Assembly: GCF_004153545.1 (NCBI RefSeq)
Contig: NZ_SDVA01000004.1
Coordinates: 1-64,000, forward strand
Length of the DNA: 64,000 bases
DNA from: Serinicoccus sediminis
GTDB taxonomy: Bacteria > Actinomycetota > Actinomycetes > Actinomycetales > Dermatophilaceae
Direction of reading: 5' to 3'
A program made the translations under genes and the position numbers. A model generated the notes under the pieces. It was not told the origin of the DNA, did not search any database, and saw only the letters and a list, made by a program, of their open reading frames with translations. Positions 1 through 64,000 of this stretch are shown here, piece by piece; positions within the stretch are counted from its first letter, which is position 1; each line of letters starts with the position of its first letter.

Positions 1-130
1 GGTCGGGCCGGTGACCACGAGCAGCGCGCCGATGAGCAGCGCGAGCTGCCACTCGACCCCGGCCACGATGGCGGCCAGGGTGGTCAGCCCCCACGCCAGG
101 AGCACCGTGACCGAGCAGAGCCGGACGCCG
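1..130 (-). CDS. partial cation:proton antiporter-like membrane segment, cut at the window edge
   Basis: Read on the minus strand, this stretch gives about 43 codons that all end in G or C. They encode two hydrophobic segments followed by a motif of the form ALLIGALLVVTGPT, which resembles the region around the GP(T/S)VV motif in NhaP/CPA1-type sodium-proton antiporters. The same bases read on the plus strand, in the frame of the next gene, contain many A/T-ending codons and look non-coding. In family members about 80-90 residues normally precede this part, yet minus-strand coding character stops near base 138, so the gene looks truncated on its 5' side. It runs off the left edge. The antiporter assignment is from remembered motif similarity only. 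Confidence 0.5.
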
Positions 131-1596
131 GCGGGACCCGGCCCCGCCGGGCCGCGGCCGCCTTCGCCACCGCCCTGGGCCTGGCCCTCGCCGCCCAGTG
201 GGTGCCCACGGTGCTGCTCGTCGGCAGCGGTGCCGGGGTCGTCGTCCTCGTGGCGGGCCGGGGGGCCGCGCGCTGGCGCGGGGCCGTCGTCGCGGCACTG
301 CCCTGGGTGCTCATGCTGCCGTGGTGGGGCGCCCTGGCCGCGGAACCGCTTCGTCTGCTCGGGGGCGCGGGCGCCACCAGCGCCGGGTCCGGCCTCCCGT
401 CCCCCGCACCCCTGTGGCGGCACCTGCTGCTGGACCCGGGGGGCGCCGGGGGCGGTGGTGTGCTCCCGTGGCTGGTCGCGTCCTGGTGGCTGGCGGCGCT
501 CGCGGGCCTGCTGCTGCCCGGCCGCGCCGGGCGTCGGGCCGGCGCGCTCGTCCTCGGTGCCCTCGCCGTCCTGGTCGTGGCGCAGCTGGCGGCCCGGACC
601 GCGCTGGGCGTCCTGCCGGAGGGGCACCCCGAGCAGGGTCTGTCGGTCACCCTGTGGGCCGGGTCGCTGCTGTCGCTGGCCGGGGCGGCGCTGCTGCTGG
701 CCGCAGCCGTCACCGTCGACGCCCTCCTGAGTGCCGCACGTCCGCGGCGGGTCGCCCGGCCCGCGGCAGCGGCGGCGGTCGTGATGCTCGTGGCCCCGCT
801 CGTCGTGGCGGTGTCGGCGGTGTGGACCTTCGACCGGCCGGCCCTGCGGGTGGCTCAGCACCCGCTGCCCGCCGTCGCGGTCGAGCAGGCGCACGGGCCC
901 GAGGCCCTGCGCACCCTCCTGCTGCGTCCTGAGGGCGAGGGGCTCGTCGTCGACCTCCAGGGCGCCGAGCCGGAGCCGGCGCGCCTCCAGCGCGACCGGA
1001 CCGTCGAGCTGGGCACCCCCGCACCCCGGCCCCAGCAGGAGGCGGTGCAGGAGGTCGTCGGGGCCCTGGTCGGTGGTGCCCCGGCGGATGAGGCCCAGGA
1101 GCGGCTGCTGGGCCTCGGGGTCGGCTATGTGCTGCTGGAGGCGGACGAGACCCATCCGTCGACGGGCGAGCTGGACCGGGTGTCCGGGCTCAGCCGGGTC
1201 TCCAGCCCCGAGGGCTCGGTCCTGTGGCGCATGGTCGACGGCGGACCCGCCCGCACCCGGGTGCTGGACGACGACGGCGACGACCCCGTGACGGTGCCGA
1301 CGGACGGCCCGCACGGCCAGGCCTCGGGTCGGGTCGACGTCCCGGCCGGTGGCGTGCTGGCCGTCGCCGAGGCCGCCGGGTGGGCTGACGCAGGCCGGGT
1401 CCTCGTCGACGGCCGGAGGGTCGAGGTCGAGGACCCGGCCCGCGTCCCGCTGCCGCAGGGCCGGCACACCGTCGAGGTCGAGCTCGACCGTCCCGGGCTG
1501 GTCCGGCACCTCGTGGCGCTCGTGCTCGCCGCGCTGACGGCGTTCCTCGCCCTGCCGGTCGGGCGCACCGAGGACCGGTCCGAGGAGGCGCGGTGA
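131..1596 (+). CDS. C-terminal membrane part of a glycosyltransferase-like protein (5' truncated or running in from upstream)
   Basis: The frame is open from base 1, but G/C-ending codon use begins only near base 118. The protein starts with several hydrophobic segments (roughly the first 200 residues, including LGLALAAQW and ALPWVLMLPWW) and ends with an extracytoplasmic-looking domain plus a last membrane helix near LVALVLAALTAFLALPVG. In actinobacteria a large family 2 glycosyltransferase with this kind of membrane C-terminus usually precedes the DUF5719 gene, which is the case here (the two overlap by four bases, GTGA). No catalytic GT-A domain is inside the window. It may be an intact gene interrupted by an assembly join, or a true truncation. 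Internal GTG 202 could serve as a start. Confidence 0.5.
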
Positions 1597-3308
1597 GCAG
1601 CGACGGGACCACCGACGGGACCACCGACCCGGGCCCGCGCGTCCCGTGGCTGAGGACGGCGCTGGGGGCGGCCGCCGTGGCCGCCCTCGCCTGGACCGCG
1701 ACGCTGCCCGGCGGTTGGGGTGCAGACGGGACCGCCAGCACGGACGCGGCGACCCGCTCCGGCCCCGTCGTCGACGACGCCGAGGCGGTCCTCGTCGAGC
1801 AGGCCGCCCTGGGCTGTGCAGGACACGACGTCCTGTCCGGGCAGGTGCGAGCCGTGACGGCGCCGGAGCAGCTCGTGGCCCCTGGAGGGGCGGGGACGGG
1901 CGGCCTGGACCTCCTGGGCCCACAGGGCCCTCCTGCGGACCCGGTGCCGTTCGTCCACGGTGGGGAGCCGGCCTCCGCGCGGCTGGAGACCGAGGCCTCG
2001 GCGTCGGTCACCGCCACCGGGGGTGCCGCGCCGGGGCTGGTGGCCGGGCAGGTCCTGGTCGGTCCCGGGCCGGGAGCCCGCAGCGACGGCGACGAGGGTG
2101 CCGGCGAGGCCGACGAGGACACCGACGGGGAGCAGGCCGACGGGGGCGAGGATGACGCCGGGAGCGTGGCCGGGGGCAGCGCGCCGCGCGGGATCGGCCT
2201 GTCCGGGTGCGTCCAGCCCGGGGAGGAGCACTGGGTGCTGGCCGGGGGACCGGCGGCGGGACGGACCGAGAGCCTCGTGCTCACCAACCCCGGGGCCGAC
2301 CCGGTGCGCGTCGACCTGGAGCTGCGGGGCGAGGACGGGCCGGTCCGCGTCACCGGAGGCTCGGGGCTCGTGGTGGCGCCGGGTGACCGGCTGGTGCGAC
2401 CGCTCGACGCGCTGGCCGGCGGCGTCGAGGCACCCGCGCTGAGGGTGAGCGCGGAGGGCGGCCCGGTCGCGGCCCAGCTGGTCGAGACCTACCGGGACGG
2501 CACCACCGAGCTGGGCGTGGCCGTCACCTCCCCGGCGGCCACCCCGGCGCGCGACCTGGTCGTCCCCGCCGTGCCCGCCGGTGAGCCCACGGACCTCGTC
2601 CTGCGGGTGCTGGCGCCCGAGGCTCCGGCGGTCGTGGAGCTCGGTGTCCTGACCGAGGCCGGTCGGGTGACGCCCAGGACCGCGGCCGTGCGGGTGGCCG
2701 CCGGGTCGACCACCGACGTGCCGCTGGACGAGCTCGCCGACGGCGCGGCCGGCCTGCGGCTGCGCTCGGACGTCCCGGTCACGGCAGCGCTGCAGGTCCG
2801 GGCGACCCCCGCCGACGACGCCCCCGCGGAGGACGCGACGGCCACCGCCCGGCCCGGTGCCGACGACGCCGTCTCGACCACCAGGGCCCCCGGCGACCGG
2901 CCCCAGGTGATACGTCCCGCCGGCGACCTCGCCTGGCTGCCGGCGACCTCCCTCTCCACCCAGCCAGTGGGCATGGCCGTCCCGGACCTCGCCGACGTCC
3001 CGGGGGCCCGGCTGCAGCTGTCGCTCGTCGGGCTCGACGCCACCACGGCGGAGGTCCTCCTGCGGACCGGGGAGGGAGGCACCACGTCGAGGACGGTCGA
3101 GCTGGGCAACGACTCCAGCGCGCTGGTCGAGGTGCCCGAGGGGACGACCGCGCTCTGGGTCCGACCCGCCCGGCCGGCCATGCCGGGAGTCGCCGCCGCG
3201 CTGCACCTCACCGGCCAGGACGATCTCGGTCCCTACCTCGCCGCGACCACCCTGCGCCCGGTGCCGTGGACCCGCGAGGTCAGCCAGGTCTCCAGCGTGC
3301 TGCCCTGA
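1593..3308 (+). CDS. DUF5719 family secreted/membrane-anchored protein
   Basis: A 571-residue protein with one N-terminal hydrophobic segment (about residues 18-40, LRTALGAAAVAALAW) and then a long Ala/Gly/Asp-rich, beta-strand-like extracytoplasmic part. An acidic low-complexity linker sits near residues 160-190. It starts at GTG 1593, overlapping the previous stop by four bases, so the two are probably translationally coupled. In actinobacteria DUF5719 proteins travel with a large membrane glycosyltransferase and with DUF3499/phosphomannomutase genes, which points to cell-envelope glycan work. No catalytic motif is visible and no biochemical function is assigned here. Confidence 0.6.
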   Translation: MSSDGTTDGTTDPGPRVPWLRTALGAAAVAALAWTATLPGGWGADGTASTDAATRSGPVVDDAEAVLVEQAALGCAGHDVLSGQVRAVTAPEQLVAPGGAGTGGLDLLGPQGPPADPVPFVHGGEPASARLETEASASVTATGGAAPGLVAGQVLVGPGPGARSDGDEGAGEADEDTDGEQADGGEDDAGSVAGGSAPRGIGLSGCVQPGEEHWVLAGGPAAGRTESLVLTNPGADPVRVDLELRGEDGPVRVTGGSGLVVAPGDRLVRPLDALAGGVEAPALRVSAEGGPVAAQLVETYRDGTTELGVAVTSPAATPARDLVVPAVPAGEPTDLVLRVLAPEAPAVVELGVLTEAGRVTPRTAAVRVAAGSTTDVPLDELADGAAGLRLRSDVPVTAALQVRATPADDAPAEDATATARPGADDAVSTTRAPGDRPQVIRPAGDLAWLPATSLSTQPVGMAVPDLADVPGARLQLSLVGLDATTAEVLLRTGEGGTTSRTVELGNDSSALVEVPEGTTALWVRPARPAMPGVAAALHLTGQDDLGPYLAATTLRPVPWTREVSQVSSVLP

Positions 3309-3314
3309 CGAGGG

Positions 3315-3388
3315 TCCGACCGGTCCGACCGGTCCGACCGGCCCGACCGGACCGGACCGGCCCGACCGGACCGGACCGGCCCGACCGG
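3315..3388. repeat. short GC-rich tandem repeat between convergent genes
   Basis: Three copies of TCCGACCGG are followed by CCCGACCGG, then two alternations of ACCGGACCGG and CCCGACCGG. The whole array lies between the stop codons of the convergent DUF5719 and zincin-like genes. The repeated CCGG core could fold into many small hairpins, so it may help terminate both transcripts. It could equally be a slippage-prone simple repeat. Confidence 0.7.
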
Positions 3389-3395
3389 CCCCCTC

Positions 3396-3782
3396 TCAGA
3401 CCAGGTCGTCGGGGTCCCGCCCCAGCATGCGGGCCACCTGCTCGACGACCACCTCGGTGACGAGGGCGGCCAGCTCGGTCTCGTCGGCGGCCCGGTGCAC
3501 GACCGGGCGGCGGTAGACGACGAGACGCGCCGGCACGTCGCGCTCGGCGGGGAACAACCGCCCCAGCGCCACGCCGTGCTCCCAGGGCGCCGGGTCCGAG
3601 GGCGGCACCTCCTCGACGGCGAGCTCGAGACCGAGCGTGGTGTCCAGGCGGCGCTCGAGCGTCTCGACGGCGTCCAGCACGAGCTCGTCGAAGCGGTCCC
3701 GGCGGGTCCGCATGACCGGGACGCCCGGTCGGGCGAGCGGTCCCCGCAGCCCGTGCCCACGGCGGTCCCGACGCGTCGTCAT
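3396..3782 (-). CDS. zincin-like metallopeptidase family protein, HExxH not visible
   Basis: A 128-residue protein with an Arg-rich N-terminus (MTTRRDRRGHGLRGPLARPG). The layout, with a mid-protein ARLVVYRRPV strand and a C-terminal amphipathic helix, matches the actinobacterial metallopeptidase-like family found beside DUF3499. The place where zincins carry HExxH reads TEVVVEQVARMLG, so both metal-binding histidines are absent. As I recall, close actinobacterial relatives share VVVEQVA, so the loss may be a subfamily trait and the protein may not be a peptidase. A -10-like TAGGGT (3795-3790 on the minus strand) ends 7 bases before the ATG, so the mRNA is probably leaderless. It is transcribed away from DUF3499. 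Confidence 0.6.
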   Translation of the reverse strand: MTTRRDRRGHGLRGPLARPGVPVMRTRRDRFDELVLDAVETLERRLDTTLGLELAVEEVPPSDPAPWEHGVALGRLFPAERDVPARLVVYRRPVVHRAADETELAALVTEVVVEQVARMLGRDPDDLV

Positions 3783-3865
3783 GAGCGTGACCCTAGGGCA
3801 CCGGGCACCGCCCGGGACGGGGTGGCACCGCAGGTTGGTGGGTGCGGACGCCTAGAGTGTCGGGC

Positions 3866-4237
3866 GTGACCCTGACTCGCCAGTGCTCGAAGACGGCGTG
3901 CGTCCGCCCCGCCACGTCGACGCTCACCTACGTCTACGCGGAGCAGACCGCCGTGCTGGGGCCGCTGGCGACCTACGCCGAGCCGCACAGCTACGACCTC
4001 TGCGAGGAGCACGCCACGCGGCTCACCGCCCCGCGCGGCTGGGACGTGGTGCGGCTGGAGCTGCCCGAGGGCGAGCCCCGCCCGCCGGTGGACGACCTGG
4101 CCGCCCTCGCCGACGCCGTCCGCGAGCACCGCGGCACCATCGTGCGGGTGGACCCCGGCGCCGCTGCCGAGCGGGAGGGTGCGACGGTCACCGAGATCGC
4201 CCGTCGTGGTCACCTTCGGGTCCTGCGCGACCGCTGA
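3866..4237 (+). CDS. DUF3499 family protein
   Basis: A 123-residue protein starting VTLTRQCSKTACVRPA. It has CxxxxC at the N-terminus and later CEEHATRLTAPRGWDVVRLE, the pattern of actinobacterial DUF3499 proteins, where the Cys/His residues may bind zinc. GTG 3866 was chosen because TAGAGT (3853-3858) lies 7 bases upstream, a leaderless arrangement; an upstream in-frame ATG at 3842 would lie before this -10. The gene precedes phosphomannomutase by 26 bases, the usual actinobacterial order. The function is unknown. Confidence 0.75.
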   Translation: MTLTRQCSKTACVRPATSTLTYVYAEQTAVLGPLATYAEPHSYDLCEEHATRLTAPRGWDVVRLELPEGEPRPPVDDLAALADAVREHRGTIVRVDPGAAAEREGATVTEIARRGHLRVLRDR

Positions 4238-4263
4238 CCACCGGCCCGCGGACGGAGCACGAC

Positions 4264-5676
4264 ATGCAGGTGGCCGACGTCATCACGGCCTACGACATCC
4301 GGGGCCGCACGCCCCAGCCGCTGACCCCTGAGGTCGCCCGGGTCCTCGGCGCCGCGTTCGCGCAGGTGGTCGTCCTGCCGGAGGGGCACCGCGGGGCGGT
4401 CCTCGGGTGGGACATGCGTGAGACCTCCCCCGGGCTGGCCGACGCCTTCGCCGACGGGCTGCGCGAGCACGGGGTGGACGCCACCCTGGTGGGGCTCTGC
4501 TCCACCGACGCGCTCTACTACGCCAGCGGCTCCCGGGACGAGCCCGGGGCCATGGTCACGGCGAGCCACAACCCCGCGGGCTACAACGGCATCAAGCTGT
4601 GCCGCGGCGCGGCCCGCCCGGTCGGCCAGGAGTCCGGCCTGGGCGAGATCCGCGACCTCGCCCAGTGGCTCCTCGACCGGGGCGACCTGCACACCCTGCC
4701 CACCGGCCCGCGGGGGACCCTGCGGCACCTCGACGTCCTGCCGGACTACGCCGCCCACCTGCACTCCCTCGTCGACCTGGAGGGCGTCCGCCCGCTGCGC
4801 CTCGTCGTCGACGCCGGCAACGGCATGGCCGGGCTGACGGTCCCCGCCGTGCTGGGCATCGAGGGCCTCCCGCTCACCGTCGACCCGCTCTACTTCGACC
4901 TCGACGGCACCTTCCCCCACCACGACGCCAACCCCCTCGACCCCGCCAACGTGCGAGACCTCCAGGAGGCCGTCGTGGCCTCGGGAGCCGACCTCGGTCT
5001 GGCCTTCGACGGCGACGCCGACCGGGTCGTGCTGGTCGACGAGCGGGGCCGGCAGGTGCCCGCCAGCGCGGTGGCGACCCTCATCGCCACCCGTGAGGTC
5101 GCCCGGGACGTCGGGGCCGGACGCCGGCCCGAGGACATCGCCGTGGTCCACGGCTCGGTCGTCTCCCGTGGCGTGCTGGAGACGATGGACGAGCTGGGCG
5201 TGCGGCTCGTGCGCTCACCCGTCGGCCACTCCTTCGTCAAGGCGCGGATGGCGCAGCACGAGGCGGTCTTCGGGGCCGAGCACTCGGCCCACTACTACTT
5301 CCGCGACTTCTGGTACGCCGACAGCGGGCTCCTCGCCGCCCTCCACGTCCTGGCCGCGCTGGGGCGGCAGGACGGGCCGCTCTCGGCCCTGCTCGCGCCC
5401 CTCGACCGCTACGCCGCCTCCGGCGAGATCAACAGCCGGGTGGGCGACGTCGCGGCTGCCGTCGAGCGGGTGCGGCGGTGGGCGAGCGACGAGGGGGCCC
5501 GCGAGGTCGAGGGGGACGGTCTGCTCATGAGCAACGAGGGGGACCCCTTCTGGTGGGTGTCCCTGCGGGCCAGCAACACCGAGTCGCTGCTGCGGCTCAA
5601 CGTCGAGGCGCGGGACGGTGAGACGATGGGCCGGGTCCGGGACGCCGTCCTGGCGCTGGTGAGACAGGAGGCCTGA
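4264..5676 (+). CDS. manB: phosphomannomutase/phosphoglucomutase
   Basis: A 470-residue alpha-D-phosphohexomutase. It would interconvert hexose 6- and 1-phosphates, here most likely mannose for GDP-mannose and envelope glycans. Visible motifs are the N-terminal YDIRG, the phosphoserine loop TASHNPAGYNGIK (about residues 100-112), the metal-binding DGDADR (about 250) and the C-terminal phosphate-binding segment SLRASNTESLLRLNVEA. The frame is open well upstream, but ATG 4264 gives the conserved N-terminus. It is followed after 2 bases by the Trm112-like gene and then the SIS isomerase, so these form one operon. Confidence 0.9.
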   Translation: MQVADVITAYDIRGRTPQPLTPEVARVLGAAFAQVVVLPEGHRGAVLGWDMRETSPGLADAFADGLREHGVDATLVGLCSTDALYYASGSRDEPGAMVTASHNPAGYNGIKLCRGAARPVGQESGLGEIRDLAQWLLDRGDLHTLPTGPRGTLRHLDVLPDYAAHLHSLVDLEGVRPLRLVVDAGNGMAGLTVPAVLGIEGLPLTVDPLYFDLDGTFPHHDANPLDPANVRDLQEAVVASGADLGLAFDGDADRVVLVDERGRQVPASAVATLIATREVARDVGAGRRPEDIAVVHGSVVSRGVLETMDELGVRLVRSPVGHSFVKARMAQHEAVFGAEHSAHYYFRDFWYADSGLLAALHVLAALGRQDGPLSALLAPLDRYAASGEINSRVGDVAAAVERVRRWASDEGAREVEGDGLLMSNEGDPFWWVSLRASNTESLLRLNVEARDGETMGRVRDAVLALVRQEA

Positions 5677-5678
5677 AG

Positions 5679-5894
5679 GTGGCGCGACCGGAGTACGACC
5701 CCTGGGTGCGCAGCATCCTGCGCTGCCCCGTGGGGCAGCACGAGCTCGTCGACGAGACCGACCAGGACGGCCACCCCGTGCTGCAGTGCGCCGAGGACTG
5801 CGGGGCACCGGGTCGGCGTCGGCGCTACCCCTGGCGGGACGGCATCCCCGTGCTCCTGGTCGACGACGCCGACGTCGTCGACCTCACCGACTGA
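5679..5894 (+). CDS. Trm112-like zinc-ribbon protein
   Basis: A 71-residue protein with ILRCPVGQHEL near the N-terminus, a central LQCAEDCG and a C-terminal YPWRDGIPVLLVDDA. This is the typical Trm112p/UPF0434 layout: a small zinc-binding fold ending in the conserved YP(I/V)xDGIPxLL motif. Trm112 proteins activate methyltransferases in eukaryotes and archaea; the bacterial partners are less clear. It lies 2 bases after phosphomannomutase and 18 bases before the isomerase, so it is co-transcribed with both. Confidence 0.85.
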   Translation: MARPEYDPWVRSILRCPVGQHELVDETDQDGHPVLQCAEDCGAPGRRRRYPWRDGIPVLLVDDADVVDLTD

Positions 5895-5912
5895 GAAGGC
5901 TGCGGAGGTCTC

Positions 5913-7205
5913 GTGCCCTACATCGACGAAGCGCTGCTGGACGACCCGGACGAGCTGGCCCGCAAGGACTCGCGGGACACCCTGCGCGCGCTGGCCAGCG
6001 CGGGCGCGCAGGTGCGAGAGGCGATGACGCTGACCGAGGAGGCCGGGATCGACCGGCTGGCCAGCAGCGAGCGGCCGAGATCGGTCCTGGTGGCGGCCAT
6101 CGGCGGCTCCTCGATCGTCGCCGAGGTCCTGGAGCTGCTCGCCGAGCCCGGCTCGCCGGTGCCCGTCCAGGCCCGACGCAACCTGCCGCTGCCGGGGTGG
6201 GTGGGCCCGATGGACCTCGTCGTGGCCGTGTCGCTGTCCGGGCGCGCGCCCGGGCCGCTGGCCGTGGCCGCCGAGGCGGCGCGCCGGGGCGCCATGCTGC
6301 TCACCGTCGGTGCCGACGACTCGCCGCTGGCCGAGGTGTGCCGGCGCGCTCGCGGCGTGCACGTCGGGGTCGGCACCGGGGGGCGGACCAGCTCGCGGAC
6401 GGCGCTGTGGACCCTGCTGACGCCGGTCCTCATCGGGGCCGACCGTCTCGGTCTGCTCGAGGCCTCCCCGGAGATGATCGTCGGCGTCGCCGACCGGCTG
6501 GACACCCGCGCCGAGGAGTTCCGTCCCTCCTCCGACGCGTTCGTCAACCCGGCCAAGGTGCTCGCCGTGCAGCTGGCCGAGACCGTCCCGGTCGTCCTCG
6601 GGGACGGCCCGCTCGGCGGCGTGGCGGCGGCCCGCGCGGCCTCGATGCTGGCGCGCACCGCCCGCGTCCCCGCCACCTTCGGCGAGCTGCCCGACGCCGC
6701 GAGCGGCATCGTCGCCTGCTTCGACGGTCCCTACACCGCCATCGGCGGCCGCCGCCCGGGCACCTACGACGACGCGCGGATCCGCCTGGGCGACATCGAC
6801 ACCTCGCGGTGGGAGCCGCACCACTTCGCCGAGCCGGAGGGCGAGCTCATGGAGCGGCCCACCGGGCCCGGCGACGGCGCCCGCCGGGACGACGTCTTCG
6901 CCGACCCCTACCTCGACGGGCCGGCCCCGCCGCGGCTGGGGCTGCTCATGCTGCGGGACGCCCCGGTGGAGCCGGCGACCCGTGAGTCGGTGCAGGCGGA
7001 GGCGTTGACGGACGCGGTGCTCAGCACGGCCCGGGAGGCCGGCGTCCGGGTCATGGAGGTCCAGGCCGAGAGCGGCCCTCCGATCGTCCGGCTCGCCGAC
7101 CACGTCGCCGCCGTGGACTTCGCCGCGACCTATCTCGCCATCGGGCTGGGGCTGGACCCCTCGGTGTCCCCGCACGTGGCCGACCTGCGGGACCGCACCC
7201 GGTGA
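5913..7205 (+). CDS. SIS-domain phosphosugar isomerase (bifunctional PGI/PMI type)
   Basis: A 430-residue protein with an N-terminal SIS domain (AAIGGSSIVAEVLELLA near residues 65-80, VAVSLSGRAPGPLAVAAEA near 106-124) and the C-terminal part typical of bacterial phosphoglucose/phosphomannose isomerases. It would supply mannose 6-phosphate to the neighbouring mutase. GTG 5913 has GGAGG at 5904-5908. The middle is longer and more acidic than I expect for the family (around ERPTGPGDGARRDD). The stop overlaps the start of the dioxygenase gene (GTGA), which ties sugar and tryptophan genes into one transcript. Confidence 0.8.
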   Translation: MPYIDEALLDDPDELARKDSRDTLRALASAGAQVREAMTLTEEAGIDRLASSERPRSVLVAAIGGSSIVAEVLELLAEPGSPVPVQARRNLPLPGWVGPMDLVVAVSLSGRAPGPLAVAAEAARRGAMLLTVGADDSPLAEVCRRARGVHVGVGTGGRTSSRTALWTLLTPVLIGADRLGLLEASPEMIVGVADRLDTRAEEFRPSSDAFVNPAKVLAVQLAETVPVVLGDGPLGGVAAARAASMLARTARVPATFGELPDAASGIVACFDGPYTAIGGRRPGTYDDARIRLGDIDTSRWEPHHFAEPEGELMERPTGPGDGARRDDVFADPYLDGPAPPRLGLLMLRDAPVEPATRESVQAEALTDAVLSTAREAGVRVMEVQAESGPPIVRLADHVAAVDFAATYLAIGLGLDPSVSPHVADLRDRTR

Positions 7206-8152
7206 GCGGGCCGGAGCCCGCGGCGGACCGGCCGCACGGCGAGGACCCGGTCGCCCGGCACACCCGGGCCGAGCGCGACCTGGAGGGTGGCATCGAGCGC
7301 GACTTCGGGCAGAACCTCTCCTACGGCGCCTACCTCGACCTGCCGACCCTGCTGTCCGCGCAGCACCCCCGCGCGTCGCCGCCCCAGCACGACGAGCTGC
7401 TGTTCATCATCCAGCACCAGACGACCGAGCTGTGGCTGCGGCTGGTCATCCACGAGCTCACGAGCGCCCGCGCCCTGCTCGCGGCCGACGACCACCGGCA
7501 GGCGCTGAAGCGGATCGCCCGGGTCAAGCACATCCAGGCCTCCATGACCGAGCAGTGGTCGGTGCTGGCGACGCTCACCCCGAGCGAGTACGCCCAGTTC
7601 CGCGCCTACCTCGCCACCGGGTCGGGGTTCCAGAGCTGGCAGTACCGCGCGGTCGAGTTCATGCTCGGCAACAAGAACGCGGGGATGCTGCCGGTGTTCG
7701 CCCACGACGAGGCGCAGCACGCCGAGCTGTCGCGGCTGCTCCACGAGCCGAGCCTCTACGACGAGGTGCTGGCCTGGCTGGCCCGGCGCGGGCACGCCAT
7801 ACCGGCGGAGGTCCTGGAGCGGGACGTCGCGCAGCCCTACCACCCGCACCCCGGCGTGGTCGCGGCGCTGGGACGCGTCTACGCCGACCCGCAGCGGTTC
7901 TGGGCTGAGTACGAGACCGCCGAGGAGCTCGTCGACCTGGAGGACAACTTCCAGGTATGGCGCTTCCGTCACCTCAAGACGGTGGAGCGCATCATCGGCA
8001 GCAAGCGGGGCACGGGGGGCTCCAGCGGGGTGCCGTTCCTGCGGCGCGCGCTGGACCTGACCTTCTTCCCCGAGCTCTACGACGTCCGGTCCGCGATCGT
8101 CGAGGCGGACGTCGCCCACGAGGGCTACCACGGAGGTGACGGCCGTGGGTGA
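7202..8152 (+). CDS. kynA: tryptophan 2,3-dioxygenase
   Basis: A 316-residue haem enzyme that opens the indole ring of L-tryptophan to N-formylkynurenine. Family signatures are ELLFIIQHQTTELWLRLVIH (about residues 63-82), the segment RFRHLKTVERIIGSKRG with the likely axial histidine, and the C-terminal FFPELYDVR. GTG 7202 overlaps the previous stop by four bases. The coding region overlaps the kynureninase start by eight bases. No formamidase gene, needed between these two steps, lies in the window, so hydrolysis must be done by an enzyme encoded elsewhere. Confidence 0.92.
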   Translation: MSGPEPAADRPHGEDPVARHTRAERDLEGGIERDFGQNLSYGAYLDLPTLLSAQHPRASPPQHDELLFIIQHQTTELWLRLVIHELTSARALLAADDHRQALKRIARVKHIQASMTEQWSVLATLTPSEYAQFRAYLATGSGFQSWQYRAVEFMLGNKNAGMLPVFAHDEAQHAELSRLLHEPSLYDEVLAWLARRGHAIPAEVLERDVAQPYHPHPGVVAALGRVYADPQRFWAEYETAEELVDLEDNFQVWRFRHLKTVERIIGSKRGTGGSSGVPFLRRALDLTFFPELYDVRSAIVEADVAHEGYHGGDGRG

Positions 8153-9395
8153 GACCACCGGTCTGCAGCGCGCGCAGGAGCTCGACGCCCAGGACACGCT
8201 CGCACGGTTCGTGCCGCGCTTCGAGCGCGCCGAGGGCGTCGTCGCCTACTTCGACGGCAACTCGCTGGGCCGGCCGGTCGCCGGGGCGGCGGCGGAGATG
8301 GAGCGCTTCGTCCGCGAGGAGTGGGGGACCCGCCTCATCCGCTCCTGGGACGAGGGGTGGATGCGGTGGCCGGAAGAGGTGGGGGACCTCGTCGGGTCCG
8401 CCGCCCTGGGCGCGGAGCCCGGCCAGACCGTGGTCGCCGACTCCACCACGGTGCTCCTCTACAAGGTGCTCCGGGCGCTCGTCGACCACCAGCTGGCGCT
8501 CGACCCGGGCCGTCGCGAGCTGGTGCTCGACACCGACAACTTCCCGACCGACCGTTACGTCGCCGAGGGCGTCGCGGCCGAGCGCGACCTCACCCTGCGC
8601 TGGATCGACGTCGACCCGGCCGCCGGCGTGACGCCCGAGCAGGTGGCCGAGGTCGTCGGCCAGCGCACCGGGGTGGTCCTGCTCTCGCACGTCGCCTACC
8701 GGTCCGGCTTCGTCGCCGACACGTCCCCCATCACCGAAATCGTCCACGACGCCGGGGCGCTCGTGCTCTGGGACACCTGCCACAGCGCCGGCTCGGTGCC
8801 TGTGCGGGCCGACGAGTGGGGCTGGGACGCGGCCGTGGGCTGCGACTACAAGTACCTCAACGGGGGGCCGGGCGCGCCGGCCCACGCCTACCTCGCCCGC
8901 CGCCACCACGACCTCCCGACCCTCCGGCAGCCGGTGCAGGGGTGGATGGGCCGGCGCGACCCCTTCCGGATGGAGCAGGGCTACCAGCCGGCCGCGGGCA
9001 TCCGGTCCCTCGTCAGCGGGACCCCGCCGATCGTCGGGATGGTGCCGGTGCGCCTCGGGGCGCAGATGCTCGCCGAGGCGGGGATCGAGGAGGTGCGGCG
9101 CAAGTCGCTGCTGCTCACCGACCTGGCCTGGTCCGTCGTCGAGTCCTGGCCCGCCGAGCTGGGCGTCGTCGTCGCCAGCCCCCGGGCGCACGAGCGGCGC
9201 GGCGGGCACCTCACCCTGCGCCACCCGGCCTTCGAGGACGTCTGTCCCCGCCTGTGGGCGCGGGGGGTCATCCCGGACTTCCGCTCGCCGGACGGGCTGC
9301 GCCTGGGCCTCTCACCGCTGTCCACCAGCTTCGTCGAGGTGTGGCGCGGGCTGGAGGCCGTCCGGGAGGAGCTCGAGCGCAGCCAGCCGGCCTGA
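8145..9395 (+). CDS. kynU: kynureninase
   Basis: A 416-residue PLP enzyme that cleaves kynurenine to anthranilate and alanine. YFDGNSLGRPV near the N-terminus is characteristic, and CDYKYLNGGPGAPA holds the Schiff-base lysine. GTG 8145 is preferred over GTG 8136 because GGAGG (8132-8136) lies 8 bases before it and would overlap the earlier codon. It is the last gene of the manB-kynU run; the next gene has its own -10. Anthranilate could re-enter tryptophan synthesis or be degraded further. Confidence 0.9.
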   Translation: MGETTGLQRAQELDAQDTLARFVPRFERAEGVVAYFDGNSLGRPVAGAAAEMERFVREEWGTRLIRSWDEGWMRWPEEVGDLVGSAALGAEPGQTVVADSTTVLLYKVLRALVDHQLALDPGRRELVLDTDNFPTDRYVAEGVAAERDLTLRWIDVDPAAGVTPEQVAEVVGQRTGVVLLSHVAYRSGFVADTSPITEIVHDAGALVLWDTCHSAGSVPVRADEWGWDAAVGCDYKYLNGGPGAPAHAYLARRHHDLPTLRQPVQGWMGRRDPFRMEQGYQPAAGIRSLVSGTPPIVGMVPVRLGAQMLAEAGIEEVRRKSLLLTDLAWSVVESWPAELGVVVASPRAHERRGGHLTLRHPAFEDVCPRLWARGVIPDFRSPDGLRLGLSPLSTSFVEVWRGLEAVREELERSQPA

Positions 9396-9462
9396 GGGGC
9401 GGACCGTGGGGGCTGAGCCCCTCCGCTGCGACCGCGCGCACGGCCCGATCTAGGCTGGCCGG

Positions 9463-10893
9463 GTGAGCGACTCCTCCCACTACGACCTCGTCGTCATCGG
9501 CACCGGCTCCGGCAACTCGCTGGTCACCCCCGAGCTGCAGGGGCGGCGTATCGCCGTCGTGGAGGGCGGCGTCTTCGGCGGCACCTGCCTCAACGTCGGG
9601 TGCATCCCCACGAAGATGTTCGTCTACGCCGCGGAGGTGGCGTCCACGATCCGGGACGCCGCGCGGTTCGGCATCGACGCGACCCTGGACCAGGTGCGCT
9701 GGGCCGACATCCGCGACCGCGTGTTCGGCCGCATCGACCCCATCAGCGACGGGGGCCGCGACTACCGGGTCGACGGGGAGGACACGGAGGCCTACCTCGG
9801 GCACGCCCGGTTCGTCTCCGACCACGAGCTGGAGATCGAGATCACCCGGCCCGGGGGCCACCACGAGCTGGGCTCGGTGCACCGGATCACCGGGGACCAG
9901 ATCGTCATCGCCACCGGCTCACGACCGCACGTCCCCCAGGTCGTCCTCGACGCCGGCGTGCCCTTCCACACCTCGGACACCGTCATGCGGCTGCCCGAGC
10001 TGCCGGCCAGCCTGGTCATCCTCGGGGGCGGCTACATCGCGGCGGAGTTCGCGCACATCTTCTCCGCGCTCGGGGTGGCGGTCCGCATCGTGAACCGGGG
10101 AGACGGTCTCCTGCGCGCCCTGGACGGCGAGCTGGCCGCCGCGTGGACCGACCTGGCGCGGGCGCAGTGGGACGTCCGCACCGGGGTCGAGGGGGTCGGC
10201 ATCACCCAGGGGGAGTCCGAGATCGAGCTCACCCTCACCGACGGGTCGGTCGTCAGCGGCGAGGTGCTGCTCGTCGCGACCGGCCGCACCCCGGACACCC
10301 ACGACCTGGGGCTGGAGCACACCGGTGTGCGCCGGCACGACGACGGCCGGGTGGCCGTCGACCGGTTCGGGCGCACCGACGTCGCCGGGGTGTGGTCGCT
10401 CGGCGACGCCTCCTCGGAGCACCAGCTCAAGCACGTGGCCAACCACGAGGCGCGGGCGGTCGCGCACAACCTCGCCCACCCCGACGACCTGCGGGCCTTC
10501 GACCACCGGTTCGTGCCGGCCGCCGTCTTCACCCACCCGCAGATGGCCTGCGTCGGCCTCACCGAGCAGCAGGCGCACGACGAGGGGTATGCCGTGACCA
10601 CCAAGGTGCAGCGGTTCGGGGACACGGCGTACGGCTGGGCGATGGAGGACACCACCGGCCTGCTGAAGGCGGTCGGCGACGCGGCGACCGGGCGGCTGCT
10701 CGGCGTGCACGCCATGGGGCCCATGGCCAGCACCCTCATCCAGCCCGCGATCCAGGCCCTGAGCATGGGCCCGTCGGTCACCGCCCACGAGCTCGCGCGG
10801 GGGCAGTACTGGATCCACCCGGCGCTCTCGGAGGTGCTGGAGAACGCCCTGCTGGGCCTGCGGGTGCCGGAGGACGTCGGGGCCGCCACGTAG
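9463..10893 (+). CDS. mtr: mycothione reductase
   Basis: A 476-residue FAD/NAD(P)H disulfide reductase. It has an N-terminal dinucleotide fold (VVIGTGSGN), the redox-active GGTCLNVGCIPTK (cysteines about 45 and 50), a second Rossmann motif (VILGGGYIAAEFA) and the C-terminal dimerisation segment with WIHPALSEVLENALLGL, whose His-Pro is part of the active site. The short FAD motif GTGSGN rather than GxGxxG fits mycothione reductases, which keep mycothiol reduced in actinobacteria. TAGGCT (9451-9456) lies 6 bases before GTG 9463, so the transcript is probably leaderless. Confidence 0.88.
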   Translation: MSDSSHYDLVVIGTGSGNSLVTPELQGRRIAVVEGGVFGGTCLNVGCIPTKMFVYAAEVASTIRDAARFGIDATLDQVRWADIRDRVFGRIDPISDGGRDYRVDGEDTEAYLGHARFVSDHELEIEITRPGGHHELGSVHRITGDQIVIATGSRPHVPQVVLDAGVPFHTSDTVMRLPELPASLVILGGGYIAAEFAHIFSALGVAVRIVNRGDGLLRALDGELAAAWTDLARAQWDVRTGVEGVGITQGESEIELTLTDGSVVSGEVLLVATGRTPDTHDLGLEHTGVRRHDDGRVAVDRFGRTDVAGVWSLGDASSEHQLKHVANHEARAVAHNLAHPDDLRAFDHRFVPAAVFTHPQMACVGLTEQQAHDEGYAVTTKVQRFGDTAYGWAMEDTTGLLKAVGDAATGRLLGVHAMGPMASTLIQPAIQALSMGPSVTAHELARGQYWIHPALSEVLENALLGLRVPEDVGAAT

Positions 10894-10896
10894 CAT
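10891..10896 (+). promoter_or_regulatory. -10-like TAGCAT of the adenosylhomocysteinase gene, containing the mtr stop codon
   Basis: TAGCAT starts with the TAG stop codon of mycothione reductase and ends 6 bases before ATG 10903. This is the geometry of a leaderless promoter, so the downstream gene would be transcribed independently although it lies only nine bases away. Confidence 0.5.
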
Positions 10897-10902
10897 GACC
10901 CC

Positions 10903-12366
10903 ATGTCCGACACCATGACGACGGCCGGCGCCGCGCTCGAGCACCGGGTCCGTGACCTGGCGCTCGCCGAGCAGGGACGCCACCAGATCCGGCTGGCCGA
11001 GCACGAGATGCCCGGGTTGATGGCCCTGCGCGAGCGCTTCGCCCACGAGCAGCCGCTGGCCGGTGCCCGGATCGCCGGGTCGCTCCACATGACCGTCCAG
11101 ACCGCCGTGCTCATCGAGACCCTCGTCGCGCTCGGGGCCGAGGTGAGGTGGGCCTCGTGCAACATCTTCTCCACCCAGGACGAGGCCGCGGCCGCGGTGG
11201 TCGTCGGGCCGCAGGGCAGCCCCGAGGACCCGCAGGGCGTCCCCGTCTTCGCCTGGAAGGGGGAGACGCTGGAGGACTACTGGTGGTGCACCACGCAGAT
11301 CATGCGGTGGCCGGACGGGGCCGGCCCCACCCTCATCCTCGACGACGGCGGGGACGCCACGCTGCTCGTGCTCAAGGGCAGGGAGTGGGAGCGGCAGGGA
11401 GCCGTCCCCAGCCCGCAGGAGGAGGACCCGGAGGAGTGGAAGGTCATCCTGGAGACGGTGCGGACCTCCCTGACCGAGGACCCGCAGCGCTGGACCCGGG
11501 TCGCCGAGGGGATCCGGGGGGTGTCCGAGGAGACGACCACCGGGGTGCACCGGCTCTACCAGCTGCACGAGGCCGGTGAGCTGCTCTTCCCGGCCATCAA
11601 CGTCAACGACGCCGTGACCAAGAGCAAGTTCGACAACACCTACGGCTGCCGGCACAGCCTCGTCGACGGCCTCAACCGGGCCACCGACGTGCTCATCGGG
11701 GGCAAGGTCGCCGTCGTCTGCGGCTACGGCGACGTCGGCAAGGGCTGCGCGGAGGCGCTGCGCGGCCAGGGCGCCCGGGTGGTGGTCACCGAGATCGACC
11801 CCATCTGCGCGTTGCAGGCCGCGATGGACGGCTACCAGGTCGCCCGGCTCGAGGACGTCGTCGGTGCCGCGGACTTCGTCATCACCGCGACCGGGTGCAA
11901 GGACGTCGTGACGCCCCAGCACATGGCGGCGATGAAGGACAAGGCGGTGCTGGGCAACATCGGGCACTTCGACAACGAGATCGACATGGCCGGGTTGGCC
12001 CGGGTGCCGGACGTGCAGCGGGTGCAGATCAAGCCGCAGGTGCACGAGTGGACCTTCGCCGACGGTCGCTCCATCATCGTGCTGTCCGAGGGGCGCCTGC
12101 TCAACCTCGGCAACGCCACCGGGCACCCGAGCTTCGTCATGTCCACGAGCTTCGCCAACCAGGTGCTCGCCCAGATCGAGCTGCACACCCGGGTCGAGGC
12201 ATACCCGCTGGGCGTCCACACGCTGCGCAAGGAGCTCGACGAGGAGGTCGCGCGCCTGCACCTGGGCTCGGTGGCCGCCGACCTCACCGAGCTCACCAAG
12301 GAGCAGGCCAGCTACCTCGGGGTCGACGTGGCCGGCCCCTACAAGCCCGAGCACTACCGCTACTGA
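10903..12366 (+). CDS. ahcY: adenosylhomocysteinase
   Basis: A 487-residue NAD-dependent S-adenosyl-L-homocysteine hydrolase, which recycles the product of SAM-dependent methylations. Signatures are [15 protein letters not shown] and [15 protein letters not shown] near the N-terminus, NAD-binding [19 protein letters not shown] (about 268-286), [12 protein letters not shown], and the C-terminal [16 protein letters not shown]. The extra segment around residues 150-190 ([19 protein letters not shown]) matches the insertion of the long bacterial form. ATG 10903 has a -10-like TAGCAT six bases upstream and no Shine-Dalgarno, so it is likely leaderless. sahH next to mtrAB is a conserved actinobacterial arrangement. 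Confidence 0.95.
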
Positions 12367-12400
12367 TGCCGGTGCAGGGGCGACGACGCAGGAGGAACCC

Positions 12401-13078
12401 GTGAGCGCTCGAGTACTCGTGGTCGACGACGACCAGGCCCTCGCCGAGATGCTCGGCATCGTGCTGCGCAAGGAGGGCTACGAGGTCGCCAGCTGCGCCG
12501 ATGGCGGGCGGGCCATGCCGATGTTCCGCGAGTTCCGCCCCGACCTGGTGCTCCTCGACGTCATGCTCCCCTCCAAGGACGGCATCGAGGTATGCCGTGA
12601 GCTGCGCGGCGAGTCCGGGATCCCCGTCGTCATGCTCACCGCCCGCACCGACACCAAGGACGTCGTCCTCGGCCTGGAGGCGGGCGCCGACGACTACGTC
12701 GTCAAGCCGTTCAAGCCCCAGGAGCTGCTGGCCCGGATCCGTGCCCGGCTGCGGCGCACCGACACCGGTGACGACACCCGGCTGCAGGTGGGGGACGTGC
12801 TCATCGACGTGGCGGGGCACCAGGTCACCCGCGACGGCGACCAGATCCCGCTGACCCCGCTGGAGTTCGACCTGCTCGTGGCGCTCGCGAGCAAGCCCTC
12901 CCAGGTCTTCGACCGCGAGTCGCTGCTGGAGCAGGTGTGGGGCTACCGCCACGCCGGCGACACCCGGCTGGTCAACGTGCACGTGCAGCGGCTGCGGAGC
13001 AAGATCGAGAAGGATCCGGAGAACCCCCAGATCGTGGTGACGGTGCGTGGCGTCGGGTACAAGGCCGGACACCCCTGA
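12401..13078 (+). CDS. mtrA: DNA-binding response regulator MtrA
   Basis: A 225-residue OmpR/PhoB-family regulator. The receiver domain carries the acidic cluster DDD at 9-11, phosphoacceptor Asp53 in LLDVMLPSKDG and the conserved TA...K positions (MLTART, VVKPF). The C-terminal winged helix has LTPLEFDLLVAL and RLVNVHVQRLRSKIE. In actinobacteria MtrA, with MtrB and LpqB, controls cell-wall and division genes and is usually essential. GTG 12401 has GGAGG at 12391-12395. It heads the mtrA-mtrB-lpqB operon. Confidence 0.95.
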   Translation: MSARVLVVDDDQALAEMLGIVLRKEGYEVASCADGGRAMPMFREFRPDLVLLDVMLPSKDGIEVCRELRGESGIPVVMLTARTDTKDVVLGLEAGADDYVVKPFKPQELLARIRARLRRTDTGDDTRLQVGDVLIDVAGHQVTRDGDQIPLTPLEFDLLVALASKPSQVFDRESLLEQVWGYRHAGDTRLVNVHVQRLRSKIEKDPENPQIVVTVRGVGYKAGHP

Positions 13079-13100
13079 GCAGCTCGGCGCCGGACGTCGG

Positions 13101-14714
13101 GTGCTGACCTGGTGGCGGGGCTCCCTGCGGGCCCGGGTCGTCACGTCGACCGTGCTGCTGGGCTCGCTGCTCGCCGTCCTCCTGGGCAGCCTCCTCTACC
13201 AGCAGATCTCCCGCGGCCTGGTCGAGCAGGCCGTCGACAGCGCGGAGCGGGACGCCTCCCAGCAGGTGGCCACCGCCCAGCGAGCCTTCGACTCCACCGA
13301 CCGCCGGGACGACAGCGGGCTGCGGGGCCTGGCGGAGGAGCAGCTCCAGTCGATGAGCGGCCCCTCGGCGGCGGACGGGCGACGTGCCCTGCTGCTCCCG
13401 GCCCTGAGCAACACCAGCGGCGTGGTGGAGCGCATGTCCACCGGGGTGGCCGCCGAGGACATCCCCCCGACGCTGCAGGAGGCGATCGCCCAGGACCCGG
13501 CCAACCAGCAGGTCATGGTGGTCCCGGTGCCCCTCGGGGAGGAACAGGAGGGGGTGACCTCCGTGGTCGTCGGGTCGCGGGTCTCGCTCCTGCGCGCCGG
13601 CCCCTACGACCTGGTGCTGGTCTACCCCCTGCTCCGGGAGCAGGAGACCCTCGACCTCGTCCGCCAGCTCTTCCTCCTCGGCGGCCTCGGACTCGTGGCG
13701 CTGGCGGTGGGGCTGGCGCTGCTGGCGACCCGCATGGTCACCCGGCCCGTGGAGGAGGTGGCCAAGGCGTCCCAGGAGGTGGCGCAGGGCCACCTGGACG
13801 AACGCCTGCCCGTCGTCGGCAACGACGAGATCGCCCAGCTCGCGACGTCGTTCAACACGATGGCCGACTCCATCCAGCACCAGATCCGCGAGCTGCGCTC
13901 GCTGTCCCAGCTGCAGCAGCGCTTCGTCTCCGACGTCTCGCACGAGCTGCGCACGCCGCTGACGACCATGCGGATGGCCGGTGACGTGCTGCACGCCTCC
14001 CGGGAGGACTTCGCGGCGCCGGTCGCCCGGTCCGCCGAGCTGCTCGACCAGGAGATGGACCGCTTCGAGGAGCTGCTCGCCGAGCTGCTGGAGATCAGCC
14101 GTTTCGACTCCGGGGCGGCCACCGTCGAGCGGCACGAGGAGGACATCCTGCCGACCGTCCTCGCCGCCGTGCAGGGGGTGGAGGCCCTGGCGGAGAAGGT
14201 CGGCACGGTGCTGCGGGTGCACGTGCCGGGGGAACGGGTCGAGGTGTGCATGGACGGCCGCCGGGTCTCCCGCATCCTGCGCAACCTGCTCACCAACGCC
14301 GTCGAGCACGGTGAGGGGCGCCCGGTGGACGTCACCGTCGCGTGCAACGCCCAGGTGGTGGCGGTGAGCGTGCGCGACCACGGGATCGGCCTGACCGAGG
14401 AGCAGCTGCACCAGGTCTTCGACCGGTTCTGGCGGGCCGACCCGGCCCGCACCCGCACCACCGGCGGCACGGGGCTCGGGCTGGCCATCGCGCAGGAGGA
14501 CGCCCGGGTCCACGGCGGGTGGCTGCAGGTGGGCAGCCGGCCCGGCGAGGGGGCCTGCTTCCGGCTGCTGCTGCCGCGCGCCCATACCCACGTCATCGCC
14601 GACCCACCCCCCGCGGTGCCGTCCGGACCCGGGGCCGACGGCGGCGCCACCGCCGCCCGCGACGCCCAGGTGCCGCCGGTGGTGCTGGCCCTGGCCACCT
14701 GGGAGGACGACTGA
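13101..14714 (+). CDS. mtrB: sensor histidine kinase MtrB
   Basis: A 537-residue membrane kinase that phosphorylates MtrA. It has an N-terminal membrane helix (about residues 11-33), an extracytoplasmic sensor part, a second helix near residues 190-212 (FLLGGLGLVALAVGLALLA), a HAMP linker, the phosphoacceptor box DVSHELRTPLTTMRM and HATPase motifs (LLTNAVEHG, DHGIGL, GGTGLGLAIA). GTG 13101 gives a compact N-terminus (VLTWWRGSLRARV) just after the mtrA stop; GTG 13047 is possible but would overlap mtrA by 32 bases. The stop overlaps the lpqB ATG by one base (TGATG). Confidence 0.92.
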   Translation: MLTWWRGSLRARVVTSTVLLGSLLAVLLGSLLYQQISRGLVEQAVDSAERDASQQVATAQRAFDSTDRRDDSGLRGLAEEQLQSMSGPSAADGRRALLLPALSNTSGVVERMSTGVAAEDIPPTLQEAIAQDPANQQVMVVPVPLGEEQEGVTSVVVGSRVSLLRAGPYDLVLVYPLLREQETLDLVRQLFLLGGLGLVALAVGLALLATRMVTRPVEEVAKASQEVAQGHLDERLPVVGNDEIAQLATSFNTMADSIQHQIRELRSLSQLQQRFVSDVSHELRTPLTTMRMAGDVLHASREDFAAPVARSAELLDQEMDRFEELLAELLEISRFDSGAATVERHEEDILPTVLAAVQGVEALAEKVGTVLRVHVPGERVEVCMDGRRVSRILRNLLTNAVEHGEGRPVDVTVACNAQVVAVSVRDHGIGLTEEQLHQVFDRFWRADPARTRTTGGTGLGLAIAQEDARVHGGWLQVGSRPGEGACFRLLLPRAHTHVIADPPPAVPSGPGADGGATAARDAQVPPVVLALATWEDD

Positions 14715-16489
14715 TGCCCCGACCCCTGACCGCGCTGCTTGCCGCGACCGCGCTGGTCCTCACCGGCTGCTCCGGCCAGCTCCCGACCACGTCGGCGCCC
14801 CGGGCCGGTCTGCCGGTCTCACAGCAGTCGGAGCGCGAGGTCGACCGGCTGCTCCCCCCTGCCCCGCCCGGCGCCGGGCCGGTCGAGATCGTCGAGGGGT
14901 TCCTGCGGGCCAGCGAGGGCTTCGCCGGCGACGACGACGTGTCCCGGTCCTACCTCACCTCCGAGCTGGCCAGCAGCTGGGTGCCGACCGCGAGCGTCCT
15001 CGTCTACACGGGTGACGCCGAGATCACCCTCGTCGACGAGGACGAGGTCAGCGTGGAGCTGCAGGTCGTCGGCCGGGTCGACGCCGACGGGCGGCTCACC
15101 GAGCAGGCCCCGCAGTCGCTGACCCAGACCTTCGACCTCACCGAGGTCGGGGGGGAGGCGCGCATCAGCACCTTCCCGGACGACTCCGGGCTCTGGCTCT
15201 CCGACACCGCCTTCGAGCGCTCCTTCCGCCCGACCGTCCTGTCCTACCTCAACACGCAGGAGGACGTCTTCGTCCCCGAGCTGCGCTGGCTGGCCGACAG
15301 CGAGGGGCTGCCCACCGCGGTCACCCGGGCCCAGCTCGCGCCGCTGCCGGGCTACCTGGAGGGCGCCGTCTCCACCGCCGCCAACGAGTCGGTACGGCTG
15401 GCGACACCGGCGGTGCCGGTCGACCCCTCCACGCTCGTCGCCACCGTCAACCTGCAGGGCGCGACGCTGGCCCAGGACGAGACCCGCGCCGACGGCCTCA
15501 GCAGCCAGCTGGCCCACAGCCTGCTCGGGCTCACCTCGGTGGCCGGGGTGGACGTGCAGGCCTCCGGCCAACCGCTGCGGCTGGACGGTGCCGAGGGGCC
15601 GATCACCGCCACGACCGAGCTGCCGTACTCCGACGTGGACCGGCAGGTCTCGCAGGTGCTGCTCCGGGTCGGCGAGGAGCTGACCCTCGTCGATCCCTCC
15701 CAGTACGCGCTGCGCGACCTGGACGCGCCCGACGACGTCGACCTGCCGCAGGTAGAGCTGCGCTGGACCGGGCTGGCCGCCACCGACGGGATGGACGACC
15801 TGGCTGCGGTGTCGGTCGACGGCACCGCGTTCCGCCGCTGGCGGGGCGAGCGGGTCTACACCAACGAGGGCATCGGTGACGGCCTGAGCGCCCCGGCCGT
15901 CGACCCGCAGGGGGCGTTCTGGGTCGGTGGGGTGCACCGCAGCAGCCAGACCCCCCGCGTCTGGGTGGTCGACGCCGCCCAGCTGGACTCCGTGGCGCGA
16001 CCGGTCACCGCCGACTGGCTCGAGGACGAGGACCGGGTGCACATGGTGTCCATCTCCCCGGACGGCAGCAGGGCCGCCCTCGTGGTGGGCCCGGCGCAGA
16101 CCGACACGGAGGAGCCGGTGGTGCACCGCCTGCTGGTCAGCGGCATCGTCCGGGACTCCGCGGGCCGGCCCCGGGAGCTCACCGCACCGCTGCCGGTGGC
16201 CGCTCACCTGCGCGACGTCACCGCGGCCCACTGGGGCGCGGCGGGCGAGCTGGTCGTCGTCGGGCAGCGGCAGGGGGACGTCGAGCCCCAGGCCTTCCGG
16301 CTGCGGCTGGGGGGCTGGCTGGAGCACCTGGGCGAGCTGCCGGGCCTCGTCGACGCGGTCCCCGTCCCGAGGGTCACCGGCGTCCAGGTCATCGCCCGGA
16401 CCCAGGACGGCGGGGTCTACGTCCCCGAGGGGCAGCGCGGCTGGCAGCCCGTCCGCAACGCCGACCAGGTGGTCGTCCCGGGCGGCTGA
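14714..16489 (+). CDS. lpqB: lipoprotein LpqB
   Basis: A 591-residue lipoprotein. Residues 1-19 form a lipoprotein signal peptide with lipobox LTGC. It is followed by a GerMN-like domain (around residues 60-210) and a C-terminal beta-propeller-like part (WVVDAAQLDS and ISPDGSRAALVVG). LpqB is the third partner of the MtrAB system and modulates MtrB at the membrane surface. ATG 14714 is chosen because it gives the signal peptide and one-base coupling with mtrB; the frame itself is open far upstream. Confidence 0.93.
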   Translation: MPRPLTALLAATALVLTGCSGQLPTTSAPRAGLPVSQQSEREVDRLLPPAPPGAGPVEIVEGFLRASEGFAGDDDVSRSYLTSELASSWVPTASVLVYTGDAEITLVDEDEVSVELQVVGRVDADGRLTEQAPQSLTQTFDLTEVGGEARISTFPDDSGLWLSDTAFERSFRPTVLSYLNTQEDVFVPELRWLADSEGLPTAVTRAQLAPLPGYLEGAVSTAANESVRLATPAVPVDPSTLVATVNLQGATLAQDETRADGLSSQLAHSLLGLTSVAGVDVQASGQPLRLDGAEGPITATTELPYSDVDRQVSQVLLRVGEELTLVDPSQYALRDLDAPDDVDLPQVELRWTGLAATDGMDDLAAVSVDGTAFRRWRGERVYTNEGIGDGLSAPAVDPQGAFWVGGVHRSSQTPRVWVVDAAQLDSVARPVTADWLEDEDRVHMVSISPDGSRAALVVGPAQTDTEEPVVHRLLVSGIVRDSAGRPRELTAPLPVAAHLRDVTAAHWGAAGELVVVGQRQGDVEPQAFRLRLGGWLEHLGELPGLVDAVPVPRVTGVQVIARTQDGGVYVPEGQRGWQPVRNADQVVVPGG

Positions 16490-16540
16490 GCCAGGCTGTG
16501 GACAGCGGCACCGGGGGCCTCCACCCTGCGACCCTGGGGT

Positions 16541-17290
16541 ATGCCGTGGCGCCCGGGTGAGGACCTGCGGGCGCTGCTGGAGCTGGTGGCCCCGGCCGGC
16601 TGCGCCGGCTGCGGGCGGGCGGCGCACCGGCTCTGCCCCGACTGCCGGTGGCAGCTGGGCCTGACCGGGCCTCGGCCCTGGCGCCCCACGCCCTGCCCGC
16701 CGGGCTTCCCGCCGACCTGGTCCGGCCCCGCCTACGAGGGTGTCGTGCCCGCGGTCGTGGTCGCCTGGAAGGAGCAGGACCGGGTGGACCTCACCCCGGT
16801 GCTCGGCGCGGTGCTCCGGAGGGCGGTGGGCTCCGCGCTCGCCGGATCGCCCGAGCACCGGGACGCCGTCCTGGCGTCCTCGCCGGTGGCCGTGCTCCCC
16901 GCCCCCTCGGCACGGTCCAGCACCCGTGCGCGGGGCCGGTCCCCGGTGCGCGAGCTCGCCGTCGTGGCCGCCGGGGCCCGGCGCGCCGTGGTCCCGGCCC
17001 TCGTCCTGACCCGCACCGTCGCCGACCAGGCCGGGCTCTCGGCCAGGCAGCGGGCCGCCAACCTGGGCGGCGCCGTCCGGCTGCGCCCCGGGCTCGCGGG
17101 CGCGCTCGCGGGCGTCCCCTGCGTCGTCGTCGACGACGTCGTCACCACCGGGGCGACGCTGGCGGAGTGCGCCCGGGCGCTGCGGGAGGCGGGGACGGGA
17201 GGGGTGGTGGCGGCCACCGTGGCCGCGACACCCCGCCGGTCCGCGACCGCGCGGCGGCCCGCGCTACCGCCCGCGGGTGGGCCGGACTAG
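16541..17290 (+). CDS. ComF family phosphoribosyltransferase-like protein
   Basis: A 249-residue protein with an N-terminal zinc ribbon (CAGCGRAAHRLCPDC) and a C-terminal phosphoribosyltransferase fold with the PRPP loop VVVDDVVTTGATLAECARA. ComF proteins are linked to DNA uptake in Firmicutes; the role in actinobacteria, where the gene sits between lpqB and hpf, is not established. The start is ATG 16541, 51 bases after lpqB. Two shorter insertions relative to typical ComF (around residues 90-110) are Ala/Ser-rich. Confidence 0.85.
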   Translation: MPWRPGEDLRALLELVAPAGCAGCGRAAHRLCPDCRWQLGLTGPRPWRPTPCPPGFPPTWSGPAYEGVVPAVVVAWKEQDRVDLTPVLGAVLRRAVGSALAGSPEHRDAVLASSPVAVLPAPSARSSTRARGRSPVRELAVVAAGARRAVVPALVLTRTVADQAGLSARQRAANLGGAVRLRPGLAGALAGVPCVVVDDVVTTGATLAECARALREAGTGGVVAATVAATPRRSATARRPALPPAGGPD

Positions 17291-17293
17291 TGT
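17288..17293 (+). promoter_or_regulatory. -10-like TAGTGT upstream of the hpf leader ORF
   Basis: TAGTGT lies 6 bases before ATG 17300, the start of a short ORF that leads into hpf. It begins inside the final codon/stop region of comF (whose stop is TAG at 17288-17290). Confidence 0.5.
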
Positions 17294-17299
17294 GGGTTC

Positions 17300-17404
17300 A
17301 TGGAGCACCTCGCGAGCAGCTGTGAGGGGGTGAGGCCGGACGAGAGCAGGCGTCTCAGCCGACGCCATACCCCGAACCACACCGCCCTGCATGGAGGTTT
17401 TTGA
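17300..17404 (+). CDS. 34-codon leaderless upstream ORF, probable leader peptide of hpf
   Basis: ATG 17300 lies 6 bases after TAGTGT, so an mRNA starting at or near this codon would be leaderless. The frame runs 34 codons, starts MEHLASSCEGVRPDES, is rich in Arg, His and Ser, and stops at TGA 17402-17404. The last base of that stop is the A of the hpf ATG (TGATG), and the hpf Shine-Dalgarno GGAGG lies inside the ORF. The layout is that of a translationally coupled leader peptide. No run of one amino acid is present, so a classical attenuator is not obvious. It may only be coincidence of an open frame. Confidence 0.45.
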   Translation: MEHLASSCEGVRPDESRRLSRRHTPNHTALHGGF

Positions 17405-18105
17405 TGGAACTCAGCGTGACTGGTCGCAAGCGGGACGTGCCCGAGCGCTTCCGCCGCCACATCGAGGACAAGCTGGACAAGGTCCCGCAGCTGGCCCCCC
17501 GGGTGCGCCGCACCGAGGTGGTGCTGACCCACGAGTCCAACCCCCGCCAGGCCAAGGAGGCCGAGCGCTGCGAGATCACCTGCTACGTCCACCGGACGGT
17601 CGTCCGCGCCGAGGCCGCCGCGGACGAGGAGTACGCCGCGCTCGACCTCGCGATGGGCAAGCTCACCGAGCGGCTGCGGCGGCTGGGTGACAAGCGGCGG
17701 GTCTCCCACACCGGCAAGCACCGCCTGCCCTCCGTCGCCGAGGCCACCTTCGGGCTGCCGACCGACCCCCTCGCGACGCCGGACGACAGCGACGAGCAGA
17801 CCACCGGCCGCAGCCCCGAGGAGGCCGTCGACGAGGCGCTGCAGACCCGCGGCAACAGCCCGATCGAGATTCGGGAGAAGGTGCACGCGTCCCCGCCCAT
17901 GACCGTGGGTGAGGCGCTGTCGCAGATGGAGCTCGTCGGCCACGAGTTCTTCCTCTTCCACGACGCCGACGCCGACCGGCCGAGCGTGGTCTACCGCCGC
18001 CGGGGATGGTCCTACGGCGTGCTGCGCCTGGACTGCGTCGACGCCGGGACCGACAGTGACGGCGACGGGGCCGCCGGCGAGCGGACCGAGGCGGTCGCCT
18101 CCTGA
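17404..18105 (+). CDS. hpf: ribosome hibernation-promoting factor, long form
   Basis: A 233-residue long HPF/RaiA-type protein. The N-terminal domain (MELSVTGRKRDVPERFRRHI, about residues 1-105) binds the 30S decoding centre. A flexible linker (about 115-150) leads to the C-terminal dimerisation domain (MTVGEALSQMELVGHEFFLFHDADADRPSVVYRR), so it should form 100S ribosome dimers. ATG 17404 has GGAGG 6 bases upstream and is preferred to TTG 17401. It follows comF and precedes secA at a distance, as in many actinobacteria. Expression is likely linked to the upstream 34-codon ORF by stop-start overlap. The C-terminal tail is acidic. Confidence 0.92.
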   Translation: MELSVTGRKRDVPERFRRHIEDKLDKVPQLAPRVRRTEVVLTHESNPRQAKEAERCEITCYVHRTVVRAEAAADEEYAALDLAMGKLTERLRRLGDKRRVSHTGKHRLPSVAEATFGLPTDPLATPDDSDEQTTGRSPEEAVDEALQTRGNSPIEIREKVHASPPMTVGEALSQMELVGHEFFLFHDADADRPSVVYRRRGWSYGVLRLDCVDAGTDSDGDGAAGERTEAVAS

Positions 18106-18130
18106 GGGCGGACGGGTCGCCGCGACCATT

Positions 18131-18182
18131 ACGGACCGGCCCCGGGGAGCACCTGCACGAGGTGTCCCCGGGGCCGGTCCGT
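18131..18182 (+). terminator. strong intrinsic-type hairpin after hpf
   Basis: A perfect 18-bp inverted repeat (left arm 18131-18148, ACGGACCGGCCCCGGGGA; right arm 18165-18182) is extended inside by a further 5-bp stem CACCT/AGGTG after one bulged base. There is no U-tract, which is common in high-GC actinobacteria. It lies 26 bases after the hpf stop and closes the transcript before the YcaQ-like gene. Confidence 0.8.
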
Positions 18183-18208
18183 CGGTGGCCCCTGGCAGGC
18201 TGGTCGGT

Positions 18209-19417
18209 GTGCTGACCCTCACCCGCGCCCAGGCCCGCCGCATCGCGATCGCGGCGCAGGGTCTCGGTCGCCCCCGGCCCGAGGCGCCCGGCACCCGCCA
18301 GCTGACCGGGGTGCTCGACCGTCTCGGCGTCGTCCAGATCGACAGCGTCAACGTGCTCGCCCGCAGCCACTACCTGCCCTTCTTCTCCCGGCTGGGCGAC
18401 TACGACACGGCGCTGCTGGACCGGATGCGCGACGGGTCCGGCCGGCACGGCCGGTCCCGGACGGGGCGTCGGATGGTCGAGGTCTGGGCGCACGAGGCCT
18501 CGTTGGTGCCGGTGCAGACCTGGCCGCTGCTCGGCTTCCGGATGCGCCGTCCCCGCGTCCTCGCCCGCCGCCAGGAGCTGCGCGAGCAGCATCCCGGTCT
18601 GCTCGACGCCGTCGTCGACGTGGTGGCGCAGCACGGCCCGTCGACCGCCCGGGAGGTGGAGGTGCACCTGCCGCACGGCGCGACCCGCCGCAACGACCAC
18701 TGGGGGTGGAACTGGTCAGCGGTCAAGACCTCGCTGGAGTCCCTCTTCGCGACCGGCGACCTCACCAGCGCCGGGCGCACCAGCCAGTTCGAGCGGCGGT
18801 ATGCCCTCACCGAGCGGGTGCTGCCGCCCGAGGTGGTGCGACGCGCGCCGGGGGAGGGCGACGCCCCGGACGAGCTGGAGTCGGTGGTCGAGCTGCTGGC
18901 CGTCTCGCTGCGCGCGCACGGGCTGGGCAGCATGCGGTGCCTGGCCGACTACTTCCGGGTGCGCGGACCGGTCGTCCCGGCGGCCCTGCAGGTCCTGGAG
19001 GAGCAGGGTCGCGCGGAGCGGGTGCAGGTGCGCGGCTGGGACCGGCCCGTGTGGCTGGACCCGCAGGCCCGCCGGCCACGTCGGGTCGAGGGTGCCGCCC
19101 TGCTCAGCCCGTTCGACTCGCTGGTGTGGCAGCGCGAGCGGGTCGAGCAGCTCTGGGACTTCCGCTACCGCCTCGAGATCTACGTGCCCGCCCCCCAGCG
19201 GGTGCACGGCTACTACGTCCTGCCCTTCCTGCTCGACGAGCACCTGGTCGGACGGGTCGACCTCAAGGCGGACCGGGAGGCCGGGGTGCTGCTGGCCAGG
19301 GCCGTGCACTGGGAGCCCGGCACCGAGGTGTCGCGGGCCGCGCCCCGGCTGCTGGCCGAGCTGGAGGCGATGGCCGGCTGGCTGGGCCTGGGGCGGGTGG
19401 ACCTGCCCGTCGGCTGA
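18209..19417 (+). CDS. winged helix-turn-helix YcaQ-like (DUF1006) protein
   Basis: A 402-residue protein with the family N-terminus LTRAQARRIAIAAQGL, the conserved LGVVQIDSVNVLARSHYLPFFSRLG and the C-terminal SPFDSLVWQRERVEQLWDFRYRLEIYVP. YcaQ/AlkX proteins are winged-helix DNA-binding proteins with interstrand-crosslink-unhooking glycosylase activity in studied members, so a DNA-repair role is plausible here. GTG 18209 is supported by CAGGCT (18196-18201) 7 bases upstream, a leaderless arrangement; the frame is open further upstream into hpf but without a better start. It is flanked by the hpf terminator and a convergent GNAT gene. Confidence 0.8.
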   Translation: MLTLTRAQARRIAIAAQGLGRPRPEAPGTRQLTGVLDRLGVVQIDSVNVLARSHYLPFFSRLGDYDTALLDRMRDGSGRHGRSRTGRRMVEVWAHEASLVPVQTWPLLGFRMRRPRVLARRQELREQHPGLLDAVVDVVAQHGPSTAREVEVHLPHGATRRNDHWGWNWSAVKTSLESLFATGDLTSAGRTSQFERRYALTERVLPPEVVRRAPGEGDAPDELESVVELLAVSLRAHGLGSMRCLADYFRVRGPVVPAALQVLEEQGRAERVQVRGWDRPVWLDPQARRPRRVEGAALLSPFDSLVWQRERVEQLWDFRYRLEIYVPAPQRVHGYYVLPFLLDEHLVGRVDLKADREAGVLLARAVHWEPGTEVSRAAPRLLAELEAMAGWLGLGRVDLPVG

Positions 19418-19425
19418 GCGCCGCC

Positions 19426-20616
19426 TCACCCGGCCGACGGCTCGGTGAGCAGGGCGAAGCGGGCGGTGCCGTGCCGCTCGCCGCCCCGCTCGTCCACGCG
19501 CGACTGCGGCTCGGTGACCGTCCACCGGAAGCCGGCCCGCAGGAGCGCGCGGTGCGAGGCGGCGTCGCGCTCGTCGGTCCGGGCGGCGATCCGGTGCACG
19601 CCGAGCTCGGCCACGGCATACCGGGTCACCAGGCCCAACGCCCGGGTCACCGCCCCCCGGCCTCGGCCGGCGGGGAGCAGCCAGGAGCCGACCTCGGCGC
19701 ACCCGTGGGCGCACGGGTCCACCAGGTCGAACAGGCAGATGCTGCCGAGCGCAGCGTCGGAGCGGGCGTCGGCGATGCACCAGGTCAGGCTGTGCCCGAG
19801 CACGGCCGACTCGAGCCGACCCCTCGTCCAGGCCTGCACGGCCTCCTCCCCGGGCCCCGGCGGGAGCGGACCGACGCACTGCCGGGCCACGTCGTCCACG
19901 GACATCAGCGCAGCGGTGTCGTCGGCGTCGGCGCGCCAGGGACGCAGGCGGAGGTCGCCGCCCTGCTCGGCCAGCACCGGGACCTGCCGCCACGGGTAGG
20001 CCGGCTCCCGCGGGTCGTCCCGGTGCAGCGTGGCCCACCACCCGTCACGGGGGGCGCGGTCCTGGCCCCACCCCGGCAGCAGCCCGCGGACCTGCGCCGG
20101 CACGGAGAACCCGAGCCGCCAGGCGACCCGCCGGGAGGCCCAGTGACCCACCTCGGCCCGCCACCGCGCGAGCACCACCTCGTCCTCGGCGAAGGCGTGG
20201 TCGAGGGCCAGGCCGAGCGCCTGCGTGGCGACCCCTCGGCCCCGGTGGTCCGGGTGCACGGCGTACCCCACCTCGGCGCCCCCGTGCCCGTCCGGCCGGT
20301 ACTCCACCGTCCCCGCCGGACGCCATGCCGGGGCCGCGGTGCCGGGGGTGGCCCCCTGGGCGGCCTCCTGGGCGACCTCGACGACCCAGCGGCGGGGCGC
20401 CCACCGCTGCCTCCCGGCCCACGCCTCGCGGGCGACGCCCACCCAGGCACGGGCCGCGGTCGCGTCCCGGACCGGGACCGCGTCACCCCACCGGCGCGCC
20501 TGCTCGTCGGCCCCCAGCCCCACCAGCAGCCCGGTGTGCCCGTCGTGCGGCGGCACGATGCGCAGCCCCTCCCGCTGACGCACCGGGCCCGCGCTCGATG
20601 CGGCATCCTCAGCCAT
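19426..20616 (-). CDS. tandem GNAT-family N-acetyltransferase
   Basis: A 396-residue protein built of two GNAT domains. The first (about residues 15-215) has VGYAVHPDHRGRGVATQAL as acetyl-CoA loop. The second (about 220-390) has EVGSWLLPAGRGRGAVTRAL and ALLRAGFRWTVTEPQ. Substrates are unknown; RimJ/RimL-like features such as the C-terminal LLRAGF suggest protein or small-molecule amine acetylation. ATG 20616 lies 7 bases after the reverse TAGGCT (20629-20624), so translation is probably leaderless and divergent from secA. The long open frame upstream, antisense to secA, is a shadow. Confidence 0.8.
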   Translation of the reverse strand: MAEDAASSAGPVRQREGLRIVPPHDGHTGLLVGLGADEQARRWGDAVPVRDATAARAWVGVAREAWAGRQRWAPRRWVVEVAQEAAQGATPGTAAPAWRPAGTVEYRPDGHGGAEVGYAVHPDHRGRGVATQALGLALDHAFAEDEVVLARWRAEVGHWASRRVAWRLGFSVPAQVRGLLPGWGQDRAPRDGWWATLHRDDPREPAYPWRQVPVLAEQGGDLRLRPWRADADDTAALMSVDDVARQCVGPLPPGPGEEAVQAWTRGRLESAVLGHSLTWCIADARSDAALGSICLFDLVDPCAHGCAEVGSWLLPAGRGRGAVTRALGLVTRYAVAELGVHRIAARTDERDAASHRALLRAGFRWTVTEPQSRVDERGGERHGTARFALLTEPSAG

Positions 20617-20622
20617 GCCGGT

Positions 20623-20629
20623 TAGCCTA
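20623..20629. promoter_or_regulatory. symmetric TAGCCTA, shared -10 for divergent secA and GNAT
   Basis: On the plus strand TAGCCT (20623-20628) ends 6 bases before the secA GTG. On the minus strand TAGGCT (20629-20624) ends 7 bases before the GNAT ATG. The two hexamers overlap by five base pairs, and only 18 bp separate the start codons. One near-palindromic element could therefore direct leaderless transcription both ways. This is by pattern only; no -35 is evident. Confidence 0.55.
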
Positions 20630-20634
20630 GACGC

Positions 20635-23367
<2,733 letters not shown>

Positions 23368-23373
23368 CCGGGC

Positions 23374-23904
23374 TCAGCCCAGCTCCAGGGCGGTGACGAC
23401 CCACCGCCCGTCGACGCCGCTCATGCGCAGGGCCAGCGCCCGGACCCGCCCGTCCAGGTGGACCACCGCCGCGACCTCGCAGACGCCGTCGGCAGGGTGG
23501 CACACGAGGAGGGCTCGCACGACCGGCGGCCCGCTGCGGCAGTGCCCGCGCCGACGGGCCAGGGTGGCCCGCCGCGCGATCCCCTCGCGGACGTCGGGGG
23601 CCAGCCACCGGGAGAGCTGCTCCACGGGGCGGGCACCGGCGCAGATCTCGAGCAGGGCCCGGATGGTCCGGCCCGCCCAGGCGCGGGCCTCGGGGAGGTC
23701 GCCGGTGGCCGTGGCCTGCGGACCGAAGAAGCTGTCGTAGGCCTCGTGCCGGAAGTCGACCGCCAGGGTGCCCTGCACGAAGTCGCCGTCCTCGACCTGA
23801 GCCCCCGCGCCCGCGCGGGTCCAGTCGGCCCCCTCGGCGGCGGGCTCCGCGGCGTCCACGAGCCGCAGGTGCAGGACCCCGGGTGCTCCTGCGGTGCCGG
23901 TCAT
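23374..23904 (-). CDS. DUF6459-like (Rv3241c-neighbourhood) protein
   Basis: A 176-residue protein with TIRALLEICAGARPVEQLSRWL in the middle (about residues 78-99) and a C-terminal beta-sheet part (VCHPADGVCEVAAVVHLDGRVRALALR) ending RWVVTALELG. This pattern matches the actinobacterial family placed next to secA and a LysM protein; I recall it as DUF6459. The ATG overlaps the stop of the upstream LysM gene (ATGA), so both are expressed together. It is convergent with secA, with six bases between the stop codons. The function is unknown. Confidence 0.6.
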   Translation of the reverse strand: MTGTAGAPGVLHLRLVDAAEPAAEGADWTRAGAGAQVEDGDFVQGTLAVDFRHEAYDSFFGPQATATGDLPEARAWAGRTIRALLEICAGARPVEQLSRWLAPDVREGIARRATLARRRGHCRSGPPVVRALLVCHPADGVCEVAAVVHLDGRVRALALRMSGVDGRWVVTALELG

Positions 23905-24671
23905 CCTCGGCTCCCCTCGGTGCCCGGGACGCGCAGCTCCTGCCCCGGGAGGATGAGATCGGGGTCGGGGCCGATCACCTCGAGGTTCGCGGCGTACCAC
24001 CGCGGCCACTCCTGCGCGACGTCCGCGGAGGTGGCTTCGGGGCCGAGATGACGACCGGCCAGGTCCCACAGGGTGTCGCCGCGCCTCACGACCACGTGCG
24101 TCGGCAGCTCCCCGCGCGCCGCGTCGCGACCCCCGACCAGGTCGACCTCTCCCTGGGGGCGGGGAGGGGAGGCTGCGGCTGCCGGCGTCCACCCCGGCAG
24201 GGGGACCTGCGCCGGACCGGGAGGTGGCACCCCCTCCGCAGCCTGCTCGGCGGCCGGCCCCCGGTCGCCACGGCCGGTGTCGTCCCCCACCGTGGTCACC
24301 ACCGCGGGGACCGGTGCGGCGCCGGCGCCACCGGTCCCGGTGGCGAGGCAGACCAGCAGGGACGCGGCGACGCGGACGGCCGCCGAGGACGACCGGCGCG
24401 GCGCCACCGGACCCGTCACCGGACGGACCTCCCAGGCCGCGACGAGGATGACGGCCGCGACCCGGACGAGCAGGACGGCGGCCAGCGCGAGCATGGCCGC
24501 GAGCACGGCCTGGCCCGGGCCCGAGGTGCCGGTGGTGGGCCACCCTGCGACCGCCTGCCGGCCCAGCCCGGCCGCCGCCCCCAGGGCGAGCAGGCCCCCC
24601 AGCCCTCCCCAGGCGCTGGCCCGCCAGCCGACCGGTGGTGCCCCTGACCGGTCCGATGACGTCGTCCTCAT
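23901..24671 (-). CDS. membrane protein with C-terminal LysM domain
   Basis: A 256-residue protein with up to three hydrophobic segments (about residues 20-38, 50-80 and 97-112), a Pro/Ala/Gly-rich linker and a LysM-like domain near the C-terminus (HVVVRRGDTLWDLAGRHLG to LILPGQELRVP). LysM binds peptidoglycan, so the protein probably sits at the cell wall. ATG 24671 has a GGAGGGG-type ribosome binding site a few bases upstream on the minus strand and a TAGGGT (24695-24690) as candidate -10. It heads the two-gene operon with the DUF6459-like gene and faces an A/T-rich control region. Confidence 0.75.
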   Translation of the reverse strand: MRTTSSDRSGAPPVGWRASAWGGLGGLLALGAAAGLGRQAVAGWPTTGTSGPGQAVLAAMLALAAVLLVRVAAVILVAAWEVRPVTGPVAPRRSSSAAVRVAASLLVCLATGTGGAGAAPVPAVVTTVGDDTGRGDRGPAAEQAAEGVPPPGPAQVPLPGWTPAAAASPPRPQGEVDLVGGRDAARGELPTHVVVRRGDTLWDLAGRHLGPEATSADVAQEWPRWYAANLEVIGPDPDLILPGQELRVPGTEGSRG

Positions 24672-24695
24672 GGTGTCCCCTCCCTGACCACCCTA

Positions 24696-24735
24696 TGACC
24701 TTTATGGTCGTTTGCGGTCATTTGTGTTCACTGAC
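24696..24735. promoter_or_regulatory. A/T-rich array of 10-bp direct repeats, candidate operator
   Basis: In the 150-bp divergent region before the LysM gene lies a patch far lower in GC than its surroundings. It contains head-to-tail decamers TGACCTTTAT, GGTCGTTTGC, GGTCATTTGT and a weaker GTTCACTGAC, all in 10-bp register. Repeats one helical turn apart suit a head-to-tail oligomerising regulator. The array overlaps the expected -35/upstream region of the LysM gene. Confidence 0.45.
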
Positions 24736-24818
24736 GGAAATGTATGACGTGCCCCACCCGGCGTCAAGGCCTGTGGACGCGCTCCTCCGGCGGTGCGCCG
24801 GGTGGCACGATGGGCCGC

Positions 24819-25364
24819 GTGCGGTGGGAGCAGCTCTTCGCGGACCTGGAGGCCCAGCTGGCCGAGGCCGACCGACGCGAGCGGCTGGCCGAGGCGGCCG
24901 AGCACACCCGCGCCGAGCAGGGCCGGGTCCGGTTGGGGGACCGGCTCGCGGCGGACGTGGGCCGTGGCGTCGGGATGGGTGTGCGCGGGGTGGGTCGTCT
25001 GGAGGGCCGGCTGGTGGACGTCGGCCCGGACTGGGTGCTGCTGCGCGACGAACGCTCCTCGCCGCACCAGGAACGCCTGCTCGTGACGGCCGCGCTCGTG
25101 TCGGTCGAGGGCCTGAGCGGGCGGGTGGACGACCGGCCCCGTCGCTTCGGGCTGCGCCATGCGGTGCGAGCGCTGGGCCGGGACCGGGCACGGGTCCGGG
25201 TGCACGACCGCGACGGCGACCACCTGACCGGCACGGTGGACCGGGCGCTGGCCGACCACCTGGACCTGGCCCGGCACGCGGACGACGAGCCGCGCCGCTC
25301 GACCGCGGTCCGTGGGACGGTCGCCCTGCCCTACGACGCCATCGCCGTCATCCAGCGGCTGTGA
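24819..25364 (+). CDS. conserved hypothetical actinobacterial protein
   Basis: A 181-residue protein beginning VRWEQLFADLEAQLAEADRRERLAEAAEHTRAEQ in pieces typical of a family often found near secA in actinobacteria. The N-terminus is a charged helix, and the middle looks like small beta strands (GRLVDVGPDWVLLRDE) with an Sm-like/SH3-like flavour. GTG 24819 is chosen because CACGAT (24806-24811) lies 7 bases upstream in leaderless geometry; ATG 24810 is the alternative and would add three residues. No known function and no membrane segment. It is convergent with the HTH gene. Confidence 0.65.
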   Translation: MRWEQLFADLEAQLAEADRRERLAEAAEHTRAEQGRVRLGDRLAADVGRGVGMGVRGVGRLEGRLVDVGPDWVLLRDERSSPHQERLLVTAALVSVEGLSGRVDDRPRRFGLRHAVRALGRDRARVRVHDRDGDHLTGTVDRALADHLDLARHADDEPRRSTAVRGTVALPYDAIAVIQRL

Positions 25365-25382
25365 CCGCCGGTCGGGTCGGCC

Positions 25383-25604
25383 CTAGGGGCCGTCACCCAG
25401 GTGCAGCGACTCGCGGGTCTGCGCGTACATCCGCTGGATGTAGGCCTCGAGCTCGCTCGCCTCGACCCGCCAGACGCCGCGCCCGCCCAGCTTGACGCCG
25501 GCGAGGTCACCGGACCGGACGAGCGCCTTGACCTGGGACAGGGACACGTTGAGCGTGTCCGCCACGTCGGTGAGCGTCAGGAACCTCGGCCCGGTCACGG
25601 GCAT
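25383..25604 (-). CDS. BldC/excisionase-like helix-turn-helix protein
   Basis: A 73-residue MerR-superfamily DNA-binding protein consisting only of the winged helix: FLTLTDVADTLNVSLSQVKA (helix-turn-helix, about residues 8-27), LVRSGDLAGVKLGGRGVWRV (wing) and SELEAYIQRMY. It resembles BldC, a developmental regulator in Streptomyces that binds direct repeats head to tail, and also excisionases; no integrase is nearby, so the regulator reading is preferred. On the minus strand TACCAT (25634-25629) is a candidate -10. AGAGGAG sits almost against the ATG, unusually close for a ribosome binding site. Confidence 0.75.
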   Translation of the reverse strand: MPVTGPRFLTLTDVADTLNVSLSQVKALVRSGDLAGVKLGGRGVWRVEASELEAYIQRMYAQTRESLHLGDGP

Positions 25605-25738
25605 CTCCTCTCGTCGGTCCTGATGACGATGGTACGGATCCCTCGACCGTCCCAGGGGGCGCCTGTGGACAGAGCACCACGGACGCCTGCGGGGCGCTAT
25701 GGTTCGGTTCCGGCCGGCAGGGACGAAGGGGACCTCGT

Positions 25739-26422
25739 ATGGGACGCACAGGGACGCGGCAGGACGGGCCGGGGCGCACGGCCCGCCGGCTGCAGGCGCC
25801 CGGGTGGCGCGACCTGCGCCTGGTCGTGGGCGTGCTGCTCGTGGTGCTCTCGGTGGCGGGCGGCGCCCGCCTCGTCTCAGGCCTCGACGACACCCAGCCG
25901 GTGCACGCCGCGGCCCGTGACCTGCTGCCCGGTCAACCGCTGCGGGACGGCGACCTCGTCACCGTCCAGGTGCGCCTCGCGGACGCCGCGGAGCACTACC
26001 TCGATGCCTCCGACCCGGTCGCCGACGGCACCTACCTGCTGCGCCGGGTCGCGGCGGGGGAGCTGCTGCCCGCGGCCGCGGTCGGGACGCAGCGCCAGGC
26101 CCTGGACAAGACGGTCGACGTCCCGGTCGAGGCATCGGCCGTCTCCGGGCTGCAGGTGGGGACGGAGGTCGACGTCTGGGTGAGCCGCCGGGACCCGGGG
26201 GCCACGGGCGAGGTCTACCTCGACCCCGAGCTGCTGCTGTCGGGGGCCGTCGTGGACCGGGTCGCCGACCAGTCCGCCGGGCTGGGCGCCTCGCTGGGCC
26301 GGACCTCGGTGGCGCTCGTGGTCCCCGCGGACCGGGTCGGGGGCGTCATCGGCGCGGTGGACCAGGCCGCCCGGCTGACCCTGGTCCCGGCGCCGCGTAC
26401 GCAGGGGGAGCAGGACGGGTGA
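25739..26422 (+). CDS. SAF-domain membrane protein, CpaB-like
   Basis: A 227-residue protein with a basic cytoplasmic N-terminus, one membrane helix (about residues 28-50, LVVGVLLVVLSVAGGARL) and an SAF/CpaB-type domain (VHAAARDLLPGQPLRDGDLVTVQVRL). CpaB proteins help secrete or assemble Flp pili, but no other pilus gene is in the window, so the role is open. TATGGT (25698-25703) is a candidate -10, giving a short leader. The stop overlaps the start of the ATPase gene by four bases (GTGA), so the two proteins are probably functionally linked. Confidence 0.7.
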   Translation: MGRTGTRQDGPGRTARRLQAPGWRDLRLVVGVLLVVLSVAGGARLVSGLDDTQPVHAAARDLLPGQPLRDGDLVTVQVRLADAAEHYLDASDPVADGTYLLRRVAAGELLPAAAVGTQRQALDKTVDVPVEASAVSGLQVGTEVDVWVSRRDPGATGEVYLDPELLLSGAVVDRVADQSAGLGASLGRTSVALVVPADRVGGVIGAVDQAARLTLVPAPRTQGEQDG

Positions 26423-27834
26423 GCCGTCCGCTGGTCACGGCCGTGGCCCCGCGGTGGGAGAGCCAGGTCGCGGGCCTGCTCGCCGGCTCGGTCCAGGCGC
26501 GCCTCGTCCGCCGGTGCGCCGACCTGCCGGAGCTGCTCGGTGTCACGCGGGCCGGTCTGGCCGAGATCGTCCTGGTCTCCCACGACCTGCGTGGGCTGGA
26601 CCGGGACGCGGTCGCGGCGCTGGAGGGCGCCGGGGTGCACCTCGTCGGGCTGCACCCACGCGACGACATGGACGCGGCGCGCTCCCTGCAGCGGCGTGGC
26701 GTCGCCGTGCTGGTGGGGACGGACAGCAGCACCACCGAGCTCGACACGGTGCTCGCCTCCCTCGGGCACCGGTCCGCGGGCGGCGCCGACGGCGAGGCGC
26801 CCGGTGGTGAGCTCACCCACGGCGAGGACCGCGACGAGCCGCGCCCGGCGACCCGCGTCGGCCGGGCGTCCTTGCTCGTCGAGCCCGCAGCGGAGGGACC
26901 AGGCGGCTCGGGGGAGGTGGCCGGTGCGCCGGCCGACGACGCGCTCGGGGGCGGGTCGGGCCGGGCCCCTGACGGCGCCCCGCCGGAGGGGCAGGTCGTG
27001 GTCGTGTGGGGCCCGCACGGCAGCACCGGTCGGACGACCGTCGCGGTCAACCTGGCCGCCGAGCTGGCCTCGCCCACCGTCCCCGTCCTGCTCGTCGACG
27101 CCGACACCTACGGCGCCGGTGTCGCGCAGGCGCTGGCCGTGCTGGACGAGTCCCCGGGGGTCGCGGCCGCCGCCCGCGCCGCGGACCAGGGCACCCTCGA
27201 CGCCGGGAGCCTCCTGCGCCTCGCCCCCCAGGTGCGTCCCGGCCTGCTGGTGCTCACCGGCCTTCCCCGGGCCGACCGGTGGACCGAGCTGCGCGAGACC
27301 GCGCTGGCCGACATCCTCCAGCAGGCCCGTGCCGTCGCCCGATGGGTCGTCGTCGACATCGCCCCGACGGTCGAGCAGGACGAGGAGATCTCCTTCGACA
27401 CCAGCGCCCCGCGGCGCAACGGGGCCGCGTTGTGCGCGCTGCAGGAGGCCGACCAGGTCGTGGTCGTCGGGACCGGCGACCCGGTCGGCCTGCAGCGGCT
27501 GGTCCGCTGCCTCGACCAGGTGCCCGCGGTGACCGGGGCACCGGCGCAGGTGGTGGTCACCCGGGTCCGCCCGGGCCCCGTGGGTCCGGACCCGGGTCGC
27601 CGCATCACCGACACGCTGCGACGCTTCGCCGGGGTCGGACAGGTGCACGTCGTCCCCGAGGACCGCGACGCCCTGGACGCGGCGCTGCTGCACGGGCATA
27701 CGCTCGCCGAGTCACGCACCTCCAGTCAGGCCAGGGCGGCCATCCGCACGCTGGCCCACCTGGTGAGCGGACGTCGCGGCTCGGCCGAGGCGGCCCCGGG
27801 GCGGTGGTGGGCGCGCGGTCGGGCCCGGACGTGA
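26419..27834 (+). CDS. ParA/MinD/CpaE-like P-loop ATPase with arginine in Walker A
   Basis: A 471-residue protein. Residues 1-110 resemble a receiver-like pseudo-domain, followed by an acidic low-complexity linker (about 115-190) and a MinD/ParA-type ATPase domain. The P-loop reads WGPHGSTGRTTVAVNLAAEL, so the usual lysine before TT is arginine, and the deviant-Walker signature lysine is also absent. LLVDADTYGAGVAQAL is the switch I aspartate region and VVVDIAPTVEQDEE the Walker B. Coupling to the SAF protein suggests a CpaB-CpaE-like pair. The Arg form may be usual in this actinobacterial subfamily; whether it hydrolyses ATP is unknown. Confidence 0.7.
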   Translation: MSRPLVTAVAPRWESQVAGLLAGSVQARLVRRCADLPELLGVTRAGLAEIVLVSHDLRGLDRDAVAALEGAGVHLVGLHPRDDMDAARSLQRRGVAVLVGTDSSTTELDTVLASLGHRSAGGADGEAPGGELTHGEDRDEPRPATRVGRASLLVEPAAEGPGGSGEVAGAPADDALGGGSGRAPDGAPPEGQVVVVWGPHGSTGRTTVAVNLAAELASPTVPVLLVDADTYGAGVAQALAVLDESPGVAAAARAADQGTLDAGSLLRLAPQVRPGLLVLTGLPRADRWTELRETALADILQQARAVARWVVVDIAPTVEQDEEISFDTSAPRRNGAALCALQEADQVVVVGTGDPVGLQRLVRCLDQVPAVTGAPAQVVVTRVRPGPVGPDPGRRITDTLRRFAGVGQVHVVPEDRDALDAALLHGHTLAESRTSSQARAAIRTLAHLVSGRRGSAEAAPGRWWARGRART

Positions 27835-27936
27835 CGGACCGTCGCCCCACCCTCCTCGACGGCGGCGACGTCTGACACCATGACCGTACGGCCGCGCTCG
27901 CGGCCGCCCCTGGTGACCCGGAGGAGGAGGTCGGCG

Positions 27937-28431
27937 ATGACGACCGTGCGGTGCTACGTGCCGCTGTCCGGAGAGCGGCTCGCCGCGCTGCGGCAGGACC
28001 GCCGGCTCGCCGGTCCGCTGCGGGCGACCGCGGTCACCGACGCGCTGCGGGCGCAGGAGCCGGGCGCGGACACCGACGAGCTGGAGTATGCCGCGACCCA
28101 GGTGGCCGCTGCCGCTCTCGCGAGCTCCGGGTCACCCGTCGTGCTGGCCGCCGTGGACGTGGACACCCGGCTGGTGACGGCGCCCGCCGCGGACGACGTG
28201 TGGATCGAGGTGGCCTCGGTCGAGCTGCCACGGGTCGCGGCCCTGCACCTGGGCGACGACGTCGTCACGGGCGACGCGTCGTCTCTCCCGGGCGACGAGG
28301 GGGAGGACATCGAGCTCTCGTGGTTCGACACCACCGAGCTGGACCACGTGCTCGAGCTGACCCGGCGGCTGGAGCAGGACCTGCCGGACAGCCCCGCCTC
28401 CGGGCCCTCGACCGCTCCGCCGACCGACTGA
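27937..28431 (+). CDS. DUF6912-like conserved hypothetical protein
   Basis: A 164-residue cytoplasmic protein starting MTTVRCYVPLSGERLAALRQ, with EYAATQVAAAALASSG in the middle and an acidic C-terminus rich in Pro and Ser. ATG 27937 is chosen because of the strong GAGGAGGAGG at 27921-27930; ATG 27880 would add 19 mostly basic residues with no such site. I recall this family as DUF6912 in actinobacteria, without known function. It lies between the ATPase gene and pruA, all on the plus strand. Confidence 0.6.
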   Translation: MTTVRCYVPLSGERLAALRQDRRLAGPLRATAVTDALRAQEPGADTDELEYAATQVAAAALASSGSPVVLAAVDVDTRLVTAPAADDVWIEVASVELPRVAALHLGDDVVTGDASSLPGDEGEDIELSWFDTTELDHVLELTRRLEQDLPDSPASGPSTAPPTD

Positions 28432-28464
28432 CATACTGACCGACCGACCCGAGGAGATCGAGCC

Positions 28465-30093
28465 ATGGATGGCATCGTCGACGTCCCCAGCCCCCTCAAC
28501 GAGCCCGTGCTGGACTACGCGCCGGGCAGCGCCGAGCGAGGCGCCCTGGAGGCCGCGCTCGCCGAGATGGCGGCCAGCCCGGTGGACCTGCCGCACGTCA
28601 TCGGCGGGACCCGGGTCACCGGGGGCGGCGCCGCGATCGACGTGGTCCAGCCGCACGCCCACGCCGAGGTGCTGGGCACCCTGCGGGACGCCACCAAGAA
28701 GGACGCCGGCGCGGCGGTCGAGGCGGCCCTGGAGGCGGCACCGGCCTGGCGGTCGATGTCCTTCGACGAGCGCGCCTCGATCCTGCTCAAGGCGGCCGAC
28801 CTGCTCGCCGGCCCCTGGCGGGCCCGGGTGAACGCCGCCACCATGCTCGGGCAGAGCAAGACCGCCCAGCAGGCGGAGATCGACTCGGCCTGCGAGCTCG
28901 CGGACTTCTGGCGCTTCAACGTCCACTACGCCCGGCAGCTGCTCACCGAGCAGCCCATCCGCAACTCCCCGGGGACCTGGAACCGCATCGACCAGCGTCC
29001 GCTGGAGGGCTTCGTCTACGCGGTGACGCCGTTCAACTTCACCGCCATCGGGGGCAACCTGCCCACGGCCCCGGCGCTCATGGGCAACGTGGTGGTCTGG
29101 AAGCCGGCGCCGACGCAGCAGCGCGCCGCGAGCGTCGTGATGGACGTGCTCATGGAGGCCGGCCTGCCGGACGGGGTGGTCAACATGGTGACCGGCACCG
29201 GTCCGGCCGTCTCCGAGGTGGTCCTGGAGAGCCCCGACCTCGCCGGGATCCACTTCACCGGCTCGACGGACGTCTTCAACCTGCTCTGGAAGGGGGTGGC
29301 CTCGAACCTGTCGACCTACCGCTCCTACCCGCGGATCGTGGGCGAGACCGGTGGCAAGGACTTCATCGTGGCCCACCCGAGCGCCGACCCCGCGGTGCTC
29401 AGGACCGCCCTCGTGCGCGGCGCCTTCGAGTTCCAGGGGCAGAAGTGCTCCGCCGCCTCCCGCGCCTACGTCCCCGCCTCGCTGTGGAAGACCCTGCGCG
29501 ACGAGCTGGCTCAGACCACCGAGGGCCTGCCGGTCGGTGACGTGCGCGACCTGTCGAACTTCATGGGCGCGGTCATCGACGCGAAGGCCTTCGCCAAGCA
29601 CCGGGGGGTCATCGAGCGGGCGCACGCGGACTCCGGCGTGGAGGTCGTCGCGGGCGGCACGGTCGACGACTCCGTGGGGTGGTTCGTGCGGCCCACGGTC
29701 GCGGTCGTCGAGGACCCCGGGCACGAGATGCTGCGGACCGAGTACTTCGGCCCGATCCTCACCGTCCACGTCTACCCCGACCGCCAGTGGTCCTCCATGC
29801 TCGACCAGATGGAGTCGGTGGCGCCCTACGCCCTGACCGGCGCGGTCATCGCCCAGGACCGGGCCGCGGTGAGCGAGGCGGCGCAGCGGCTGCGCTTCGC
29901 CGCGGGCAACTTCTACATCAACGACAAGCCGACCGGCGCGGTCGTCGGCCAGCAGCCCTTCGGCGGGGCCCGGGCGTCCGGGACCAACGACAAGGCAGGG
30001 TCCGCGGCCAACCTGCAGCGCTGGGTCAACACCCGGGTCATCAAGGAGACCTTCGTCCCGCCGACGGAGTACCGCTACCCGTACATGGGCTGA
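28465..30093 (+). CDS. pruA: L-glutamate gamma-semialdehyde (1-pyrroline-5-carboxylate) dehydrogenase
   Basis: A 542-residue aldehyde dehydrogenase that oxidises the proline breakdown intermediate to glutamate. The group-specific VTPFNFTAIGGNLPTAPALM, the glutamate motif VGETGGKDFIV and the catalytic cysteine in FQGQKCSAASRAYVP are all present. The C-terminus has INDKPTGAVVGQQPFGGARASGTNDKAG in the expected order. ATG 28465 has GAGGAG upstream (28451-28456). No proline dehydrogenase gene is in the window. The product, glutamate, is the substrate of the NAD-glutamate dehydrogenase encoded 1.2 kb further on. Confidence 0.94.
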   Translation: MDGIVDVPSPLNEPVLDYAPGSAERGALEAALAEMAASPVDLPHVIGGTRVTGGGAAIDVVQPHAHAEVLGTLRDATKKDAGAAVEAALEAAPAWRSMSFDERASILLKAADLLAGPWRARVNAATMLGQSKTAQQAEIDSACELADFWRFNVHYARQLLTEQPIRNSPGTWNRIDQRPLEGFVYAVTPFNFTAIGGNLPTAPALMGNVVVWKPAPTQQRAASVVMDVLMEAGLPDGVVNMVTGTGPAVSEVVLESPDLAGIHFTGSTDVFNLLWKGVASNLSTYRSYPRIVGETGGKDFIVAHPSADPAVLRTALVRGAFEFQGQKCSAASRAYVPASLWKTLRDELAQTTEGLPVGDVRDLSNFMGAVIDAKAFAKHRGVIERAHADSGVEVVAGGTVDDSVGWFVRPTVAVVEDPGHEMLRTEYFGPILTVHVYPDRQWSSMLDQMESVAPYALTGAVIAQDRAAVSEAAQRLRFAAGNFYINDKPTGAVVGQQPFGGARASGTNDKAGSAANLQRWVNTRVIKETFVPPTEYRYPYMG

Positions 30094-30109
30094 CCGGCCG
30101 GCCGGGGTC

Positions 30110-30613
30110 TCAGCCCCCGGCCAGCCACTCCCGGGCGACCTGCTCCTCCAGCCGGACGACGTCACGCATGCGCTCGGCGACCATCGCCTCGACGCGCCGG
30201 CCGATGAGGGGCACCCGTGCCTCCAGGTCACCGTCCACGACGTGCTCGGTGACCTGGGGCTCGGCTCCGCGGCGCAGGTGGATGCCGCCGGTGAAGGTGA
30301 TCGGCAGGCCGGGCATCTCCAGGCTCATCGCCCCCTCCCGCTCCCCGTCGGCGTCGGGCGACCCCCACCGCACCGTCTCCACGGCCAGCAGCCGCGGCCC
30401 GACGAGCCCCTTGGCCATGTCGGGTATGCCGTCCGTCGGCAGGTGACGCTGCGTCGTCACCGTGGTGGTGCCGTCCGGCGCCGTCTCGACGTGCACGGTC
30501 TGGTCCAGCGAGCCCGCGCGCTCGCAGCGCCGGACCTGGAAGGCGTGGTCGGTCAGCATCTCGAAGGTGCGCTGCGGGTCCGCCGGGTGGCGGATGGTCT
30601 CGGTGATCCTCAT
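30110..30613 (-). CDS. DUF2505 family protein
   Basis: A 167-residue protein of the START/SRPBCC-like DUF2505 type, beginning MRITETIRHPADPQRTFEMLT and containing VTTQRHLPTDGIPDMAKGLVG. Members probably bind a hydrophobic ligand in an alpha/beta pocket; the ligand is unknown. ATG 30613 lies 6 bases after TACGGT on the minus strand (30625-30620), so it is probably leaderless, with its promoter inside the 3' end of the preceding gene. A longer in-frame reading from 30700 is unlikely. It is convergent with pruA. Confidence 0.75.
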   Translation of the reverse strand: MRITETIRHPADPQRTFEMLTDHAFQVRRCERAGSLDQTVHVETAPDGTTTVTTQRHLPTDGIPDMAKGLVGPRLLAVETVRWGSPDADGEREGAMSLEMPGLPITFTGGIHLRRGAEPQVTEHVVDGDLEARVPLIGRRVEAMVAERMRDVVRLEEQVAREWLAGG

Positions 30614-30617
30614 GGGC

Positions 30618-31148
30618 TCACCGTACGTCCTGGCCGGGGTGCGTGGGCAGGACCTCGCGCAGCCGTCGGTGCAGCCCGTGCAACCGGCGCAGGACGACAC
30701 CCTTGTCGGCGCGGGTCAGCGCCCCGCGGCGGGTCCGGTCGGCCACCTGGTCGAGCAGGTCGCCCAGGTCGGTCATGACGCCGGAGGCCTCCCCGGCCCA
30801 GGGCGCGGGGTGCCGTGCCAGCTCGACGGCGAGGACCCGCAGCCGGCCCGCGGTGGCCCGACAGCTCGCGTGGTCGGGAGTCCGGTCGGTGCCGCCGATG
30901 GCCCCGACGACGAGCGGCTGGGGCCGCGGCTGGTCGCGGTCGGTGGCCGCGTCGGCCAGCACGTGGGCGAGGCCGTCGAGCAGGCCCTCGACGAGACCGC
31001 TGGCCTCGGACCACCCCAGGTCGGGCGCCAGCCCGGCCACCTCGTCGGCCGCGCGCAGCAGCGCCGTGGGCGGGGCGGACGCCGCGGGTCGGTCCGTGGC
31101 CCGCATCCCCGGCGCGGCGGGCCCCGGGGGCCGGTCGGTCCCGGTCAT
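30618..31148 (-). CDS. conserved hypothetical helical protein
   Basis: A 176-residue, Ala/Arg/Leu-rich, probably all-helical protein starting MTGTDRPPGP. It carries no recognisable motif and no membrane segment. ATG 31148 is supported by TAGGGT (31161-31156, minus strand) ending 7 bases upstream; an ATG at 31157 would sit between the -10 and this start. It is divergent from the glutamate dehydrogenase gene, 140 bp away, and its 3' end carries the promoter of the DUF2505 gene. I do not recognise the family. Confidence 0.55.
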   Translation of the reverse strand: MTGTDRPPGPAAPGMRATDRPAASAPPTALLRAADEVAGLAPDLGWSEASGLVEGLLDGLAHVLADAATDRDQPRPQPLVVGAIGGTDRTPDHASCRATAGRLRVLAVELARHPAPWAGEASGVMTDLGDLLDQVADRTRRGALTRADKGVVLRRLHGLHRRLREVLPTHPGQDVR

Positions 31149-31288
31149 GCGGTCCACCCTAGAGGGGCCGGGACGCCCGACACCGGGGTTGTCCCCAGGC
31201 GGGCGACGCCGCCCCGGCCGAGTAGGGTGGCGCCAGGCGCACGTCGTGGTGCGCCGACCGCCCGCGACCCGAGGAGTGCACGCGCACG

Positions 31289-34200
31289 ATGACGTCGACC
31301 GACACGCTGACCGACCGGTTCTTCCACCACCTGGCCGCGACCGACCTGGCCGGCCGCCAGCGGGAGCAGCGCGAGGCGATGGCGGGCTCGATGGCCGAGC
31401 TGTCCGAGGAGCGGGGCGAGGGCCGGGCCGCCATCCGCATCCTCAACCCCACGCACGATGTCGGGGGGTGGACGAGCCGCCAGACGGTGGTGCAGGTCGT
31501 CACCGACGACATGCCCTTCCTCGTGGACTCGGTGCTGGGCGAGGTCACCCGGCACCGCCTCGGCGTGCACCAGCTCCTGCACCCGCAGGTCGTCGTCGAC
31601 GAGGCCTCCGGCGACGTCCTCGACATCGACCCGCAGGACGTCGGGGAGGGCCAGCGGGTCGAGTCGTGGATCCACGTCGAGATCGACCGGGTCCCTGACG
31701 AGGAGGAGCGGGAGGAGCTCGCGGAGGACCTGCGGCGGGTCCTGCTGGACGTCCGCCGCGCCTGCCGGGACTGGGGGACCATGCGGCAGCGGGCCCGGGC
31801 CATCGTCGACGAGCTCGAGATCGGCCCGCCCAAGACCGTGGACCGCGACGAGGTGAGCTCGACGGTCGACTTCCTCAGCTGGATCGACGACCACCACTTC
31901 ACCTACCTGGGCTACCGCAGCTACGACCTCGTCGACACCGACGAGGGGCTGGCGTTGCAGGCCGTCCCGGGCAGCGGGCTCGGCATCCTGCGCAGCGAGG
32001 ACGACGGCGCCGCACCCACCCTCCTCCGTCCGGAGGCCGCACGGACCGCGCGGGACCCGCGGCTGCTCACCGTCACCAAGGCCAACACCCGTGCCACCGT
32101 CCACCGGTCGGTGCCGCTGGACTACATCGGCGTCCGTCGTTTCGGTGAGCGGGGCGAGGTGGTGGGGGAGCACCGCTTCCTGGGCCTGTTCACCCAGAGC
32201 GCCTACGCGGAGTCCAGCCAGCGGCTGCCCATCGTCGGGGCCAAGGTCAAGCAGGTGCTGGCCGAGTCCGGCTTCGCCCCGGACAGCCACTCCGGCAAGG
32301 ACCTCCTGAGCGTCCTCGAGGCATACCCCCGGGACGAGCTCTTCCAGGCGCCGGTCGAGCACCTCGCCGCGACGGCCGGTGACGTGGTGCGCCTGCTCGA
32401 GCGCCCCGCCGCCAAGGCCTACGTGCGGCGGGACGAGTTCGGCCGGTTCGTCAGCGCGTTGGTCTACCTGCCCCGCGACCGCTACAACACCGCCAACAGG
32501 CTGCGGGTGCAGCAGCTGCTGGAGGAGACCTACGGGGGGCAGCTCGCCGACTACGCCACCCGGGTCGGCGACGGACCGCTCGCCCAGCTCCACTTCGTCA
32601 TCACCGTCCCCCGGGACCAGGACCTGCCCGACGTCGACCAGCAGGAGCTGCAGCAGCGGCTGACCGCGGTCACCCGGACCTGGGTCGAGGGTCTGGCCGA
32701 CGCGGTCGCCGCCCACGTGGAGGACGAGGGCGTGACCGGGGACCTGGTCGCCCGGTACGCCGACGCGTTCCCCGAGGCCTACAAGGAGGACTTCGACGGC
32801 GAGGCCGCCTACCTCGACCTGCAGCGTCTGGGGGAGCTGCACGGGAGCGAGGCCTCGGCCCGCCCGCACGTCTACCGCGGGCCGGGGGACGACCCGACCG
32901 AGCGGCGGCTCAAGGTGTACCGCTCCGAGGAGATGTCGCTCACCCACGTCCTGCCCGTCTTCGCCGACCTGGGGCTGGAGGTCACCGTCCAGCGGCCCTA
33001 CGAGCTGGACGGCAGCAATGAGGACGGCTCCTCGGACTACATCTACGACTTCGGCCTGCGGGCCCCCGCCGAGTCGGTGTGGAGCGGTGGTGAGCACCGC
33101 ACCGAGGACGAGGTGGCCGCGGCCTTCGAGGACGCCTTCACCGCCGTCTGGGGTGGCGCCGCCGAGTCCGACACCCTCAACTCCCTCGTCCTCACCGCCG
33201 GCCTGGACTGGCGCCGCGTCGTCATCCTGCGGACCCTGGTCCGCTACCTGCGCCAGGTCGGGACGTTCAGCCTCGACTACCTCGAGGAGGCGCTCGTCGC
33301 CAACCCGGACATCGCCCGGTTGCTCATCACGCTCTTCGAGACCCGCTTCGACCCCGACGCGTTCGAGGACGAGCAGGAGCGGGCCGAGCGCAGCCGCGCC
33401 GTGGACGAGGACATCACCAGGGCCCTCGACGAGGTCGCCAGTCTGGACCAGGACCGCATCCTGCAGGGCCTGGCGGCGGTGGTGCAGGCCACCCTGCGCA
33501 CCAACTTCTACCAGCAGGACGCCGACGGCCGGCCCAAGGCGTGGGTCAGCCTGAAGCTGCTGCCGCGCGAGCTCGAGATGCTGCCGGAGCCGCGCCCCGC
33601 CTTCGAGATCTGGGTCTACGCGCCGCGGGTCGAGGGCAGCCACCTGAGGTTCGGCCCGGTGGCCCGTGGCGGACTGCGGTGGAGCGACCGGCGCGAGGAC
33701 TTCCGCACCGAGGTCCTGGGTCTGGTCAAGGCGCAGATGGTCAAGAACGCCGTCATCGTGCCGACCGGGTCCAAGGGTGCCTTCTTCCCCAAGAACCTGC
33801 CCGACCCGGCCGCCGACCGCGCTGCCTGGCTGGAGGAGGGGCAGGCGGCATACCGCACCTTCATCAGCGGGATGCTGGACGTCACCGACAACCGGGTGGG
33901 CACGCAGATCGAGCCGCCGCAACGGGTGGTGCGGCACGACGGGGACGACCCCTACCTCGTGGTCGCGGCGGACAAGGGCACGGCCACCTTCTCCGACATC
34001 GCGAACGGCGTGGCGCGCGACTACGGCTTCTGGCTGGACGACGCGTTCGCCTCGGGCGGGTCGGCCGGCTACGACCACAAGGGCATGGGCATCACGGCCC
34101 GCGGGGCGTGGGAGTCGGTGAAGCGCCACTTCCGCGAGCTGGGGCTGGACACCCAGAGCACCGAGTTCACGGTCGTCGGGGTGGGTGACATGAGCGGCGA

Positions 34201-36088
34201 CGTGTTCGGCAACGGCATGCTGCTCTCCGAGCACATCCGTCTCGTCGCGGCCTTCGACCACCGCCACATCTTCCTGGACCCCGACCCCGACGCCGCGACC
34301 TCGTATGCCGAGCGGCAGCGGCTGTTCGAGCTGCCCCGGTCCAGCTGGGCGGACTACGACACCTCCCTCATCAGCGAGGGCGGCGGCGTCTACCCGCGCT
34401 CGCAGAAGTCGATCCCGGTCAGCCCGCAGGTCCGGGAGCGGCTGGGCCTGGAGGAGGGGGTCAGCTCGCTGACCCCGAACGAGCTGCTGCGGGGCATCCT
34501 GCTGGCGCCGGTGGACCTGCTGTGGAACGGCGGGATCGGCACCTACGTCAAGGCGTCGACCGAGAGCGACCTGCAGATCGGCGACCGCGCCAACGACCCG
34601 ATCCGGGTCGACGGGCGCGAGCTGCGGGTCCGCGTGGTCGGCGAGGGCGGCAACCTGGGACTCTCGCAGCGCGGCCGCATCGAGGCGGCGCTCGCGGGAG
34701 TGCACGTCAACACCGATGCGATCGACAACTCGGCCGGGGTGGACACCTCTGACCACGAGGTCAACATCAAGATCGCGCTGACGCCGCTGGTGCAGGACGG
34801 CGAGCTGTCGATGGAGGACCGCGACGAGCTGCTGGCCTCGATGACCGACGAGGTGGCCCACAAGGTCCTGCGGCACAACTACGAGCAGAACGTCCTCATC
34901 GGCAACGGCCGGCTCCAGAAGGGGGTCATGGCCTCGGTCCACCAGCGGCTCATCCGCTACCTCGGTGAGCACGCGGGTCTGGACCCGGCGCTGGAGTTCC
35001 TGCCCGACGACGCCGAGTGGGCGCGCCGCGAGCAGGCCGGCACCGGGCTCACGGCGCCCGAGTTCTCCGTCCTCGTGGCCTACGCCAAGCTCGGCATCAA
35101 GACCGAGCTCATCGAGACCGAGCTGCCCGACGACCCGGCTCTGCTCGGCTCGCTCCTGCACTACTTCCCTGGGCCCCTGCGCGAGCGGGCCAGGGAGCAG
35201 ATCCTGGACCACCCGCTGCGCCGCGAGATCGTCGTCAACGAGATCGCCAACGCGATGGTCAACCGCGGCGGCGTCTCCTTCGCCTTCCGGGCGCAGGAGG
35301 AGACCGGCGCCACGGTGACGCAGATCACCCGCGCCTTCCACGTGGTGCGCTCGGTCTTCGGGCTGGCCGACTACACCGCCGCCGTCGAGGCGCTGGACAA
35401 CCAGGTGCCGACCGACGTCCAGACCGAGCTCTACCTCGAGGTGCGCCGGCTGCTGGACCGCGCCACCCGGTGGTTCCTCAACAACCGGTCGCTGTCCACC
35501 GGCATGGACGAGGAGATCGAGCGGTTCGCCGAGCCGGTGCAGACCCTGGTCCCGCAGCTGGGTGAGCTGCTGCAGGGCCACGAGCACGAGCGGTGGGCGC
35601 AGCGGGCCGAGTGGGCGCGCTCGAACGGCATACCCGAGGACCTCGCCCAGACCTTCGCCTCGCTGCTCGACAGCTACTCGCTGCTGGACGTCGCCGAGCT
35701 CGCCGGGGAGATCGACCGCGACGTCACCGAGGTGGCCGAGATCTACTTCGGGGTCTCCGAGGCCTTCCGCATCGACGACCTGCTGACCCACGTCTCGCAC
35801 CTGCCGCGCGAGGACCGGTGGTCCTCCCTGGCCCGCGGGGCGCTGCGGGACGACCTCTACGGCGTCATGCGCGGGCTGACCCGCACCGTCGTGGAACGGA
35901 CCGATGCCGGGGACGCGGACGACTCGCTGGAGCGGGTGCGCGAGTGGATGGCGGAGAACCGCGAGGCGCTGGTGCGCACCAGCCAGGTGCTGCGCACCGT
36001 CAGCGGCATGAGCGAGCCGGACCTGGCGCCGCTCTCGGTCGCGCTGCGCACCCTGCGCGGGCTGGTCCGCCAGGGCTCGGCCGACTGA
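31289..36088 (+). CDS. gdh: NAD-dependent glutamate dehydrogenase, large (GDH180-like) class
   Basis: A 1599-residue enzyme that deaminates glutamate to 2-oxoglutarate. The long N-terminal regulatory part has ACT-like segments (VVQVVTDDMPFLVDSVLGEV, about residues 70-90). The catalytic core has GPVARGGLRWSDRREDFRTE, KAQMVKNAVIVPTGSKGAFF and the dinucleotide region VVGVGDMSGDVFGNGML, all conserved in this class. The length fits the roughly 1600-residue actinobacterial enzyme. TAGGGT at 31223-31228 is a candidate -10 with a leader of about 50 bases. With PruA it completes proline-to-2-oxoglutarate conversion. In mycobacteria the enzyme is restrained by GarA; no garA is seen here. Confidence 0.94.
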   Translation: MTSTDTLTDRFFHHLAATDLAGRQREQREAMAGSMAELSEERGEGRAAIRILNPTHDVGGWTSRQTVVQVVTDDMPFLVDSVLGEVTRHRLGVHQLLHPQVVVDEASGDVLDIDPQDVGEGQRVESWIHVEIDRVPDEEEREELAEDLRRVLLDVRRACRDWGTMRQRARAIVDELEIGPPKTVDRDEVSSTVDFLSWIDDHHFTYLGYRSYDLVDTDEGLALQAVPGSGLGILRSEDDGAAPTLLRPEAARTARDPRLLTVTKANTRATVHRSVPLDYIGVRRFGERGEVVGEHRFLGLFTQSAYAESSQRLPIVGAKVKQVLAESGFAPDSHSGKDLLSVLEAYPRDELFQAPVEHLAATAGDVVRLLERPAAKAYVRRDEFGRFVSALVYLPRDRYNTANRLRVQQLLEETYGGQLADYATRVGDGPLAQLHFVITVPRDQDLPDVDQQELQQRLTAVTRTWVEGLADAVAAHVEDEGVTGDLVARYADAFPEAYKEDFDGEAAYLDLQRLGELHGSEASARPHVYRGPGDDPTERRLKVYRSEEMSLTHVLPVFADLGLEVTVQRPYELDGSNEDGSSDYIYDFGLRAPAESVWSGGEHRTEDEVAAAFEDAFTAVWGGAAESDTLNSLVLTAGLDWRRVVILRTLVRYLRQVGTFSLDYLEEALVANPDIARLLITLFETRFDPDAFEDEQERAERSRAVDEDITRALDEVASLDQDRILQGLAAVVQATLRTNFYQQDADGRPKAWVSLKLLPRELEMLPEPRPAFEIWVYAPRVEGSHLRFGPVARGGLRWSDRREDFRTEVLGLVKAQMVKNAVIVPTGSKGAFFPKNLPDPAADRAAWLEEGQAAYRTFISGMLDVTDNRVGTQIEPPQRVVRHDGDDPYLVVAADKGTATFSDIANGVARDYGFWLDDAFASGGSAGYDHKGMGITARGAWESVKRHFRELGLDTQSTEFTVVGVGDMSGDVFGNGMLLSEHIRLVAAFDHRHIFLDPDPDAATSYAERQRLFELPRSSWADYDTSLISEGGGVYPRSQKSIPVSPQVRERLGLEEGVSSLTPNELLRGILLAPVDLLWNGGIGTYVKASTESDLQIGDRANDPIRVDGRELRVRVVGEGGNLGLSQRGRIEAALAGVHVNTDAIDNSAGVDTSDHEVNIKIALTPLVQDGELSMEDRDELLASMTDEVAHKVLRHNYEQNVLIGNGRLQKGVMASVHQRLIRYLGEHAGLDPALEFLPDDAEWARREQAGTGLTAPEFSVLVAYAKLGIKTELIETELPDDPALLGSLLHYFPGPLRERAREQILDHPLRREIVVNEIANAMVNRGGVSFAFRAQEETGATVTQITRAFHVVRSVFGLADYTAAVEALDNQVPTDVQTELYLEVRRLLDRATRWFLNNRSLSTGMDEEIERFAEPVQTLVPQLGELLQGHEHERWAQRAEWARSNGIPEDLAQTFASLLDSYSLLDVAELAGEIDRDVTEVAEIYFGVSEAFRIDDLLTHVSHLPREDRWSSLARGALRDDLYGVMRGLTRTVVERTDAGDADDSLERVREWMAENREALVRTSQVLRTVSGMSEPDLAPLSVALRTLRGLVRQGSAD

Positions 36089-36107
36089 GCTTTGCGACAA
36101 TCTCCTC

Positions 36108-37607
36108 GTGGCTGTTCTGCGGGAGACCTTGTCGCGGTCGTCGATGTCGGGAGACGACGTCGACTGGGTGCACCGTCTGGTCGGTGACTGGCAGATGCTG
36201 GCGGACCTCGCCTTCGCGGACCTCACGCTGTGGCTGCCGGTGCAGCGCGACGACGCCGCGGACCCGCACCTGTCGCCGTGGTTCCTGGCCGCCCACGCGC
36301 GGCCGTCCACCGGGCCGAACTTCTACCACGACGACGTCATCGGGGAGGCCCCGGCAGCGCCGCGTGAGCGCCTGCTCACCCAGGTCATGGAGACCGGTCG
36401 GCCGCTCACGCCCGACGAGGTCGGCTACGTCCGCGAGCAGTACGTGCCGGTGGTCCGCACGGGCCGCCCCATCGCGGTGCTGGTCCGGCACACCGACCTG
36501 CAGAACATGCGGCAGCAGGGAGGTCTGGAGGTCAACTACCTGCAGATCAGCCAGCAGCTGTTCTCGATGATCGCCGAGGGGGCCTTCCCCATGGACCACG
36601 TGGCGACCGGCGTCGGGCGGGGGACGCCCCGCGTGGGGGACGGCGTGCTGCGGCTGACCGCGGACGGGATCATCGACTACGCCAGCCCCAACGCCGTCTC
36701 CGCGCTGCGCCGGCTGGGGCACACCGACCACGTCAACGGCGCCGACCTGGCGCAGATCGTCTCCACCCGGCTCACCCCCGGTGCGACCGTGGACGAGACC
36801 GTCCCGCTCGTGCTCACCGGGCGCGCGCCCTGGGGGACCGAGATCGAGACCTCCACCGTCAACCTCACGCTGCGCTCGGTGCCGCTCACCCACGCCGGGC
36901 GGCGGGTGGGCGCGCTGCTGCTCATGCGCGACGTCAGCGAGATCCGGCGCCGGGAGCGTGAGCTGCTGAGCAAGGAGGCGACGATCCGGGAGATCCACCA
37001 CCGGGTGAAGAACAACCTCCAGACCGTGGCCGCGCTGCTGCGGCTGCAGTCCCGGCGGCTGGACGACCCCAAGGCCCAGGAGGCCCTGGCGGAGGCCGGC
37101 CGTCGGCTGTCGACGGTCGCCCTGGTGCACGACACCCTCAGCCAGGCCTTCTCGGAGCGGGTCGACTTCGACGACGTGGCCTCACGGATCCTGCGCGCGA
37201 CCGTGGAGGTCGCCTCGACCCAGGCGGTCGTCGGGACCGAGCTCGAGGGCTCGTTCGGCTGGCTGCCGCCGGACGACGCGACCCACCTGGCGATGGTGCT
37301 GGCCGAGCTGGTGCACAACGCGGTCGAGCACGGCTTCGAGGAGGGGGACCGGCCGGACGGCGCGCCACGGGTGGTGGTCAGCGCCCGGCGGACCGAGGAC
37401 GAGGACGGGACCGACGTGCTGGAGGTCGGCGTCGCGGACAACGGCCGCGGCTACGCCCCCGACGCGACCGCGCGGTCGGGCCTCGGCACCCAGATCGTGG
37501 AGGCGCTCATCAGCGACCTGCGCGGTCAGATCAGCTGGGAGACGACGAAGCCGCACGGGACCGTCGTGCGGTTCACCGTGCGGCTACGGGGCTCCGCCAC
37601 CGGCTGA
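36108..37607 (+). CDS. pdtaS: PdtaS-type sensor histidine kinase
   Basis: A 499-residue soluble kinase with an N-terminal GAF-like domain (about residues 15-165), a PAS domain (about 180-285), a HisKA_2 dimerisation box EIHHRVKNNLQTVAALLRLQ with phosphoacceptor His near 297 and a C-terminal HATPase (LAELVHNAVEHGFEE, VADNGRGYAP, GLGTQIVEALI). This matches PdtaS, which in mycobacteria phosphorylates the ANTAR-domain RNA-binding antiterminator PdtaR. No pdtaR is in the window. GTG 36108 lies 6 bases after GACAAT (36096-36101), a leaderless geometry. It is convergent with whiB1. Confidence 0.88.
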   Translation: MAVLRETLSRSSMSGDDVDWVHRLVGDWQMLADLAFADLTLWLPVQRDDAADPHLSPWFLAAHARPSTGPNFYHDDVIGEAPAAPRERLLTQVMETGRPLTPDEVGYVREQYVPVVRTGRPIAVLVRHTDLQNMRQQGGLEVNYLQISQQLFSMIAEGAFPMDHVATGVGRGTPRVGDGVLRLTADGIIDYASPNAVSALRRLGHTDHVNGADLAQIVSTRLTPGATVDETVPLVLTGRAPWGTEIETSTVNLTLRSVPLTHAGRRVGALLLMRDVSEIRRRERELLSKEATIREIHHRVKNNLQTVAALLRLQSRRLDDPKAQEALAEAGRRLSTVALVHDTLSQAFSERVDFDDVASRILRATVEVASTQAVVGTELEGSFGWLPPDDATHLAMVLAELVHNAVEHGFEEGDRPDGAPRVVVSARRTEDEDGTDVLEVGVADNGRGYAPDATARSGLGTQIVEALISDLRGQISWETTKPHGTVVRFTVRLRGSATG

Positions 37608-37647
37608 GGGTCACGGCCTCCTCCGGTGACGGAGTGCTCAGGGGGGG

Positions 37648-37896
37648 TCAGCTCGCGCGCCGGGCCCGGGCCTTGCGTCGCTTGAGCGCCCGGCGCTCGT
37701 CCTCGGACAGCCCGCCCCAGACACCGGCGTCCTGGCCGGTCTCCAGCGCCCACTTCAGGCAGGTGTCGATGACCGGACAGGTGCGGCAGACGGCCTTGGC
37801 CTCCTCGATCTGCTGCAGCGCCGGGCCGGTGTTGCCGATCGGGAAGAAGAGCTCGGGGTCCTCTTCCAGGCACGCCGCGCGGTTGCGCCAGTCCAT
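37648..37896 (-). CDS. whiB1: WhiB1-type iron-sulfur transcription regulator
   Basis: An 82-residue Wbl protein with cluster-ligand cysteines at 9, 37, 40 and 46 (CRTCPVIDTC), the GVWGG turn and a basic C-terminal tail (RRALKRRKARARRAS) for DNA contact. Lengths and motifs match WhiB1, an essential nitric-oxide-sensitive regulator that binds region 4 of the main sigma factor. ATG 37896 has AAGGAG upstream with a rather long spacer. A hairpin GCGCCC/GGGCGC (37917-37933) sits just before that site in the leader. The promoter must lie in the gene-free region to its right. Confidence 0.93.
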   Translation of the reverse strand: MDWRNRAACLEEDPELFFPIGNTGPALQQIEEAKAVCRTCPVIDTCLKWALETGQDAGVWGGLSEDERRALKRRKARARRAS

Positions 37897-38260
37897 CAGT
37901 GTGTACTCCTTGGTCTGCGCCCTTCGGGGGCGCCCTCTCGCCGCCGCCCGCGGCCGGACGTCAGAGGCGTCCGGTGGGCGACGACACCTCGTTGTTCCGT
38001 CTGGGTGAGCGGTGCCGGGTCAGGGTGGTGGCTCCGCGGTCTCTGCTTGGGCCAACGCCAGGCCCAGGGACAGTGTTCCCGATCCTCCCATCGCGACACG
38101 CCGTAGCACAAGGGTGAATGACCGGCGGGCCCCCGGGGCGGGGTGAGGGATGAGTCACATCCGTCACAGGCCGCCCCCGTCGACGGGGGCGCCGGGAGGC
38201 CTGCGCGGGTCGCTGCGTAGGGTGACGAGAATCCTGTCCCATGCTACTGGAGGAGCTCGT
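37897..38260. other. 364-bp gene-free divergent control region of whiB1 and the amidohydrolase
   Basis: No convincing gene is present. Next to whiB1 is a leader hairpin (37917-37922 with 37928-37933). A perfect 18-bp palindrome, GCCCCCGTCGACGGGGGC, lies at 38173-38190. About 28 bp further is TAGGGT (38218-38223), a candidate -10 for the amidohydrolase. A direct repeat TCACATCCGTCACA lies near 38154-38167. The whiB1 promoter is not clear by eye. Confidence 0.6.
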
Positions 38261-39469
38261 ATGCCCAGCCCACGACCGTCCCTGGCCATCGTCGGTGCCC
38301 ACGTCGTCCCGGTCGACGGGGAGGTGATCGAGGACGGCACCGTCCTGGTCCAGGACGGGGTCATCGCGGCCGTCGGCCCCCGTGCGGAGGTCGACGTGCC
38401 GGACGGCGTCGAGGTGGTGGACGGGGCCGGGTCGTGGCTCCTGCCCGGGCTCGTCGACGCGCACGTGCACCTGGGCGTGTGGGAGGAGGGCGAGGGCTGG
38501 GCCGGGCTGGACGGCAACGAGACGACCGACCCGGTCATGGCGGCCGCCCGCGCCATCGACGCCATCAACCCGCGCGAGCAGGGTTTCGACGACGCGCTGG
38601 GCGCCGGGGTGACCACGGTCAACGTCAACCCCGGATCGGCCAACCCGATCGGGGGCCAGGCGGTGGCGCTCAAGACCTACGGGCGCTACGTGGACGAGAT
38701 GGTGCTGCGCAACCCCTCCGGGATCAAGGCGGCCCTGGGGGAGAACCCCAAGCGGGTCTACGGCGAGCAGAAGAAGACGCCGGCCACCCGCCTGGGCGTG
38801 GCCCTCGTCCTGCGCAAGGCCTTCGCCGCCGCCCGGTCCTACCAGGCGAAGCTCGCGGCGGCCGGGGACAGCCCGGTCGAGACCGACCTCGTCAGCGAGG
38901 CGCTGGTCGCGGTGCTGGAGCGGGAGATCCCCTGGCGCCAGCACTGCCACCGCGCGGACGACATCGCCACCGCCATCCGGCTCTCCGAGGAGTTCGGCTA
39001 CCGGCTCGTGCTCGACCACGGGACCGAGGCATACCTCGTCGCCGACCTCGTCGCCGAGCGCGACATCCCGGTGCTCTACGGCCCGATGATCGTGAGCCGC
39101 TCCAAGGTCGAGGTGCGCCACCGGAGCCCGAAGGCGCCCGGGATCCTGGACCGGGCCGGGGTCCAGGTGTCCATCATCACCGACCACCCGGTGGTGCCCA
39201 TCGACCACCTCATCACCCAGGTCGCGCTCGCGGTCCGCGAGGGCATGGACCGGGACGCCGCGCTCCGCGCCGTGACCATCAACCCCGCCCGGGTGCTGGG
39301 GGTCGAGGACCGCCTCGGGTCTCTCACCGTGGGCAAGGACGCCGACCTGGCCCTGTGGTCCGGCGACTGGCTCGACCTGCAGTCGCGGGTGCTGCGCACG
39401 TGGATCGACGGGGTCGAGGTCTACTCCTACGACCGCGAGTCCGGCACCGGGACCGTCCGCCCCCGCTGA
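38261..39469 (+). CDS. amidohydrolase family protein (imidazolonepropionase-like)
   Basis: A 402-residue metal-dependent hydrolase. The N-terminal beta-sandwich (LAIVGAHVVPVDGEVIEDGT) leads into the metal site VDAHVHLGVWE (about residues 60-70). Later come HCHRADDIATAIRLSEEFG, LDHGTEAYLVADLVAE and ITDHPVVPIDH with the other ligand positions, and the C-terminal GKDADLALWSG. The substrate cannot be told from sequence; relatives are annotated as imidazolonepropionase-like or deacetylases, and no histidine-degradation genes are adjacent. ATG 38261 has GGAGGAG (38249-38255). The frame is open upstream to 38150 but lacks such a site. Confidence 0.8.
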   Translation: MPSPRPSLAIVGAHVVPVDGEVIEDGTVLVQDGVIAAVGPRAEVDVPDGVEVVDGAGSWLLPGLVDAHVHLGVWEEGEGWAGLDGNETTDPVMAAARAIDAINPREQGFDDALGAGVTTVNVNPGSANPIGGQAVALKTYGRYVDEMVLRNPSGIKAALGENPKRVYGEQKKTPATRLGVALVLRKAFAAARSYQAKLAAAGDSPVETDLVSEALVAVLEREIPWRQHCHRADDIATAIRLSEEFGYRLVLDHGTEAYLVADLVAERDIPVLYGPMIVSRSKVEVRHRSPKAPGILDRAGVQVSIITDHPVVPIDHLITQVALAVREGMDRDAALRAVTINPARVLGVEDRLGSLTVGKDADLALWSGDWLDLQSRVLRTWIDGVEVYSYDRESGTGTVRPR

Positions 39470-39476
39470 CCCGGGG

Positions 39477-39511
39477 CGGGCGGACCCGGCCCTCCCGGGC
39501 CCGGACCGCCC
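39477..39511. terminator. GC-rich imperfect hairpin between convergent genes
   Basis: GGGCGG (39478-39483) pairs with CCGCCC (39506-39511), and CCCGG with CCGGG inside, leaving a one-sided bulge. It lies between the stops of the amidohydrolase and FhuF-like genes and could end both transcripts. There is no U-tract. Confidence 0.35.
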
Positions 39512-39513
39512 GG

Positions 39514-40281
39514 TCAGTGGCCCGGCGTGACCAGGTGGGGGTGGCTCGGCGCGCGGACGCAGTCGGGGCACAGCCCGTGCCCGGGGATGCGGTCGAAGAG
39601 GCAGCAGCCGCGGCGCACGAAGGCCTCGTCGGGCCGTTCCATCGCGCCGCCGACCCCGTCCGGCAGGCCGGAGCGGAGGCGGGTGCCGCCCCCGGGGGCG
39701 AGTCCCGGCGAGGAGAGCAGCATCCGCGCCAGCTCCCACGCGGCAGGGCCGCAGCCCGGCCGGGCGTGGGCCAGCACCCGTGCCGCCCCCACCAGGCTCG
39801 AGGTGGTGTTGCTCAGCAGCACCCGGGGGGCGACGCCACCCACCCGGGCGCACGCCGCGTCCAGGTCGGCCAGGCTGCCGGCCACGAGGGTCCGCGCCAG
39901 CCGGTCGGCCGCCTCGTCGAGGGTCGCCACGGAGGTCCAGGGCGTGTCCGGCGCCAGTGCCAGCGGCACCTCGCCGCGGTGACCGGGGGAGCCGAGCAGG
40001 TGCCCGGAGAGCAGGTCGGGCACCCGGCCGTGCAGCACCGCGGTGGCCAGGCCTACCGACAGCAGCCGGGAGGCCAGGCCCACCTGCAGGGCCGACGCGG
40101 CCACCTTCGGGTCCACGTCGCCCGGGTCCTGACCGGTGCTGCCTGCGAGGGCCGCGCGCACCTGGGCCAGCCGGGCGGCCAGCCGGTCCTCCCTGAGCAG
40201 CTCGGGCCACGGCACGGCGTCGCTCCCGGCCGGGTCGGCGAGCACGAAGAAGCCGCCCAGCCGGTCGAGGTCGACCAGCAC
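39514..40281 (-). CDS. FhuF-like (2Fe-2S) protein, putative ferric-siderophore reductase
   Basis: A 255-residue protein whose C-terminus carries the FhuF-type cluster motif CCLFDRIPGHGLCPDC (two adjacent cysteines, then CxxC). The preceding part is Ala/Leu-rich and helical. FhuF proteins reduce ferric hydroxamate siderophores in the cytoplasm. There is no ATG after the preceding stop; GTG 40281, 11 bases downstream of the PPDK stop, gives VLVDLDRLGGFF. It follows PPDK on the same strand and is probably co-transcribed, although no iron uptake gene is near. Confidence 0.7.
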   Translation of the reverse strand: MLVDLDRLGGFFVLADPAGSDAVPWPELLREDRLAARLAQVRAALAGSTGQDPGDVDPKVAASALQVGLASRLLSVGLATAVLHGRVPDLLSGHLLGSPGHRGEVPLALAPDTPWTSVATLDEAADRLARTLVAGSLADLDAACARVGGVAPRVLLSNTTSSLVGAARVLAHARPGCGPAAWELARMLLSSPGLAPGGGTRLRSGLPDGVGGAMERPDEAFVRRGCCLFDRIPGHGLCPDCVRAPSHPHLVTPGH

Positions 40282-40292
40282 GGCGCCCAGGC

Positions 40293-42953
40293 TCAGGACG
40301 ACTCCCGCCCGGCCAGCACCGCGCGGGCGGCGGCGAACCGGGCGATGGGGACGCGGTAGGGCGAGCACGAGACGTAGCTGAGCCCCAGCTCCTCGAACAG
40401 CAGGATGGAGGCGGGGTCGCCGCCGTGCTCGCCGCACACGCCGAGCTTGAGGTCGGGCTTGGCCGACCGCCCGCCCTCGGCTCCCAGCCGGACGAGGCCC
40501 CCGACACCGTCGCGGTCGATGGATTCGAACGGGTTGTGCGGGATGACCTCGTCGGAGACGTAGGCCGACAGGAAGCCGCCCTCGGCGTCGTCGCGGGAGA
40601 TGCCGATGCCGGTCTGCGTCAGGTCGTTGGTGCCGAAGGAGAAGAAGTCGGCGTGCTGCGCGATCTGGTCGGCCACCACCGCCGCCCGCGGCAGCTCGAT
40701 CATCGTGCCGACGGTCACGTCGAGCTCGGCGCCGGCGCTCCCCAGCTCCTCGGCGACCACCCGCTCGACGACCGCCCGCTGCGCCTGCAGCTCGGCGGCG
40801 TAGGCCACGAGCGGGACCATGATCTCGACGCCGGCCGTCTCGCCCTCGCGCTCACGGACCGCGAGGGCCGCACGGATGATGGCCCGGGTCTGCATCTCGG
40901 GGATCTCCGGGTAGAGCATCGCCAGCCGGCAGCCCCGGGTGCCGAGCATGGGGTTCTGCTCGTGCAGGCGCTTGACCTGGCCGAGCAGGGCCTTGGCGGC
41001 GGTGAGCTCGTCGGCGTCGCCGCCGGTCAGCTCCAGGCGCTGCACCAGCAGCGACTGCTCGACGAGGTCGGGCAGGAACTCGTGCAGCGGCGGGTCCAGC
41101 AGCCGGACGGTGACCGGCAGCCCCTTCATCGCCGTGAACAGCGCCTCGAAGTCCTCCTGCTGCATGGGCAGGATGGTCTCCAGGGCCGCCGCACGGTCCT
41201 CCTCGGTCTCGGCGAGGATCATCTGCCGGACCGCGGGCAGCCGGTCGGCCGCCATGAACATGTGCTCGGTGCGGCACAGCCCGATCCCCTCGGCACCCAG
41301 CTCCCGCGCCTTGGCCGCGTCCTCGCCGGTGTCGGCGTTGGCCCGCACCCCGAGCCGCCGCACCTCGTCGGCCCAGGTGACGATGGCCTCGAAGTCCTCG
41401 TTGATCTGCGGCGGCACCAGCTCCAGCGCCTCGCCGTAGACCTCGCCGGTCGACCCGTCCAGGGTGATGAGGTCGCCCTCGGCGAAGGTGTGCCCGCCGA
41501 CGGTGAGGGTCCGGTCGGTGGTGTTGATCCGGATGCCGCTGGCCCCGGCCACGCACGGCTTGCCCATGCCGCGCGCGACGACCGCGGCGTGCGACGTCAT
41601 ACCCCCGTGGGCGGTGAGGACCCCCTGGGCGACGATGACGCCGTGGATGTCGTCCGGCGTCGTCTCGTAGCGGACGAGCACGACCGGCTCCCCGGCCCCG
41701 CCGCGGGCGGCGGCGGTGTCGGCGTCGAAGACGACCTCGCCGACGGCGGCACCGGGGGAGGCCGGCAGGCCCTTGGTGACCGGGCTGCGGCCGTGCTCGG
41801 GGTCGATGGCGGGGTGCAGCAGCTGGTCCAGCTGGCCGGGCTCGATGCGCTGCAGCGCCTCCTCCTGGGTCAGCACCCCCTCCTCGACGAGGTCGCGGGC
41901 GACCCGCAGCGCGGCGGCCGCGGTGCGCTTGCCGTTGCGGGTCTGCAGCAGGTAGAGCGTGCCGTCCTCGACGGTGAACTCGATGTCCTGCATGTCCTTG
42001 TAGTGGGCCTCGAGGTCGTGCATCGTCTGCACCAGCTGGGTGTAGGCCTCGGGCAGCACCTCCTCCATCTCGGCGAGCGGCTTGGGGGTGCGGATCCCGG
42101 CGACGACGTCCTCGCCCTGGGCGTTGACGAGGAACTCGCCGTAGAGCTCCTGGACGCCGGTCGAGGGGTTGCGGGTGAAGCACACCCCGGTCGCGGAGGT
42201 GTCGCCGCGGTTGCCGAAGACCATCTGCATGACGTTGACCGCCGTCCCGAGGTCGTCCGGGATGCCGTTGGCCCGACGGTAGACGCGGGCCCGCGGGGTG
42301 TCCCAGGAGTTGAAGACGGCGGAGATCGCGCCCCGCAGCTGCTCGCGGGGGTCGGTGGGCAGGTCGCGGCCGAGCTCGCGACGGGAGACCTCGAGGTAGG
42401 TGCGCACCAGCTCCTGCAGGTCCTCGGTGGTGAGGTCGGTGTCCTGCTCGACCCCACGGCGGGCCTTGAGCGCGGTGAGCTCGTCCTCGTAGGCGTGCGG
42501 CGCGACCCCCTCGACGACCTCGCCGTACATCTGCAGGAAGCGGCGGTAGGAGTCCCACGCGAAGCGTGGGTTGTCCGCCTCCGCGCCCAGGGCCTCGACG
42601 GTGTCCTCGCCGATGCCGAGGTTGAGGATGGTGTCCATCATCCCGGGCATGGACACGACGGCACCGGAGCGGACCGAGAGCAGCAGTGGGTGCTCCCCGC
42701 CGAGGGTGCGGCCGGTGCGCTCCTCCAGCCGGGCGAGCGAGGCGAGCACGTCGTCCCAGAGCCCCTCCGGCCACTCGCCACCGGCCTCGGTCGTGGCGAT
42801 GCACGCGGCCGTGCTCACCGTGAACCCGTCGGGGACGGGGATGCCGAGGCGCTTCATCTCCGCCAGGTTGGCGCCCTTGCCACCCAGGAGGGCGCGCATC
42901 TGCGCGTTGCCCTCGGACATGTCGTAGAGGTAGGTCTGTGTCTGCCCGGCCAT
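40293..42953 (-). CDS. ppdK: pyruvate, phosphate dikinase
   Basis: An 886-residue enzyme interconverting pyruvate + ATP + Pi and PEP + AMP + PPi. The N-terminal ATP-grasp domain has GGKGANLAEM and RSGAVVSMPGMMDTILNLG. The central phosphohistidine site is in LTAHGGMTSHAAVVARGMG, where the flanking threonine/serine positions are the regulated residues. The C-terminal PEP/pyruvate barrel has GLCRTEHMF, FSFGTNDLTQ and the catalytic cysteine in KLGVCGEHGGDP. ATG 42953 has AGGAG seven bases upstream; a longer frame to 43052 lacks support. It lies directly downstream of its regulatory protein gene. Confidence 0.96.
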   Translation of the reverse strand: MAGQTQTYLYDMSEGNAQMRALLGGKGANLAEMKRLGIPVPDGFTVSTAACIATTEAGGEWPEGLWDDVLASLARLEERTGRTLGGEHPLLLSVRSGAVVSMPGMMDTILNLGIGEDTVEALGAEADNPRFAWDSYRRFLQMYGEVVEGVAPHAYEDELTALKARRGVEQDTDLTTEDLQELVRTYLEVSRRELGRDLPTDPREQLRGAISAVFNSWDTPRARVYRRANGIPDDLGTAVNVMQMVFGNRGDTSATGVCFTRNPSTGVQELYGEFLVNAQGEDVVAGIRTPKPLAEMEEVLPEAYTQLVQTMHDLEAHYKDMQDIEFTVEDGTLYLLQTRNGKRTAAAALRVARDLVEEGVLTQEEALQRIEPGQLDQLLHPAIDPEHGRSPVTKGLPASPGAAVGEVVFDADTAAARGGAGEPVVLVRYETTPDDIHGVIVAQGVLTAHGGMTSHAAVVARGMGKPCVAGASGIRINTTDRTLTVGGHTFAEGDLITLDGSTGEVYGEALELVPPQINEDFEAIVTWADEVRRLGVRANADTGEDAAKARELGAEGIGLCRTEHMFMAADRLPAVRQMILAETEEDRAAALETILPMQQEDFEALFTAMKGLPVTVRLLDPPLHEFLPDLVEQSLLVQRLELTGGDADELTAAKALLGQVKRLHEQNPMLGTRGCRLAMLYPEIPEMQTRAIIRAALAVREREGETAGVEIMVPLVAYAAELQAQRAVVERVVAEELGSAGAELDVTVGTMIELPRAAVVADQIAQHADFFSFGTNDLTQTGIGISRDDAEGGFLSAYVSDEVIPHNPFESIDRDGVGGLVRLGAEGGRSAKPDLKLGVCGEHGGDPASILLFEELGLSYVSCSPYRVPIARFAAARAVLAGRESS

Positions 42954-43014
42954 CTCTGCGCTCCTCGCGGTCGGGGCGGGGCCCCGCTGCCCCAGCCGTC
43001 CTGTGGCACGGAGC

Positions 43015-43869
43015 CTACCGGGAGAGCGAGCTCCCGCCGGACGCAGCCTCACGACGTCGTTGGACGACCTCGATGACCCGTCCTGCGGCCTCCTCGAGCG
43101 CCAGGTCCGTGGTCTCGATGACCGGGCAGCCGAGGCTGCGCTGGAGCTGGGCGACCTCGTCCAGCTCGTCGAAGATCTTCACCAGGTCGGTGTAGCCGTC
43201 GCGATGGCTCTGGGGGCTGCCCATGGCCCGCACCCGGCGGCCCCGGATCTGCTGCAGGCGCTCGGGGTCGATGGTCAGGCCGACGATCTTCCACCGCTGC
43301 ACCTCCTGCAGCTGCTGCGGCGGGGCGATGCCGGGGACGAGGGGGATGTTGGCGGTGCGGTAGCCCAGGTAGCCGAGGTACATCGACAGCGGGGTCTTGC
43401 CGGTCCGGCTGACCCCGATGAGCACGATGTCGGCCTCGCGCAGGTGGTTGGAGAGGTTGCCGTCGTCGTTGGCGACGGCGAACTCCATCGCGGCCACCCG
43501 CTTGAAGTAGTCCTCGCCGACGCCGACGGGGCGCACCACGCGTTCCGGCGCCTGGCCGGTGACCGCGGAGAGCGCGGTGACCGCCGGCTCCAGCAGGTCG
43601 GCGTGGGGCAGGCCGTGCTCCTCGCACAGCTGGGTGACCCGGACGCGCAGGGTCTCGTCCACCACGGTGGAGAACACGACGGTGCGGACCTGCTCGGGAC
43701 GCATCCGGGCGAAGGAGTCGTGCAGCCCGTCCAGCGAGGACTGCCGCGGGTGCCGGATGATGCGCACGTCGTGGTCGGCGTACTGCGCGGCGGCCGCGCG
43801 GGCCACGCGGGCGGCGGTGTCGCCGGTGGAGTCGGCGATGATGTGCAGCTCGACGGGTGGGCGTGCCAT
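43015..43869 (-). CDS. PPDK/PEP-synthase regulatory kinase-phosphorylase (DUF299)
   Basis: A 284-residue bifunctional protein that inactivates PPDK by ADP-dependent threonine phosphorylation and reactivates it by Pi-dependent dephosphorylation. Family motifs are HIIADSTGDTAARVARAA near the N-terminus and the P-loop GVSRTGKTPLSMYLGYLGYR (about residues 150-169). ATG 43869 lies 7 bases after TACCCT on the minus strand (43882-43877), suggesting a leaderless mRNA that continues into ppdK 61 bases later. The pairing with its target supports both assignments. Confidence 0.93.
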   Translation of the reverse strand: MARPPVELHIIADSTGDTAARVARAAAAQYADHDVRIIRHPRQSSLDGLHDSFARMRPEQVRTVVFSTVVDETLRVRVTQLCEEHGLPHADLLEPAVTALSAVTGQAPERVVRPVGVGEDYFKRVAAMEFAVANDDGNLSNHLREADIVLIGVSRTGKTPLSMYLGYLGYRTANIPLVPGIAPPQQLQEVQRWKIVGLTIDPERLQQIRGRRVRAMGSPQSHRDGYTDLVKIFDELDEVAQLQRSLGCPVIETTDLALEEAAGRVIEVVQRRREAASGGSSLSR

Positions 43870-43896
43870 GTCGCCGAGGGTATGCCCTCGACCCGC

Positions 43897-44070
43897 TCAG
43901 ACCGGGTCGTTGCGGTCCCCGGGCGCCTCCTCGCTCGCGACCCCCTCGACGTCGGTGTCCAGGTCGGCGGGGTCGCCGGTGGTCTCGGCCTCCTGCGCCG
44001 GGTCCGGCACGAGCGGCTGCGCCGCCCCGGTCGGGTCCTCGGTCTCCTGCCCGTGCGGCTGCTGGCTCAT
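43897..44070 (-). CDS. small acidic hypothetical protein (57 residues)
   Basis: ATG 44070 opens a 57-codon frame starting MSQQPHGQETEDPTGAAQ and ending GDRNDPV. All codons after the start end in G or C, as expected for a real gene here. The product is strongly acidic (many Asp/Glu), has no hydrophobic segment and is probably disordered. It lies 13 bases downstream of the DUF4282 gene on the same strand and before the PPDK regulator. There is no clear ribosome binding site, so expression may depend on coupling. Confidence 0.5.
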   Translation of the reverse strand: MSQQPHGQETEDPTGAAQPLVPDPAQEAETTGDPADLDTDVEGVASEEAPGDRNDPV

Positions 44071-44083
44071 GGCGCGGGGGTGC

Positions 44084-44434
44084 TCACATCCCGCCGCGGT
44101 GGTGGACGTCCTCGGAGAGGCGGATCACCGCGTAGTACAGCTCCAGGCTCATGCGCACGAACGCGAGGTAGACCAGGCCGATGATCGGGGAGGCGATGAT
44201 GAGGAGCAGGCCCAGGAAGATGGCGCCGCCACCCTGGAACATCGTCGTGAGGCCGCTGATGGCGATGCCGATCGTCAGCAGGGCCACCAGGACCGTCGCG
44301 ATGATGTAGACGATCTTGACGATGCTGGGGGTGATGAAGGTGTCGAAGTTGTAGTCGAAGAGCGCCTTGAGCCCCGCAGGCTCGGGGGTGCGACGTGGCT
44401 GGTCGGGGGTGCCGTAGGGCTGCTGTGAGGTCAT
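44084..44434 (-). CDS. DUF4282 family membrane protein
   Basis: A 116-residue protein with a Pro/Gln-rich N-terminus (MTSQQPYGTPDQPRRTPEP), the conserved LFDYNFDTFITPSIVKIVYI and two membrane helices (about residues 43-65 and 71-98), ending SLELYYAVIRLSEDVHHRGGM. This is the DUF4282 layout; the function is unknown. ATG 44434 lies 7 bases after TACCGT on the minus strand (44447-44442), so it is probably leaderless; a longer reading to 44470 would start before the promoter. Confidence 0.8.
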   Translation of the reverse strand: MTSQQPYGTPDQPRRTPEPAGLKALFDYNFDTFITPSIVKIVYIIATVLVALLTIGIAISGLTTMFQGGGAIFLGLLLIIASPIIGLVYLAFVRMSLELYYAVIRLSEDVHHRGGM

Positions 44435-44493
44435 GGGAGCCACGGTAGTACCATCCGCCCCTCGCGTCACGCATCAGATGTCACACTTCGCGT

Positions 44494-45450
44494 ATGCAGC
44501 GCCTCACCCCCACGGTCGACGACGCCGCGCCCCCGCATCCCGTCGTGGCGGTGGTGGGCCCGACGGCCACCGGCAAGTCCGACCTGGCCGTGCGGCTGGC
44601 GCTCGAGCTCGGCGGGGAGGTCGTCGGGGCGGACGCCTCGCAGCTCTACCGCGGGATGGACGTCGGGACCGCCAAGCTGACCGTGGCCGAGCGCCGGGGC
44701 GTGCCCCACCACCAGCTCGACGTGCTGGGCGTGCGCGAGGAGGCCAGCCTCGCGGCCTACCAGGAGGCGGCCCGGGCGGACCTCGCCGCGATCCGCGCGC
44801 GCGGCCGCGTGCCGGTCGTCGTCGGCGGGTCCGGGCTCTACGTGCGGGCGCTGCTCGACCGGTTGGAGATCCCGCCCACCGACCCCGGGGTCCGGGCCCG
44901 GTGGGAGCGCGAGCTGGAGACGCGCGGCGTCGACGCGCTGCACGACGAGCTGGCCCGGCAGGACCCCGGGGCGGCGGCCCGCATCGAGCGCCGCAACGGC
45001 CGACGGGTGGTCCGGGCCCTGGAGGTGGTCGAGCTGACCGGGCGGCCCTTCAGCGCGACGATGCCGACCCGCGAGCTGGTCGAGCCGACGGTGCTGCTCG
45101 GGCTGCGGGCCGACCGGGAGGTGCTCGACCGGCGCATCGACGACCGGGCGGCCCGGATGTGGTCCGACGGGCTGCTGGAGGAGGTCCGCCGCCTGGAGGC
45201 GGCAGGGCTGCGCGAGGGCCGGACCGCCTCGCGGGCCGTGGGGTACGCGCAGGCGCTGCGGCAGCTGGACGGCGAGCTCGAGGAGCGCGAGGCGGTCGCG
45301 GACACCGCCGCGGCGACCCGGCGGCTGGCCCGGCGCCAGCAGTCGTGGTTCGGCCCCGATCCCCGCGTCGTCTGGCTGGAGCACGACGACCCGGACCTGC
45401 TCGCCCGAGCCCTCGACCTGGTCGCGCTAGCGGCCGGGAGGGCAGGATGA
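44494..45450 (+). CDS. miaA: tRNA dimethylallyltransferase
   Basis: A 318-residue enzyme that adds a dimethylallyl group to A37 of tRNAs reading UNN codons. It shows P-loop VVGPTATGKSDLAVRLA (about residues 19-35), the DASQLYRGMDVGTAK substrate loop, VVVGGSGLYVRALLDRLE and RRLARRQQSWFG near the C-terminus. ATG 44494 follows CACACT (44482-44487) by 6 bases, a leaderless geometry. It is divergent from the DUF4282 gene and overlaps the antiporter gene by four bases (ATGA). Confidence 0.95.
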   Translation: MQRLTPTVDDAAPPHPVVAVVGPTATGKSDLAVRLALELGGEVVGADASQLYRGMDVGTAKLTVAERRGVPHHQLDVLGVREEASLAAYQEAARADLAAIRARGRVPVVVGGSGLYVRALLDRLEIPPTDPGVRARWERELETRGVDALHDELARQDPGAAARIERRNGRRVVRALEVVELTGRPFSATMPTRELVEPTVLLGLRADREVLDRRIDDRAARMWSDGLLEEVRRLEAAGLREGRTASRAVGYAQALRQLDGELEEREAVADTAAATRRLARRQQSWFGPDPRVVWLEHDDPDLLARALDLVALAAGRAG

Positions 45451-46688
45451 CCGTCATGGAGCTGGTCCCGCTCTCCGCCTCGGCGTCCCCCACCTCGGAC
45501 ACCGCGCTGCTGTCGATGTTCTGGATCGGCTGCGTCCTCGTCGTGTCCCCGGTCCTGGTGCGGGCCTCGCGCGGGCTGCTGCCCGACGTCGTCGTGCTGC
45601 TGGCCCTGGGGTGTCTCATCGGGCCGAGCGTGCTGGCGCTCGCGGAGGTCGGGCCCGGGGTGGGGCTGGTGCGAGAGCTGGGCCTGGGCCTGCTCTTCCT
45701 GCTCGCCGGCACCGAGATCGACCCTGCCACGCTGCGGGCGCGCCAGGGCCGGCAGGCGGCGCTCACCTGGCTGCTGTGCCTCGTGCTGGCCCTGGGACTG
45801 GCGTGGGCGCTGATACCGGACGAGAGCCTGGCCGCCGCGATCGTGCTGGCCATCGCGGTCACCTCCACCGCGCTCGGGACCCTGCTGCCCATCCTCAAGG
45901 ATCGCGGCCAGCTGGACTCCCCGCTCGGGACGTCGGTGCTCACCCACGGGGCCGTGGGCGAGCTCATGCCGGTCCTGGCCATGGCCCTGCTCCTCTCGAC
46001 CCGGTCGACCTGGGTGTCGGCGGGTGTCCTGCTGGCCTTCTTCGCGGTCGCGGCGCTGGTGGCGGTCGTGCCGCACCGCCTGGTGATGCGGGTCCCGGGC
46101 ATCCGGGCGGCCCTGGTGGAGGGCGCCGACACCACGGCTCAGACGGCCATACGGGTGACCTTCTGGTTGCTGCTCACCCTCATGGCGGCGGCGAGCGTCT
46201 TCGAGCTGGACGTCGTGCTCGGGGCCTTCGCCGCCGGCTTCATCGTCCGGGCCGTCCGCCCCCGCGGCTTCGAGGCCTACGAGGAGCGCCTGGAGGGCGC
46301 CGCCTACGGGTTCTTCGTGCCGGTCTTCTTCGTCACGTCCGGGATGAACGTCGACGTCGAGGCGGTCGTCGAGCAGCCGCTCCTGCTGGTGGCCTTGCTC
46401 GTCATGATCCTGGCGCTACGCGGGGGGCCCGTCTGGCTGCGCGAGCGGTTCACCCGGACCGGCAGCGGGCTGACCGAGCCGGCCGACCGGCTGCGTCTGG
46501 CGCTCTACTCGGCGACCGGGCTGCCCATCATCGTCGCGGTCACCGAGCTCGGCGTCGCTCGCGACCTCATCCCGGGCGAGCTCGCCGCGGTGCTCGTCGC
46601 CGCCGGCGCGGTCACGGTGCTCGTGTTCCCCTTCCTCGCGCGCCCGGCGCCGGCGACGTCGGCGGCTCAGCCCGGCACGCGGCGCTGA
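45447..46688 (+). CDS. CPA2-type cation:proton antiporter
   Basis: A 413-residue integral membrane protein with about 11-12 hydrophobic segments, including LPDVVVLLALGCLIGPSVLAL, LGLGLLFLLAGTEIDPATLR and FGVD-like FELDVVLGAFAAGFIVR in order. The LLAGTEID motif and absence of a cytoplasmic TrkA domain fit KefB/CPA2 exchangers. The ion is unknown. ATG 45447 overlaps the miaA stop (ATGA). At its 3' end it overlaps the convergent SDR gene by 22 bp. Confidence 0.85.
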   Translation: MTVMELVPLSASASPTSDTALLSMFWIGCVLVVSPVLVRASRGLLPDVVVLLALGCLIGPSVLALAEVGPGVGLVRELGLGLLFLLAGTEIDPATLRARQGRQAALTWLLCLVLALGLAWALIPDESLAAAIVLAIAVTSTALGTLLPILKDRGQLDSPLGTSVLTHGAVGELMPVLAMALLLSTRSTWVSAGVLLAFFAVAALVAVVPHRLVMRVPGIRAALVEGADTTAQTAIRVTFWLLLTLMAAASVFELDVVLGAFAAGFIVRAVRPRGFEAYEERLEGAAYGFFVPVFFVTSGMNVDVEAVVEQPLLLVALLVMILALRGGPVWLRERFTRTGSGLTEPADRLRLALYSATGLPIIVAVTELGVARDLIPGELAAVLVAAGAVTVLVFPFLARPAPATSAAQPGTRR

Positions 46689-47449
46689 CGCGGCAGGACG
46701 GTGGGCTGCTGCTCGAGCCATTCCTCGAAGGTGCGGCCGCCCACCAAGGCCTCCCGGCCGGCGAGCAACCGACCCTGGGACACGTCTCGCATGGCGCGCA
46801 GGATGGGGGGCACCCGCACCACGCGGGGCGTCCGGGCGCCCGAGTGCTCGGCGAGGAGACCGGTCAGGTCGCGCAGGTCGTAGACGGTCGGTCCGGCGAG
46901 GTCGCGGCCGCGACAGAAGCCCGTCGGCGCCGGACCCACGGCGTGCTCGGCCAGTCGGCGCGCTACCCACTCCACGTCGACCGGCTGGATGCGCATCGAA
47001 CCGATGCTGAAGGCTGCGCGGCCCAGGCGCAGCACCTGCGCGACGTAGGTGGCGAACGCGTGGAACTGGGTGGCCCGGACGACCGTGCCGGGCAGCCCCG
47101 AGGCCTGGAGCACCCGCTCCGCCTCGACCTTGGCCCGGTAGACGGGGATCGCGATGCGGTCGCAACCGACGATCGACACGGTCACGATGTGCGGGCGCGC
47201 CCCGGTGCGGGCGGCCGTCTCGGTCAGGTGGCGCAGTCCCTCGACCTCCACCCGCCTGACCCGCCGGTCCGAGCTCGCGGTGTGGACGACGGCCTCGGCC
47301 CCCTGGAGGGCCGCCCCGAGGCCGGCTCCCGTCACCAGGTCGACACCGGTGCGCCGTGAGCCGGCGACCACGTCGTGGCCCGCCGCGGACAGGGCGCGGA
47401 CCACGCGGGAACCGACGTCTCCCGCACCACCGGTGACCAGCACGCGCAC
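46667..47449 (-). CDS. atypical SDR, NAD(P)H-binding oxidoreductase
   Basis: A 260-residue protein with the nucleotide-binding motif VLVTGGAGDVGSRVVRAL at the N-terminus, followed by HTASSDRRVRRVEVEGLRHL and VYRAKVEAERVL (a YxxxK active-site-like pair), as in NmrA/atypical SDR proteins. The substrate is unknown. GTG 47449 follows CACGCT on the minus strand (47461-47456) by 6 bases, in leaderless geometry. The C-terminus ends inside the convergent antiporter gene. Confidence 0.8.
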   Translation of the reverse strand: MRVLVTGGAGDVGSRVVRALSAAGHDVVAGSRRTGVDLVTGAGLGAALQGAEAVVHTASSDRRVRRVEVEGLRHLTETAARTGARPHIVTVSIVGCDRIAIPVYRAKVEAERVLQASGLPGTVVRATQFHAFATYVAQVLRLGRAAFSIGSMRIQPVDVEWVARRLAEHAVGPAPTGFCRGRDLAGPTVYDLRDLTGLLAEHSGARTPRVVRVPPILRAMRDVSQGRLLAGREALVGGRTFEEWLEQQPTVLPRQRRVPG

Positions 47450-47498
47450 CCCGCCAGCGTGCCACGCCGTGGTGGTCGGCGCACCCTCACGGCCAGGG

Positions 47499-48155
47499 TC
47501 AGTCGCGGGTCACGCGCAGCACCCGGAACCCCTTGCTGCTGGCCTCGCGGGTCACCTGGACCGGCCCCATGGCTCCCGGCAGGGTCGAGGAGAGCCACGT
47601 CTGCAACGAGTCCGCGCCGAGGTTCTTCTGGACGACGAGGTATGCCGCGGCGTCGGCGTGGTCGGCGAGCCGCGGCAGCCAGCGCAGCAGCATCTCGTGC
47701 AGCGCCTCCTTGCCGACCCGGATCGGGGGGTTGGACCAGAGGAGGTCGAGGCGCACCTCGGGCGGGACGTCGTCCGGGCGGTCCACCCGGATGCCGTCGC
47801 ACCCCAGGGCCGCGGCGTTGCGACGGGTGAGGTCCAGCGCGCGCTCGTTGACGTCCACCGCGTGCACGGTCGCCCCGGGCGCCTCGAGCGCCAGGGTCAG
47901 GGCCAGCGGGCCCCAGCCGCAGCCCAGGTCCAGGAAGGTCCCCTGCGCGGGCGGCGGGGGTGCCTCCTCGAGCAGCACGCGGGTGCCCCGGTCGATGCCG
48001 TCGGGGGAGAAGATCCCCGCGGCCGTGGCGACCTCGACCTGACGTCCGGCCAGCCGGACCGGCATCTGCCGCAGCGCGTCGGCCGAGGCCGGCCGTGCGG
48101 AGAAGTAGTGGTCGGCCGGCTGCGCGGAGCCCGGCCCGTCGCTGTCCTCGCTCAT
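47499..48155 (-). CDS. class I SAM-dependent methyltransferase, RsmC/RlmG-like
   Basis: A 218-residue methyltransferase with motif I FLDLGCGWGPLALTLA (about residues 73-88), VHAVDVNERALDLTRRNAA and motif IV LLWSNPPIRVG. The NPP tetrapeptide form and the preceding FSPDGIDRGTRVLLE are typical of the RsmC/RlmG branch that methylates guanine in rRNA. The N-terminal pseudo-domain of E. coli RsmC is missing, as in many actinobacterial members. ATG 48155 is the first conserved start. It is divergent from hflX by 120 bp. Confidence 0.85.
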   Translation of the reverse strand: MSEDSDGPGSAQPADHYFSARPASADALRQMPVRLAGRQVEVATAAGIFSPDGIDRGTRVLLEEAPPPPAQGTFLDLGCGWGPLALTLALEAPGATVHAVDVNERALDLTRRNAAALGCDGIRVDRPDDVPPEVRLDLLWSNPPIRVGKEALHEMLLRWLPRLADHADAAAYLVVQKNLGADSLQTWLSSTLPGAMGPVQVTREASSKGFRVLRVTRD

Positions 48156-48275
48156 CGGTGGCCAGTCTTCCACGGGAGCGGGAGGCAACAAATCGGTGGC
48201 CCGCGGCGTTGACACGGTGAGAGGCTGGCGGGGAGCCGGCCGCAGGCATACCGTCTGCACGACCCGAAGGAGACC

Positions 48276-49814
48276 ATGACCGCACCACGCACCGACCCGA
48301 CCGGCACCGAGGGTGGCCGCCTGCTCGACCGCCGCGCCGAGGCGCTGATCGACGACGACGCGATCGACCTGCGCGAGGGCGACTGGGGCACGTGGGGCGA
48401 GTCCGAGGAGACCGACCGCGCCGACCAGGACCGGGACGGCGACCAGTTGGACCGGGAGGAGCGCGCCGCGCTGCGCCGGGTCGCCGGTCTGTCCACCGAG
48501 CTCGAGGACGTCACCGAGGTCGAGTACCGCCAGCTGCGCCTCGAGCGGGTCGTCCTCGCGAGCGTGTGGGAGGACAACGGCCAGACGACCCTCGAGGACG
48601 CGGAGAACTCGCTGCGCGAGCTCGCGGCGCTGGCCGAGACCGCCGGCTCGACCGTGCTCGACGGCGTCATCCAGCGGCGGCAGAAGCCGGACCCCGCGAC
48701 GTACCTGGGCAGCGGCAAGGCCGCGCAGCTGCGGGAGATCGTGGCCGCGGAGGGCGCCGACACCGTCGTGTGCGACGGCGAGCTCGGCCCGTCCCAGCGG
48801 CGCGCGCTGGAGGACGTCGTCAAGGTGAAGGTCATCGACCGCACCGCGCTGATCCTCGACATCTTCGCGCAGCACGCCAAGAGCAAGGAGGGCCGCGCCC
48901 AGGTCGAGCTGGCCCAGCTGCAGTACCTCCTGCCGCGCCTGCGCGGCTGGGGCGAGTCGATGTCCCGCCAGGCCGGTGGCCGGGTGGCCGGCGGTGAGGG
49001 CATCGGCTCCCGCGGCCCCGGTGAGACCAAGATCGAGCTGGACCGTCGGCGGATCAACACCCGCATCGCCCGGCTCCGCCGGGAGATCACGGCGATGAAG
49101 ACCGTCCGCGACACCAAGCGCTCCTCGCGGCGCAGCCACCGGGTCCCGAGCGTGGCCATCGTGGGCTACACCAACGCCGGCAAGTCCTCGCTGCTCAACC
49201 GGCTGACCGGGGCGGGAGTCCTGGTGCAGAACCAGCTCTTCGCGACCCTGGACCCGACGGTCCGGCGCACCGAGAGCGAGGAGGGCCGCACCTATACCCT
49301 GTCCGACACCGTCGGCTTCGTGAAGCGGCTGCCCCACCAGCTCGTCGAGGCCTTCCGGTCCACCCTGGAGGAGGCGGCGGACGCCGACGTGCTGCTCCAC
49401 GTCGTCGACGGCTCGCACCCGGACCCCGAGGGGCAGGTCGACGCGGTGCACGCCGTGCTCGCGGAGATCGACGAGGGCTCGGCCCTCAAGATCCCCGAGA
49501 TCGTGGCGGTCAACAAGGCCGACCTCGCCGACCCCGAGGTCCTCGACCGGCTGCGCCGTGCCTACCCGCGGGTGGTCGTCGTCTCGGCCAAGACCGGCGA
49601 CGGGGTCCCCGAGCTGCTCGAGGCGGTCGAGGCCGCGCTGCCCCGGCCGGAGATCCTCGTCGACGTGCTGCTGCCCTACGACCGCGGCGACCTGGTCGCC
49701 CGGCTCTACGACGAGGGCGAGATCCTCACCGAGGAGCACACCGCAGAGGGCACCCGCGTGGAGGCCAAGGTCGACCCCGACCTGCACGGCCAGCTGAGCG
49801 GCTACGCCGTCTGA
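48276..49814 (+). CDS. hflX: GTPase HflX
   Basis: A 512-residue ribosome-associated GTPase that rescues or splits stalled ribosomes under stress. An acidic N-terminal extension of about 70 residues precedes the HflX domain (YLGSGKAAQLREIV) and the glycine-rich GGEGIGSRGPGETKIELDRRR. The G domain has VGYTNAGKSSLLNRLTG, DTVGFVKRLPHQLVEAFRST and NKAD. ATG 48276 has AAGGAGA before it. TACCGT (48248-48253) is a candidate -10 with a short leader. Confidence 0.95.
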   Translation: MTAPRTDPTGTEGGRLLDRRAEALIDDDAIDLREGDWGTWGESEETDRADQDRDGDQLDREERAALRRVAGLSTELEDVTEVEYRQLRLERVVLASVWEDNGQTTLEDAENSLRELAALAETAGSTVLDGVIQRRQKPDPATYLGSGKAAQLREIVAAEGADTVVCDGELGPSQRRALEDVVKVKVIDRTALILDIFAQHAKSKEGRAQVELAQLQYLLPRLRGWGESMSRQAGGRVAGGEGIGSRGPGETKIELDRRRINTRIARLRREITAMKTVRDTKRSSRRSHRVPSVAIVGYTNAGKSSLLNRLTGAGVLVQNQLFATLDPTVRRTESEEGRTYTLSDTVGFVKRLPHQLVEAFRSTLEEAADADVLLHVVDGSHPDPEGQVDAVHAVLAEIDEGSALKIPEIVAVNKADLADPEVLDRLRRAYPRVVVVSAKTGDGVPELLEAVEAALPRPEILVDVLLPYDRGDLVARLYDEGEILTEEHTAEGTRVEAKVDPDLHGQLSGYAV

Positions 49815-49817
49815 GGC

Positions 49818-50732
49818 TCACCCGGCCAGCTCGACCACCTCGTCGGCGCAGCCCCAGCTGAGCGTCACCCCGGCGCCACCGTGGCCGTAGCAGTGCACGA
49901 CGTCCCCGACGCGCTCGACGCGCACGGCCGGGCGCACCGGCCGCAGCCCGACGGCGTGCCGCAGCACCCGCGCCCCGGCCAGGGACGGCACCAGCCGGCG
50001 GGCCCGCTGCACGATGTCGCGCGCCGTGGCGGGTGAGGGCGTGAGGTCGTGCTGGCCCTCCTGGTCGGTGCCGCCGAGCACGACGTCCCGGCCGCGGGGC
50101 ACGACGTAGGTCGGGCCGCCGGGGTGGCCGGGGTCCAGCCACCACTCCTCCAGACCCACCTGCTCGACGACCACCACCTGGCCGCGGACCGGGGTCACGG
50201 CCGGGTCGTCCGCCAGCTCGTGCGCGCCCAGGCCGGAGGCGTTGACGACGAGGTCCGCGCCCTCGCCCCGGGGCAGCCGGTCCAGGCGGGCGTGGACGAG
50301 GGTGCCACCGAGCTCCTCGACGCGCCGCACCAGCCAGGGCAGGTAGACCCCCATCTCGGCGACCGGGGCGGTGAACCGCCAGCCACCGGCATACCCCGGC
50401 AGCGCGGTGGCCCGCGCGAGGTCGGGCACGGCGGCGGCCCACCACGGGTCCGGCTGCGGCTCGCGCACCAGCTCGGTCCCGACGCGCATCCGGACCCCCG
50501 TGCCCGGGTCGCCGGCGAGCTCGGCGAGGGCCGTGTAGGTGCGGGCGGACCAGGCGGTGACGAGGTCCTGGGGCAGAGCGCGGTAGGGGTACCACAGGGC
50601 CGCCGCGACGGCCGACGTCGTCCCCTCCGGCCGGTCCGCGGCGACCACGCTCACCCCGTGGCCCGCCTCCAGCAGCCGCACCGCGCAGCTGAGCCCGACC
50701 ACCCCGGCCCCGACCACGATCACCCGTCCCAC
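49818..50732 (-). CDS. FAD-dependent D-amino acid oxidase-like protein
   Basis: A 304-residue protein with an N-terminal FAD fold (VIVVGAGVVGLSCAVRLLEA) and a C-terminal VVHCYGHGGAGVTLSWGCA. The latter follows the D-amino-acid oxidase signature except for Cys in place of the usual Asn/His/Ala after the active-region histidine. Substrate arginine-like and tyrosine positions cannot be confirmed by eye; glycine or D-aspartate oxidases remain possible. GTG 50732 follows CACACT on the minus strand (50744-50739) by 6 bases. It is convergent with hflX. Confidence 0.78.
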   Translation of the reverse strand: MGRVIVVGAGVVGLSCAVRLLEAGHGVSVVAADRPEGTTSAVAAALWYPYRALPQDLVTAWSARTYTALAELAGDPGTGVRMRVGTELVREPQPDPWWAAAVPDLARATALPGYAGGWRFTAPVAEMGVYLPWLVRRVEELGGTLVHARLDRLPRGEGADLVVNASGLGAHELADDPAVTPVRGQVVVVEQVGLEEWWLDPGHPGGPTYVVPRGRDVVLGGTDQEGQHDLTPSPATARDIVQRARRLVPSLAGARVLRHAVGLRPVRPAVRVERVGDVVHCYGHGGAGVTLSWGCADEVVELAG

Positions 50733-50787
50733 CGGCCCAGTGTGGCACCCGCCGGCGCCGGTGCGCCCGGCGCCCGGGCGGCCCGGG

Positions 50788-51477
50788 TCAGCCGTCGAAG
50801 CCGTCCGAGCCGAGGTCGGAAGCGTCCTCGGCGACCGCCAGCACGACCCGGGCCGCGACCGCGTCCGGCTCCAGGCCGTCGGGCAGCCGCGGGGCCTGGC
50901 CGTGGATGGCCCGGTCGACCAGGCCGGTCTCGGTGTGCGGCGGCCGGACGTCGAGCACCCGCACCTTGGCGCGGCGCAGCTCGCTCGCCAGGGCACGGTC
51001 CAGGGCGGTGAGCGCGGCCTTGCTCGCCGAGTAGGCGCCCATGCCTGCCATCGGCCGCTCGGCCAGGACCGCGCTGAGGTTGACGACGAAGCCCTGCGAC
51101 TCCTGCAGCAGCGGCAGCAGCCGGCGCAGCAGGAAGGCCGGGCCGATGACGTTGGTCGCGAAGACCTCCTCGATGACCTCGTCGGGGGTGTCCACCAGGG
51201 CGCCGAACGCCGCGACCCCCGCGGCGTTGACGACGCCGTCCAGCCCACCGAGGTGCTCGCGGGCGGCCTCGGCGACGAGGTCGCCGGCGCCCGCGTCGAC
51301 GAGGTCGGCCACGACGACCGGCGCGTCCGGTCCGGCGTCCCGCACGCGCTGCTCGTCGCGCCCGACGAGCAGCAGGCGCGCGCCCTGGTCGGCGAGCTGG
51401 TGGGCGATGCGCGACCCGAGGGCGCCACTGGCGCCCACGACGGCCACGCGCAGGTCGAAGAGGTCTCGCTGCGGCAT
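50788..51477 (-). CDS. SDR-family oxidoreductase
   Basis: A 229-residue classical short-chain dehydrogenase: cofactor loop VVGASGALGSRIAHQLADQG, NAAGVAAFG, catalytic serine in VVNLSAVLAERP and YSASKAALTALDRALASELR with the YxxxK pair. The substrate is unknown. ATG 51477 lies 6 bases after TAGGTT (51489-51484, minus strand), so the mRNA is probably leaderless. It is divergent from the glucosidase gene and 55 bp upstream of the D-amino acid oxidase-like gene on the same strand. Confidence 0.85.
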   Translation of the reverse strand: MPQRDLFDLRVAVVGASGALGSRIAHQLADQGARLLLVGRDEQRVRDAGPDAPVVVADLVDAGAGDLVAEAAREHLGGLDGVVNAAGVAAFGALVDTPDEVIEEVFATNVIGPAFLLRRLLPLLQESQGFVVNLSAVLAERPMAGMGAYSASKAALTALDRALASELRRAKVRVLDVRPPHTETGLVDRAIHGQAPRLPDGLEPDAVAARVVLAVAEDASDLGSDGFDG

Positions 51478-51566
51478 ACCGTCAACCTAGACGGGCGCGC
51501 GCCCGGCGTCCTGTCGGCGCCCGGTCCGGGACGCCGGGGGCCGGACGGTGTGTCACGCTGCTGGGC

Positions 51567-54260
51567 GTGAGCACCGCTGAGCACGACCGCCTCGCCGACT
51601 CCGCCGACTCGCGCGCCCCGTGGCGCCGGTGGGGGCCCTACGTCTCGGCCCGGCAGTGGGGCACGGTGCGCGAGGACTACAGCGCCGACGGGGACGCGTG
51701 GGGCTCCTTCCCGTTCGACCACAGCCACCTGCGCGCCTACCGCTGGGGCGAGGACGGACTGGCGGGGGTGTGCGACGTGGACGGCTTCCTCAACCTGGGC
51801 CTGGCGCTGTGGAACGGCCAGGACGACCGGCTCAAGGAGCGCCTCTTCGGGCTGACCAACCCGCAGGGCAACCACGGCGAGGACGTCAAGGAGTACTGGT
51901 GGGCGCTGGAGGGCACCCCGACGCACAGCTACGCCTCCTGGCTCTACCGCTACCCCCACGCGGCGTTCCCCTACGCCGAGCTGGTGCGCGTCAACGGCGA
52001 GCGCGGCGTGCACGAGGAGGAGTACGAGCTCGCCGACACCGGTCTGCTGGCCGACGACCGCTTCTTCGACGTCCGGGTCACCCACGCCAAGGCCGGGCCC
52101 GACGACCTGTGCGTCGAGGTCACCGCGACGAACCACGGCCCGCAGGCCGCGCCGCTGCACCTCGTGCCGCAGCTGTGGTTCCGCAACACCTGGTCGTGGG
52201 GCCTGGACGACCGCCGGCCGCGCTTGTGGGCCGGCGAGCAGGGCGAGGGGTATGCCGAGGTGCTGGCCGAGCACCACGCGCTCGGCCGGGTGCGGCTGGC
52301 CGCCGAGGGCGGCGCGGGGCTGGAGGGGGTGGCGCCGGCCCTCGTCTTCTGCGACAACGACACCCACCTGGCCGCGCTCTACGGCGAGGAGGCGGCCCGG
52401 GGGCGGGGCGCGGCCCACCCCAAGGACGCGGTGGGCCGCGCCGTCGTCCACGGGCAGACGGACGCGGGCAACCCGGACCGCACCGGCACCAAGGTCGGCC
52501 TGTGGTGGGCGGTCGGGGAGGTGGCGCCGGGGGCGAGCGTCAGCGTGCGGCTGCGGCTCACCGCGGAGGGGACCGGCGAGCAGACCCCTGACGGCCCCTC
52601 GCCGGCGGTCGGCTTCGAGGAGGTGCTGGCCGCCCGGGCCCGCGAGTGCGAGGAGTTCTACGCCGCGGTGCTGCCCGACGGGACGAGCGGGCAGGACGCC
52701 CTGATCGCGCGCCGGGCCTTCGCCGGGCTGCAGTGGGGCAAGCAGCTCTACCTCTACGACGTGCCGCGCTGGATCGAGGGCGACCCGGGCCAGCCGCCCC
52801 CGCCGCCGGGACGGCATACCCGGCAGACGGGGCGCAACACCCGCTGGCGGCACGTCAACCTCGCCGAGGTCATCTCGATGCCCGACGAGTGGGAGTATCC
52901 GTGGTTCGCCACCTGGGACCTGGCCTTCCACTGTGTCGCGCTCGCGCACGTCGACCCGTTCTTCGCCAAGTGGCAGCTGCTGCTCATGTGCCGCGAGTGG
53001 GTGATGAACCCGAACGGCCAGCTGGCGGCCTACGAGTGGAACTTCTCCGACGTCAACCCGCCGGTGCACCCGTGGGCGGCGTGGCAGGTCTACAGCATCG
53101 ACGGCGGGCGGGACCGGGACTTCCTCGAGCGGGTCGTGCTGAAGATGCTGCTGAACTTCCCGTGGTGGGTGAACCGCAAGGACTCCGAGGGCTCGGACGT
53201 CTTCGAGGGCGGCTTCCTCGGGATGGACAACGTGGGGCTCTTCGACCGCAGCGAGACGCTGCCGGGCGGGCAGCGGCTGGAGCAGGCGGACGCGACGGCG
53301 TGGATGGGCATGTTCTGCCTCAAGATGCTCCGGATGTCGGCCGAGCTGGCGCGGGAGGACGGGGCCTGGGACGAGGTGTCGACGAAGTTCCTCGTGCACT
53401 TCCTGTCGATCGCCGAGGCGCTGGACGACTTCGGCACCCACCACACCTCGTTGTGGGACCCCGTGGACGAGTTCTTCCACGACGTCCTCGTCGACGAGGA
53501 CGGCACCGCGCACCGGATGCCGGTGCGCTCGATGGTGGGGCTGCTGCCGCTCACCGGCATCTCGATCGTGCCCGACTGGGTGGCCACCGAGCTCCCGGAC
53601 CTCACCGACTTCTTCCAGGGGTGGACCGAGCGGCGGCCCGAGCTCGCGGACGCGCTCATCCACACCAACCATCGGGGGTATGCCCGGCGCACCCTCTCGC
53701 TGGTGTCCCGCGACCAGTGGTCGGCGCTGCTGCGGCCGCTGCTCGACGAGAGGGAGTTCCTCTCCCCGTATGGCGTCCGGTCGCTGTCGGCGGCGCACCG
53801 CGACGGGGTCGGCGCGCACGTGGACGGCGCCGACCTCTCGCTGCGCTACGTGCCGGGGGAGTCCGACTCGGGGATGTTCGGCGGCAACTCCAACTGGCGC
53901 GGGCCGGTCTGGATGCCGGTCAACGCGCTGCTGCTGGACGCCCTGCGGATCTACGGCCGGGGTGCGGGTGCCGGGGTGGAGGTGGAGTACCCCACCGGCT
54001 CGGGGCGCACGCGGGACATGCCGCAGGTCGCGCACGAGATCGAGGAGCGGCTCGTGTCGCTGTTCCGGCCGGGGCCCGACGGCCGCCGCCCGGGGACCCC
54101 GCGGCACCACCCGCGCGGGCCGCTGTGGGACGCCCACCCGACCTTCAGCGAGTACTTCCACGGCGACGACGGCCGCGGGCTCGGCGCGTCGCACCAGACC
54201 GGGTGGACCGCCCTCGTGGCGCACTTCATCTGCGCGCCGGACGGCATACCGAACCGCTAG
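51567..54260 (+). CDS. GH63/MGH1-type glucosidase-like protein
   Basis: An 897-residue protein with the features of actinobacterial glucosidases related to mannosyl-oligosaccharide glucosidase: N-terminal WGPYVSARQWGTVREDYSADG and SFPFDHSHLRAYRWGEDGL, a central EWEYPWFATWDLAFHCVALA, and VQ-like YEWNFSDVNPPVHPWAAW with candidate acid residues, then GMFGGNSNWRGPVWMPVNAL near the C-terminus. No signal peptide is visible, so it is probably cytoplasmic. GTG 51567 follows CACGCT (51554-51559) by 7 bases. No sugar transporter or regulator is adjacent. Confidence 0.8.
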   Translation: MSTAEHDRLADSADSRAPWRRWGPYVSARQWGTVREDYSADGDAWGSFPFDHSHLRAYRWGEDGLAGVCDVDGFLNLGLALWNGQDDRLKERLFGLTNPQGNHGEDVKEYWWALEGTPTHSYASWLYRYPHAAFPYAELVRVNGERGVHEEEYELADTGLLADDRFFDVRVTHAKAGPDDLCVEVTATNHGPQAAPLHLVPQLWFRNTWSWGLDDRRPRLWAGEQGEGYAEVLAEHHALGRVRLAAEGGAGLEGVAPALVFCDNDTHLAALYGEEAARGRGAAHPKDAVGRAVVHGQTDAGNPDRTGTKVGLWWAVGEVAPGASVSVRLRLTAEGTGEQTPDGPSPAVGFEEVLAARARECEEFYAAVLPDGTSGQDALIARRAFAGLQWGKQLYLYDVPRWIEGDPGQPPPPPGRHTRQTGRNTRWRHVNLAEVISMPDEWEYPWFATWDLAFHCVALAHVDPFFAKWQLLLMCREWVMNPNGQLAAYEWNFSDVNPPVHPWAAWQVYSIDGGRDRDFLERVVLKMLLNFPWWVNRKDSEGSDVFEGGFLGMDNVGLFDRSETLPGGQRLEQADATAWMGMFCLKMLRMSAELAREDGAWDEVSTKFLVHFLSIAEALDDFGTHHTSLWDPVDEFFHDVLVDEDGTAHRMPVRSMVGLLPLTGISIVPDWVATELPDLTDFFQGWTERRPELADALIHTNHRGYARRTLSLVSRDQWSALLRPLLDEREFLSPYGVRSLSAAHRDGVGAHVDGADLSLRYVPGESDSGMFGGNSNWRGPVWMPVNALLLDALRIYGRGAGAGVEVEYPTGSGRTRDMPQVAHEIEERLVSLFRPGPDGRRPGTPRHHPRGPLWDAHPTFSEYFHGDDGRGLGASHQTGWTALVAHFICAPDGIPNR

Positions 54261-54264
54261 CGGC

Positions 54265-54843
54265 TCAGCGGAACCGGTCGGCCGCCTCCTGGACCGCGGC
54301 GACGTGGGCGGCCCAGTCGGTGTCCATGTCGAGGTTGAGCAGGTCGGGGCGGGCGCCGACGCGGCCGTCGAGCCCCTCGCGCAGGATGTCCAGCTGCCCG
54401 GCGTGCCGGTGCGTCTCGGTCGTGAGGTGCACGAGCACGGTGTGCAACGTCGGGTGGCGACGCTCCTGCGGCCACCACGGCACGGTCCCCGGGGCGTCCA
54501 GCTCCAGGGGGGCCACCGTCTCGTCCGACCACGCCGCCGCGCGACGGTAGTGGTCCAGGATCTGGCGCATGCTCAGGTCAGGGTCCGCCACGAGGTCGGC
54601 GTCGGGGTCGGTCGCGGGGTCGTCGAGGTCCCAGGGCTCGGGCTCGGGGAACGGGCGGCCGAAGCAGGCCCCCAGGTAGCCGCAGTCCACCCAGGCCAGG
54701 TGCGTCACGATCCCCAGCATGCTCGTGCCGGTCGGGGTGAGGGGCCGGCGGGCGTCGTGCTCGCCCAGCCCCTCGACCTTCCACACCACCGCGTCCCGGC
54801 CCGCCTGCAGGTAGCGCAGCAGGGTGTCCTTGGCCGGGTCCAT
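54265..54843 (-). CDS. DinB/DUF664 family protein
   Basis: A 192-residue four-helix-bundle protein beginning MDPAKDTLLRYLQAGRDAVVWK, with the histidine-bearing MLGIVTHLAWVDCGYLG and LVHLTTETHRHAGQLDILRE. The spaced histidines match the DinB metal site; such proteins include bacillithiol/mycothiol-dependent transferases, though the activity here is unknown. ATG 54843 lies 6 bases after TAGGTT on the minus strand (54855-54850); the GTG one codon earlier would be too close. It is divergent from fdhD. Confidence 0.8.
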   Translation of the reverse strand: MDPAKDTLLRYLQAGRDAVVWKVEGLGEHDARRPLTPTGTSMLGIVTHLAWVDCGYLGACFGRPFPEPEPWDLDDPATDPDADLVADPDLSMRQILDHYRRAAAWSDETVAPLELDAPGTVPWWPQERRHPTLHTVLVHLTTETHRHAGQLDILREGLDGRVGARPDLLNLDMDTDWAAHVAAVQEAADRFR

Positions 54844-54849
54844 CACCCG

Positions 54850-54866
54850 AACCTAGGGGATACCGT
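54850..54866. promoter_or_regulatory. back-to-back leaderless -10 elements of the DinB-like gene and fdhD
   Basis: The reverse TAGGTT (54855-54850) and the forward TACCGT (54861-54866) are separated by five base pairs. Each ends 6 bases from its own ATG, and only 29 bp separate the two start codons. RNA polymerase could occupy only one at a time. Confidence 0.5.
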
Positions 54867-54872
54867 GGGGGT

Positions 54873-55724
54873 ATGGCGAGGGTCACCCAGCGTCGGCGGG
54901 TACGCCGCCTCACGGCCGAGGGGGCGGTGCGGGAGCGGGCCGACGTGCTCGCCGGGGAGGAGCCGCTGGAGGTCCGCGTGGACGGCCGGTCGTTCTCGGT
55001 GACCATGCGCACCCCGGGGCACGACTTCGACCTGGCGGTGGGTTTCCTGCACGGCGAAGGGGTCGTGACCTCGTGGGACGACGTCGCGGCGATCGACTAC
55101 CGGTCCGGGATCGGCGCGGACGGCCTGCGGGACTACAACATCGTCGATGTGCGGCTGGCCGAGGGGGTGGCCCCGCCCGACCCCTCCTTGGAGCGTCACG
55201 TCTACACCTCGTCCTCCTGCGGCGTCTGCGGCACCGCCTCCATCGAGTCGGTGCGCCGCAACGGGATCCACGACCCCGGCGCGGACGGCGCACGGCTGCG
55301 GCTGGCCGACCTGCTCGCCCTGCCGGACCGGCTCCGGGAGGCGCAGGCCGTCTTCGACCGCACCGGGGGGGTGCACGCCGCCGGGCTGTTCGTGCCGGCG
55401 GACGACGGGGAGGGTCTGGGGCTGGCCTGCCTGCGGGAGGACGTCGGTCGGCACAACGCCGTCGACAAGGTCGTCGGGTGGGCGCTGCGCGAGCGGGGTA
55501 TGCCGCTCGCCGGCTCGGTCCTGCAGGTCTCCGGCCGGGCGTCCTTCGAGCTGGTGCAGAAGGCCGCGCTCGCCGGGGTCCCCGTGCTCTCCGCCGTCTC
55601 CGCGCCCTCGTCGCTGGCGGTGGACCTCGCCGACGAGGTGGGCCTGACCGTCATCGGCTTCAACCGCGGGCAGAGCCTCAACGTCTACACCCGCGGCGAG
55701 CGCGTCCTGGCCCCCGAGGGCTGA
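54873..55724 (+). CDS. fdhD: formate dehydrogenase accessory sulfurtransferase FdhD
   Basis: A 283-residue protein that passes sulfur to the molybdenum cofactor of formate dehydrogenase. TMRTPGHDFDLAVGFLHGEG (about residues 48-67), the cysteine motif SSSCGVCGTASIE and REDVGRHNAVDKVVG are family signatures. ATG 54873 lies 6 bases after TACCGT, in leaderless geometry. No formate dehydrogenase or molybdopterin gene is in the window, so its target is encoded elsewhere. Confidence 0.93.
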   Translation: MARVTQRRRVRRLTAEGAVRERADVLAGEEPLEVRVDGRSFSVTMRTPGHDFDLAVGFLHGEGVVTSWDDVAAIDYRSGIGADGLRDYNIVDVRLAEGVAPPDPSLERHVYTSSSCGVCGTASIESVRRNGIHDPGADGARLRLADLLALPDRLREAQAVFDRTGGVHAAGLFVPADDGEGLGLACLREDVGRHNAVDKVVGWALRERGMPLAGSVLQVSGRASFELVQKAALAGVPVLSAVSAPSSLAVDLADEVGLTVIGFNRGQSLNVYTRGERVLAPEG

Positions 55725-55741
55725 GCCTGCCCGCGCACCCA

Positions 55742-55858
55742 CCTGAGCAAGAAACGGCACCCAGCGCAGGGAAGTCGGCCCGCACACCACCCTGAGCAGA
55801 GAAAGGTCGCCCAGGCAGGGGTTGCGACCCCTGCGTCGGGCACGGTTCTCTGCTCAGG
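55742..55858. repeat. direct and inverted copies of a CCTGAGCA repeat around a hairpin
   Basis: CCTGAGCAAGAAACGG (from 55742) and CCTGAGCAGAGAAAGG (from 55791) begin two imperfect 49-bp direct repeats. The arm CCTGAGCAGAGAA (55791-55803) has a perfect inverted partner at 55846-55858. Between them lies an 8-bp stem GCAGGGGT/ACCCCTGC (55815-55822 with 55827-55834). The whole lies between the fdhD stop and the helicase start. It may be a terminator, or a REP/MITE-like element. Confidence 0.6.
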
Positions 55859-55920
55859 CGTGGGGCGGCGGCCTGTGGACGGCGTCGGCGAGGGGCGGCG
55901 GCACCGCATACCCTGGGGCC

Positions 55921-58149
55921 ATGCCCTCGACCGCCGCTCTCGACGACCTCGTCGCGGCCGCCGTCGGCGGGGTGGGGGGCACCGAGCGTCCCGGCCAGCT
56001 GCAGATGGCCCGCGCGGTCGAGCGGGCCGTCGAGCGCGAGGAGCACCTGCTCGTGCAGGCGGGGACCGGGACCGGGAAGTCCCTGGCCTACCTCGTGCCG
56101 GCCATCGCGCACGCGGTCCGGACCGGCAAGCCGACGGTCGTGGCGACCGCGACGCTCGCGCTGCAGGCGCAGATCGTGGACCGCGACCTGCCGCGGATCT
56201 CCGAGGCCCTCGCCCCGCTGCTCGGTCGGCGGCCGACGTTCGCGCTGGTCAAGGGCCGGTCCAACTACCTGTGCCAGCACAAGCTGGTGGGTGGCTTCCC
56301 GGACGACGACGAGGACGCCCTGCTGGGGGTCGGACAGGTCGACCGCGAGCGGTCCCGGCTGGGCGACGAGGTGACCCGGCTGCGGGAGTGGGCCGAGGTC
56401 ACCGAGTCCGGCGACCGGGACGAGCTGGTCCCGGGGGTGAGCAACCGGGCCTGGAGGCAGGTGTCGGTCACCGCGCACGAGTGCCTGGGCAGCCGGTGCC
56501 CCGTCGTCGCCGACTGCTTCGTCGAGCAGTCGCGCGAGGCCGCGGCGGACGTCGACGTCATCGTCACCAACCACAGCTTCATGGCGATCGACGCCTTCGA
56601 GGGCCGGTTCATGCTGCCCGAGCACGACCTGCTCGTCATCGACGAGGCGCACGAGCTCACCGACCGGGTCACCTCGACCATCACCGACGAGCTGACCTCC
56701 TCGACCGTGTCGGTGGCGGCTCGCCGCGCGGGCCGGGGCGAGGCCGCCGAGCGGCTGGCCGAGACGACCGAGGTGCTGGAGGCCGCGCTCGCCGACCTGC
56801 CCGAGGGCAAGCTGGCCGCGCTGCCCGACCGGGTCGTCACCGCGCTGCAGCTGGTCCGGGACGCCGCCCGAGCGACCCTCAGCGAGATCAAGCCGGAGAA
56901 GGGCGCCGAGGCCGACGGCGCCACGCAGGTGGCCATGGCCGCGGTCCAGGAGGTCTTCGACACCAGCGAGCGGGTGCTCGGCGAGGCCGAGCTGGACGTC
57001 GTCTGGATCACCCAGGACCAACGCCGCGGCAGCATCCTGCGGGTGGCCCCCATGAGCGTGGCGATGATGGTGCGCGACAAGATCTTCCAGGAGCGCACGG
57101 TCGTCCTCACCTCGGCGACGCTGGAGCTCGGCGGCACCTTCGACGCGGTCGCGGGCACCATCGGGCTACGCGGGCCGGGGTCACCGGCCTGGGAGGGCCT
57201 CGACGTCGGATCGCCGTTCGACTACCCCGCGCAGGCGATCGCCTACGTCGCGGCGCACCTGCCGCCCCCGGGCCGGGACGGCGCCGGGCCGGCGGTCTTC
57301 GACGAGATGGAGCAGCTGGTCCGGGCGGCCGGCGGTCGCACCCTCGGCCTGTTCAGCTCGCGCCGGGCCGCCGAGGCGGCGGCCGAGGAGATGCGGAACC
57401 GCCTGTCCGACACCGATATCACCATCCGCTGCCAGGGGGACGACCAGCTCCCCACCCTGGTGCGCGAGTTCGCCTCCGAGCCGCAGGCCTGCCTCTTCGG
57501 GACGCTGTCGCTGTGGCAGGGCGTGGACGTGCCCGGGTCCGCCTGCCAGCTCGTCCTGGTCGACCGCATCCCCTTCCCCCGCCCCGACGACCCGCTCACC
57601 TCGGCCCGCACCGAGGCGATCGGCCGGATGGGAGGCAACGGCTTCATGGCCGTCTCCGCCACGCACGCCGCGCTGCGGCTCGCGCAGGGCGCGGGTCGGC
57701 TCATCCGCCGAGGTGACGACCGCGGTGTCGTCGCCTTCCTCGACTCCCGGATGATCAGCGCCAGGTATGCCGGGTTCCTCCAGCGCTCGCTGCCGCCGTT
57801 CTGGCCCACCACCGACACGGCGCTCGTGCTGGGTGCCCTGCGCCGGCTCGACGAGACGGCGCCCGACCCGGTGCCGGTCGCCCAGCCCGGGGCGCGGGGC
57901 CTGGGCGGGGCGCCGCTCGTGGCCACGGCCGGCGCCGTCCCGGTGGCCCGTTCGCCCCGGACCGCCGTCACCGGCGGGCACGCCTGGACCGACGAGCAGG
58001 ACGAGGAGCTCCGCGACGGCGTCGAGTCGGGGGTGGGCCTGACCGAGCTGGCCGACCACCTCGGGCTGGCGCCCGACCAGGTCACCGCCCGCCTCACCCA
58101 GCTCGGTCTCGAGCTGGACGAGGCCGGGGCGGCGACCACGTCGGCCTAG
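55921..58149 (+). CDS. DinG/XPD-like ATP-dependent helicase
   Basis: A 742-residue superfamily 2 helicase with Walker A QAGTGTGKSLAYLVPAIAH (about residues 40-58), DEAH box LVIDEAHELTDR and motif VI AQGAGRLIRRGDDRG. Four cysteines that can bind a 4Fe-4S cluster occur in YLCQHK and HECLGSRCPVVADCF, as in XPD/DinG DNA helicases that unwind damaged DNA or R-loops. The C-terminus beyond about residue 670 is a linker plus a short HTH-like segment (LTELADHLGLAPDQVTARL). ATG 55921 follows TACCCT (55909-55914) by 6 bases. Confidence 0.88.
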   Translation: MPSTAALDDLVAAAVGGVGGTERPGQLQMARAVERAVEREEHLLVQAGTGTGKSLAYLVPAIAHAVRTGKPTVVATATLALQAQIVDRDLPRISEALAPLLGRRPTFALVKGRSNYLCQHKLVGGFPDDDEDALLGVGQVDRERSRLGDEVTRLREWAEVTESGDRDELVPGVSNRAWRQVSVTAHECLGSRCPVVADCFVEQSREAAADVDVIVTNHSFMAIDAFEGRFMLPEHDLLVIDEAHELTDRVTSTITDELTSSTVSVAARRAGRGEAAERLAETTEVLEAALADLPEGKLAALPDRVVTALQLVRDAARATLSEIKPEKGAEADGATQVAMAAVQEVFDTSERVLGEAELDVVWITQDQRRGSILRVAPMSVAMMVRDKIFQERTVVLTSATLELGGTFDAVAGTIGLRGPGSPAWEGLDVGSPFDYPAQAIAYVAAHLPPPGRDGAGPAVFDEMEQLVRAAGGRTLGLFSSRRAAEAAAEEMRNRLSDTDITIRCQGDDQLPTLVREFASEPQACLFGTLSLWQGVDVPGSACQLVLVDRIPFPRPDDPLTSARTEAIGRMGGNGFMAVSATHAALRLAQGAGRLIRRGDDRGVVAFLDSRMISARYAGFLQRSLPPFWPTTDTALVLGALRRLDETAPDPVPVAQPGARGLGGAPLVATAGAVPVARSPRTAVTGGHAWTDEQDEELRDGVESGVGLTELADHLGLAPDQVTARLTQLGLELDEAGAATTSA

Positions 58150-58163
58150 CCGCGGGGTGCGGC

Positions 58164-58886
58164 TCAGTGCTGGTGACGCCCCCGGGCGGCCAGCAGCACA
58201 CCGCCCAGCCCGAGCGCCATCACACCGGCGCCGAGGCCGATGAGCAGCGGGTCCCCGGTCCCGGGGGCCTCGCCGCCGGTCTCCGCGCCACCGACCGGGA
58301 TCTCCTGCAGCTGGCCGCGCACGGCGCCGGGCAGGAACTCCGAGGTGTGCGTGTCCGCGGAGAAGCCCGCGGGGTCGGCCTCGATCTCGGCGAGCGAGAA
58401 GCCCTCGCCGGTGTCGTTGCCGTCGTCCCCCTCCAGCCCGGTGGTGAAGGGACCCTGCAGGCAGCCGGAGCTGGTCCGCACGTCGCCGTCACCGGTCGGG
58501 TTCGGGAAGGCCAGGCGCGGCGGGCCGCCCTCGCCGGCGTTCGCCTGGTGGACGTGGGTGGCGGTCTTGGCCGGGCTGTCGTACTCCCCGGTGACGCCGG
58601 TGAGCTCGATCTCGTAGCAGATGATCTCCTCGTCGGAGTTGATCATGAACGTGAACATGCCCATGGCGCCCTCCTCGCCGGGAGCCGGGTTGCCGTCGCC
58701 GTCCACGACGTTCTCCGGCGTGGCGGTCACCGAGTAGGCCGAGGTGAAGGTGTCGGGCATCTCGACCTCGGTCTCGGCGGAGGCCGGCAGGGTGCCGGCG
58801 GCCACCAGGGCCAGCGCCCCGAGGCCGCCCCCGGCGGCGGTGAGGCCGCGGCGGGCGCGGCGGGTCGTGATCGTCGTCGTGCTCAT
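58164..58886 (-). CDS. secreted CHRD-domain protein with C-terminal membrane anchor
   Basis: A 240-residue exported protein. The N-terminal signal (TRRARRGLTAAGGGLGALAL, cleaved near ASA) is followed by a CHRD-like domain (ICYEIELTGV and ATHVHQANAGEGGPPRLAFP) and a C-terminal hydrophobic helix with basic tail ARGRHQH. The tail resembles a sortase-type anchor, but no LPXTG is visible. ATG 58886 has GGGAG five bases upstream; ATG 58898 is the alternative. Its promoter carries the same bipartite motif as the divergent ECF sigma gene, so it is a predicted target of that sigma factor. Confidence 0.8.
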   Translation of the reverse strand: MSTTTITTRRARRGLTAAGGGLGALALVAAGTLPASAETEVEMPDTFTSAYSVTATPENVVDGDGNPAPGEEGAMGMFTFMINSDEEIICYEIELTGVTGEYDSPAKTATHVHQANAGEGGPPRLAFPNPTGDGDVRTSSGCLQGPFTTGLEGDDGNDTGEGFSLAEIEADPAGFSADTHTSEFLPGAVRGQLQEIPVGGAETGGEAPGTGDPLLIGLGAGVMALGLGGVLLAARGRHQH

Positions 58887-58930
58887 GCTGACTCCCATCG
58901 TCGTCGGCCCCGCGGTCGAGGCCGGTGTGC

Positions 58931-58965
58931 AGGGGTATACGTCGGCACGGGCAGGTGCGTTCAAC
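58931..58965 (-). promoter_or_regulatory. predicted ECF-sigma promoter of the CHRD gene
   Basis: On the minus strand, GTTGAACG is followed after 15 bases (counted from GAACG) by ACGTATACCCCT (58942-58931). Both boxes and the exact spacing are repeated in the divergent promoter of the sigma gene. The leader to ATG 58886 is about 35-45 bases. Confidence 0.65.
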
Positions 58966-58992
58966 GGCGCCCGGGTCCGTTCTGGGAGACTG

Positions 58993-59027
58993 GTCGAACG
59001 TCGGGCAGCCCGGCGACGTATACCCCT
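58993..59027 (+). promoter_or_regulatory. predicted autoregulated promoter of the ECF sigma gene
   Basis: GTCGAACG (GAACG at 58996-59000), a 15-base spacer and ACGTATACCCCT (59016-59027) match the CHRD promoter on the opposite strand. The leader to ATG 59054 is about 20 bases and includes a strong ribosome binding site, GGAGGGAG. Confidence 0.65.
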
Positions 59028-59053
59028 CTGACCACGGCAGGAGGGAGCGGACC

Positions 59054-59629
59054 ATGACGAGCGCCGGCCTCGCCGTGCTGGAGGACGCTGCCGAAGGGGA
59101 GGCGAGACCGCTGAGCGGACCGGACTTCGACGTCGCGCGCGTCTTCGACGAGCACGGCTCCCTGCTCCTCGGCCTCGCCGTCAACGCCCTCGGCGACCGG
59201 CACGCGGCGGAGGACTGCGTCCAGGAGACGCTGGTGCGCGCCTGGCGGGCCCGTGACACCTACCGCCCCGAGCAGGGCTCGGAGCGCACCTGGGTGGTCG
59301 CCATCGCGCGCCGCGTCATCATCGACAGCCTGCGCGCCCGGGCCCGCAGGCCCCTCGACGTGCGGGCCGAGCCCCCCGAGCCGGGGCCGGAGCCCGGTGT
59401 GGACACGCAGGTGGCCGACCGGGTGACCCTGCTGGCCGGGCTGGCCCGGCTGAGTCCCGAGCACCGGGAGGTGGTCGTCGAGGTGCAGGTCCGCGGTCTG
59501 TCCTACGAGGAGCTGTCCCGGCGCACCGGCGTGGCCGTGGGGACCCTGCGGAGCCGGATGTACTACGCCCTGCGCGCGCTGCGCGCCCTGCTCACCGAGG
59601 AGGCTGACCATGACGACCCCCGTGGGTGA
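59054..59629 (+). CDS. ECF RNA polymerase sigma factor (SigK-like)
   Basis: A 191-residue sigma factor with region 2 (DEHGSLLLGLAVNALGDRHA, AEDCVQETLVRAWRARDTY, RTWVVAIARRVIIDSLRAR) and region 4 (LARLSPEHREVVVEVQVRGL and LSYEELSRRTGVAVGTLRSR). ATG 59054 follows GGAGGGAG; a longer frame from 58925 would cross the promoter. It is co-transcribed with the anti-sigma gene, overlapping it by 20 bases. Region architecture and context (anti-sigma, divergent secreted protein) recall SigK-RskA of mycobacteria, which control secreted MPT70/83 proteins. Confidence 0.88.
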   Translation: MTSAGLAVLEDAAEGEARPLSGPDFDVARVFDEHGSLLLGLAVNALGDRHAAEDCVQETLVRAWRARDTYRPEQGSERTWVVAIARRVIIDSLRARARRPLDVRAEPPEPGPEPGVDTQVADRVTLLAGLARLSPEHREVVVEVQVRGLSYEELSRRTGVAVGTLRSRMYYALRALRALLTEEADHDDPRG

Positions 59630-60386
59630 CCGTGACGAGCTGGTGCTCGCCGCCGCAGAGGGGACGCTGGACGACGCACAACGGGCGCGGCTGGACGCCC
59701 TGCGGGCGGACGACCCGACGGTGGACGAGGAGATCGCCGAGCTGCGCGCGACGCTGGACGCGGTGCGCCGGCTGGACGGCTGGGACGAGCAGGCCATGGA
59801 CCTCACGCCGTCCCCGCTGGTCCTCCGGCGCGCCCAGCAGCAGGTCGCCACCGAGGGGCGTGAGCCGCTGCGGCGCGGGGGTGCCGGCGCCGGGGCGGGC
59901 ACGACCGACGGCCGTGCCGACGGCGCTGACGCCGGCCGTCACGGCGGTGCCCGGCCCGGGCGGCGGGCCCTGCTCGGGCTCGCGGCCGCCGGGCTGGTGG
60001 CGCCCGGGGCTGTCGGGCAGGACGTCGTGCGCCGCCTGCGCCCGGGCACCCCGGAGGGCGACCCGGGCACCCTCGGGGCCCTCGAGCAGGCCGCGGTTGA
60101 GGGGGTCGCCCCGGGCGCGGAGGTCGACCTCGGGATCATCGCCCACACCTGGGGCACCGAGACGGTCTGGCTCGTCGACGGCGCCCAGCCGGGCGAGGTC
60201 TACGACGTCGTGCTCGTCGACCGCTCCGGCGGGCGGACCGGCTCGGGCAGCTTCCTCGGCACCCGTGACCCGCTCGACTGCGAGATGAACGCCGCGATCC
60301 TGCGCGAGGACGTCGCCGAGGTGCTCGTGGTCGCGGCCGGCGGCCAGGTCTGGGCCCGCGCCCCGCTGCCCCCCGTCCGGGCGTGA
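59610..60386 (+). CDS. membrane anti-sigma factor (RskA-like)
   Basis: A 258-residue protein. The N-terminal cytoplasmic part (ELVLAAAEGTLDDAQRARLD, about residues 10-55) should bind the sigma factor. It has no HxxxCxxC zinc motif. A Gly/Ala/Arg-rich linker is followed by one membrane helix (ALLGLAAAGLVAPGAVG, about 112-130) and an extracytoplasmic domain with VWLVDGAQPGEVYDVVLVDR. The domain order fits RskA-type anti-sigma factors released by intramembrane proteolysis. ATG 59610 has GAGGAGG (59597-59603) inside the sigma gene. A twin-arginine-like RPGRRALLGLAAAG precedes the helix. Confidence 0.8.
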   Translation: MTTPVGDRDELVLAAAEGTLDDAQRARLDALRADDPTVDEEIAELRATLDAVRRLDGWDEQAMDLTPSPLVLRRAQQQVATEGREPLRRGGAGAGAGTTDGRADGADAGRHGGARPGRRALLGLAAAGLVAPGAVGQDVVRRLRPGTPEGDPGTLGALEQAAVEGVAPGAEVDLGIIAHTWGTETVWLVDGAQPGEVYDVVLVDRSGGRTGSGSFLGTRDPLDCEMNAAILREDVAEVLVVAAGGQVWARAPLPPVRA

Positions 60387-60432
60387 CGCGAGCCTGACTG
60401 GTGTGTCCGACCCGCGTGGCAGAGTGGCACCC

Positions 60433-60858
60433 ATGAGTGAGCAGGAGCAGCCGGGGGAGGTCTCCGAGGCGCTGTGGCACCTCGCCGAGGAGACCGACTG
60501 GGAGCGGGCGCGGCGCTCCGGGAGCTATGACCGGTCCACCCGCGGCGCCGGGCTGGCGGAGGTCGGCTTCATCCACGCGAGCCGACCCGAGCAGCTGCCC
60601 GGGGTCGCCCGTGCTCTCTACGCCGGGGTGAGCGAGCCCCTGCTGGTGCTCGAGATCGACCCGGCGGTGCTCGCCCGGCACGAGGTGGAGGTCCGCGTCG
60701 AGCCAGGGGACCCTGCCGATCCTGGCTCCGAGCACTTTCCCCACCTCTACGGGCCGCTGCCGGTGGCCGCCGTGCGGCGCGTGCGTCCCGCCCGTGTGGA
60801 GAAGGGGTGGCTCGAGCTCGGTCCCTGGGAGCCTCCCGGCACCGAGGACGACCGGTGA
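60433..60858 (+). CDS. DUF952 family protein
   Basis: A 141-residue protein with ALWHLAEETDWERARRSGSY, VGFIHASRPEQLPGVA and HFPHLYGPLPVAAV, the DUF952 pattern of a small beta-rich protein related to glutathione S-transferase-associated domains. The function is unknown. ATG 60433 follows CAGAGT (60420-60425) by 7 bases, in leaderless geometry. It overlaps holA by four bases (GTGA), so the two are probably co-expressed. Confidence 0.82.
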   Translation: MSEQEQPGEVSEALWHLAEETDWERARRSGSYDRSTRGAGLAEVGFIHASRPEQLPGVARALYAGVSEPLLVLEIDPAVLARHEVEVRVEPGDPADPGSEHFPHLYGPLPVAAVRRVRPARVEKGWLELGPWEPPGTEDDR

Positions 60859-61829
60859 GCGCCCTACCGACGCTCGCGCTGGTGTCGGGCCCGGAGGACC
60901 TGCTCGCCGAGCGCGGCGTCGACTCGGTCGTCGCCGCGGTGCGCGCGGTCGAGCCGGACGCCGAGGTGGTGCGCGTCCACCCGACCGGCTACCAGCCCGG
61001 GGAGCTGCTGGTCCACGCCAGCCCCAGCCTCTTCGGCGGGTGGACCGTCATCGTCGTCCACGACCTGGACGAGGCCGACGACGCCCTGGTCGAGGACCTC
61101 ACCGGCTACCTCGCCCAGCCCGCCGACGCGGTCACCCTGGTGGTGCGGCACAAGACCGGCAACAGGGGCAAGCGGGTCCTGGACACGCTGAAGAAGGCGG
61201 ACGCCCGGGTCATCGAGGCCAAGGCGGTCAAGACCGAGCGCGACAAGCACGACTTCGTCACCAAGGAGTTCCGCGGCGCCCGGCGCAAGATCGCCCCGGA
61301 GGCCGTGGCTGCGCTGGTGCTGGCCGTCGGCAAGGACCTGCGCGAGCTCGCCTCCGCGTGCGAGCAGCTCATCCGGGACGTCGAGGGCCTCGTGGAGGTC
61401 GAGGACGTCACCACCTACTACGGCGAGAAGGTCGAGACCACCGGTTTCCGGGTCGCCGAGGCCGCACTGAGCGGAGACGAGGCCACGGCCATGGCCCTGC
61501 TGCGCCACGCCATGCTCGGCGGCCTCGACCCGGTGCCCATCGTCGCCGTGCTGGCGCTGCAGCTGCGGCAGGTCGGCAAGGTCGCCTCGGCCGGGCGCGG
61601 CGGCTCGGCCCAGCTCGCCCGCGACCTCGGCATGGCCCCCTGGCAGGTGGACGCCGCGCGCCGGACCAGCCAGGGTTGGGACGGTGAGCGTCTGGGGCGC
61701 GCGATCCAGGCCGTGGCCCAGGCCGACGTCGACGTCAAGGGGGGCGTCCGGACCGAGGCGGCCGTGCGCAGCCCGGAGTATGCCGTGGAGCGGGCCGTCC
61801 TCGAGGTCTGCCGGCAGCGCAACTCCTGA
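60855..61829 (+). CDS. holA: DNA polymerase III delta subunit
   Basis: A 324-residue clamp-loader subunit. The N-terminal AAA+-like domain lacks a working P-loop, as normal for delta. Conserved segments are [59 protein letters not shown] and the C-terminal helical bundle ([20 protein letters not shown]). GTG 60855 overlaps the DUF952 stop. It is followed by rpsT, the usual actinobacterial order. Confidence 0.92.
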
Positions 61830-61839
61830 CCGGTGCGAC

Positions 61840-61869
61840 TTGGGCCGGGAGGCTGCGCGCTGCTAGCCT
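61840..61869 (+). promoter_or_regulatory. promoter of rpsT
   Basis: TTGGGC (61840-61845), an 18-base spacer and TAGCCT (61864-61869) form a conventional -35/-10 pair. Transcription would start near 61876 and give a leader of about 145 bases. That leader contains a direct repeat GTGCGCGCTCG (61880-61890 and 61894-61904). Confidence 0.55.
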
Positions 61870-62020
61870 TGGCTGTTGCGTGCGCGCTCGGTCGTGCGCG
61901 CTCGCAGGACCACCCGCACCATCCCGCGCACCGGGCATCGCCAGGCATCCCCACGCCAGTTCGCCCCGCGCGGGCGTCGCCCTCACGACATCTGACCAAC
62001 GACTGACCAGGAAGTTCTCA

Positions 62021-62287
62021 GTGGCAAACATCAAGAGCCAGATCAAGCGCGTCAAGACCAACGCGGCCCGCACCGAGCGCAACCGCGCCCACAAGTCCGA
62101 GCTGCGCACGTTCATGCGCAAGTTCCGCGAGGCCGCCGACAGCGGTGACACCGGCAAGGCCCAGGACGCGCTGCACGCCGCGTCCCGCAAGCTGGACAAG
62201 GCGGTCACCAAGGGCGTCATCCACCAGAACCAGGCCGCCAACAAGAAGTCGGCGATGGCCAAGCGCTTCAACGCGCTCGGCGGCTGA
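62021..62287 (+). CDS. rpsT: 30S ribosomal protein S20
   Basis: An 88-residue basic protein with the family pattern [35 protein letters not shown] and a C-terminal [22 protein letters not shown]20 binds 16S rRNA early in 30S assembly. GTG 62021 gives the conserved N-terminus; the frame is open upstream through the leader but without homology. A non-ATG start and a long leader are also seen in other bacteria, where S20 represses its own translation. Confidence 0.97.
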
Positions 62288-62312
62288 GCACAGCCCGCCG
62301 CAGCACGGCACC

Positions 62313-62342
62313 GGGCGTCCACCCCCACCGGGGTGGGCGCCC
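62313..62342 (+). terminator. hairpin terminator after rpsT
   Basis: A 13-bp stem (62313-62325 with 62330-62342) with one G-U pair and a four-base CACC loop lies 25 bases after the rpsT stop. No U-tract follows. It separates rpsT from the leuS leader promoter. Confidence 0.75.
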
Positions 62343-62349
62343 GCTGCGC

Positions 62350-62355
62350 TACCAT
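62350..62355 (+). promoter_or_regulatory. -10-like TACCAT of the leuS leader
   Basis: TACCAT lies 9 bases before ATG 62365 of the leader peptide, so the mRNA would begin with almost no 5' leader. Confidence 0.45.
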
Positions 62356-62364
62356 GGCCGCACC

Positions 62365-62406
62365 ATGGCGACCCGCTGCGAGCTGCTGCTTACCGGGCCG
62401 CGCTGA
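62365..62406 (+). CDS. leucine-rich leader peptide of leuS
   Basis: A 13-codon ORF encoding MATRCELLLTGPR. Three consecutive leucine codons are CTG CTG CTT; CTT is very rare in this GC-rich sequence, so the triplet looks selected for sensing charged leucyl-tRNA. It starts just after TACCAT and stops at TGA 62404, inside the left arm of a 9-bp hairpin. Followed by a terminator-like hairpin and then leuS, it has the layout of a ribosome-mediated attenuator. Confidence 0.65.
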   Translation: MATRCELLLTGPR

Positions 62407-62457
62407 GCAGACGACATACCTGCGAGCGCGGCCAGCCCCTCCTGCGTGAGGGGCTTT
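62396..62457 (+). promoter_or_regulatory. leuS attenuator: hairpin plus terminator-like stem
   Basis: GGCCGCGCT (62396-62404) pairs perfectly with AGCGCGGCC (62425-62433). Directly after it, AGCCCCTC (62434-62441) pairs with GAGGGGCT (62448-62455) around a six-base loop and is followed by a short T run. The first stem overlaps the leader peptide's last codons and stop. How the two stems exclude each other is not clear by eye, since they are adjacent rather than overlapping. Confidence 0.55.
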
Positions 62458-62515
62458 CGTATGCACCGGGCACGGTGAGCACGCACCCGCAGCGAGAACG
62501 AGACGAGGGCAGACG

Positions 62516-64000
62516 ATGAGCGAGCGCATCCCGCAGCACCGCTACACCGCCGAGCTGGCCGGCCAGATCGAGCGCCGCTGGCAGGACCGGTGGGAGCAGG
62601 ACGACACCTTCGCCTCGGCCAACCCGGCCGGCCCGTGGGCGGCGCCGGACGACCCGCGCCTGGCGCAGGGGCGCGAGCACCGGGTGGTCATGGACATGTT
62701 CCCCTACCCCTCCGGCGCGGGCATGCACGTCGGGCACCCGCTGGGTTACGTCGCGACCGACGTCCACGCCCGGTTCCTGCGGACGACCGGCGCCAACGTC
62801 ATGTACGCCATGGGCTTCGACGCCTTCGGCCTGCCCGCCGAGCACTACGCCGTGCAGACCGGCCAGCACCCCCGGGTGACGACCGAGCAGGCGATGGCGA
62901 CCTACCGCCGGCAGATGCGGATGATCGGGCTGTCGCACGAACCGCGCCGCACCTTCGCCACCATCGACCCGGACTACGTGCGGTGGACGCAGTGGATCTT
63001 CCAGCGCATCCACGACGCGTGGTACGACCCGCAGGCCGCGCCGCGGGAGGGGTCGGGGCAGGCGGCGCCCGGTCGGGCCCGCCCGATCAGCGAGCTGGTC
63101 GCCGAGCTGTCCGAGGGGACCCGGCAGACCCCGGACGGCCGCCCGTGGGTGGAGCTGTCGGAGGCGGAGCGGGCCCGGGTGCTGGACGGCTACCGGCTGG
63201 CCTACGTCTCGGCGGCCCCGGTCAACTGGTGCCCCGGCCTGGGGACGGTCCTGGCCAACGAGGAGGTCACTGCCGACGGTCGGTCCGAGCGGGGCGACTT
63301 CCCGGTCTTCAAGCGCAACCTGTCGCAGTGGATGATGCGGATCACCGCGTATGCCGACCGCCTCACCGACGACCTCGACCGGCTGGACTGGCCGGAGCGG
63401 GTGCGGCTCATGCAGCGCAACTGGATCGGCCGCTCGACCGGCGCGCAGGTCGCCTTCGCGACGACGACCGCCGCGGGGGAGCAGGCCCGGCTGGAGGTCT
63501 TCACCACCCGCCCGGACACCCTGTTCGGTGCGACCTTCATGGTCGTGGCCCCCGAGCACCCGCTGGTCGAGCAGATCGTCCCGGACGCGTGGCCGGCCGG
63601 CACCAAGGACGCGTGGACCGGTGGCGCGCCGACCCCGCGCGAGGCGGTGACGGCATACCAGCGGCAGGCCTCGACCAAGAGCGACGTCGAGCGGCAGACC
63701 GAGGGCAAGGCGAAGTCCGGCGTCTTCAGCGGCGCCTGGGCGACCAACCCGGTCACCGGCGACCAGGTGCCGGTCTTCGTCGCCGACTACGTGCTCATGG
63801 GCTACGGGACCGGCGCGATCATGGCGGTGCCCGGCCAGGACGAGCGCGACTGGGACTTCGCCCGGGCCTACGACCTGCCGGTCGTGCGCACGGTGCAGCC
63901 CACGCCAGGCCACCCCGAGGACCAGGCGTTCACCGGCGAGGGCCCGGCGATCAACTCCGCCAACGACGAGGTCAGCCTGGACGGGCTGGGCGTCGCCGAC
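62516..64000 (+). CDS. leuS: leucyl-tRNA synthetase, 5' part (runs off the window)
   Basis: The first 495 residues of a class I aminoacyl-tRNA synthetase that charges tRNA-Leu. The HIGH-type motif is in [20 protein letters not shown] (about residues 64-83), followed by [19 protein letters not shown] and the start of the CP1 editing domain with [19 protein letters not shown]. An insertion of about 40 residues rich in Glu/Arg/Gly (around 180-220) is typical of actinobacterial LeuRS. ATG 62516 has GAGGG 6 bases upstream. KMSKS lies outside the window. Expression is probably controlled by the upstream leader. Confidence 0.96.

Follow-up and report, generated by a model that had tools for sequence, protein, structure and literature searches.

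A predicted autoregulated ECF sigma factor module with a CHRD-domain surface protein in Serinicoccus sediminis and its relatives

In the stretch of Serinicoccus sediminis DNA analyzed in this study (64,000 nucleotides, hereafter the window), an ECF sigma gene and a gene for a CHRD-domain surface protein are divergently oriented, and a copy of the same short motif is found in front of each. The question raised by this locus is whether both copies are promoters read by the local sigma factor, so that the sigma factor, a putative anti-sigma factor and the CHRD protein form one regulatory module.

Genes and twin sites of the locus

The features of the locus are as follows.

58164-58886, minus strand: CHRD-domain surface protein of 240 aa, ATG at 58886 (PF07452, 3.9e-14)
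58931-58963, minus strand: predicted promoter of the CHRD gene, with -35 TGAACG (58963-58958), N16 and -10 CGTATA (58941-58936), then CCCCT
58995-59027, plus strand: predicted promoter of the sigma/anti-sigma operon, with -35 CGAACG (58995-59000), N16 and -10 CGTATA (59017-59022), then CCCCT
59039-59044, plus strand: AGGAGG, read from the sequence as the probable ribosome binding site for the sigma ORF
59054-59629, plus strand: ECF sigma factor of 191 aa, ATG at 59054, SigL-related and not SigK (Pfam, NCBIfam, PDB match and tree)
59610-60386, plus strand: predicted anti-sigma factor of 258 aa, sharing the first 20 bases of its gene with the end of the sigma gene

The first-pass annotation of this DNA had described each copy as GAACG, 15 bases and ACGTATACCCCT, running from GAACG at 58996-59000 to 59027 on the plus strand and from GAACG at 58962-58958 to 58931 on the minus strand, with a common extension to GTYGAACG. 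Both copies were recovered as described, and with the extension they read GTCGAACG and GTTGAACG. Written as promoter boxes with a tail, the plus-strand copy is CGAACG-N16-CGTATACCCCT (58995-59027) and the minus-strand copy is TGAACG-N16-CGTATACCCCT (58963-58931). YGAACG-N16-CGTATA is the better promoter parse, because the CHRD side of one congener has C, not A, before CGTATA. The first base of the -35 box is 59 bases from the start codon of the sigma gene (59054) and 77 bases from that of the CHRD gene (58886).

When up to two mismatches were allowed, the window contained two matches, compared with 0.06 expected from shuffles. A genome-wide search (3,547,192 bases in 97 contigs) returned these two sites as the only exact matches. 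Two further places were found in the genome at two mismatches, versus five for the reversed control pattern; thus, only the exact pair stands out. A chance origin of the twin sites is unlikely. A larger regulon reached through the exact motif was rejected, given that the genome is without any third exact site. A list compiled with TGAACG-N16-CGTATA and up to two mismatches (40 places in the genome, of which just two had one mismatch or none, versus 26 for the reversed pattern) was set aside.

The sigma factor is of the ECF type. It matched PF04542, PF04545 and PF08281 at 73.9, 36.6 and 34.7 bits, respectively, each above the cut-off, and no other sigma region was found in it. The CHRD protein, which scored 54 bits with PF07452 (cut-off 24.1), consists of a hydrophobic N-terminus ending in ASA-E, the CHRD domain (53-193) and a C-terminus with a GGAETG motif, a hydrophobic segment and a basic tail. 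With the GVDTG sorting model NF058571, it reached 10.1 bits, below the cut-off of 29. Among 17 aligned CHRD proteins, H111, H113, H180, C90 and C142 were invariant, consistent with a possible metal site and a possible disulphide. An AlphaFold2 model of the CHRD protein, built from three near-identical rows, had a mean pLDDT of 35.7 and was discarded.

The predicted anti-sigma factor matched no anti-sigma family of Pfam, RskA_N and RskA_C being absent, and its best E value with an anti-sigma model of NCBIfam was 0.053. The two orthologs tested (L158 and L169) also matched anti-sigma models of NCBIfam below their cut-offs, and that of L169 scored 22.7 bits with RskA_C (cut-off 29.4). The window protein is alignable to the anti-sigma factor of G049, a genome from another genus of the same family, which carries a zf-HC2 domain (32 bits) and an HxxxCxxC motif; this motif is missing from the window protein. 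In addition, the window protein has a weak hydrophobic segment at residues 122-140 and a conserved C-terminal part with HTWGTE. The best 19-residue hydropathy was 1.42 for the window protein and ranged from 1.42 to 1.63 in the genus, compared with 1.99-2.60 in 13 others. The first-pass description as a membrane anti-sigma factor thus suits the orthologs outside the genus, whereas the window protein is marginal in this respect.

Lineage of the sigma factor and promoter type

Among all models, the highest score of the window sigma factor was 140.1 bits with PRK09645 of NCBIfam (cut-off 202, not reached), which we take to be the SigL model. Its nearest solved relative was SigL of Mycobacterium tuberculosis (6dv9; E 2.3e-24), with SigE next at 1.7e-20 and SigK at 3.4e-13. 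Of the 19 module sigma factors, 17 formed one group (99/96) when a tree was built from 46 sigma factors. The remaining two, L108 (that of G049, on a long branch and with an unsure place) and L164, formed a sister group with L127. The module sigma factors and L127 were all within a group of 21 rows (98/92), apart from the SigL-like set.

Among 22 SigL-like sigma genes from the family that fell outside that group, 19 had TGAAC[CT]-N16-CGT upstream, where ~130 bases before the first aligned codon were scanned and spacers of 15-17 were allowed; it was missing upstream of L118, L126 and L135. Because these relatives show matching geometry, the 16-base spacing is regarded as a feature of the lineage. 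According to excerpts of PMC6372665, SigL of M. tuberculosis favours G at -11 via Asp60, and the sigL promoter is transcribed by the SigL holoenzyme. None of the 19 module sigma factors has Asp in the Asp60 column, where P, A, G, S or E is found instead. The window sigma factor has Ala and Pro in the His54 and Asp60 columns of SigL, respectively, and Pro or Ala is found in the latter column throughout the genus. Different from the G wanted by SigL, -11 is A at both window sites and at the module sites, a base that the search pattern fixed. Moreover, the -35 box of the module ends in G and that of the SigL type in C.

The region-4 helix also varied together with the -35 box. T[LW]R[STR]R[MAL] goes with TGAACG or CGAACG, TVRSRL with TGAACA (G049) and TVKSR[TA] with TGAACC. 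This parallel is a correlation along the tree with few independent changes, and as such not a proof.

Some further sites were noted among the sigma genes compared. L127 (G157) contains, at 2808-4900, a gene for a DUF4394 protein, then a sigma gene of the same wider group and then an anti-sigma gene, with TCAACG-N16-CGTACCC, seen by eye, before the DUF4394 gene. In L109 (G061), TCAACA-N16-CGTATCCCC, a -35 variant, was seen by eye at ~3605, before the sigma gene. Finally, the SigL-like loci L113, L119, L120, L121, L122, L134 and L137 of the same family have close divergent TGAACC-N16-CGT pairs away from the sigma gene, such as that at +1569/-1566 of L113. Twin divergent promoters of the SigL type may be a common layout.

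Conservation of the module and its sortase companion

Sigma orthologs were identified in 6 of 31 genomes of the genus (76-100% identity, own genome included), and the other 25 gave no match at E 1e-25. In all six, the CHRD ortholog is divergent from the sigma gene, with motif copies towards both genes. The exact pattern GAACG-N16-CGTATACC was found at 10 places when the 31 genomes were scanned, all at the module and all in these six genomes; the remaining 25 contained no exact site. The CHRD-side spacers varied among the six genomes and the boxes were kept, except in G003 and G020, where the CHRD-side copy was CGTATCCC with one mismatch (CGTATC for CGTATA). With one mismatch allowed, 49 places were found in the 31 genomes, of which 12 were module sites and 37 were off the module, and the reversed control had 12. 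The 37 off-module sites were read as putative background, and the reversed control may understate chance because it gave so many fewer places than were found off the module.

A search for related loci yielded two close Serinicoccus relatives, four matches of 28-32% identity being left out. When the family was searched with the CHRD domain of Pfam, 32 of 186 genomes matched. A sigma homolog was near the CHRD gene in 6 of 29 fetched loci besides our own, five from the genus and that of G049; the other 23 were without such a sigma gene in their flanks of ~1.5 kb. Hence, the linkage is a property of one CHRD subtype, not of CHRD proteins generally. In the own genome, the CHRD search showed the window gene only and missed the CHRD gene on another contig, C86 (26.2 bits by hmmscan), so that absence in such searches is weak evidence.

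The class was searched with an alignment of five CHRD rows (394 genomes, threshold E 1e-20), and 14 genomes from 7 of 138 genera matched, own included. The 13 further genomes with a CHRD ortholog span 4 other families. A sigma homolog was beside the CHRD gene in 12 of these 13 loci (E 1e-34 to 1e-54), divergent in 11 and convergent in L164. In the thirteenth, L168, which is near a contig end, neither a sigma gene nor the motif was found. Similarly, an anti-sigma homolog accompanied the sigma gene in 12 of the 13 loci, that of L164 being found only with the G049 protein as query.

The CHRD gene is often followed by a sortase gene. In G049, the genes for CHRD, sortase, sigma and anti-sigma are consecutive on one strand, with TGAACA-N16-CGTATATCCC upstream of CHRD (boxes TGAACA-N16-CGTATA). 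A homolog of the G049 sortase followed CHRD in 11 of the 13 class loci, with a weak and short match in L163, and was missing after CHRD in L164 and L168. The two module sortases scored with the class F model NF033748 (cut-off 166) reached 158.6 bits (G049) and 148 bits (L158), a little below that cut-off; for both, class F was the top class, far above the other classes. The sortase domain of Pfam was above its cut-off in all four module sortases given (L157, L160, L165, and L169). The GVDTG sorting model (cut-off 29) was passed by four of the five CHRD orthologs scored, i.e., those of G049 (52.2 bits), L158 (38.5), L157 (33.0) and L165 (31.1), and failed by that of L169 (22.1). The sigma factor, anti-sigma factor and secreted CHRD protein of the first-pass parts list were retained, but the list had overlooked a class F-type sortase as their usual companion. 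In the genus, no sortase match was obtained in the five stretches scanned (3.6-9 kb), and all sortase matches of the own genome were on contigs other than that of the window. Given this lack of a sortase at the locus, the GGAETG motif of the genus, the score of the window protein below the cut-off of the sorting model and the weak anti-sigma segment, the genus may hold a reduced form of the system.

The motif was counted in ~200 bases upstream of the genes at 20 loci (six of the genus, G049 and the 13 of the class) and compared with dinucleotide shuffles. YGAACG-N16-CGTA was present upstream of CHRD at 18 of 20 loci (~0.010 expected) and upstream of the sigma gene at 14 of 19 (~0.007 expected); conservation of the boxes is partly circular, because the search pattern fixed them, and that of the CCC after the -10 box, which was unselected, is not. 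On the CHRD side, the exact copy was lacking in G049 (TGAACA) and L168 (none). On the sigma side, it was lacking in five loci: reading by eye showed a copy with one deviating base in L161 and in L165 and with two in L158, L164 matched the relaxed pattern only, and in G049 the sigma gene is inside the operon. With a stricter pattern, YGAACG-N16-CGTANNCC, 20 genomes picked for holding this CHRD gene had 42 places, 29 at the module and 13 elsewhere (0-2 per genome, in 11 genomes), and the reversed control had 3. In three of the 20 (G049, G524, and G282), no module site fitted this pattern. The 13 off-module sites may be chance or extra targets; inspection of the ORFs flanking seven of them revealed no clear target.

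One motif is therefore found at the predicted promoter of the sigma gene and at that of its putative target, in sequence as well as in conservation, as looked for under autoregulation. Its recurrence before both genes in other families supports the module of sigma factor, anti-sigma factor and secreted CHRD protein that had been proposed from the window. The two copies, which form an inverted repeat between divergent genes, could instead be the operator of a separate repressor or activator. This is improbable, however, because the 14 loci that have both copies differ in how far apart the first bases of their -35 boxes are (21-58 bases), the non-divergent layouts, with a convergent sigma gene in L164 and a shared operon in G049, keep a single copy before CHRD, and the 16-base spacing matches SigL-like promoters.

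It is about as improbable that the sites are genuine promoters but serve a different ECF sigma factor of the genome, their linkage to the local sigma gene being incidental. The own genome does encode further ECF sigma factors, including SigK on C86 and one on contig C12. However, related sigma genes are preceded by the same box spacing, and motif and sigma gene co-occur in most loci of other families. Moreover, the exact sites of the genus are confined to the same 6 of 31 genomes that hold the local sigma gene.

Further ECF modules of the genome, proposed mechanism and meaning

The first-pass annotation had regarded the window sigma factor as SigK-like. This was not borne out. With PRK09646, it scored 71.1 bits (cut-off 226) and its nearest relative is SigL; SigK identity was rejected in view of the models, the PDB match and the tree. 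The own genome seems to contain two further modules of comparable composition.

~3600-6735 of C86:47000-56000 (L170), genes in one direction: SigK module with SigK, RskA, CHRD protein and sortase
~2674-5608 of C12:46500-56000 (L171), minus strand: third module with DUF4397 surface protein, sortase, ECF sigma factor and presumed anti-sigma factor

The sigma factor of C86 is a true SigK (239.6 bits, above the cut-off of 226), 29% identical to the window sigma factor. Its partner is an anti-sigma factor with RskA_N and RskA_C domains, and the locus also contains a second CHRD protein (26.2 bits, cut-off 24.1) and a sortase. Upstream of this CHRD gene, CAATCC-N16-CGAACC was seen by eye, which presumably resembles the SigK consensus. 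The anti-sigma factor of C12 was assigned from its translation only. Together with the window locus, the own genome thus apparently has three ECF modules centred on a surface protein, of which two include a sortase.

A SigK-RskA system (ECF18/19) in which CHRD replaces MPT70/83 is a very unlikely account of the window locus. The layout is alike in principle, i.e., sigma factor, anti-sigma factor and secreted target, and excerpts of PMC7509140 describe, across phyla, a mpt83-sigK-rskA cassette that carries a SigK site. However, the SigK model is far from satisfied by the window sigma factor, which the tree also separates from SigK; the window anti-sigma factor is without an RskA domain; and the true SigK-RskA pair, with a CHRD protein of its own, is on C86. 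Finally, chance or recent common ancestry without function hardly accounts for the likeness of the sites: the six genomes of the genus are closely related and, of the five other sigma-side sites of the genus, four are identical in the printed stretch, but the CHRD-side spacers of the genus differ, the boxes are also found, with different spacers, in 4 other families and only ~0.01 sites are expected per side.

The reading that we prefer, with a probability of roughly 85% on the basis of sequence comparison, is thus a single autoregulated ECF module. Its sigma factor would drive itself, the anti-sigma factor and the CHRD surface protein via the predicted divergent promoters. The anti-sigma factor would release the sigma factor after a signal across the membrane, probably one from the envelope. 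The released sigma factor would recognize TGAACG/CGAACG, a 16-base spacer and CGTA(T) at both promoters. Transcription of its own operon would provide positive feedback as well as more inhibitor, and transcription of the CHRD gene would provide the output. The CHRD protein is predicted to be exported by its signal sequence, with the C-terminal segment holding it at the surface. In most relatives, it would be linked to the wall via the GVDTG-type signal by the class F-type sortase whose gene directly follows CHRD. In the genus of the window, the sortase of the locus would have been lost or never present, and another class F-type sortase of the genus may serve instead. A more speculative extension, which we regard as doubtful, is that the anti-sigma factor uses its extracytoplasmic HTWGTE domain to sense the CHRD protein or how far it has been sorted. 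Surface anchoring would then be self-tuning, and the main task of the sigma factor would be to adjust the amount of a single wall-anchored protein and of the class F sortase dedicated to it.

Several known systems resemble this module in part. SigL of M. tuberculosis is the nearest solved sigma factor, and the TGAAC-N16-CGT geometry is common to SigL-like sigma genes of the family. RslA, the partner of SigL, is a zinc-type anti-sigma factor with HxxxCxxC; different from SigL-RslA, the window anti-sigma factor is without this motif and the target of the module is a CHRD protein. Similar to SigK-RskA-MPT83/MPT70, the module pairs a sigma factor and an anti-sigma factor with an adjacent secreted target, but its sigma factor is of another lineage, its anti-sigma factor in the window has no RskA domain match and its target is CHRD. 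The clusters of C86 and C12 have a like parts list, i.e., a secreted protein with a C-terminal hydrophobic segment, a sortase, an ECF sigma factor and a presumed anti-sigma factor. Their sigma factors are of other lineages and their genes run in one direction, whereas the window locus is divergent and without a sortase. The enzyme class of SrtF1-4 of Actinoplanes missouriensis is the best match of the module sortases scored (G049 and L158).

As described in excerpts of PMC7509140, mpt83-sigK-rskA is an ECF cassette with a surface protein that is conserved across genera. Among the matches listed in our literature search, no paper tied CHRD proteins to ECF sigma factors or class F sortases. Thus, ECF cassettes with a surface protein are already known, whereas those matches described neither the control of CHRD by such a sigma factor nor its combination with a class F sortase. 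According to excerpts of PMC13251363, the quadruple deletion of SrtF1-4 in A. missouriensis had no phenotype and class F sortases have no known physiological role; these excerpts name no regulator or substrate for SrtF1-4.

The module offers class F sortases a testable role. It predicts CHRD with its GVDTG-type signal as the substrate, together with a regulator specific to the system and a precisely defined promoter, and the system could be turned on by expressing the sigma factor, without awaiting a chance condition. In addition, the -35 boxes TGAACG, CGAACG, TGAACA and TGAACC with their sigma factors are a natural series of sigma-promoter pairs for reading ECF specificity. If anchoring were indeed self-tuning, class F sortases would gain a substrate and a regulator as well as a physiological context.
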